A DNA stretch of 32,923 nucleotides from Fidelibacterota bacterium. Lineage in GTDB: Bacteria; Fidelibacterota; Marinisomatia; SCGC-AAA003-L08; TS1B11. Under the pieces are notes generated by a model. It made no database searches. It had not been told where the DNA came from and worked only from the letters and a program-made list of their open reading frames with translations. Position numbers and translations under genes: made by a program. The DNA is taken from assembly GCA_020346745.1 (NCBI GenBank), contig CP070787.1, positions 1,300,342 through 1,333,264 of the forward strand, read 5' to 3'. Within the stretch, counting starts at the first letter, position 1, and every line of letters starts with the position of its first letter. Of the stretch, positions 1-32,923 are shown piece after piece.

Positions 1-482
1 CGGGCCAGGGTGTCCAGGTAGATCGGCCGCATATAGTTGCAGTCCAGGAAATAACCGCTGCGCATGTCGTCCCTGGTCGCCGCCCTCATGAAACCTTTGC
101 TCTGCAATCTCTGGAGAATCCCCAGGTGGAACAATCCCGGCAGCTTCAAATCCTGGCACTTCTCGTAGATTGGCCAGAAGTCCTCATGGTTATAAGGGTG
201 GGGCGGTCGGGTGAACTTGACGCCCGCGAAACCCAGGTCCTTGAATCGCTGAATGTCATTGGGCTTGTGGTTATCCCAGTTGAATAATCCCAATCCGAGA
301 ATAAGCTCAGGATACTTGTCCACTGCTGCCTTCAATCGCTCGATCCCATCCTCGGTGTCCGGCGAAATCAAACAGACCTTCCTTATCCCCAGGGAGGCAT
401 ATTCCTCCGCCAGCATGTCCGGGTAATTAGGCACATCCTGGTAATGATGATGGGCATCAATGATAAAATGCTCTTCCTGCAT
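1..482 (-). CDS. Amidohydrolase family protein (amidohydrolase 2-like), 3' end cut by window
   Basis: Translation from ATG at 482 gives 160 residues and then runs off the left edge. The N-terminus reads FIIDAHHHYQD. The Asp-x-His-x-His pattern (H11, H13) is the first metal-binding signature of TIM-barrel amidohydrolases of the PF04909 type. It is followed by a beta-alpha pattern with LISPDTEDG, LGLGLFNW and GFAGVKFTRP, typical of 'metal-dependent hydrolase of the TIM-barrel fold' proteins. These usually hydrolyse or decarboxylate small cyclic or lactone substrates; the substrate here is unknown. A ribosome binding site AAGGAG lies 8 bases before the ATG, with a second GGAGG closer in. It follows the Gfo/Idh/MocA gene by 36 bases, so both probably act on the same small product, perhaps as dehydrogenase then lactonase. 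No signal peptide is seen, so it is cytoplasmic. The later metal ligands lie outside the window. Confidence 0.85.
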   Translation of the reverse strand, partial: MQEEHFIIDAHHHYQDVPNYPDMLAEEYASLGIRKVCLISPDTEDGIERLKAAVDKYPELILGLGLFNWDNHKPNDIQRFKDLGFAGVKFTRPPHPYNHEDFWPIYEKCQDLKLPGLFHLGILQRLQSKGFMRAATRDDMRSGYFLDCNYMRPIYLDTLA

Positions 483-518
483 ACCTCCGGCTCCTTCTAC
501 TTGGATGTTATCTGGTAT

Positions 519-1478
519 CTAAATCTGTCCCTTTTCGATCTGCGCCACCAGCTCCATCGTCCTCAGAGCATCACTGAAATCAGGCATGGATTTCTGACCA
601 GAAAGGATCGATTCCACAAAATGCTGGTTCTCCGCCCTTAATCCATAATACTCGATGAATTCGTCCGAACCGGCGAACTCTCGCGAGTCCAGCTCCTCCG
701 GGGACTTCCTATCCCCATCTGAATAAATGATCGCCGCTGCATCGGGGTCGACAAAGGCGGAGATGCCCTTGCCATGGATTTCAAAGGTGTGGACGCGGGC
801 ACCGGCTGAATAGTTGGTGAGCAGGATGCCGATAACGTCGTTCTCAAATCTGATCAGCGCCTGCCAGCAGTTATCTCGCTTCGTGAATCCCGATGAGACC
901 GCAGCCGCCACCTCCCGCGGTTCGCTGCCAGCCAGCCAGCGTAGAGTGTCTACGGCGTGAATACCATTCGACAGCAGCTTCCTTCCCGGGAGCCAATCAT
1001 CCTTCAGCTCGTGCTTGTAAAATGTGGCACTCACCGCGCAGATACCCCTCTCGGCTACCCGCCGACGTGCCTCCACGAGTACCGGAATAAAACGCCGGTT
1101 GAATCCTACCTGCGTAAAGCATCCTGAGGCTTCCGCAGCCGTAGCCATGGCAGCCATTTCCTCTACTGAGAGCGCCGGGGGCTTCTCGATAAACAGGTGC
1201 TTGCCGGCCTCCAGTACGGTACAGGCTACCTCCGCTATTCCGTACGTAGGCCGCATGATGGCATACACGGCATCTATGTCAGCGGTCGCTAGCATCTCCA
1301 GATAGTCCGTGTAGGTGTGCTTGATACCATACTGCCGAGCCAACTCATCCATCCGATCGAGATGGGTATTCTCACAGATCGCCACAACGTCAGCACTATC
1401 GATGCGCGCCAGTGAGGGATAATGAACCTTCCGGGCGAAATTGCCCGTGCCGATGAAGCCTATCTTTAACTTCTTCAT
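519..1478 (-). CDS. Gfo/Idh/MocA family NAD(P)-dependent oxidoreductase
   Basis: The 319-residue protein begins MKKLKIGFIGTGNFA, a Rossmann fold with the GxGxxA dinucleotide motif close to the start. It also carries the family EKPPA motif near residue 99, whose Lys is the usual catalytic residue, followed by the C-terminal alpha/beta substrate domain. Family members oxidise or reduce sugars, inositols and sugar acids, or hydrolyse glycosides by a redox route. The substrate cannot be told from sequence. An in-frame GTG at 1493 would add five residues. I prefer the ATG at 1478 because the Rossmann strand starts directly after it, although the GGAG upstream is rather far (14 bases) for that start. 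It lies between the DppC-like permease gene and the amidohydrolase in the same tight series. No signal peptide, cytoplasmic. Confidence 0.9.
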   Translation of the reverse strand: MKKLKIGFIGTGNFARKVHYPSLARIDSADVVAICENTHLDRMDELARQYGIKHTYTDYLEMLATADIDAVYAIMRPTYGIAEVACTVLEAGKHLFIEKPPALSVEEMAAMATAAEASGCFTQVGFNRRFIPVLVEARRRVAERGICAVSATFYKHELKDDWLPGRKLLSNGIHAVDTLRWLAGSEPREVAAAVSSGFTKRDNCWQALIRFENDVIGILLTNYSAGARVHTFEIHGKGISAFVDPDAAAIIYSDGDRKSPEELDSREFAGSDEFIEYYGLRAENQHFVESILSGQKSMPDFSDALRTMELVAQIEKGQI

Positions 1479-1516
1479 GATGCTATGTGCCACTCCAACC
1501 CGTTGGTCGATTCCTA

Positions 1517-2662
1517 TCAGGTAGCGTAGGGATCCGCCGCATCACGCAGCCCATCCCCGACAAAATTGAAAGCCAGGATTACCAGGATGATGAACAGAAC
1601 CGGCAATAACAACCACGGATGGTGAGCCATGTCCTGGATGTTCTGTGTCTCTTTGAGTAAAACTCCCCAACTGGTGATGGGCGGCCTCAAGCCAAGGCCT
1701 AGATAGCTGAGCGCTGTCTCGGCAATGATCATATGGGGTATCGCCAGCGTTAACACGACAATGATATGGCTCATGAATGAGGGTAGCAGGTGCTTGTAGA
1801 TGATACGCCACTTGCTGGCTCCTGCCAGGTAGGCGGCCACCGCAAAATCCTCCTCCCGCAGCGCCAGAAACTTGCCCCTGATTGCTCTGGCCACGCCGAC
1901 CCAGCCTAACAGCGAAAGGATCACTGTGATTGCGAAATACACCTTAAGCGGCGACCAGGTCATCGGCAGAGCAGCACTCAATCCCATCCACAAGGGAATC
2001 GCCGGAAATGCCCGCATCACCTCTATCAGGCGTTGGATGATGATATCCGCCGCACCACCAAAATAACCCGATATGCCACCCAGGATCAGTCCCAGAATGA
2101 AACTCAGGGCAATGCCGACGAATCCGATGGAGAGCGAAATCCGCGCACCGGCAATGATTCTGGACAACATATCCCGTCCCATGCGATCTGTGCCAAATAG
2201 GAATATCGTACCGCCGGATTCCACCCCGAATAAATGGAGGTCGGTCTCGAACAATCCCCACATCTCGTAGCGATCGCCCCGCGCGAACAACCGGATTGGA
2301 GAAGCCTCCTCTGGCACCTCGTAATACCGCTCCCGCAGAGTGACCGGGTCGATCTCGAATCTCTGGGTAAAAACCGCCGGTTGGATATGAAATCCACCGT
2401 CGTATACCCAGTGGACCTTCTGACGTGGCGCGTATAGGTGCCTAATATGACGCTCATTAGGATTGTAAGGCGATACGAACTCGGCAAAGATGGCAATCAG
2501 ATACATGAATCCCAGGATGTAAAGCGATACGACTGCCAGCCGGTGCTTCCTGAACTTCCACCACATGAGCTGCCTGGGAGTGGCAACGTAGTATTTTTCA
2601 CCCTCTTCCAGACCTGTGCTCTTCCGCTTGGCGCGAAACAGTATATCGATGATCCTACTCAT
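1517..2662 (-). CDS. ABC transporter permease, DppC/OppC type
   Basis: A 381-residue inner-membrane permease of the peptide/nickel/oligosaccharide importer family. It has an N-terminal cytoplasmic tail, one helix (LAVVSLYILGFMYLIAIFAE, about residues 43-62), a long extracytoplasmic segment of about 100 residues, and then the five-helix core. The core starts after FGTDRMGRDM, a conserved OppC landmark. The coupling EAA loop is visible as AAYLAGASKWRIIYKHLLP, with the invariant Gly. Usual family length is near 300; the extra length lies in the loop after the first helix. The start codon overlaps the end of the DppB-like gene by 8 bases, which indicates translational coupling and assembly as a heterodimer with it. 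The substrate is unknown; Opp/Dpp-type systems also import oligosaccharides in some bacteria. Confidence 0.95.
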   Translation of the reverse strand: MSRIIDILFRAKRKSTGLEEGEKYYVATPRQLMWWKFRKHRLAVVSLYILGFMYLIAIFAEFVSPYNPNERHIRHLYAPRQKVHWVYDGGFHIQPAVFTQRFEIDPVTLRERYYEVPEEASPIRLFARGDRYEMWGLFETDLHLFGVESGGTIFLFGTDRMGRDMLSRIIAGARISLSIGFVGIALSFILGLILGGISGYFGGAADIIIQRLIEVMRAFPAIPLWMGLSAALPMTWSPLKVYFAITVILSLLGWVGVARAIRGKFLALREEDFAVAAYLAGASKWRIIYKHLLPSFMSHIIVVLTLAIPHMIIAETALSYLGLGLRPPITSWGVLLKETQNIQDMAHHPWLLLPVLFIILVILAFNFVGDGLRDAADPYAT

Positions 2663-3638
2663 ATTGTATCCTGGGATCGGACCACGCCAATAATATGTCG
2701 GATAACAGCGTACTGATGACCGTGAGTGTGCTCAGAAGCAGAATGAAAGCACCGGCCAGATACACATCCTGGCTCCTGAGAGCCCCCAGCAGCATCGGAC
2801 CAGTCGTAGGCAGGCCTAGAACAACCGCCGTGATCGTCGCTCCGGAGATCATCTGCGGCAATAACACGCTTAAACCGCTGATTAGGGGATTAAGGGCTGT
2901 CCGGACCGGATATTTAAGCAGCAGCTTGACCTCCGACAGACCCTTGGCCCGTGCTGCCATCACGTATGGCTTGTTGAGCTCATCCAGTAGGTTACCCCGC
3001 ATGACTCGGATCCGCCCCGCGGTGGAAGTGGTCCCCACTACGATTACCGGTATCCACAGATGCTTGAGCAGATCACCCACCTTGGCGGCACTCCAGGGAG
3101 CGTTGGCAAACTCTGCTGAAAAAAGCCCCGAAAGGCTGACGTCAAACAGCGCGTAGCCGAGAAATAGGAGTAATAAAGCGAGCAGGAAGTTCGGCAGCGC
3201 CAGACCAACGAAAGCCACAAAAGTGACAAGATAATCACCAACCGAATACTTGTGGGTCGCTGAAAATATCCCCACCGGAATGGCCACCAGATAGATCATG
3301 AACGTCGCGCTGAACGAGATGATCGCCGTCAGTAGGATCCGCTCACCGATGACCTCCTCCACCGGCCTTTGCCACTCCCAGGAATAGCCGAAATCTCCGT
3401 GCAGAATGTTCCAGACCCATTTCCCGTATTGAACATAAATGGGCTTGTCCAGTCCGTACTCCTCCCGTAGCGCTTCGATCAGATCCACGTTGATCAGCTC
3501 ATCCTGGGCTTGGAGCTGGGCGATCTTGGTAGTGAGATAATCACCTGGGGGCAGCTGGATGACTGTAAACGAGATCATCGAAATGATGATCAGCGTCGGG
3601 ATCATGTAGAAAATGCGCCTGATGATATAATTGATCAC
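2655..3638 (-). CDS. ABC transporter permease, DppB/OppB type
   Basis: A 327-residue inner-membrane permease. The N-terminus MINYIIRRIFYMIPTLIIIS is the classic OppB/DppB start, followed by a periplasmic stretch containing YGLDKPIYVQYGKWV and the phrase HGDFGYSW. At least five further hydrophobic segments follow. The EAA loop reads AARAKGLSEVKLLLKYPVR. The initiation codon is GTG at 3638 with GAGGGG upstream; no good in-frame ATG lies nearby. It starts 10 bases after the upstream ATPase gene ends and overlaps the next permease gene by 8 bases. It forms the transmembrane pore with the DppC-like protein and is powered by the two ATPases encoded just upstream. Confidence 0.95.
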   Translation of the reverse strand: MINYIIRRIFYMIPTLIIISMISFTVIQLPPGDYLTTKIAQLQAQDELINVDLIEALREEYGLDKPIYVQYGKWVWNILHGDFGYSWEWQRPVEEVIGERILLTAIISFSATFMIYLVAIPVGIFSATHKYSVGDYLVTFVAFVGLALPNFLLALLLLFLGYALFDVSLSGLFSAEFANAPWSAAKVGDLLKHLWIPVIVVGTTSTAGRIRVMRGNLLDELNKPYVMAARAKGLSEVKLLLKYPVRTALNPLISGLSVLLPQMISGATITAVVLGLPTTGPMLLGALRSQDVYLAGAFILLLSTLTVISTLLSDILLAWSDPRIQYE

Positions 3639-3648
3639 CGCCTACCCC

Positions 3649-4659
3649 TCATAATCCCTTCAAGCTCAATTCCCTCGCTAAATGGCAGGCTACCTGATGC
3701 CTGGGCGAAACTTCCTCCATGACGACCGGCTGTGTCTTGCAGATCTCCTTGGCATATCGGCACCGGGGATGAAAATAACACCCCGACGGAGGATTGGCCG
3801 GATCGGCGATATTCCCGCCCAAGGTATAGGTCTCGCGCTTCTGCCGCTCGCTTATCTGTGGCACTGCTGCCAGCAGCGCCTCCGTGTAGGGGTGCTTCGG
3901 GCGGCGGAAAATATCATCGTTGTCTGCCAGCTCCACCAGCTTGCCAACATACATGACCGCCACCCGGTCTGATATGTGTTCCACCACCGACAGGTCGTGA
4001 GATATGAACAGATAGGTCAGATTCAGATCCTGCTGGATGTCGTGCAGCAGGTTCAGGATCTGAGCCTGGATCGAGACATCCAGGGCCGATACAGGTTCAT
4101 CGGCTACGATCAGATCCGGATTCAGTGCCAGCGCACGGGCAACCCCGATCCTCTGGCGCTGACCACCGGAGAACGCGTGCGGATAGCGCTTGAGATAACG
4201 GCTGTCTAGGCCAACCAGGTCCATCAGCTCCTTGACCCGCTGATCCAGGTCCACTGTCTGCTGATCCCGGTTGACTAGGATCGGCTCCCCGATGATCTCC
4301 CGGACCGTCATGCGCGGATTGAGCGAGGCATAGGGATCCTGAAAGATCAACTGGGCGTGCCTCCGGAAGGACCGCAGCTCAGCATCACTCAGCTCATGAA
4401 TGAGTACCTCCTCATCGTCTACCCGGAACATGATCGTTCCCGCGGTAGGCTTTAAAGCCCTCAGGATGAGCTTCCCTATGGTTGACTTGCCGCACCCGCT
4501 CTCCCCGACTAATCCCAGGGTCTCGCCCCTGCGGATCTTGAACGACACGTCGTCCACAGCCTTTACATGCCCCAGTACCCGCCGTAAGAGACCCTTCTTG
4601 ATCGGGAAATGCTTCTTCAGATTCTCAACCGTGAGCAGGTTATTGTTCGCCGCTTCCAT
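3649..4659 (-). CDS. ABC transporter ATP-binding protein, DppF/OppF type
   Basis: A 336-residue cytoplasmic ATPase. Walker A is GESGCGKST (residues 52-60), the signature is FSGGQRQR (163-170) and Walker B is LIVADE (183-188), with the family sequence PVSALDVSIQAQ after it. The C-terminus carries the oligopeptide-transporter extension with CYFHPRCRYAKEIC. In DppD/OppD/DppF proteins this Cys-rich region can bind an iron-sulfur cluster. It pairs with the DppD-like ATPase encoded 49 bases upstream and drives the two permeases downstream. The ATG at 4659 has only a weak AGGA about 12 bases away, so coupling to the upstream gene may help translation. Confidence 0.95.
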   Translation of the reverse strand: MEAANNNLLTVENLKKHFPIKKGLLRRVLGHVKAVDDVSFKIRRGETLGLVGESGCGKSTIGKLILRALKPTAGTIMFRVDDEEVLIHELSDAELRSFRRHAQLIFQDPYASLNPRMTVREIIGEPILVNRDQQTVDLDQRVKELMDLVGLDSRYLKRYPHAFSGGQRQRIGVARALALNPDLIVADEPVSALDVSIQAQILNLLHDIQQDLNLTYLFISHDLSVVEHISDRVAVMYVGKLVELADNDDIFRRPKHPYTEALLAAVPQISERQKRETYTLGGNIADPANPPSGCYFHPRCRYAKEICKTQPVVMEEVSPRHQVACHLARELSLKGL

Positions 4660-4708
4660 CGTCTATCGAATCCTGAATCTGCTAACCTTCATGACGCTGA
4701 TCCACCCC

Positions 4709-5716
4709 TCACCTGCTACTAGACTGGATCGGCAGGCAGGCTGCCTTGCGTCCCCGTTCCACTTCCGCAAGTGCCGGACATTCCAAAGTGCACTGTTCTT
4801 CGCGAATACTACAGCGGGGATAAAAGGCGCAGCCTTCCGATTTCATGAAAGGATCTGGAACCGTGCCTTCAATAGTGGTCAGTCGCTCCCTCGATCCCTC
4901 CCCCAGCTTCGGGACGGACTTTAATAGCCCGATGGTATAAGGATGCAGGGGCTCGGAAAATACCTTGCGTGCCGGACCTTCCTCTACGATCCGGCCGTTA
5001 TACATCACCACAATCTCATCCGCGATCTCGGAAATGACGGCCAGGTCGTGTGAAATGAAAATGATGGATATGTCCAGCGTCTCCTTTAATTCCTGGAACA
5101 ACCTGAGGATCTGCGCCTGGATCGTCACATCCAGAGCGGTAGTTGGCTCATCAGCGATCAGCAGTTTCGGCTTACAGGCGATGGCCATGGCAATGACCAC
5201 CCGCTGGCGCAGCCCACCCGAAAGCTCAAATGGATATTGGTCAACGTGGATATCCGGCTTCGGAATACCCACCTGATCGAGCAGCTCGACAATATATGCC
5301 TTGGCCTCTGGTTTGCTCATACTGCTGTGTTGACGTAAGACATCCTGGATTTGGTCGCCCACCGTGTACAGAGGACTTAACGCCGCCATGGGCTCTTGGA
5401 GAATGAGGCCAATTTCATTCCCTCTTATACTCCGGATAGCCTTCCCTTTTTCATCCAGCTTCACCAGGTCAATGGAGTGGGCATTGCCACCGTGATACAC
5501 CATCTCTCCCCCGGTGATCTTTCCCGGCGGAGGAACGATCCGCATGATCGCTTGCGATAGCACACTCTTGCCGCAACCACTCTCTCCCACAATACCCAGT
5601 GTGTAGTTCTGGAACACATCCAGACTCACGTCTTGAACGGCCTCTACGGTTCCCTCGTCCAGGAAGAAATTCACATCCAGGTTCCTGATCTCTAGCAAGA
5701 TGGATCTGTCACTCAC
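4709..5716 (-). CDS. ABC transporter ATP-binding protein, DppD/OppD type
   Basis: A 335-residue ATPase. Walker A is GESGCGKS (44-51), the Q-loop is LILQEPM, the signature is LSGGLRQR (165-172) and Walker B is LLIADE (185-190), followed by PTTALDVTIQAQ. The C-terminal extension has GCAFYPRCSIREEQC, the Cys-rich oligopeptide-transporter tail. GTG at 5716 is the best start: GAGGG lies 10 bases upstream and the protein then begins at the expected distance from the first beta strand. The signature has Leu where most relatives have Met or Gln (SGGM/SGGQ), a tolerated change. It is the first gene of the D-F-B-C block, which lacks an adjacent binding protein; the only one in the window is 4 kb upstream. 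Confidence 0.95.
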   Translation of the reverse strand: MSDRSILLEIRNLDVNFFLDEGTVEAVQDVSLDVFQNYTLGIVGESGCGKSVLSQAIMRIVPPPGKITGGEMVYHGGNAHSIDLVKLDEKGKAIRSIRGNEIGLILQEPMAALSPLYTVGDQIQDVLRQHSSMSKPEAKAYIVELLDQVGIPKPDIHVDQYPFELSGGLRQRVVIAMAIACKPKLLIADEPTTALDVTIQAQILRLFQELKETLDISIIFISHDLAVISEIADEIVVMYNGRIVEEGPARKVFSEPLHPYTIGLLKSVPKLGEGSRERLTTIEGTVPDPFMKSEGCAFYPRCSIREEQCTLECPALAEVERGRKAACLPIQSSSR

Positions 5717-5768
5717 CGGCTTTAGCCCTCATCGTGTCCGGGAATCTGCAATATATCGGAGAAATGAT

Positions 5769-6980
5769 TCACTCTTTTGCCCCCGCCCGGTCCCCCGCTA
5801 ACTCCCGTAGAGCTTGAAGAATATTCTCCTGTATCATTTCGCCCGAACCCGGCATAAACTTGGTGGAATTCACCTCGTACCCACCCTGGTCATAGGCCTT
5901 GCGATCCGGTACATATCCCGCATACCCGTTGCTGGTCGTGAGCAGGTAGGTATGAGCGAAGGGTGATTGCTTCTTGATCTCCAGCTGAAATTCAACGAAA
6001 TACTCACAGGGGATAGCCACGAACGCGATCTCGTTCAGGGCTATGACCGTAATGCCAAAGCGGTACGTTCTGCCCTCCCTATATTCGGCAATATCCTCGT
6101 TGCCGTCCATCTTGTCCGGATTCAACTCCAGATCCACCTCCCTGTAAAGGGTTCGCGGTTCTCCACCCTTCCCGGTCTGAATGAATGGCAGGACCTCGAT
6201 CGCTCGGTCCGCAATCGCCCGGCCGAGCTCGTCCATCGCCTCGAAGCCCTCACAGTGCTTCTTGGGATGAATATTTCCACAGGCACCACCAGTATAAACC
6301 GCCGAGCCGAAAAGCCGGTTCTCTACCTCCCTCACCACCGCGCCCGGAAAGTCGGCTGATATCATCCTGGGCACAAAACCGATCGTCAGCGGATGGCAGG
6401 AGTAGTTGATCAGTGTAACCAGTGGTCGCTTATCCAGCTTCCTGAACGAGACCACCCCCACCTCTTGGTCCACCACCTGATTCGGCGTCAATCCGGGATG
6501 GTGCGGTAGATATAGCACCGTGCCATCCTCCTGCAGAATTCGCCGATTGAGGGACATATCCAGGTCGGTCGAACCGGCACCGATCAAACAGGGCTGCATA
6601 TCCTGCAGGGCGGAATACACCACACCAACGATCTTCTGCTCCGTCACCGTCCAGTAAGCATCGTTCCTGATCCCCTCCTTTTTCCGGTAGGAGAAAGGGC
6701 CCGAATGCTGGTGCGTCGCATGCAGAATGATACTCTCCCCCGCAAGTCCAGTGTGCTTCCCAATCATCTCCTTGATGCTCTCTACCGTGTGTCTTGGCAG
6801 ATTGATTAGATCAGCGGATACAATGGCTGCCATCTGGTTGCCCTCCTGAAACACGATGGCCCGGGCGTATAACTCATCGTGCACCCCTAGATGGAGAGCT
6901 TTAGGATCATCATAAAAGCCTCCGTTGGAACAGGTCAGTATCGGTGGGGTGATGTTGACTTTTGCGAATCCAATTTCCAT
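5769..6980 (-). CDS. Neutral/alkaline ceramidase-like protein, N-terminal domain only, nucleophile not conserved
   Basis: 403 residues starting MEIGFAKVNITPP, the hallmark opening of the PF04734 family. Zinc-ligand-like histidines are visible in HATHQHSGP (H90, H92) and SCHPLTIG (H196), and ISADFPG (207-213) is also family-typical. In true neutral ceramidases the nucleophilic Ser sits in a GDxSPN-like loop; the equivalent here appears to be CGNIHPK (234-240), with His at that place. The protein is also much shorter than the roughly 650 residues of characterised ceramidases and has no signal peptide. It may therefore be a metal-dependent hydrolase acting on another amide or ester. Start ATG at 6980 has AGAGGT 6 bases away. 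It lies between the propeller gene and the Dpp importer genes. Confidence 0.85.
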   Translation of the reverse strand: MEIGFAKVNITPPILTCSNGGFYDDPKALHLGVHDELYARAIVFQEGNQMAAIVSADLINLPRHTVESIKEMIGKHTGLAGESIILHATHQHSGPFSYRKKEGIRNDAYWTVTEQKIVGVVYSALQDMQPCLIGAGSTDLDMSLNRRILQEDGTVLYLPHHPGLTPNQVVDQEVGVVSFRKLDKRPLVTLINYSCHPLTIGFVPRMISADFPGAVVREVENRLFGSAVYTGGACGNIHPKKHCEGFEAMDELGRAIADRAIEVLPFIQTGKGGEPRTLYREVDLELNPDKMDGNEDIAEYREGRTYRFGITVIALNEIAFVAIPCEYFVEFQLEIKKQSPFAHTYLLTTSNGYAGYVPDRKAYDQGGYEVNSTKFMPGSGEMIQENILQALRELAGDRAGAKE

Positions 6981-7014
6981 GGGCTACCTCTCAATAAACT
7001 GCCTCGATATATAC

Positions 7015-8049
7015 CTATACTTTGTGAATTGCTTCCTTGCTGAGACGGCTCACGCCCCCGCCCTTGGTCCCGAACCATCCGTTATCCTCACTGTCGAACA
7101 GGAGAGTATAAACACGGTTGTCCGCTAGGGGACTGTTTCCGCCTCCAACTATGGTGCCACCCGTAAAATCGCTCGTATAGTTATGGAAAGTGGTCCCATC
7201 GAATATGCTGAGACCCCCGTTCCTATTGACCTCATCCGGATCAGGTGCGCAGCCGAACCACAAGTTCCCGTCCGGCCCCGAGTGGATGGCATACACGAAA
7301 TCTCCCGCCAGGCCTTCCTCCCTGGTGAAGATTGTCCAGTTCTGCCGCTCGTCAAAGCGGCAGGCACCCCCACCTCTCAGGCCAAACCATATGTTGCCCC
7401 CACTATCTAGTGTGGCCGCCCCATCACCCACCTCATCACACGGGAAACCGGTCTTGGTGTTGTACGTCTGCCACTCCTGTCCTGTATAAAAACAGATGCC
7501 GCCACCCTTGGTCCCGAACCAGGCATTGCCATCACGGTCAAACACGATGGCATAGACACGGTTATCGCACAGTCCGCTGTTCCCACCTCCGACATGAGTC
7601 CCCTGGGTATAATCACTGCTGAGGGTCTGAAACTGAGCTCCATCGAATATACTGACTCCGCCCTGGCGGATGATCTCATCCGGCTTCGGTGCACATCCCA
7701 GCCACACTTTCCCGTCTTCATTTGCCTCGACCGCATAGACGTGATCCCCGGCAAGCCCATCCTCCATCGTGAAACGTCGCCAAGTCCTGCCATCATAGCG
7801 GCTGGCCCCTCCACCGGCAGTGCCGAACCACAATTGCCCCTCCAGATCGACAGCCATATCCCACACGTGCCCCGGCCCCAGTCCGCTGCTCTCTGTGGTG
7901 AACCGTTCCCACATCTCTCCGTCAAAACGGGCAACACCATCGGGCGTCTTCCCGCCAAACCACAAATGGCCCTTCGCATCCATTATCGATGAGTACACCA
8001 GGTTGCTGATCAATCCATCCTTCACAGTATAGGTCTTCCAGGAATCCAT
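7015..8049 (-). CDS. Stand-alone seven-bladed beta-propeller (two-component-regulator-propeller type repeats)
   Basis: 344 residues made almost wholly of propeller repeats of the Reg_prop type, each with a G-x-x-W-[FL]-G strand: LWFGGK, LWFGTAGGG, VWLGCAP, AWFGTKGGG, IWFGLRGGG, LWFGCAP and GWFGTKGGG. That is seven copies, enough for one closed propeller. Such propellers normally form the periplasmic sensor half of hybrid histidine kinases, but here there is no transmembrane helix, kinase or DNA-binding domain. I chose ATG at 8049 because GGAGG lies 3 bases upstream and it begins 10 bases after the exporter gene. A longer reading from 8127 would overlap that gene and adds no recognisable signal. 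No signal peptide is visible, so the product is predicted cytoplasmic. Function unknown; ligand binding or a lactonase-like activity are possible. Confidence 0.85.
   Translation of the reverse strand: MDSWKTYTVKDGLISNLVYSSIMDAKGHLWFGGKTPDGVARFDGEMWERFTTESSGLGPGHVWDMAVDLEGQLWFGTAGGGASRYDGRTWRRFTMEDGLAGDHVYAVEANEDGKVWLGCAPKPDEIIRQGGVSIFDGAQFQTLSSDYTQGTHVGGGNSGLCDNRVYAIVFDRDGNAWFGTKGGGICFYTGQEWQTYNTKTGFPCDEVGDGAATLDSGGNIWFGLRGGGACRFDERQNWTIFTREEGLAGDFVYAIHSGPDGNLWFGCAPDPDEVNRNGGLSIFDGTTFHNYTSDFTGGTIVGGGNSPLADNRVYTLLFDSEDNGWFGTKGGGVSRLSKEAIHKV
7042..7839 (-). repeat. Three-blade internal duplication in the propeller gene
   Basis: Residues 71-188 and 218-336 of the propeller protein can be aligned with an offset of 147-148 residues. 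Shared landmarks are EEGLAGD/MEDGLAGD, GCAPxPDE, GG[VL]SIFDG, VGGGNS, DNRVY and WFGTKGGG. On the DNA the copies are about 7486-7839 and 7042-7398. The pattern is stronger than the general blade-to-blade similarity and implies duplication of a three-blade unit. Confidence 0.75.
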
Positions 8050-8059
8050 ACGCCTCCAA

Positions 8060-9832
8060 CTATACAGGATAAGTACTCTCGATAGCCAGCATCGCACTCT
8101 GGCTGTCGTACAGATTCCTGAATACACCCCCGGCCTCCATGAGCTCCATCATGGTCCCCTCCTCGACAATCCGGCCCTCTTCAACCACATAGATATACTC
8201 CACATCCTTCACTGTGGCGAAATGATGGGCGATCATCAGGGTGGTTCGTCCGGACTTGAGCCCGTGAAACGCCTGTTGAACATATTGCTCGGATTCCGTG
8301 TCCAACGCACTGGTGGCTTCATCGAGAATGATGATCCGTGGATCTTTTAGAAACATCCTCGCCAGCGCGATCCGCTGCCTTTGGCCGCCGGAAAGAGTCT
8401 TGCCTTGTTCTGCTATCCGGCTGTTGATCCCACCACTCATCTTCGTCACAAATTCCATTGCGTAGGCATTCTCCAACGCTTCCTTTACTTCGGCATCCGT
8501 AGCTTCCGGATTCCCCAAACGGACATTCTCCGCAATGGTCCCCGAAAACAGAATCGTATCCTGCATCACGATCCCGATATGCTTCCGCAGAAACTCCAGC
8601 GACATCTCGCGAATATCAACGCCATCGATCAGGATTTGCCCCTCCCCGGGATCATAGAACCGGGATAATAAGTCCATGATCGTGCTCTTACCTGCCCCGG
8701 AAGGACCCACAAAAGCGATCTGCGATCCGGGCTCGACTTCAAAGGAAATTCTATGGAGCACACGACTCTCGCCATCTTGGGCGTAGCTGAATGATACATT
8801 GCGGTACTCCACCCTACCTGATAAACTGGGCAGCGAAACGACCTCCGCCGCCTCCGTAACGGATGGCTGCGCATCAAAGAACTCCAGTATCCGGTCCATC
8901 GATCCAATACTGGTACCGATCTCCGCCGTCATGGATGCCGTACGCCTCAAGGGAAAAAAGATGTGCCCCAGGACCAGGATCATCCCGGCGATATCACCCA
9001 CAGTCATCCGCGCTTGGAGAATCAGATAGATCCCCAGCGCAATGACCAGCAGCTTGGCAAACTCCGGCAACGTCTGACCGACGGCTGAGAATAATGATTG
9101 CAGCCGAGCCATCCGCAGCGACTCGAAGAAATGGGACTCCAGCCTCTCATCCACCACGTTCCCGGCGATCTCCTCGTGGGTAAATGATTGCAAAACCTTC
9201 ATCCCAACGATCTTTTCGGAAACTTCACTGGTGATCTTACCCATCTCCTCCTGAACCTGACGGCTCCTCGTTCTCATCCGGGGCAGGAAAAAACTCATCA
9301 GAACTCCATACACAATACAGGTACCCAGGATGGGCGCATACGCGGCGAACGGGTACGACAACACGAGGTAGATAGCAGCAGTCGACAGGATGATCGCGTC
9401 GAATATGGCATTGATGATCACGTTACTGTAAAGCAGCTGCGCCAGGGTGATATCGTTAGTTAAGCGTGAAACCACCTCCCCGGTCTGATGCTGGGCATAG
9501 AAGTCGGCACTCAACCGCTGCAAATGCCGGTACAGCTGTCTCCGCATCCGCCTGATGACACTGCTCGCAATGTACGCCGGGAAATATACCCGGAAGTACG
9601 TCGTGATCAGCAGCAGGACCAGAAACAGGGTGATCCCCCCGTAAATCCTGAAAAGCTCCTGAGTAGACAGGCTTTGATAATTATTCAAAAGCCAGCGACT
9701 CACCGCTGCTAGGCCTAGGCCGCTCATGGCCTTCATCCCTGCGAGGATACAAGCTAAAAGTAAGATCCACTTCAGCGGACGTATGAACACCCATAGCCGG
9801 GATACCAGGGAGGGGGTGTTTCTGGGAGCCAT
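8060..9832 (-). CDS. ABC exporter half-transporter (type IV, MsbA/LmrA-like)
   Basis: 590 residues with an N-terminal six-helix domain (about 20-310) fused to an ATPase domain. Walker A is GPSGAGKST (376-384), the signature is LSGGQRQR (480-487), Walker B is IIILDE (500-505) followed by ATSALD, and the H-loop His lies in IAHHFAT near 536. The coupling segment FYAQHQTGEVVSRLTND is typical of lipid and multidrug exporters. It would work as a homodimer exporting a hydrophobic or amphipathic molecule. Its place between the solute-binding lipoprotein (54 bases upstream) and the propeller gene (10 bases downstream) suggests a role in the same pathway, perhaps expelling a lipid-like product, but that is inference. 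The ATG at 9832 has only a weak ribosome binding site. Confidence 0.93.
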   Translation of the reverse strand: MAPRNTPSLVSRLWVFIRPLKWILLLACILAGMKAMSGLGLAAVSRWLLNNYQSLSTQELFRIYGGITLFLVLLLITTYFRVYFPAYIASSVIRRMRRQLYRHLQRLSADFYAQHQTGEVVSRLTNDITLAQLLYSNVIINAIFDAIILSTAAIYLVLSYPFAAYAPILGTCIVYGVLMSFFLPRMRTRSRQVQEEMGKITSEVSEKIVGMKVLQSFTHEEIAGNVVDERLESHFFESLRMARLQSLFSAVGQTLPEFAKLLVIALGIYLILQARMTVGDIAGMILVLGHIFFPLRRTASMTAEIGTSIGSMDRILEFFDAQPSVTEAAEVVSLPSLSGRVEYRNVSFSYAQDGESRVLHRISFEVEPGSQIAFVGPSGAGKSTIMDLLSRFYDPGEGQILIDGVDIREMSLEFLRKHIGIVMQDTILFSGTIAENVRLGNPEATDAEVKEALENAYAMEFVTKMSGGINSRIAEQGKTLSGGQRQRIALARMFLKDPRIIILDEATSALDTESEQYVQQAFHGLKSGRTTLMIAHHFATVKDVEYIYVVEEGRIVEEGTMMELMEAGGVFRNLYDSQSAMLAIESTYPV

Positions 9833-9886
9833 TTAAACTACTCAAGACCTCGAGTGTGTAGACCTTCCGGACTCGATTCCATCCTG

Positions 9887-11827
9887 CTAATCCCTCTGGG
9901 TAGGATCAATCCAGTACTGCTCCGGCATGGTCATTTGCAGCCTCCGGCCCCGGGCATACGAGTACAATGACTTCTCCGGCACGTTCATGAAATAATTCTT
10001 CTTCGCCAGCAGGGCCGGGATCTCACCCACTAGTCCGATTGCCCAGATATTCTCTGCGTAGAGCTTATAGATCTGTTTCATCACTTGGATCTCTTCCACG
10101 AGATCGCTTACCTTGACGCGCTCACCCAGCTCGTTGAGCTCCTTGAACTCAGGCGATGGCTCCTCCCCTTGAATCCCAAGCGTACTATTCCAGAGGCCGT
10201 ATAGGGGAGCAATGTAGTTGGATCTGGTTAGGCCGGTCGGGGGATTGAACGACCCCAGCGCCCGGGCCAGTATCATGATCTCGGCTGACTGCGTCCGGCT
10301 AGTCAGCAGCGAACCCTCCATGACTTTCACCTCTGCGTTGACACCCACCGCTCGCCAATGCTCACAAACAATATGGAGCAAGTCCACCTCGTTCAAATCC
10401 GACGTTTCGATGAATAGGTAAAGAGGCTCCCCATCTCGGGATAACCTGAAACCATTCTTGTCCCGTTGGGTTAGCCCGAGTCCGTCCAGCAATCTGTTGG
10501 CTTCCGCCGGATCGTAGTGCGCATACGCTTCTGCGTATTCAGGCACGTAATAAGGCGTGTTCTCGGCGGCTGTTGCCTGGCGCGGCACGCCTATGTTCTT
10601 GTAAAACAATAAGTTCAACTCCGTTCGGTCAATCGCCAGGGAAAGCGCCAGCCGGAAAGAACGCTCCCTGAACATAGGACCAACTATCGGGTGCGTGCAG
10701 TTGTAGTTCAGATACAATGTCACGTCTGAGCCGCGATCCTGCGGCCACGTCAATAGCGTATAGTTGTGCCGCTCTTCGTTCTCCTTCAATAGCGGATAAT
10801 CCTTGAAATCCAGACGCCGCCATTGAAAATCAAAATTGCCCGCAATCGTCTTCATCGCCAGCACCTGCTGATTGGAGGTGATATGCACCACCACCGAATC
10901 GATGTAAGGCAGCTGGCGGCCATCTGTATCCACCATCCAGTAATAGGGATTCCGAACGAATACCGCCGTGTTGGGTGACCTCCGGTTCTTCGATATGAGC
11001 CAGGGACGCAAACTCGGCAGATCAGGATTGTAGTACCCATCATACCAGCGGTTCATCCGTTTGTACAGTTCGCTCCACTTCTTAATCCCCGCCTTCTTGA
11101 TCTCCTTGTTCAACTCCTCCTCATCTGCATAGCGGGCATGAAACTGCCTCAAATAATGACTCGGCGCATAAAACAGGATGATTGAAGGTATACTCTTGTA
11201 AAATCCTCGGTTGGTGTCCGGAAAGACCACTTGAAAGGTGTACTCATCTACAATCCGGATCTGCCCGAAATCATGCCCTACTCGCAGCTCCGCAAGAGGG
11301 GTGGGATTAATATCCCGATTCATGGCATCATCCTCGTACCAGAAACGTACGTCCTCGGTCGTGAAGCGTTCGCCGTCGGACCACTTCACACCCTCGCGCA
11401 AATGGAACGTCCAGATCCGGCCATCGTCCTGCACCTCATAGCTCTCACAGAGATATGGAAACAGATCGTCCGCCTCCCGGTCCCACTGTAAGTAGGAAGG
11501 ATTGCTGATATGGTAGACTAGGTTGATGTCTCTCCGGTTAATAACGTCGAAGTGCCAGGCACCGCCGAATACACCCGGCTCATCCCACGGCTCGACGACC
11601 AGCGGATTTACCGGGAGGCGTTCCTCAAGTGGCGGTAACTGCCCAGCAGCCACCTGCTTCGCCAGCATTGGAGACTCCTTCAACTTCCGCAGCTCCTCCA
11701 GTGAAACGGGAGCTGCTTTCTCCTGCCGTCCACTGTCCGAACACCCCAGGTTCAGAACTATATAGACGCACAGCAGCACGGCTCCCGGCAAATGACTACG
11801 GCTTAAGCTCCTTCGGTGATAGTGCAT
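9887..11827 (-). CDS. ABC transporter family 5 solute-binding lipoprotein (OppA/DppA-like)
   Basis: 646 residues from ATG 11827, with a basic n-region (HYHRR), a hydrophobic stretch and a lipobox VLNLGC (Cys29), so it is a predicted lipoprotein. The body matches SBP_bac_5 proteins: YQWDRE-type entry, YEVQDDGRIWTFHLREGVKWSDG, FTTEDV, a conserved block FRLALSLAIDRTEL, and ANRLLDGLG. It is long for the family (usually about 500-600). An in-frame TTG at 11836 overlaps the stop of the previous gene by 4 bases and would add three residues; both starts are plausible. It is the obvious binding partner for the DppBCDF-like complex 4-10 kb downstream, although three unrelated genes come between. The ligand could be a peptide or an oligosaccharide. 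Confidence 0.93.
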   Translation of the reverse strand: MHYHRRSLSRSHLPGAVLLCVYIVLNLGCSDSGRQEKAAPVSLEELRKLKESPMLAKQVAAGQLPPLEERLPVNPLVVEPWDEPGVFGGAWHFDVINRRDINLVYHISNPSYLQWDREADDLFPYLCESYEVQDDGRIWTFHLREGVKWSDGERFTTEDVRFWYEDDAMNRDINPTPLAELRVGHDFGQIRIVDEYTFQVVFPDTNRGFYKSIPSIILFYAPSHYLRQFHARYADEEELNKEIKKAGIKKWSELYKRMNRWYDGYYNPDLPSLRPWLISKNRRSPNTAVFVRNPYYWMVDTDGRQLPYIDSVVVHITSNQQVLAMKTIAGNFDFQWRRLDFKDYPLLKENEERHNYTLLTWPQDRGSDVTLYLNYNCTHPIVGPMFRERSFRLALSLAIDRTELNLLFYKNIGVPRQATAAENTPYYVPEYAEAYAHYDPAEANRLLDGLGLTQRDKNGFRLSRDGEPLYLFIETSDLNEVDLLHIVCEHWRAVGVNAEVKVMEGSLLTSRTQSAEIMILARALGSFNPPTGLTRSNYIAPLYGLWNSTLGIQGEEPSPEFKELNELGERVKVSDLVEEIQVMKQIYKLYAENIWAIGLVGEIPALLAKKNYFMNVPEKSLYSYARGRRLQMTMPEQYWIDPTQRD

Positions 11828-11832
11828 GAAGC

Positions 11833-13764
11833 TCAATCCGCCAGCATTTCCCTCAACCGCCTGGTGGGATTGAATACCCGGTTCTCATCGTTGTACTTGA
11901 CCCAGAAGTACGAGATCACGTAGTCATCCTTCAGTTCGTCTACGTAGCGGTCCCTAGCCTCCCATGCTTCCAGGGCTGATTTAATTAATTCCTGTAGCTC
12001 CGGCTCCTCATGCAGCCGCCGTTCGTTATCTTGACTCACTCTGCGTATCTCTTCCTCATCAGTAAAGTCTACTGCCGAGATGGTCACTCCCTGGTTCTCC
12101 ACCTCCTTCGTAATTCTGACTGCTTCCAAGGTCAGCTCCGTATAGGTCAGTCCCTGCTGAACGAACTCCACGCGGCGCTTGATCAAGGGCTCATCCGCCT
12201 CCTTTAGAGCTGCCTCCAGGTCTCCCCGGCATGCCTCCAGGATCTCTCTGGGATATACCTCGTGCACCTGCGTGGTAGCAAAAGATGAACAGGAAGGATG
12301 TAGGCCACCGGCCACTACCTCCCCCCAACGGTCTTGGAGACGCTCGTAGCATCGGCGCACCCAGCTCCCCGCCGCGCCAAAGGCCTTCGTGTAAAAATCG
12401 TCCACCAGCGCTTCTACGTCCGCGTCCACATCCCACAGCAGCTTGGAGGCGATATAGTAGTTCAAGCCGTTGATCGCAAAGCCGTCTCCCGATTGCGTCT
12501 GATACAGGCCAACCCCCACGCTGTGCAGGAAGCGCAGCGATTCCTCGATCTTCGGGTAAATGATCCGCGGCAGATCCGGCCAGGCACCATTGATATAATA
12601 TTCATAGATCCCTACATGACGGGCTACTTCAGCCCAACCCCGGACAATCTCGTAATGCTCCCGCTTTTTCTCTTCGTTCCAGTGCAGGTAGCAGCTCCAC
12701 ATGCAGTACTGCGGGATCACGTTCTCACTGATCGTGATGTTCTCCGGCGGATCAACGTACCACGAATAGGCCATATTCACAAGCTGCTTACCAGGATGAA
12801 CCTGCTGAAGCTCCTCCCCCAACCTGTTGGTGAAAGTGAATATGCGGTCCGTGATCACCGGCTTCTCGGGCCTGTTTTTCAGCCTCTTACCGGTATCCAG
12901 TGCCCGGCAGTGCTCGCACTCACAGAATCCGCCGCCGTCATTGGGCGTCACGTGCAGTGCGTCGCACTCGGGATGCTCCTCGAAGTACTCGTCGAAATAC
13001 GTCCTGAAAATGGGCACCAGGTCGGGATTCGTCGTGCATAACTGGGCACCGTGCTTGCCGTCAAAATGCTCGAAATCACGGTCCCGGCGGCCGTCCACCA
13101 AAGCATAATACTCCGGGTGATCGGACCCGTACTTGTCCGGATGGACGATATTCCCCCATTCATGGCCACCCTGCACGTTGAGTCCGCCCCATTTATTCCG
13201 CCTCTCCCAGAGCGCCACTTCCTCTATGTGCCTTTCACTTACACCTAACTTCCTCTGCTTGCTGATCCGGTCATCCGGACCCCATAATGGACCGCCGGGG
13301 CCCCGATTCCGCCAGCGGAAATTCGGCGCCTCGGTGCGATCAATTGCAGGAATTCCAACCGTCGGAGTCTTGGGAACTACCTCCCCCAATTCCCCCGGCC
13401 AGAACCAACGGATGCCACAGTAATCCTCCAGGAACGAATAAATACCAAACTGAAGCCCACTTTCATCCGCACCCACGATGTGGAGTCGGTGATCCGCCGT
13501 ACGCAGCAGGAAACCCTCCTTCCCCAGCTCCGGGTGATCCAACCCGAACCCTTCATTCACCCGCCCGATCAGGATCAGGAATGAATCATCCCCAACCCCA
13601 TGGGAAACGATCGGTACCTCGGCGTCCGTGACTTTGAATAGATATCGCCGTAGCTCCTCGGCAGCGTTACGTTCCACCGCGTCCGCCTCATCTGCGAGAA
13701 CGATGGCTGCCACCGCTTCGCCATCTTTCACCAGGAAATATTCAGTCTGAGGGGTATTCACCAT
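11833..13764 (-). CDS. DUF4838 protein with GH67 N-terminal-like domain
   Basis: 643 residues. Residues 1-125 resemble the alpha-glucuronidase (GH67) N-terminal domain: RNAAEELRRYLFKVTDAEVPI, FLILIGR, then GLQFGIYSFLEDYCGIRWFWPGE. The central part fits DUF4838, with HVTPNDGGGFCECEHC (271-286), a CxCxxC cluster that is probably structural or metal-binding, and TNRLGEELQQVHPGKQLVNMAYSWY. DUF4838 proteins are regarded as TIM-barrel glycoside hydrolase relatives, but I know of no firm activity. No signal peptide is seen, so it is predicted intracellular. It begins 6 bases after the C45 hydrolase gene ends, with that gene's GGAG inside its last codons, and its own stop lies beside the start of the binding lipoprotein. 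The three are probably translated together. Confidence 0.85.
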   Translation of the reverse strand: MVNTPQTEYFLVKDGEAVAAIVLADEADAVERNAAEELRRYLFKVTDAEVPIVSHGVGDDSFLILIGRVNEGFGLDHPELGKEGFLLRTADHRLHIVGADESGLQFGIYSFLEDYCGIRWFWPGELGEVVPKTPTVGIPAIDRTEAPNFRWRNRGPGGPLWGPDDRISKQRKLGVSERHIEEVALWERRNKWGGLNVQGGHEWGNIVHPDKYGSDHPEYYALVDGRRDRDFEHFDGKHGAQLCTTNPDLVPIFRTYFDEYFEEHPECDALHVTPNDGGGFCECEHCRALDTGKRLKNRPEKPVITDRIFTFTNRLGEELQQVHPGKQLVNMAYSWYVDPPENITISENVIPQYCMWSCYLHWNEEKKREHYEIVRGWAEVARHVGIYEYYINGAWPDLPRIIYPKIEESLRFLHSVGVGLYQTQSGDGFAINGLNYYIASKLLWDVDADVEALVDDFYTKAFGAAGSWVRRCYERLQDRWGEVVAGGLHPSCSSFATTQVHEVYPREILEACRGDLEAALKEADEPLIKRRVEFVQQGLTYTELTLEAVRITKEVENQGVTISAVDFTDEEEIRRVSQDNERRLHEEPELQELIKSALEAWEARDRYVDELKDDYVISYFWVKYNDENRVFNPTRRLREMLAD

Positions 13765-13770
13765 ATGCTA

Positions 13771-14880
13771 TCAAAGCTCCTGGTCTAGAGAGAAATCGAT
13801 AAATTCGGAGGTGCACGGGTAGCCGTTTGCGATCAGCAGGCTCCTTGTCTCCACTACATTGATGAACGCACGCTGGGTGAACATCGGATAGAATTCCACC
13901 TTGGGACCCGCGTACTCCGGATCACCATGCTGGCATATGCCCGCTACCTCGTGATGGAACTGGAGCACCTCCTTCATGGTCCGCAAACTGGGACTGAACT
14001 GGCTGTCGGTCGTGATGGCCTTCAGATTCTCAAACCGGGTGTCGCTGTTTCGGTCGCCCAGCTCCCCCCTGCTCTTTTCAAGGGCCCGCGTGGCTGGTGT
14101 TGCAGTATGATTGGTGCAGAAAAGGATACCCCCATCTCCCCATCGAACGGATTGGAACGCCGGCGACCGCTCCACAATTGCCGAGTCACCAGCCTCATCC
14201 ACCAGTGCGAAATGGTAGCCGAACCGCAGCGGTGGATGGTCGGCTAGAAAATCGACCGCCTCCCGCACATTCGTACACTCCTGCAGGATGGATCTGGGAA
14301 GCAGGTTCCGCACCGTCCCCCGCCGATTGGACGTATGAAAGTGGATCGATGCCTCACCCACTGCCAGACCCTTCGCGTTCACCCCCGTCATGGTGGAGAG
14401 ACCATCCACGCCGGAAAGGCACAGCACCGCCTGACCGCCCGACGGATTGATGCTCCGTACGACTGCTTGCCCACGATTAGGACTCGTCGCATCGTGGGTC
14501 TTGCCGAGTAAAGGCCCGTCGGCGCTCTTCGGAAAGAGGACATCCGTACAGCCGTCATTGTCGTCACTTTCGAATACCGGTACAGCTGATATGAACAGGT
14601 GCGTCAGATAGTCCTTGAGCGCGACACCTGAACCCGAACAGATCCCTCCGATCTCATCCCACAGGTAGGGGTAATCATGCTGAAAGTTCCCACCCACGGT
14701 TTCGATTATCGTCTCTATCCGCGCTGGTTCGTGCCGCTCCATTAGCCGGGCGATGCTCCTCGCCACTTGTGCAGCTATCTCCCCGCTCAGGGCACTGCCA
14801 AACTGCCGGCCGATCTCTTCGTGGGTCCCCTCTGTTGTCAAGGAATACAGGTCGCGTTCAACTTCGGTGAGCTTATTCAT
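13771..14880 (-). CDS. C45 family Ntn hydrolase (acyltransferase/amidase-like), cytoplasmic copy
   Basis: 369 residues of the acyl-CoA:6-aminopenicillanate acyltransferase family (peptidase C45). The probable nucleophile is Cys111 in the sequence NDGCTDVLF; autocleavage between Gly110 and Cys111 would give the alpha and beta chains of an N-terminal-nucleophile enzyme. Family landmarks after it are GKTHD, LSGVDGLSTMTGVNAKGLAVGE, GYHFALVDEAGDSAIVE and FCTNH. Bacterial members hydrolyse N-acyl amides or are uncharacterised. There is no signal peptide. The ATG at 14880 follows AGGACGGA. Compared with the second C45 protein in this locus (20170-21693), this one lacks both the leader and the sorting domain, so the pair would act on opposite sides of the envelope. 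Confidence 0.88.
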   Translation of the reverse strand: MNKLTEVERDLYSLTTEGTHEEIGRQFGSALSGEIAAQVARSIARLMERHEPARIETIIETVGGNFQHDYPYLWDEIGGICSGSGVALKDYLTHLFISAVPVFESDDNDGCTDVLFPKSADGPLLGKTHDATSPNRGQAVVRSINPSGGQAVLCLSGVDGLSTMTGVNAKGLAVGEASIHFHTSNRRGTVRNLLPRSILQECTNVREAVDFLADHPPLRFGYHFALVDEAGDSAIVERSPAFQSVRWGDGGILFCTNHTATPATRALEKSRGELGDRNSDTRFENLKAITTDSQFSPSLRTMKEVLQFHHEVAGICQHGDPEYAGPKVEFYPMFTQRAFINVVETRSLLIANGYPCTSEFIDFSLDQEL

Positions 14881-14922
14881 ACGAGTCCGTCCTGATGACC
14901 TTTAACGATTTTCATCACCCGA

Positions 14923-16557
14923 TCAATTCCACCCGGTGATCCCCTCACCACGTTCATGGAGACCGGGGATGTTCACCGGCAGGCGGCCCTTCGGTGAGAT
15001 CTCACCCGCAATGATCCGGCCTAATGCTTTTAACTGCGGCAGACGATCCCCGTAGCTGCAAATATACGTCTTCGCATCGGGATAAGAGTAAATATCATAG
15101 GGGGTATTCAAAGCAATCCATATCACCCGCTTGCCCGATTGAAAAAGCCGCTCCACCAGCCTGCCCTGTGTCGGCAGCATGTTCGAACGGTGACTCGCCA
15201 GGATTAGTATATCGTAGGCATCCGCCTTCTGGATCACCTTCTCGGTTTCCTCGGCATAGGGACTCAGTCCGTAATAGACCATATCGAATCCATCGGTCGA
15301 ATAGCTGTACTTGTCGCTCAATATACCCCGGATGATATACCCCGCAGGATCGCCCGTGATCCCATCTAGGGACGCGTTCGCCAGCATGTCCGGCATGATC
15401 ATCAGTACTTTCGTGGAAAGGTCCAATTTGAGTGGCAGTAATCCCTCCTCGTTGCGCAGCAGCGTCACCGATTCCTCACCCATCGCTTCCAGCTTCCTGA
15501 TATGCTCTCCGTTCCAAATGACCGTTGAAATGTCAGGTTGCTCACCATAACAGTATTTCTGTTTCAGCGCCAGGATACGCTTGAGTGAGATATCGACCCG
15601 CTCTTCCGTGATCCGGCCGCTCTTCAATGCTTCACGCAGGGCATCCAGGATGGCATAGTTTGCTGCGCGCCCATGGCGCTTGAGAATCATATCTGCACCA
15701 GCAAGGATCGCTCTCACCGCTGCTTCCCGGGGCGAGTAATTGTCAATCAGGCCGTGCATCCCAAAAGCATCCGAGGTGATTATACCGTCATATCCGAGCT
15801 TCTCCCGGGCCACCTTGCTGATCATGATATCCGATACCGTGGCAATCGCATTGCTGTCGATGTTCGGAAACATACAGTGGCACGTCATCATCATGGGAAC
15901 GCCCGCCTCGATCGCCGCCTTGAATGGAATTAGCTCGAATCCTTCCAGCTCCTCCAGCGTTCTGTCGATGACTGGTGTCTCGAAGTGGGCATCGAGCTCC
16001 GAATCACCTGCGCCCGGAAAATGCTTCGCCGTAGCCGCCAGTCCGGCCTCATCCAGACCCTCGATGTACCGCCTCCCCATCTCAGCCACCATCTCCGGAT
16101 CATCACCGAATGAGCGGATACCAAGTACCGCGTTCTTCTGCATGTTGCTGAAATCCAACACCGGCATGTAGAGCGTATTGAAGCCAAGCGCTTTCAACTC
16201 CGTTCCTACCACCTGTGCCACGGTATACGCCCAATTAGGATCACCGCTAGCACCGATCGCCATACTCCCCGGATTACGAGTCAACGATTCCAGAAAGCAT
16301 GTTCGGTCTCCACCCTCCTGGTTTATTGTGATGATCAGCGGAATGCCGCTTGCTTTGATCGCCAGCTCCTGAGCCTCGCTGATGAGCTCCCGGACCTGAA
16401 AAGGATTCTCCACATTGCGCACGCTGAAAACTATCCCACCAATCTTCCAGTCGGTGATGATCTCCCGCAGATAGTCGTTCATCCGGATTCCGTTGAATCC
16501 GATGATATAAAGCTGACCAGCCTTCTCTTCAAGCGTCATCTCAGTGATCGGTTTCAT
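14923..16557 (-). CDS. Glycoside hydrolase family 3, NagZ-like beta-N-acetylhexosaminidase
   Basis: 544 residues. The N-terminal TIM barrel has DQEGG-like INQEGGD (78-84), RSFGDDPE (148-155) and the NagZ-type acid/base loop KHFPGAGDSELDAH (178-191), with a Gly-Asp and His pattern that separates hexosaminidases from beta-glucosidases. The nucleophile is Asp263 in IITSDAFGM. A second alpha/beta domain follows from about 350 (SVTLLRNEEGLLPL). It should release terminal N-acetylglucosamine or a related aminosugar. No signal peptide, so it works in the cytoplasm on imported oligosaccharides or muropeptides. The length exceeds the single-domain Gram-negative NagZ (about 340) and matches two-domain forms. 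GGGAG lies 7 bases before the ATG. Confidence 0.92.
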   Translation of the reverse strand: MKPITEMTLEEKAGQLYIIGFNGIRMNDYLREIITDWKIGGIVFSVRNVENPFQVRELISEAQELAIKASGIPLIITINQEGGDRTCFLESLTRNPGSMAIGASGDPNWAYTVAQVVGTELKALGFNTLYMPVLDFSNMQKNAVLGIRSFGDDPEMVAEMGRRYIEGLDEAGLAATAKHFPGAGDSELDAHFETPVIDRTLEELEGFELIPFKAAIEAGVPMMMTCHCMFPNIDSNAIATVSDIMISKVAREKLGYDGIITSDAFGMHGLIDNYSPREAAVRAILAGADMILKRHGRAANYAILDALREALKSGRITEERVDISLKRILALKQKYCYGEQPDISTVIWNGEHIRKLEAMGEESVTLLRNEEGLLPLKLDLSTKVLMIMPDMLANASLDGITGDPAGYIIRGILSDKYSYSTDGFDMVYYGLSPYAEETEKVIQKADAYDILILASHRSNMLPTQGRLVERLFQSGKRVIWIALNTPYDIYSYPDAKTYICSYGDRLPQLKALGRIIAGEISPKGRLPVNIPGLHERGEGITGWN

Positions 16558-16612
16558 TCAATACTCCCACGAATCTTATTATCCAGTATACGTTTCATGG
16601 AATGATCGGCCT

Positions 16613-16631
16613 CATCCTGTCTGGTAGGATG
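16613..16631 (-). other. Small perfect hairpin after the SDR gene
   Basis: On the minus strand CATCCT and AGGATG pair perfectly around a 7-base loop, 13 bases after the SDR stop codon. No U-tract follows, so it is not a convincing intrinsic terminator. It could be an mRNA-stability element in the 87-base gap before the GH3 gene, or chance. Confidence 0.25.
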
Positions 16632-16644
16632 CGCGCCAACCTCG

Positions 16645-17391
16645 TCATACGTGCTTCAACCAGAACCCGCCGTCCATGATAACCGCCTCTCCGGTGACAG
16701 TCTCAAACAGCGGACTGCACATGGCCACACACATCAGGCCGAGATCACGTGCATTCACGATCCTGCCCAGAGGTGTATCCGCTGCCCGTTTTCGTCTCCC
16801 TTCAATCCCATATTCCGGATTGTCGATAAGCCCCGGAATAATGCAGTTCACTCGCACTTTGGGTGCAAAAGTAGATGCCAGGAACCGGGTCATGGAGATC
16901 ACCGCCGCTTTCGCCAGCCCATACACGGAGTGGCTGTACTTCATCGCTGACGTCGCCGAGAAGTTGACCACCGCACCCCCATCTCCGGCTTCCATGACCT
17001 GGGCTGCATCACGCGCCAGGAAAAAGCAGGCTTTCAGATTACCGTCCACGCAGTGATCCCAATCGCTGAAATGGAGCTCCTTGACCGGTGGACTCAAACG
17101 TGTGGCCGCACAATTGATCAGGAAGTCCAGCCGCCCGAAATCCGCCACGACTTCATCTACCAGAGGCTTGATTGTGTCTATTTCCAGGAGATCAAATCGG
17201 TACGCTTTGGCTCGCACTCCATTGGCCTCCACTTCCGATACGACCTTCTCAGCTGATTCGGCGCGGGTAAGATACGTCAGCGCAACGTCAGCACCCACCT
17301 CCCCGAACGTGCGGGCGATTGTGGGACCGGTTTCACTCGAAGCACCGGTCACCAGTGCTACCTTGCCTTGCAACAGGTCAACTGGGAACAC
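16645..17391 (-). CDS. Short-chain dehydrogenase/reductase (SDR)
   Basis: 248 residues, the usual classical SDR length. The cofactor motif is VALVTGASSETG (residues 11-22), where the common form is TGxxxGIG; the last Gly is kept but the preceding residues differ. Other motifs are NCAA in place of NNAG (93-96), Ser145, and the catalytic Tyr157-x-x-x-Lys161 in VYGLAK. A quinoprotein-like end, VIMDGGFWL, is typical of the family. The start is GTG at 17391 with AAGGA 7 bases upstream; an in-frame stop lies shortly before, so no longer form is possible. Substrate is unknown, probably a sugar, sugar acid or acyl-derived alcohol. It is the first gene after the secreted-enzyme block and the first of the intracellular enzymes. 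Confidence 0.9.
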   Translation of the reverse strand: MFPVDLLQGKVALVTGASSETGPTIARTFGEVGADVALTYLTRAESAEKVVSEVEANGVRAKAYRFDLLEIDTIKPLVDEVVADFGRLDFLINCAATRLSPPVKELHFSDWDHCVDGNLKACFFLARDAAQVMEAGDGGAVVNFSATSAMKYSHSVYGLAKAAVISMTRFLASTFAPKVRVNCIIPGLIDNPEYGIEGRRKRAADTPLGRIVNARDLGLMCVAMCSPLFETVTGEAVIMDGGFWLKHV

Positions 17392-17456
17392 CCCTAGGTC
17401 CTTACTACTGGTTTTCTAACTCCTGCATACATCGTCTTATGATCTCGATGTCCTCA

Positions 17457-18941
17457 TCAGTGCAAGAGTGTTATTCTCCGTGCTTCATGCTTACCGCCTG
17501 ATTCGAGCACAACTACATAGATACCCGAGGCCAGCTCGTTATCCTCAAAATGGAGTTGATGATGGCCGCTCCTCCGGTCTCCTTCCTCCAGCGTCCTGAG
17601 CCACCGACCTGTGACATCATAAAGACTAATGGTCACATGGGCCGCATCTGGCAGCCAATACCAGAGTATCGTCGCGGGATTGAACGGATTGGGATAATTC
17701 TGAAAAAGCTGTGCCGATGTTGGTAGCAGATATGGTGGATCTCCGAATGCCATGGTGGACCGGACCATCTCCTGGTAGCGCAGCAGAGCCTCGATGAAAT
17801 AATAGTCGGCATAGATCAGGGAAACATCGATCCCCTTATCTGCATTGTGATTCTGCACACCGTGTAACAGGATCCCGCAGCTATTCGTCCCCTCTGCAAG
17901 GTAAGCGTCGGAGAGTAACGACGCTAATATATCTGTAGCCGAGTTTCTGTACCGGGTGGCATCCTCTCCCGATCTGACTAAGGCTACTAATTCTAGCAGT
18001 CCGGAGAGGGCAATCGCTGACGCCGATACATCTTTCTCCTCATTAGGAATGCTATCAGCCTGAAAATCCCAGTAGGGGACCTGGTCTTCAGGGAGGTTCT
18101 CGATGAAATAATCGGCCAGCCTCTCAGCGGCCTCCAGAAAGCGCGTATCTCCCGTCTCTCGATAGGCCATGGTAAATCCATACAGGCCCCAGGCCTGCCC
18201 ACGAGCCCAGGTCGATTCAGTGGATTCTCCCTGCTTGCTGGTCCATTGCAGAACTTCCCCGGTCGTGGTATCATAATCCACAATTTGATATGTACTGCCA
18301 TCGGGACGGATGTGATCTTCAATCGTCCTTAGGGCATGACTGACCGCCATGTCATACAACTCTGCTTCACCGCCATTCTTTGCCGCCCAGAACAGGATCT
18401 CCAGATTCATCATGTTATCGATGATAACTGGAAACTCGTAGCTGTTCCAGGACCTGACACAACCCACTCTGGCGTGAAATCGGGTAGCCAGCGACCTCGC
18501 CGCCTGTATGATCACTTCCCGATATTCCTCCCTGCCTGTCAGGCGGTATCCATTCCCGAAGCTGCAAAAAATAATAAATCCCACATCGTGCGTATTGGTA
18601 TTGTACTTTGATTCCTCCAGACCAGCGGTCCAGCTCTCGGCCCATCGGCGCCAGGTAGCATCAGAGTTCCACTCATAGATTCGCCAGAGACACCCGGGAA
18701 ACCAACCGCTCACCCAACTTCCGGCAGTTCTGGTGTACCAGGATGTGTCATTCCTCGTACGGTAAGGATACCTCGTGGTGTCACCGAGTTGAGCAACCGT
18801 GGCCACGAGCTGTCGCTCCGCGAACTGCAAAGCGGATTCGACCTCGAGCGAAAGATTTTGGGGAAAAAGCGAGCCGGCCAGCAAGCTTAGCATTAGGGTT
18901 GGTACAGCTAGACCCTTCACTATCCGCTCCCTTGGCCTCAT
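17457..18941 (-). CDS. Secreted GH88 unsaturated glucuronyl hydrolase with T9SS sorting domain
   Basis: 494 residues from ATG 18941, chosen because AGGGAG lies 6 bases upstream and a good signal peptide then follows (MRPRERIVKGLAVPTLMLSLLAG). The (alpha/alpha)6-barrel carries GH88 landmarks: SWVSGWFPGCLWRIYEW, NTHDVGFIIF with Asp119, IIDNMMNLEILFWAA with Asp175, and the active-site stretch STWARGQAWGLYGF. The two Asp fit the catalytic pair known for the family. GH88 enzymes hydrate and release unsaturated uronates left by polysaccharide lyases. The last 90 residues begin LFQNYPNPFNPAT and end ASGIYVVVLESGG...ITLLH, a type A sorting domain. Surface display is unusual for GH88, most of which are intracellular or periplasmic. 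Confidence 0.92.
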   Translation of the reverse strand: MRPRERIVKGLAVPTLMLSLLAGSLFPQNLSLEVESALQFAERQLVATVAQLGDTTRYPYRTRNDTSWYTRTAGSWVSGWFPGCLWRIYEWNSDATWRRWAESWTAGLEESKYNTNTHDVGFIIFCSFGNGYRLTGREEYREVIIQAARSLATRFHARVGCVRSWNSYEFPVIIDNMMNLEILFWAAKNGGEAELYDMAVSHALRTIEDHIRPDGSTYQIVDYDTTTGEVLQWTSKQGESTESTWARGQAWGLYGFTMAYRETGDTRFLEAAERLADYFIENLPEDQVPYWDFQADSIPNEEKDVSASAIALSGLLELVALVRSGEDATRYRNSATDILASLLSDAYLAEGTNSCGILLHGVQNHNADKGIDVSLIYADYYFIEALLRYQEMVRSTMAFGDPPYLLPTSAQLFQNYPNPFNPATILWYWLPDAAHVTISLYDVTGRWLRTLEEGDRRSGHHQLHFEDNELASGIYVVVLESGGKHEARRITLLH

Positions 18942-18981
18942 TGAATCTCCCTGCACAAAAACACTGATATCACAATGCCTA

Positions 18982-20148
18982 TCACTGCTCCCGGGCTTTC
19001 TGCAGGTAACCCAGCGGGTCCACATCCACTAGTCCGGACACATCCTCCGACAGCACATCCGCAACGGTATCATGATCCCAGATGTTGTTCTCCGCCTTCA
19101 CCGTATCGGCCGTTTCGTTCACCAGATCTTTGGTCCGGCTCCCCTTTATTATGTTCAGACCAGCACTTGTTAGGTGATCACCTCCAATGGTCACGCTCCC
19201 CCCACCCAGGTCCGCCTGGACGTAGTCTTTTAGCATCACACCGGTACTGCGGGCATCCTGGATATCATTGCTTTCCAGCAGGATCCGGGCATTCTCATAA
19301 GCATATACTCCATAGTTGCCCTGACGGAATATATTGCCCCGGATAACTGCATCAACACTTCCGTATATCCGGAAACCGTATTTGGCATCATGCACGGTGT
19401 TGTTCTCGAACACTACTGTCATCGTATCACGGCCACCGCTGAATCTGGGTCCCGTCGAACTGCCGCTGAACGTACACCCCCTGACCGCATACGATCCCGA
19501 ACTGCCACCTGCCCGCACCGGCTGCTGGCAGTCCACGAACTCGCAGTTCTCCACGGTGACCGATCCACCGTTATTGATCATCACCGCCTTGTCCTCCGAA
19601 TTCTCGAAGTAGCAATCCCTAATGATGGTGCCGAAAGCTTCGTACCCCCGGCCATTGTTGGTGATCGCATCCTCGCATACGATCGGGAAACGCAGGTTCT
19701 CAACTACATTATCCACTCCACTCTGGACATGCAAACCGTCGGGGAAACGCAGCAGCGTAAAATTCCGGATCACGTTGCTATCACCATGGATCTCGATGAA
19801 ATGATCCTGCCCCTCGGTTTGGCTGCAATCATCAGGACCGGTATACCTCACCACCAGCCCGCTGTCCCCTCCATCCAGGATCAGATGGCTGCCGTAGAAA
19901 TAGATCCGGTCCTCGATCTCCAACGTATCCTCATCGCAGACGAACGTGATCATACCTCCACCCGTCACAACCACGGAGTCCAGGGCGGCTCGAAGAGCCG
20001 CTTCGGTACATTCAATTTGTAGCACCAGGCCTGGTGCATCCGATTCATCAGTAGGGGACTCCGCACACGACATCAGCACTAAGGTGGCTGCAGCATAGAG
20101 AACTACCGGTATTGCCGGTTTTATATGGTACTGCCCGCTGAGTCTCAT
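18982..20148 (-). CDS. Right-handed beta-helix lipoprotein, polysaccharide-lyase-like
   Basis: 388 residues. The leader ends in LVLMSCAES, a lipobox with Cys28, so it is a predicted lipoprotein. The body is a ladder of parallel beta-helix coils: FIEIHGDSNVIRNFTLL, GVDNVVENLRF, GTIIRDCYFENSEDKAVMINNGGSV, VVFENNTVHDAKYGFRIYG and so on, each about 22-25 residues. The overall layout resembles pectate-lyase-like proteins, with an acidic DAITNN turn near 160 that could bind calcium. I cannot assign a lyase family. The C-terminus (VDPLGYLQ) has no sorting domain. SD GAGGTGAT directly precedes the ATG. It lies 40 bases before the GH88 gene, as expected if a lyase produces the unsaturated ends that GH88 removes. 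Confidence 0.85.
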   Translation of the reverse strand: MRLSGQYHIKPAIPVVLYAAATLVLMSCAESPTDESDAPGLVLQIECTEAALRAALDSVVVTGGGMITFVCDEDTLEIEDRIYFYGSHLILDGGDSGLVVRYTGPDDCSQTEGQDHFIEIHGDSNVIRNFTLLRFPDGLHVQSGVDNVVENLRFPIVCEDAITNNGRGYEAFGTIIRDCYFENSEDKAVMINNGGSVTVENCEFVDCQQPVRAGGSSGSYAVRGCTFSGSSTGPRFSGGRDTMTVVFENNTVHDAKYGFRIYGSVDAVIRGNIFRQGNYGVYAYENARILLESNDIQDARSTGVMLKDYVQADLGGGSVTIGGDHLTSAGLNIIKGSRTKDLVNETADTVKAENNIWDHDTVADVLSEDVSGLVDVDPLGYLQKAREQ

Positions 20149-20169
20149 ATCACCTCAGGTGTTAAGTTG

Positions 20170-21693
20170 TTATTTTATAAGCGTCATGCGTTTGGTAAGG
20201 ATCATATCGCCTACCTCGAGACGGTAGTAATACGTTCCGCTGGCTACTGTCCGTCCCGTCCCATCGGTGCCATCCCAGACTAGCATGTATTCCCCTCGCT
20301 GCTGGTCGCCGCTGTGGAGCAACTTCACTCGTGCACCCGACAGACTGTATACCTCCAGCTTCACGTGGTCGGAGACGGCGAGCCGGTAGCCGATGGTCGT
20401 CTGGGCATTGAATGGATTGGGATAGTTCTGGCGTAGTTCGAATTGCGCTGGCAGCCGCGTGGCTATTGGCTCTTCCTGTGACACCGGCGGAAATTCATAC
20501 ACCCGCCACTCATGCTCGCATGGATGATATGACGTACCCGTATCCGATCTCGCCGCTAGGTAGTATTTGCCTTCCGCAGGCAAAACCAGCCGAGAACGCG
20601 ACGTATGCCATTGAACATCGATCGAATCACCATGCTGGCAAATGGCACCCAGTGTATCGTGACTGAAAATGATACTCTCTGCATCCTCGAATGTGGATCG
20701 ATAGGCTGTATCTGTAAACATCCGCTCGAAATTCGCCAGTCGATGATCTGAGTTGGCAACGTATGCACTATCGTTGGTGTCGTGAACTCTCATGACGCTG
20801 TCTGGTGAAGTATTGGCAACATAGACATACCCCGTGGTATCACCCCACCGTATGTTGACCAGGCCACCAGGGGCCACCTCGACCGCCGCAGCCCTGCCCG
20901 AACTGTCAACCAGGCAGAAATGACGCCCATCATCCGTGATGGTGTAGTTGGTAATAAAGGACACAGCGCTGTCTACCGTTGGACAGTAACGGGCGATAAT
21001 CGGTGCCAGTCTACCGGCCGGACCATCCCCTGAAGTTGTGGTTCCTTCGTAATGAGCATTGGCATCTCCCACCGCCAGTCCCTGATTATTCAGAATTGCG
21101 TAACCACACATCAGGACGCGGTAGCCGTCTGCATAATCGATGACCTCCACATCCTCATCCGTCCAGACTTTTGTATCCCTGGGCATACCATGGCTGTCTG
21201 AGGTCTTGGCCAGGATCGGACCGCGATCACTATGGGTCACCCCGAATGCGGAGCAGCCTTCGAATGAGCGCTCCTCATATTTCCGCCTCGCTCCTGGCAA
21301 GCCGGCAATCTTCCGAAGCGTATTACCTCCGATCATCCCGATGGCTACATCCATGAAAGAAATACCCGTCTCATCAGCCATTCCCTGCCACTCCCGGAGC
21401 AGTCCCGGATAACACTCTCTAAGTCTGGTCAGTTGATACTCCAAGGCGAGAGCGAGGGCTGGTCCGTTAGACCCACTGAATAGTGCTTGCTCCAATCCAT
21501 TCCAACGCTCGAATTCAGCTGGCTTCAAGCTCGCCTTCCGCACTCCGATCTCATAATCCGAACCAGTCAGGTAATGAATACCGTCCGACACCTTTTTGCC
21601 ACCCTCCGAACCCGATAGAGCTTGTGGATGAGCCCAGCCGATACATAAAGCTAAGACTATGCCTGGATATAGTAGACCTCTAGGCGGATTCAA
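20170..21693 (-). CDS. Secreted C45 family Ntn hydrolase with T9SS sorting domain
   Basis: 507 residues. The start is TTG at 21693: AGGAGG lies 6 bases away and the protein then opens with a signal peptide (residues 1 to about 27, core GIVLALCIGWA). The C45 domain spans about 40-385. The likely nucleophile is Cys147 in FEGCSAFGV, followed by GPILAKTSDSHG, NNQGLAVGDANAHYEG, FCLVDSSGRAAAVE and the later ICQHGDS. The same ICQHGD string occurs in the cytoplasmic paralogue, which supports common descent. Residues from about 415 form a sorting domain (ELRQNYPNPFNAQT ... SGTYYYRLEVGD ... TLIK). The enzyme should be exported and anchored or released at the cell surface, where it would cleave an N-acyl amide. 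Substrate unknown. Confidence 0.9.
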   Translation of the reverse strand: MNPPRGLLYPGIVLALCIGWAHPQALSGSEGGKKVSDGIHYLTGSDYEIGVRKASLKPAEFERWNGLEQALFSGSNGPALALALEYQLTRLRECYPGLLREWQGMADETGISFMDVAIGMIGGNTLRKIAGLPGARRKYEERSFEGCSAFGVTHSDRGPILAKTSDSHGMPRDTKVWTDEDVEVIDYADGYRVLMCGYAILNNQGLAVGDANAHYEGTTTSGDGPAGRLAPIIARYCPTVDSAVSFITNYTITDDGRHFCLVDSSGRAAAVEVAPGGLVNIRWGDTTGYVYVANTSPDSVMRVHDTNDSAYVANSDHRLANFERMFTDTAYRSTFEDAESIIFSHDTLGAICQHGDSIDVQWHTSRSRLVLPAEGKYYLAARSDTGTSYHPCEHEWRVYEFPPVSQEEPIATRLPAQFELRQNYPNPFNAQTTIGYRLAVSDHVKLEVYSLSGARVKLLHSGDQQRGEYMLVWDGTDGTGRTVASGTYYYRLEVGDMILTKRMTLIK

Positions 21694-21746
21694 GACTCCC
21701 CTCCTTCCTCTGACTTGCTGTACTTGATAGATACCTGTTATAGACG

Positions 21747-23285
21747 CTAGCGCAGCAGAACCATACGTCGCGCCTCCCGATACTCACCAGACACCAGCAC
21801 ATAGATATAAACGCCACTGGCAACATCCGTCCCGGTATCGTCCTTCGCATCCCATCCGGCGGTATGATGGCCAGCTGGCCGGAAACCATCCGCCAATGTC
21901 CGCACCAGGCGGCCATTGATATCATAGATCCTCAGTGTAGCTAGGTCCGACTCAAGCAACTGGTAGCGAATGGAAGTCTCGGGATTGAATGGGTTGGGAT
22001 GATTCTGCTCCAAGGCAAACCGGTGAGGCAGTTGCGCTTTCCCCCTGTTGTCAAAGCCCGTAGCGGTCGTTGTAATGTGCGTATTATCGGTCAGGTTAAA
22101 GGTAGTCGAATAGATTTCGCTACTATTCTGTGTAACCACCACCGAGTAGGGTGTGAGATACGTTGTATCAGTGGCGCTCTGCACATACGCGACCAGATCA
22201 AGGGTATCGATATTCCCCAGTGCGTCCGTCGTGTCCTCGGCAACCAGCACATCGTCCTTATCGTAAAACTGCACCAACGCCCCCTCCACTGGCGAATCGT
22301 CTACCGTGATCGTGGCGTCCACATGCCAACCCACTGTCAGCTCTGACTCAGCACCGCTGATCGTGACGGATGCCCCTTCGAAACTGGTGCCCATGAAGGT
22401 CACCTTGGCTCCGGAATTCACAGTCAGCACTAGGGAGGTCCAGCCCACGAATTCGCAGTCGATGAACACATTCCCGATACCGCCCGAGACACTGATCGTA
22501 CTGGCGTACCCATCTAAGATGTTTCCGACAAAAGTGTTGCTGTCCGAATCCTCGACTACAATGCCGTTGTTCACAAAGGTGTTACCCCTGATCAGGTTGT
22601 GCTTCGGCATACCGAGATCACCACCGTAAATGCTCAGGCCGTAATCCTTGTTATTCTCAAATAAATTATTCTCGATGAGGTTATGATGGCTCAGGTCAGT
22701 GAAGATTTCGATCCCACCACCCGTGGTAGCAGGATCATAATCGTTGTAACCGTTATGGATGATCTCATTGTCGTGGACGTAAAAATTCTGCACGCGTGAC
22801 AGTTTCATCGCCCGCAGCGCGTTGTCCCTGAATATCGAATTCCGCAGTTCATTGTTTACGCATTCACCCCCGACCTGATATCCGAAGCCTTGGTTCGAGT
22901 CGATCTGACAGCTGTCCAGCAGTCCGTCACTCCATCCCGGGGCGTACATTCCTGAACCCCAGTTGGTCATCCGCAGTTTTTTAATGGTGATGTTCGGGGA
23001 GCCCGGGCCACGGGGCTTGACGGCAACGTGATCCCCAGAAGATTCAGGAGGGCGACCACCGCCTCGAAGTGTGTGGAGCGCACCATCCAGAGTGAAGTCC
23101 TGTGCCCAGATCTCAAAGCATTGCGGAATGGACACCTCCGTCGTGGAGTAATCCTGCGTCAAAACCACCGTCTGGCCATTGTAGGCGGTGCCGAACTGTG
23201 TGTTCACCGCGAACTGGGCCATTACGCACTGAGCTCCAATGGTAAGTAAAATCACTCCTGGTATGGATATATGCAGTTTATTCAT
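21747..23285 (-). CDS. Secreted right-handed beta-helix protein with T9SS sorting domain
   Basis: 512 residues. Signal peptide 1-23 (GVILLTIGAQCVMAQ). Residues about 60-310 are parallel beta-helix coils: ITIKKLRMTNWGSGMYAP, LLDSCQIDSNQGFGYQV, LRNSIFRDNALRAMKL, NFYVHDNEIIHNGYND, NLIENNLFENNKDYGLSIYG and NLIRGNTFVNNGIVVEDS. Residues about 315-405 look like a separate beta-sandwich of the carboxypeptidase-regulatory or Cna-B type (ITVDDSPVEGALVQFYDKDD). The sorting domain starts at ALEQNHPNPFNPET near 424. No catalytic residues can be named; NosD-like and pectate-lyase-like folds are both possible. AGGAGG is well placed before the ATG. Confidence 0.87.
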   Translation of the reverse strand: MNKLHISIPGVILLTIGAQCVMAQFAVNTQFGTAYNGQTVVLTQDYSTTEVSIPQCFEIWAQDFTLDGALHTLRGGGRPPESSGDHVAVKPRGPGSPNITIKKLRMTNWGSGMYAPGWSDGLLDSCQIDSNQGFGYQVGGECVNNELRNSIFRDNALRAMKLSRVQNFYVHDNEIIHNGYNDYDPATTGGGIEIFTDLSHHNLIENNLFENNKDYGLSIYGGDLGMPKHNLIRGNTFVNNGIVVEDSDSNTFVGNILDGYASTISVSGGIGNVFIDCEFVGWTSLVLTVNSGAKVTFMGTSFEGASVTISGAESELTVGWHVDATITVDDSPVEGALVQFYDKDDVLVAEDTTDALGNIDTLDLVAYVQSATDTTYLTPYSVVVTQNSSEIYSTTFNLTDNTHITTTATGFDNRGKAQLPHRFALEQNHPNPFNPETSIRYQLLESDLATLRIYDINGRLVRTLADGFRPAGHHTAGWDAKDDTGTDVASGVYIYVLVSGEYREARRMVLLR

Positions 23286-23364
23286 GATGGTCCTCCTCTT
23301 GATTCCTGTGCCGATCCGATCCTACCCGGAGACACTACAATCTTTTTATGTTTTGTTTGCATCG

Positions 23365-24372
23365 TTATTCAGTGATACCAATAGTGAAACGATGGACGTC
23401 CTGGAAGATACCTCCCACCGGGGAATACGCGTAGTCAATCAACATGACCAGACCGCCCAGCCGCTTCCGGATACCGAAACCGGCGGCAAAACTCTCCAGA
23501 TCGTGGCCGAACTTGTATCCCGCCCTTAGCGCCAGCACGCCCCGGTACCAGTATTCACCTCCCACCTGGATGCGCTCCGTATAGTCCCGCGGAGAGATAG
23601 CATCCATACTGAGAGTTAACGACTGCGTTCCAGCCTCAGGCCGGAAGACGGAAATGATGTCCAGTGCTATCCCCAACCGGAAGGTGAGTGGCAGCTCGAA
23701 GTAATCCAGCTGGTACCGCGTCCGCGGCGAAAAGTTGCGTACGGAAAGCGCCACCCGCATATCCCGGAAGCCGGTGTAATACACCGTACCGAAATCAACT
23801 GCCAGTACGTCCTTCTTCGCCTCCCAGTCCGTGATCTGCTCACCGGTTCTCCGGTCCTGATAGTCAAAAGTGCCAAAATCCTCGTGAGCCCATTTGATCT
23901 GGCCACCCACAGAAAACGCATGCGTGATCCGCCGGGCGTAGGTCGCACCCAGCGCAAACTGCCGGATCAAATCCTGAAATCCCTGCTCTACCCAACGCTC
24001 GCCCCCTACAAAGGAGGTGACCCGTACATCCGGATTATCCATGCTGAGCACGCTGATACCGAAAACCCCGGTCGTGGCCGTACCATAAGCCACCCCCATA
24101 GAGTACATCCTCATGTCGGCCAGCCAGGCGGTGTAGTTACTGGTAAAAGCGAAACCCCTTATAGCCCCAATACCCGCCGGATTCCAGAACAACGAGTTCA
24201 CATCGCCATCTGTGGCTGCAAAGCTCCCGCCAGTAGCAGCCGGGCGCGCTCCCACATCAATGTCCAGAAAGGTCATCCCGGCCTGCCCCACTCGCTTCAT
24301 CTGCGCCGCGAGTGGTAGGCACACCATCAGCAGTGCACATATTAGCCTGGCTCTTGCTGGTCGATTACTCAA
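23365..24372 (-). CDS. PorV/PorQ-like outer-membrane beta-barrel protein
   Basis: 335 residues. TTG at 24372 is the start: GAGGTGAGGA lies upstream and the signal peptide (RPARARLICALLMVCLPLAAQ) needs those residues. Next comes the family signature GQAGMTFLDIDVGARPAATGG ... DGDVNSLFWNPAGIG, as in PorV and PorQ of type IX secretion systems, followed by amphipathic strands to the end (DVHRFTIGITE). PorV is a shuttle that binds sorting domains and carries cargo to the attachment machinery; PorQ is a related barrel. Which one this resembles more cannot be settled here. It directly follows the sorted 704-residue protein by 25 bases. The core secretion genes (sov/sprA, porK-N) are not in the window. 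Confidence 0.88.
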   Translation of the reverse strand: MSNRPARARLICALLMVCLPLAAQMKRVGQAGMTFLDIDVGARPAATGGSFAATDGDVNSLFWNPAGIGAIRGFAFTSNYTAWLADMRMYSMGVAYGTATTGVFGISVLSMDNPDVRVTSFVGGERWVEQGFQDLIRQFALGATYARRITHAFSVGGQIKWAHEDFGTFDYQDRRTGEQITDWEAKKDVLAVDFGTVYYTGFRDMRVALSVRNFSPRTRYQLDYFELPLTFRLGIALDIISVFRPEAGTQSLTLSMDAISPRDYTERIQVGGEYWYRGVLALRAGYKFGHDLESFAAGFGIRKRLGGLVMLIDYAYSPVGGIFQDVHRFTIGITE

Positions 24373-24397
24373 CTGCTATTCCTCACCTCGATGACCA

Positions 24398-26512
24398 TCA
24401 CCTGATCAGCACGATGTTTCCCATAGTGTTCCCTAGATCACTCTCGACGGTATAGATATATACCCCGCTGACCACATTCTGATTGCTCATCGTCTCCTGG
24501 GACCATTCCTCCTGACCGTTTGCCGACTTTCCTGGTTCGTGGCGATGCTCAATGGTGTGTACTAGGTTTCCGCTCTGGGTGTAGATCTTGATGGTGCACT
24601 CAGCCGGCAAGCCGACGAACATCAACCTCCGTGCCGCCCCTGCACCCCAACTCTGGGCCTTGTTGATATGGGGATTGGGCACCACCATGACATTGCTGAG
24701 TGGACCTTCCACCTCAGGTGGCCAGCCTGGTTGGGCGCGTACCTCCGGAAACAGCGTGTAGAACATACCCGACTCACGACCGTCGGTATCAAAAGCGGTC
24801 AGATAGTAATCGTACTCCCACAAGGGCGTTATGTTGGTGTCGATAAACGAATGCACAATAGTCGGATGATCGGTGCCCGCACCCCACTCCATGATCTTTC
24901 GGAATAAGGTATCGGCTAGGGTTGCGGGGGGATCGGGCGGCCTTGCGGACCGATAATTGCGATACAGCCGGTATCCGGCGAAATCCGTGGCGCTCTCCGA
25001 GGTCGAACCATCCCACTCCAGCCGCACTTGATTGACCTCGGAAGTAATGGTGAGACTCCGGGGTGGCGGCGGTGCCAGCAGGTCATCAGAGCGGCTCCTC
25101 AATCCATTCGTGTAATCATACATGTATCTCGCCCGGCCGAACGCCGCCATAAGCGAATCTCGACCTGTGGCAACGATCGTATTTTTCTCCTCATCCGTCA
25201 ATTCCCCCGCTTTCCACTGCTGCCCGGCCTCGATGGCTCGCTGCCGGCTTATCCCACCAGCGGCATAGGCCGTGACGATCCGCAGCGATTCACCTGGACC
25301 AAAATCATAAGGACCGAAACCAAGGAAAAAACCATGATTCTCGGCTAGGTTATCCAGGCCTGCTTGCCCCGCCCTCAAGGAATCACGTCGTCCGCTGCTG
25401 ATGTATTGGTACACGGTGCTGTCAGCCAACCCCGGTGGCCCCCACTGGGTCTGATCAAATGCATAGCGGCCTTGGTACTCTCCTCGCCAGTCTGTGGTCT
25501 TCGGCTGCGTGGGATCGTCAGTCTCGTCTGAAGGACTGCTGTCTGCATGCAGCACGGAAACACCGACATACTGCGGAGAAAGCAGCACACCGGTAAGCAC
25601 GTGCGGATTCCCCGTATCGTCGTAACCGATTGGCTCAGCGTCACCATCCCATGAAATCAGGGCCCGCAAGGAATCCTCAGGCGCTTGCCCCGCCTGCCCG
25701 TAACTCTCACCAATGTACTCATGCCGGGCATCATGACCCCAGCCCCCTTGCAGCTCGGCACCCCAGTTGCCTATATGCTGGGCACCCAGCGCACTGGGCT
25801 GGAATCGAAAGCACAGGGCAAGCCAGACATCATTCAGCTGCTTGGGCCAGCCGCTGATCTGCACTTCCCGGTCCTGGAAGCCCTCCCGACGCATGACCTT
25901 ACCCGTATTCTCGAATATATACTCCACTATGATGTAATCATCGTGATCCCGCAGGCTCCACCCGTATGCCTGGCGCGTAATAGTGATCCCTGTCTCGCTG
26001 TGGGTTACATTCTGTACGACCATTTCGGCTGGTAATACCGGAACCATGGCAGTGGGATATATTGGCCGCTGATCCCCATCGATAACGAGAATCGGATCCA
26101 GCCACCTGCTGTAGCGGTCCTCTGAGACCACCTTGATCCGATCGTTGTAGGGACCGCGGTCACCCCACGCCCCGGCATGATAATAATCATGGCGCTGACC
26201 TTGCGCATCCGTGAAATCAGGCAGTGCGAGATAGATACCAGACGCGCCCAGAAGACCCTGGACATCGTCATCATCCATCCAGGCATATTCGGCCGGCCAG
26301 AACAGCCAGTTCTCGGATTCGTAATCAAGATTGAACATGCGTGCATGTTCATAACTCTCGTAAAAGTTCCCGGCGAACACCGCCTGCAACCGGCCAATAT
26401 TCATATACTGGATCGTCTGACCCCAACCCGGCACTGACAACAACAATATCGCAGACACCATGACACCGATCATGGCAGCCGATCTGGGCTGTCTCCTCTC
26501 CAACCGGCTCAT
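24398..26512 (-). CDS. Secreted protein with FN3-like domain and sorting-domain-like C-terminus, partner of the TonB receptor
   Basis: 704 residues of unknown function. Signal peptide about 1-32 (AMIGVMVSAILLLSVPGWGQ). The first 470 residues are rich in Trp, Tyr and Asp and look like a beta-rich binding protein; I recognise no catalytic motif. A fibronectin type III-like domain covers about 480-600 (SEVNQVRLEWDGSTSE ... GYRLYRNY ... YDYYLTAFDTDGRESG). The end (VVPNPHINKAQ ... IKIYTQSGNLVHTIEH ... VSGVYIYTVES ... IVLIR) is a divergent sorting domain that uses VVPNP in place of NYPNPF. It starts 6 bases after the TonB receptor stop with GAGGT upstream. Position and size suggest a surface substrate-binding partner of that receptor, in a SusD-like role but not SusD by sequence. 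Confidence 0.8.
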   Translation of the reverse strand: MSRLERRQPRSAAMIGVMVSAILLLSVPGWGQTIQYMNIGRLQAVFAGNFYESYEHARMFNLDYESENWLFWPAEYAWMDDDDVQGLLGASGIYLALPDFTDAQGQRHDYYHAGAWGDRGPYNDRIKVVSEDRYSRWLDPILVIDGDQRPIYPTAMVPVLPAEMVVQNVTHSETGITITRQAYGWSLRDHDDYIIVEYIFENTGKVMRREGFQDREVQISGWPKQLNDVWLALCFRFQPSALGAQHIGNWGAELQGGWGHDARHEYIGESYGQAGQAPEDSLRALISWDGDAEPIGYDDTGNPHVLTGVLLSPQYVGVSVLHADSSPSDETDDPTQPKTTDWRGEYQGRYAFDQTQWGPPGLADSTVYQYISSGRRDSLRAGQAGLDNLAENHGFFLGFGPYDFGPGESLRIVTAYAAGGISRQRAIEAGQQWKAGELTDEEKNTIVATGRDSLMAAFGRARYMYDYTNGLRSRSDDLLAPPPPRSLTITSEVNQVRLEWDGSTSESATDFAGYRLYRNYRSARPPDPPATLADTLFRKIMEWGAGTDHPTIVHSFIDTNITPLWEYDYYLTAFDTDGRESGMFYTLFPEVRAQPGWPPEVEGPLSNVMVVPNPHINKAQSWGAGAARRLMFVGLPAECTIKIYTQSGNLVHTIEHRHEPGKSANGQEEWSQETMSNQNVVSGVYIYTVESDLGNTMGNIVLIR

Positions 26513-26518
26513 GCGGCT

Positions 26519-29500
26519 CTACCTCAAGCTCACCTTTAATCCGAAGTAAACGTCCCGCTTGGGGAAATAAAGCGCATATTCGGGACCATACGGAAGATGG
26601 ATGCCCTCTTTGTCCGTCTCCCCGACCCGGTAGCCGTGTTCGATAATGGAATCATAATATACCGATTGACCGGTCGGGAAGGGTGCACCATCAGCCGTCG
26701 GACTGCCGAAATAGTTGATCATGTTGAAATTCCTGGTGTTGAACAGGTTGTAGATCTCCATGTATAAGGTGACTTCGACCTCGGCCAGGATGATGCGCTT
26801 GGACAGCTTCAAATCCGTCTGGCGGAAGCCCATCCACTGCATATTCTCCTGCACGTAGAATTCACCCTCGGGATTGTAGGTGAACTTGGCACCCTCATTC
26901 CACACGTGCATGAAGTTGGCCCGCCACTCGCCCAGAGGATACATCCCCAGCACCCGTGGCCCGAATGCGGCCGGGGTATGCAGATCAAGATTGAAACGAA
27001 TGCGCGAGCGGGAAGGATATACCGTCTGAGAACGACTCGAACGCTCCCGGAGCACGCTGTCATATGGAGCAGCCACATAAATCCCATTATCAGCCTCTGA
27101 CAGGTAACTCGCGTGCCCCTGCTGGTACTCGTACGAATAACCGGTCCGCCCCGTGCTCCGCAGGCTATAATCGTAACTGAACCAGCCGGTGACGAACTTG
27201 CCGATCCGCTTCTCCAACTTGAGGTCCAGACCCCGGATATCGTTATATCGGTAATTCTGAGGCAGGTACATCTTGACACCACTGCTGCTGTTCCCATGGT
27301 ACTGAAACGTGCTTACCTCATCACCCGTATAACGGTAATAACCACTGATAGCCAACCGGTACATGTTGTACAGGCTCTGTTCGTACCCCACCTCCCACGC
27401 GATCGTCTTCTCCATCTTTAACCTGGGATTCCCTGCTGTCCTGAGCATCCACTCCTCGCTGCTCCTCTGATTGATGGCAAACAGATGAATAGAACGTGGA
27501 GGCTGATAGGCATGACCATAGTTGAAGAATATCTTGGCCTTCTCACCAATGGGATGCGATATCCCCAGCCGGGGACTCCAGTTCACCTGCCAGGGCGGGT
27601 CGAAAAGCAGGGAATCGGGGAGCACGTCCCGGGCCAGATTGCCCCGGCCCAGGCGAACCACCCTCGCCAGGCTGTCCTCACGTGATTGCATCAGGGGATT
27701 CCCCGGACCACCGCGACCGAATAGCGGATTAAAAGGATCACTGCCGATATCGTAAAACGAATCTTCAGGATCAAAACCATCGATCCGTACACCCACCGTC
27801 GCGATCATTCCCTTGTATTCTAGCTTGTCTTCCGCGTATCCGGAAACTCTCAAAGGTTTAGCATCAAAATACCATACTACGCCGCCCTCCTTCGGCTTCA
27901 GGCGGAACAGGTACTCGTGACTCGCGATGACATCCACACCCGCCTTGAACTGATGGTGTATACCGATCTGGCTCTTGACGCTCGCCTTCGTAGTCCAGAT
28001 TTCCGAGTAGGAGTTGTCCTGCCAGTTCTGGCTCGGAATCGCCCCCAGCTGCGAGCTGATATTCGGCAGTCGCCCCCAGGGTGCCTCATCGTAGTATTTC
28101 CAGTGTCCGGGCATACCGATCCGCTTGGCATACACCCCGGGTGTCCACACCCCGTCGCCGTTGCTGTCCGTGTACGGCTCACCGGAATCCCATTCTCCAT
28201 CAAGGTCCAGGTCTTCCCAGGGTTCATCCGGGATCAGCGTGGTATCCCGGACTTCCGCCTGGATCAGCTCATTCCAATGGTGAGCATATTGAACATTCAG
28301 TTCAAAAACCGTCTCCGGCGTCGGAACCCACGACAAATTGACGCTGTTGAAAGTGTGATTGCGCTTGTCTGTGGGTTTCATCCATAAACCGTTATGATCC
28401 GGCATCCGCCAGCCTTCCGCAAAGTCACCTCGCTCTAACTGATTGAACTCCTGGAGAGGCATCTCCAGCACGTGGCCAAATGCGAAATTCTCCAGGTCAG
28501 TCCGGTACTCGAATCCTCCCCACCGTACCGACCATAATCCGGTATACCACAGCTTGACATTCGTCGCCGGATGGCTGGTCACCTTCAACTGCATCGTGTA
28601 ATCGTTATACCCCCCGTCGCGGCCGCCCGCCCGCGGGTACATCCACTCGGAATACTTCGTCCGGTAGGAGGCGAAGAAGGTCGTCAGCCCGGTTATCGGT
28701 TTGACCAGCGGAACCGGTCCACTCAAGGTGGCCTCGACGTTGTAATCCCATTTATCACCATACTCCCATAGCTCCGGCCGGTACTTCCAGATCCATTCCT
28801 CCCTGATGAAATTGGCCACCTGCATGGTATCTTCATGAGTTCTGTTTTGCAGGAGTGGGTACCAGGGGTGGCCCGAAGAGATACCGCCCACTGCCGCGAT
28901 CCACCCGGGAAACCAACTGTTGCCGGTATAGGCCGTGCCTTCAAGTGAAATCTCCTGCTGGGTCTCGGCATCCCAGTAGCTTCCGTAACCCAGGTGAGCC
29001 CCATAGTTATAATTAAACACGCAAGCCGTGGTATCATTGATTGCCGGGCCAAAGTGCTTGAGACCTGGCGGGCTGGCCTTCATATCCACCGAAGCTGCGA
29101 TTTTCTCCCCACCTTCCTTGGTGACTACCTTGATCACACCCGAACGAGCTTCCCCGTATTCAGCGCTGAAACCACCGGTGAGCAACTGCACTTCCTGAAT
29201 ATTATCCAGATTCAACTTCGTGAATTGATAGCCCGAGGTAAGGTCCTTGAGACTCATACCGTCCACCATCAGGTTCACCTGCGACTCACCACCACCGCGA
29301 ACTTCAAAACCCTGATCCTCGCTGGTGGCCGACCGGACACCAAACTTGTTAGGATCATACTCAAGTGCTTGGCTGCTGGGACTACTCCAATCTCCCCAGC
29401 CCGGCTGGGTCATGAAAACCTGATCGAAAGTGCCGCCGTAGGCTGTATTCTCGATGACCTCCCCATCTACCATATGCGAAGCGGAGGACATGTCCATCCT

Positions 29501-29896
29501 GATGACCTCTCGCTCTGCGGTAACGATCACCTCCTCAGCGGCCTCCAGTACCGTCGATTCCAGGCTGAAATCAAGTGGCGTAGTATGGTCCTGACTCACC
29601 ACCACATCACTCTTCACCAGCGGGATGTAGCCCATCATCGTGGCTCTCACAACATAAGTACGGGGGGGTAGATTGATGATGAAGTACTCACCATTAAGGT
29701 TTGTGGCTGCCCCCAGAGCAGTACCTTCGATCATGACATTGGCCGCCGGCAATGGCTCACCGGTCTCGGCATCCGTTACCCGGCCTGCAATCTTGCCCGT
29801 AGATGCGGCGAAAATGATATCCGTACCCTGGACAATCCATAGGCAAAGTAATGCTCGTATCAGGACTAACTTGATATTTGGCAGCCGATCCTCCAT
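26519..29896 (-). CDS. TonB-dependent outer-membrane receptor with carboxypeptidase-regulatory-like domain
   Basis: 1125 residues from ATG 29896, chosen for GAGGG upstream and a normal signal peptide (VLIRALLCLWIVQGTDIIFAA); an in-frame start at 29938 is possible but adds a charged leader. Residues about 35-115 form a CarboxypepD_reg-like domain (GKIAGRVTDAETGEPLPAANV ... YVVRATMMGYIP). The plug follows at about 125-250 (GGESQVNLMVDGMSL ... IQEVQLLTGGFSAEYGEARSGVIKVVT), then a long barrel. A loop at about residues 558-586 carries two Asp-rich stretches, DLDLDGEWDSG and DSNGDGVW, that resemble calcium-binding loops. The barrel ends YFGLKVSLR, without a terminal aromatic. It should import a large substrate across the outer membrane with energy from TonB. 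Confidence 0.92.
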   Translation of the reverse strand: MEDRLPNIKLVLIRALLCLWIVQGTDIIFAASTGKIAGRVTDAETGEPLPAANVMIEGTALGAATNLNGEYFIINLPPRTYVVRATMMGYIPLVKSDVVVSQDHTTPLDFSLESTVLEAAEEVIVTAEREVIRMDMSSASHMVDGEVIENTAYGGTFDQVFMTQPGWGDWSSPSSQALEYDPNKFGVRSATSEDQGFEVRGGGESQVNLMVDGMSLKDLTSGYQFTKLNLDNIQEVQLLTGGFSAEYGEARSGVIKVVTKEGGEKIAASVDMKASPPGLKHFGPAINDTTACVFNYNYGAHLGYGSYWDAETQQEISLEGTAYTGNSWFPGWIAAVGGISSGHPWYPLLQNRTHEDTMQVANFIREEWIWKYRPELWEYGDKWDYNVEATLSGPVPLVKPITGLTTFFASYRTKYSEWMYPRAGGRDGGYNDYTMQLKVTSHPATNVKLWYTGLWSVRWGGFEYRTDLENFAFGHVLEMPLQEFNQLERGDFAEGWRMPDHNGLWMKPTDKRNHTFNSVNLSWVPTPETVFELNVQYAHHWNELIQAEVRDTTLIPDEPWEDLDLDGEWDSGEPYTDSNGDGVWTPGVYAKRIGMPGHWKYYDEAPWGRLPNISSQLGAIPSQNWQDNSYSEIWTTKASVKSQIGIHHQFKAGVDVIASHEYLFRLKPKEGGVVWYFDAKPLRVSGYAEDKLEYKGMIATVGVRIDGFDPEDSFYDIGSDPFNPLFGRGGPGNPLMQSREDSLARVVRLGRGNLARDVLPDSLLFDPPWQVNWSPRLGISHPIGEKAKIFFNYGHAYQPPRSIHLFAINQRSSEEWMLRTAGNPRLKMEKTIAWEVGYEQSLYNMYRLAISGYYRYTGDEVSTFQYHGNSSSGVKMYLPQNYRYNDIRGLDLKLEKRIGKFVTGWFSYDYSLRSTGRTGYSYEYQQGHASYLSEADNGIYVAAPYDSVLRERSSRSQTVYPSRSRIRFNLDLHTPAAFGPRVLGMYPLGEWRANFMHVWNEGAKFTYNPEGEFYVQENMQWMGFRQTDLKLSKRIILAEVEVTLYMEIYNLFNTRNFNMINYFGSPTADGAPFPTGQSVYYDSIIEHGYRVGETDKEGIHLPYGPEYALYFPKRDVYFGLKVSLR

Positions 29897-29935
29897 GGCA
29901 CCCTCAGATCTGTCTCCTCGTCGTGGGCCTTCCGG

Positions 29936-29985
29936 CAATATCAGCGACGGTTATGCATACGCAGGCTGTGCCAGTCCTGATATTG
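29936..29985 (-). promoter_or_regulatory. Inverted repeat upstream of the TonB receptor gene
   Basis: Perfect 9-base arms, CAATATCAG and CTGATATTG, are separated by 32 bases, 39 bases upstream of the receptor start codon. The place fits an operator or a structured mRNA leader for the long gene series that follows. The 152-base gap is the last gap over 90 bases before the left edge, so it is also the likeliest promoter region, but I could not find a convincing -35/-10 pair. Confidence 0.35.
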
Positions 29986-30048
29986 ACTGAAGAGAAGCTA
30001 TTCATCATCGGTGAAATTGTTGGTCAAGAAGTATTGTCCCTACTATAG

Positions 30049-31413
30049 CTATCGCAATAAAACTGATCTTTTTACAATATGGTCGCCAAGGGCAGATTCC
30101 AAGTCAAATAGGTATATGCCGGCGTTCATCAGAATCCCGCTATCATCCCGGCCATCCCACACTAGTACGAACCTGCCGGCAGGTTTATAACCCTCATCAA
30201 GCAGTCGAACCAGCCGTCCACGAATATTATATATAGATAATTTTATATACTGAGGCTCACCAAGGATATATTCGATGGACGTTCCAGGATTGAAGGGATT
30301 GGGATAGTTCTGGCTGAGCTGGAACCCCGCCACCGGACGCGTGTGATCACCATGCACCCCGACAGGACCGCTCGTGACCTCGATATAATCCGCCCTGGTC
30401 AGCGTGTCCGGCCCGGCCGACCCATCGACACTCAGAATGACGGTATGCGTACCCGCGCTCGTATATGTGTGGGTCGGATTCTCATCCGTACTGGACTGGC
30501 CGTCGCCGAAATCCCAACTCCAGCTGGTCACGTCGCTCGGCGATCCGTTCGCAAAGGATACCTCCAGGGGGGCTGGACCGCTCCTGGGATCAGCACCGAA
30601 ATCCGCCGTACCCGGTGCCGGCATGAATTCCTCCGGTGTCAGCGCTCGCGCATGCAGCACCACGTTATCCATGGCACCGTCAAAATAATTCCGTATCTGC
30701 TCGCCTACTGGCCCCTTGGGGGCGTACCGCTCCCCGATAAATACCGCCCCCCCTGCTAGCGTATCGAGAAGATAACGGGTCTCGTACTCCAGATCGTGGT
30801 CCACATAATGACTGATCAGCACCGAGTCCTCCGAAAGGGAATCAAAAACCATCGCTACATGATACCATTGATCAAACGGATGAAAGATGCCCCACTCCAA
30901 TATTCCTTCCTCTTCAGGATCGGTATTCACCTCCTCAATATTCATGAAATGGGACAGCACCCAGCGATTGCCGTCATCATGCGGCAAGATATCGAGCATG
31001 AAACGATCCGGATTCCCCGGCCCTTCCAGAGCAATATTGAATATTTTACTGCTATTCTCATCGGGTATCCCTGTCGGCTGTATATAGGCCTGGACCGTCA
31101 AGGCATGCGCACCGATGAGTGGATTCGCCGGCACCTCCACCGCATCCATGTCCCCGTCAAAGGATAAGGCCTGGCCAAACATGCCTGCCACCCAGGTCTT
31201 GTGATCGACTATATCTCCATTGAACGACTCATCCACCGCGTTGACTGCTATATCCCCCCATCCTTCCTCAAAAAGCCAGATTGAAACGGCCCCATCCAAA
31301 CCGGTCTGTTGAGCCTTACCAAGCCCAACCGCTAAGAAAAACAGGACGATGATGCGCACTGAAGGGATGTTCCTTCCCTTCATGGTGGGAGAGGAAATGA
31401 ATCCATTATACAT
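30049..31413 (-). CDS. Secreted LamG-like/PKD protein with T9SS sorting domain
   Basis: 454 residues. ATG 31413 is chosen because GAGGG lies 7 bases upstream; an internal ATG at 31383 lacks one. Signal peptide to about residue 35 (RIIVLFFLAVGLGKAQ). Residues about 40-260 form a concanavalin-like LamG jelly roll: AVSIWLFEEGWGD, ALSFDGDMDAVEVPANP, LTVQAYIQP, WYHVAMVFDS and FDGAMDNVVLHARALTPEE. A PKD domain follows at about 270-350 (APLEVSFANGSPSDVTSWSWDFGDG ... HTYTSAGTHTVILSV). The sorting domain starts at QLSQNYPNPFNPGT. Such proteins bind carbohydrate or mediate adhesion; no catalytic residues are seen. It has its own 185-base upstream gap and may be transcribed separately. Confidence 0.9.
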   Translation of the reverse strand: MYNGFISSPTMKGRNIPSVRIIVLFFLAVGLGKAQQTGLDGAVSIWLFEEGWGDIAVNAVDESFNGDIVDHKTWVAGMFGQALSFDGDMDAVEVPANPLIGAHALTVQAYIQPTGIPDENSSKIFNIALEGPGNPDRFMLDILPHDDGNRWVLSHFMNIEEVNTDPEEEGILEWGIFHPFDQWYHVAMVFDSLSEDSVLISHYVDHDLEYETRYLLDTLAGGAVFIGERYAPKGPVGEQIRNYFDGAMDNVVLHARALTPEEFMPAPGTADFGADPRSGPAPLEVSFANGSPSDVTSWSWDFGDGQSSTDENPTHTYTSAGTHTVILSVDGSAGPDTLTRADYIEVTSGPVGVHGDHTRPVAGFQLSQNYPNPFNPGTSIEYILGEPQYIKLSIYNIRGRLVRLLDEGYKPAGRFVLVWDGRDDSGILMNAGIYLFDLESALGDHIVKRSVLLR

Positions 31414-31518
31414 TTTGTGCCCTCGCTGTGGAGACCCTGCGGCTGCTGATTAATCTCGGGAAGAGAAAATCCACCTCAAGGATGAACGGGTGTGTGCTGT
31501 GGCCAATCCTAACTTCCC

Positions 31519-31547
31519 CGGAGTCGTCTTCAGTCGACCGACTTCCG
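31519..31547 (-). other. Imperfect stem-loop in the 185-base gap
   Basis: On the minus strand CGGAAGTCG and CGACTCCG pair with one bulged A around a 12-base loop, about 50 bases after the stop of the propeller protein gene. There is no U-tract after it, so a Rho-independent terminator is doubtful. The rest of the gap (31414-31598) shows nothing further that I can name. Confidence 0.25.
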
Positions 31548-31598
31548 TCGATCCTCAGCCTCGATATCCCCTTTTGTTTTATTTGGTGATACTTATCC

Positions 31599-32923
31599 TT
31601 ACTTCAGATAGACCGCCTTCTTTTGTTCCTGGTAGCCCTGATCGCTCCTGAGCTGGTACAGGTAGATCCCGCTGCCCACGGCTTGGCCATCTTCACCTTT
31701 GCCATCCCATGTCACCGTATGCGTGCCCGCTGTCCTGTATCCCTCCGCAAGCGTCCTGACCAACTGACCCGTCACGCTATAGACCGCTAAGGTGATCGTT
31801 TGTGACTCGTCTATTGAGTAGCTGATCATCGTCTCCGGGTTGAACGGATTGGGATAGTTCTGTCCTAGGCTGAAACCTGACGGCATCCCGGATTGATCCC
31901 CGATCGCCGTAGTAGCGGTATCCTTCGGCTCCCAGAGACCATCGATCTTCACCACTCCGAATACGTCCCCGCCTGCGGTCTGATCAGCTGCCACAAAATC
32001 TGTCGCCAGCCAGATCACCTGATTCTCCTCGTCTATAGCAATCTCGTTTATGTAGTTATCATCTGAATCATATTTTTCAGAGTCGTCCGGTTGGCGGTAT
32101 GCACTGACTGGCTCTGTATCCACATCGGGATCAAACCGCCATAAACCGGATGATCCTTCATCATTGCCACCCTTGTCACCCAGCCATACTACGCCGTAAG
32201 AATCAATGACAATCGCCCGGATACGTGCAATGATGGGCGTCGAATCCTTAACTCGAATGACCGGTTCATATCGGGTCCATGTACCGGAACTCGCTATGTA
32301 TCTGCTCACCCCACCTCCGGATGCTATCCCATCAGGTGCACCATGGCCAACCCACACGTCGCCATTCGGATGAGCGGCTGTGGCACCGGCATTGATATGG
32401 CCGTAGCTCAACGTATGTGCGACCCCCGTATCGTCACTGGCGTCATACGGTGTACCATTGTAGTCCAGGGCAACCACCCCCTCCAGTTTGTGACTGATCC
32501 ACGCTGTCCCATCAGGGGTAAAGGCGATCCCGATGCACTTGTTCTCGACTAGGGCTGAATTGGCACTGGTCAGCACCAGCCATTGGCTGGCACCGTCAAA
32601 TATACTCAGACCTAAACTGGCATTATCATCGCCCCGTGTGTGCCCGAACCATAACGAACCATCCGGAGCAATGGATATCTCGTAGGTCCTGTCTTCGGTA
32701 CCGATCGAGCTGTTGCTCTGATCATATACGGTCCAGCCTGTGCTCCCCGGACCGTATATCAGGGCGGACGCATCCAGCTTGGCTACCGCACCCTCGTATG
32801 CCGCAATCCACAAGTTGCCCGCGGCGTCGAACTCGAGATCGTAGATGAAATCGTCCGGTAGGCTGCTGTTATTAGGCGTAAATAGCGTCCACGTTTCGTT
32901 GCCCCACGAGTCAATCTCCAGCC
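31599..32923 (-). CDS. Secreted beta-propeller protein with T9SS sorting domain, 5' end cut by window
   Basis: 440 residues are visible, and the frame is open to the right edge with no start codon needed inside the window; the in-frame TTG at 32813 falls inside a repeat. Propeller-type strands recur: NLWIAAYEGAV, SLWFGHTRG, AWISHKLEGVV, VWVGHGAPDG, VWLGDKGGND and IWLATDF. These resemble the Reg_prop repeats of the cytoplasmic propeller at 7015-8049 but are more divergent. The sorting domain begins GFSLGQNYPNPFNPET and ends GSGIYLYQLRSDQG ... AVYLK. A signal peptide is expected upstream of the window. Function unknown; a surface ligand-binding or glycan-binding propeller is plausible. Confidence 0.88.
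   Translation of the reverse strand, partial: LEIDSWGNETWTLFTPNNSSLPDDFIYDLEFDAAGNLWIAAYEGAVAKLDASALIYGPGSTGWTVYDQSNSSIGTEDRTYEISIAPDGSLWFGHTRGDDNASLGLSIFDGASQWLVLTSANSALVENKCIGIAFTPDGTAWISHKLEGVVALDYNGTPYDASDDTGVAHTLSYGHINAGATAAHPNGDVWVGHGAPDGIASGGGVSRYIASSGTWTRYEPVIRVKDSTPIIARIRAIVIDSYGVVWLGDKGGNDEGSSGLWRFDPDVDTEPVSAYRQPDDSEKYDSDDNYINEIAIDEENQVIWLATDFVAADQTAGGDVFGVVKIDGLWEPKDTATTAIGDQSGMPSGFSLGQNYPNPFNPETMISYSIDESQTITLAVYSVTGQLVRTLAEGYRTAGTHTVTWDGKGEDGQAVGSGIYLYQLRSDQGYQEQKKAVYLK

Follow-up and report, generated by a model that had tools for sequence, protein, structure and literature searches.

The window, by which the whole analysed stretch of 32,923 nucleotides is meant, carries on its minus strand three co-directional genes in the order receptor, middle gene and barrel (Table 1). 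They are separated by spacers of 6 bases (26513–26518) and 25 bases (24373–24397), and the trio with these gaps, described in a preceding sequence-only reading of this DNA, was reproduced from the open reading frames. The first gene encodes a TonB-dependent receptor matching the Pfam families CarboxypepD_reg (64.8 bits) and Plug (36.8 bits); a TTG is available as alternative start codon (ORF 26519–29938). The third gene encodes an outer-membrane barrel which scored 174.6 bits against NF033709 (cut-off 90) and is thus a member of the PorV/PorQ family. Its scores lie under the equivalog cut-offs for PorV (NF033710, 65.1 with a cut-off of 250) and PorQ (NF033711, 61.8 with a cut-off of 220), and the same applies to ten further barrels of the trio type. 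In the PDB the barrel matched PorV of the SprA translocon (6h3i_F), and with 17.5 bits against TIGR03519 (cut-off 90.55) it is not a PorP/SprF protein.

Table 1. Positions of the trio, its domains and neighbouring genes in the window, and of the homologous trio of Rhodothermus marinus.
Feature	Position	Strand	Basis or remark
TonB-dependent receptor, trio gene 1	26519..29896 (from internal ATG)	(-)	CarboxypepD_reg-like N-terminus, plug, barrel region
Middle protein, 704 aa, trio gene 2	24398..26512	(-)	ORF; 94 full-length homologues sampled
FN3-like domain of the middle protein, residues ~484-599	24716..25063	(-)	family profile matches FN3 structures (3mpc_A first, E 2e-6)
C-terminal domain of the middle protein, residues ~600-704	24398..24715	(-)	type-A-like, closest to PorZ/PorU CTDs
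PorV/PorQ-family outer-membrane barrel, 335 aa, trio gene 3	23365..24372	(-)	NF033709
Right-handed beta-helix protein, next gene downstream	21747..23285	(-)	Beta_helix; TIGR04183 29.6 bits (cut-off 23); syntenic in sister genome
Pectate-lyase-like beta-helix protein	18982..20148	(-)	sister-genome synteny, 76% identity
GH88-like (unsaturated glucuronyl hydrolase family) protein with type A sorting domain	17457..19025	(-)	sister-genome synteny, 70% identity
pRMAR01 trio: RMAR_RS14120 TonB-dependent receptor, RS14115 hypothetical protein (1132 aa), RS14110 PorV/PorQ family	L118:6320-13462		annotators' calls

The middle protein comprises a Sec-type N-terminus, an N-terminal domain of approximately 450 residues, an FN3 domain and a C-terminal sorting or retention domain. 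Its signal region, ending in ...LLLSVPGWGQT, contains no lipobox cysteine as judged by eye. No Pfam domain was found above threshold in this protein, with weak C-terminal matches to CHU_C, FlgD_ig and PorZ, and no enzyme family was matched among 37 members of its family. A PDB search with the single sequence yielded chance matches only; the FN3 match was obtained with the family profile and spans profile positions of about 480–560. An AlphaFold model computed from three near-identical sequences (the window protein and two relatives) reached a pLDDT of 30 and was discarded.

In the sequence-only reading, the middle protein was taken to carry a sorting domain in place of a lipid anchor. The missing lipobox cysteine and a type-IX-like C-terminal domain (CTD) are in line with this, but the domain is not of the canonical type A, as it reached 13.1 bits against TIGR04183 (cut-off 23). 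It was recognized instead by the models for PorZ (NF052228, E 4.9e-6) and PorU (NF033707, 2e-4). Across the 37 family members, 13 matched the PorZ model and three TIGR04183, and the family profile matched at the CTD the PorZ structure 5m11_A (E 4e-4). Canonical type A signals are common in the same genome, where approximately 50 proteins were picked up by the CTD end of the PorU model, and neighbours of the trio in the window pass TIGR04183. The CTDs of PorU and PorZ are left unprocessed, and the two proteins are held on PorV and PorQ, respectively (PMC5562754; PMC10202324), and a review suggested that cognate PorV-like barrels may shield CTDs from cleavage (PMC10202324).

The best evidence for a connection between this CTD and the barrel was obtained when each middle gene was scored against profiles of the variant and the canonical CTD. 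Ninety-four genes carried the variant and two the canonical form, with two truncated ones being unclear. For at least 78 of the variant-CTD genes, a barrel is encoded no more than five genes away, and with four further loci the number rises to 82. The only canonical-CTD middle proteins, encoded at L050:5103-7247 in the genome of the window and at L158:6824-8893 in a member of another class, have neither a barrel nor a receptor nearby. Outside the CTD both are closest to a cassette member of their own genome (65% and 60% identity, respectively), and the swap to a canonical CTD therefore happened twice, independently. With contig-edge cases set aside, a barrel is missing for both canonical genes (2/2) and for 4/86 variant ones (Fisher's exact test, ~0.004). 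The variant-CTD exceptions are L146 and L148, which lack a barrel, and two tandem middle genes with PorZ-like CTD (L138:6253-10828, genome G003), which have neither receptor nor barrel within five genes. This co-occurrence of CTD class and barrel presence suggests a match between the variant CTD and a dedicated barrel.

The assumption that the barrel could deliver the middle protein can be refined, as delivery alone does not seem to describe its role. By analogy to PorQ/PorZ, PorV/PorU and SprF/SprB, it is more likely a permanent anchor than a delivery vehicle only, and we propose that it both shuttles the middle protein and anchors it as its cognate barrel. As in PorZ/PorQ and PorU/PorV, a surface protein with an uncleaved CTD would be held by a PorV/PorQ-family barrel, the CTD of the trio being closest to that of PorZ. 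The pair of the trio differs from these systems in occurring in many copies per genome and in its association with a TonB receptor. Moreover, its middle protein has an N-terminal part which, in contrast to PorU and PorZ, is neither a sortase nor, by sequence, a beta-propeller. For type B cargo (SprB/SprF, PG1035/PorP), the cognate barrel is shuttle and anchor in one (PMC12618676; PMC9143113). Such systems resemble the trio in that the cargo gene is directly followed by the gene of a dedicated outer-membrane barrel, whereas the barrel of the trio is of the PorV/PorQ family, its CTD is type-A-like and the unit includes a TonB receptor.

Core components of a type IX secretion system are encoded in the genome. 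SprA was found with its neighbours at 698.6 bits (cut-off 200; main copy at ~2.546–2.552 Mb) and PorU at 663.9 bits (cut-off 420). Together with the homology of the CTD to that of PorZ, these two proteins support the type IX route that had been presumed for the middle protein. Thirteen PorV-family barrels score above the cut-off, most of them encoded beside a variant-CTD gene. Additional SprA-like pieces at 702510–705104, 1390122–1391123 and 3033540–3034040 might be one or more second paralogues or fragments. At L053:2461-6696, the best candidate for PorV itself (435 aa) is encoded directly upstream of an M6-like protein that scored 330 bits against the family of T9SS-dependent inactivated M6 metalloproteases (cut-off 600). 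A keyword search in the literature collection consulted yielded nothing on type IX secretion in Marinimicrobia and nothing connecting PorV-family genes to TonB receptors, and the trio module is apparently undescribed so far.

The module is real and recurrent. The genome contains about six to eight copies of the trio, and a search with the middle protein gave 12 matches, including full-length paralogues which are 25–31% identical to the window protein. Besides the window, four trios include the form of approximately 700 residues (L042, L045, L046, L052), scaffold gaps divide a fifth one (L043 with L175), and a longer middle gene of approximately 1000 residues lies in a trio in two places (L047, L051). 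At loci of relatives, the order receptor, middle gene, barrel is kept nearly everywhere. The survey covered 94 distinct middle genes of full length, which were chosen by best hits and are not a random sample; in 81 of them a TonB receptor gene is located immediately upstream on the same strand, with gaps between -115 and 71 bases (median 14). A PorV-family gene follows within two genes in 55 of the 80 cases with two downstream genes visible. The possibility that the middle gene rarely stands next to TonB receptors, which the sequence-only reading had raised against itself, is contradicted by this neighbourhood survey in Marinimicrobia, and its view of the trio as one module gains support from the phylum-wide arrangement and from a gene order like that of SusC followed by SusD. 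The profile of the middle family matches 174 of 176 genomes of the phylum, the matches in families with small genomes being mostly short ones to FN3/CTD. Scans of viral contigs for relatives of the middle protein gave none.

The genome contains 28 plug-bearing receptors, and the others that were read have no middle-type partner, from which we estimate chance adjacency at about 1%. Three receptors of the genome that belong to the clade of the trio receptors seem to stand alone (L170, L174, L175), and a loss of the partner was suspected for them. All three end at scaffold gaps of 100 N and are for this reason best read as assembly breaks, not as losses. In one case the two halves can be related to each other: the L175 receptor is 65% identical to the receptor of a trio in a sister genome, and the middle gene of that trio shares 63% identity with the gap-adjacent one of L043. 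The gap concerned lies at L043:6416-6515, and this trio is seemingly split between 0.65 and 1.99 Mb. In general, the single-contig metagenome-assembled genome (MAG) is joined by many such gaps, making gene order across them unreliable; the window itself is gap-free.

A larger form of the locus is common among the relatives, in which receptor 1, middle gene 1, a small lipoprotein, the barrel, a TIG/beta-propeller lipoprotein, receptor 2 and middle gene 2 follow each other (L062, L063, L065, L066, L069, L070, L071, L073 and L120–L129), some with a second barrel. One barrel can thus be shared by two receptor/middle pairs, and the pairing of the barrel is not strictly one-to-one. By eye, both additional proteins carry close to the N-terminus a cysteine with acidic residues after it, as known from surface lipoproteins of Bacteroidota. 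The TIG/propeller lipoproteins recall the surface glycan-binding proteins of SusC/SusD loci.

Outside the phylum, a search of plasmids matched a single record, pRMAR01 of Rhodothermus marinus DSM 4252, with a homologous trio (Table 1); a survey beyond Marinimicrobia was therefore positive for Rhodothermota. RS14115 shares the C-terminal domain of the middle family (74.6 bits), its relationship to the long form encoded at L047 extends along its length (534 bits, E 3e-161), and RMAR_RS14120 groups with the trio-type receptors in the tree. Genes for a peptidoglycan-recognition protein and a serine hydrolase follow the plasmid trio. As this thermophilic strain is in culture, the trio is accessible to direct experiments.

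The distance matrices of receptors and middle proteins, compared over 73 pairs, correlated with r = 0.895, as against 0.619 (sd 0.055, maximum 0.762) in 500 shuffles of the partners within genomes; inside genomes alone, r was 0.91 (33 pairs). In 45 complete trios, correlations of 0.853 for middle protein and barrel and 0.838 for receptor and barrel were obtained. Receptor, middle protein and barrel hence duplicate and diverge as cognate units, which fits any obligate functional link and is not specific to a physical complex. A domain-resolved comparison, relating the N-terminal part to the receptor and the CTD to the barrel, pointed in the expected direction but was non-significant (27% of bootstraps ≤0).

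With regard to SusC/SusD, the claim that no SusD is present was extended to the genome as a whole: none of the families PF07980, PF14322, PF12771 and PF12741 was found in the gap-scaffolded MAG, which is ~71% complete by marker genes. Likewise, no SusD Pfam was detected among the 37 members of the middle family. The middle protein was also considered as a distant homologue of SusD and rejected as such, since a profile comparison with hhalign gave a probability of 0.3%. The receptor scored 71.6 bits against the SusC model TIGR04056, far under the cut-off of 368. Among the relatives, 32 of 100 genomes match PF07980, and the SusC/SusD loci read there are plain receptor–SusD pairs without a PorV gene. 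In the receptor tree, the receptors of the trios are united in a single clade (support 100/99), the long-form ones branch beside it, and the true SusC proteins from relatives fall into a separate clade. The SusD-free trio is apparently a second way of giving a transporter a partner, unrelated in sequence to SusC/SusD.

The similarities to SusC/SusD and RagA/RagB comprise a TonB receptor with N-terminal CarboxypepD-like domain, a directly following gene for a putative surface partner, a polysaccharide-degradation context and many paralogous copies per genome. In contrast to SusC/SusD, the receptors form a separate clade and the partner has no SusD domain or lipid anchor, but a type IX CTD and a barrel of its own. 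The initial description as a SusCD-like system built on type IX secretion is supported for the gene order and for the type IX route (SprA, PorU, PorZ-like CTD), while the role of a lid or binding partner that it considered for the middle protein stays a prediction.

The context in the window is that of a catabolic gene cluster. On the same strand, the trio is followed by the beta-helix, pectate-lyase-like and GH88-like genes of Table 1 and by those for a second CTD protein, an SDR, a GH3, an AAT-type protein, a DUF4838/GH67N-like protein, SBP_bac_5 and Opp-type ABC components; a ceramidase-like gene is also part of this co-directional stretch (1–23285). Most of the region reaching from the second gene upstream of the trio to the GH3 gene is syntenic in a sister species (56–83% identity), and the beta-helix gene directly downstream is likely part of the same cluster as the trio. 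Window positions 1–23285 thus represent a polysaccharide utilisation locus without SusD. In view of the GH88 and lyase-like neighbours, a uronate-containing polysaccharide is the likeliest substrate, and the trio of the window would probably import uronate-containing oligosaccharides.

Taken together, we consider it reasonably probable that the trio is one uptake module, consisting of a TonB transporter, a surface partner exported by type IX secretion and a PorV/PorQ-like barrel that holds this partner. The receptor would be the energised outer-membrane transporter. The middle protein would be passed by Sec across the inner membrane and by the type IX translocon SprA across the outer one. It would then sit outside the cell, next to or over its own receptor, where its N-terminal domain of ~450 residues may assist in substrate capture or gating, in the way of SusD on SusC. 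Its PorZ-like CTD would not be cleaved and exchanged for a lipid as in ordinary cargo; the dedicated barrel would collect it from SprA and keep it bound. As the CTD would stay on the barrel, the latter could replace the lipid anchor by which SusD, the surface partner of SusC, is attached (PMC7782687). In the window, such a module would head a cluster for polysaccharide degradation. The best-supported model is accordingly that of the PorQ/PorZ and SprF/SprB principle, presumably applied to a nutrient transporter.

The most serious competitor of the uptake module is a middle protein that acts as an independent surface protein (an enzyme, an adhesin or a factor for substrate capture), which is co-expressed with the receptor, never docks to it and is merely delivered by the barrel. 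All linkage data are compatible with such a functional link without contact, and L050 and L158, which combine a canonical CTD with a location apart from receptor and barrel genes, imply that the N-terminal domain is workable without an adjacent receptor gene. Nevertheless, the strict gene order, the median gap of 14 bases, a co-evolution that survives shuffling and a partner-specific receptor clade exceed what is usual for co-regulation, and no enzyme family was matched, so that we regard an independent surface protein as rather unlikely.

It is less probable still that the middle protein is ordinary type IX cargo, shuttled by a PorV-like protein, cleaved by PorU and attached to a surface glycolipid, with the adjacent barrel as a redundant copy of PorV. 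The genome does encode PorU, a PorV candidate and approximately 50 proteins with canonical signals, and in known systems the whole of the type A cargo is handled by PorV (PMC12618676). However, the CTD falls short of the canonical model and is like that of the uncleaved PorZ, canonical CTDs of the family occur only outside the cassette, and thirteen PorV-family barrels, mostly next to variant-CTD genes, fit a dedicated use. Finally, the barrel might be a FadL-like channel acting with the receptor on a hydrophobic substrate that the middle protein binds for both, since PorV belongs to the FadL superfamily (PMC12578637) and a weak match of the barrel to Toluene_X was found. This appears very improbable, as the family match is to PorV/PorQ and not to transporters, the barrel co-occurs with the CTD variant and the surroundings in the window point to polysaccharide breakdown.

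TonB receptors with surface lipoproteins other than SusD, such as BtuB/BtuG, are known as well. They share with the trio a TonB receptor and a non-SusD surface partner; their partners are lipoproteins, whereas that of the trio is predicted to be exported by type IX secretion and anchored on a barrel. The surface partners of TonB receptors met in these comparisons (SusD, BtuG) are all lipoproteins. As a wider and more tentative proposal, the uptake module would represent a second class of lidded TonB transporters with an origin separate from SusC/SusD, in which receptor, type IX-exported lid and dedicated PorV/PorQ-type anchor would form a complex of three proteins, distributed throughout Marinimicrobia and also present in Rhodothermota. 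If this is true, the lid strategy evolved more than once and the expansion of the PorV family would gain a function outside sorting. It would also explain how large substrates can be taken up without SusD in the Marinimicrobia, which are abundant but almost uncultured.
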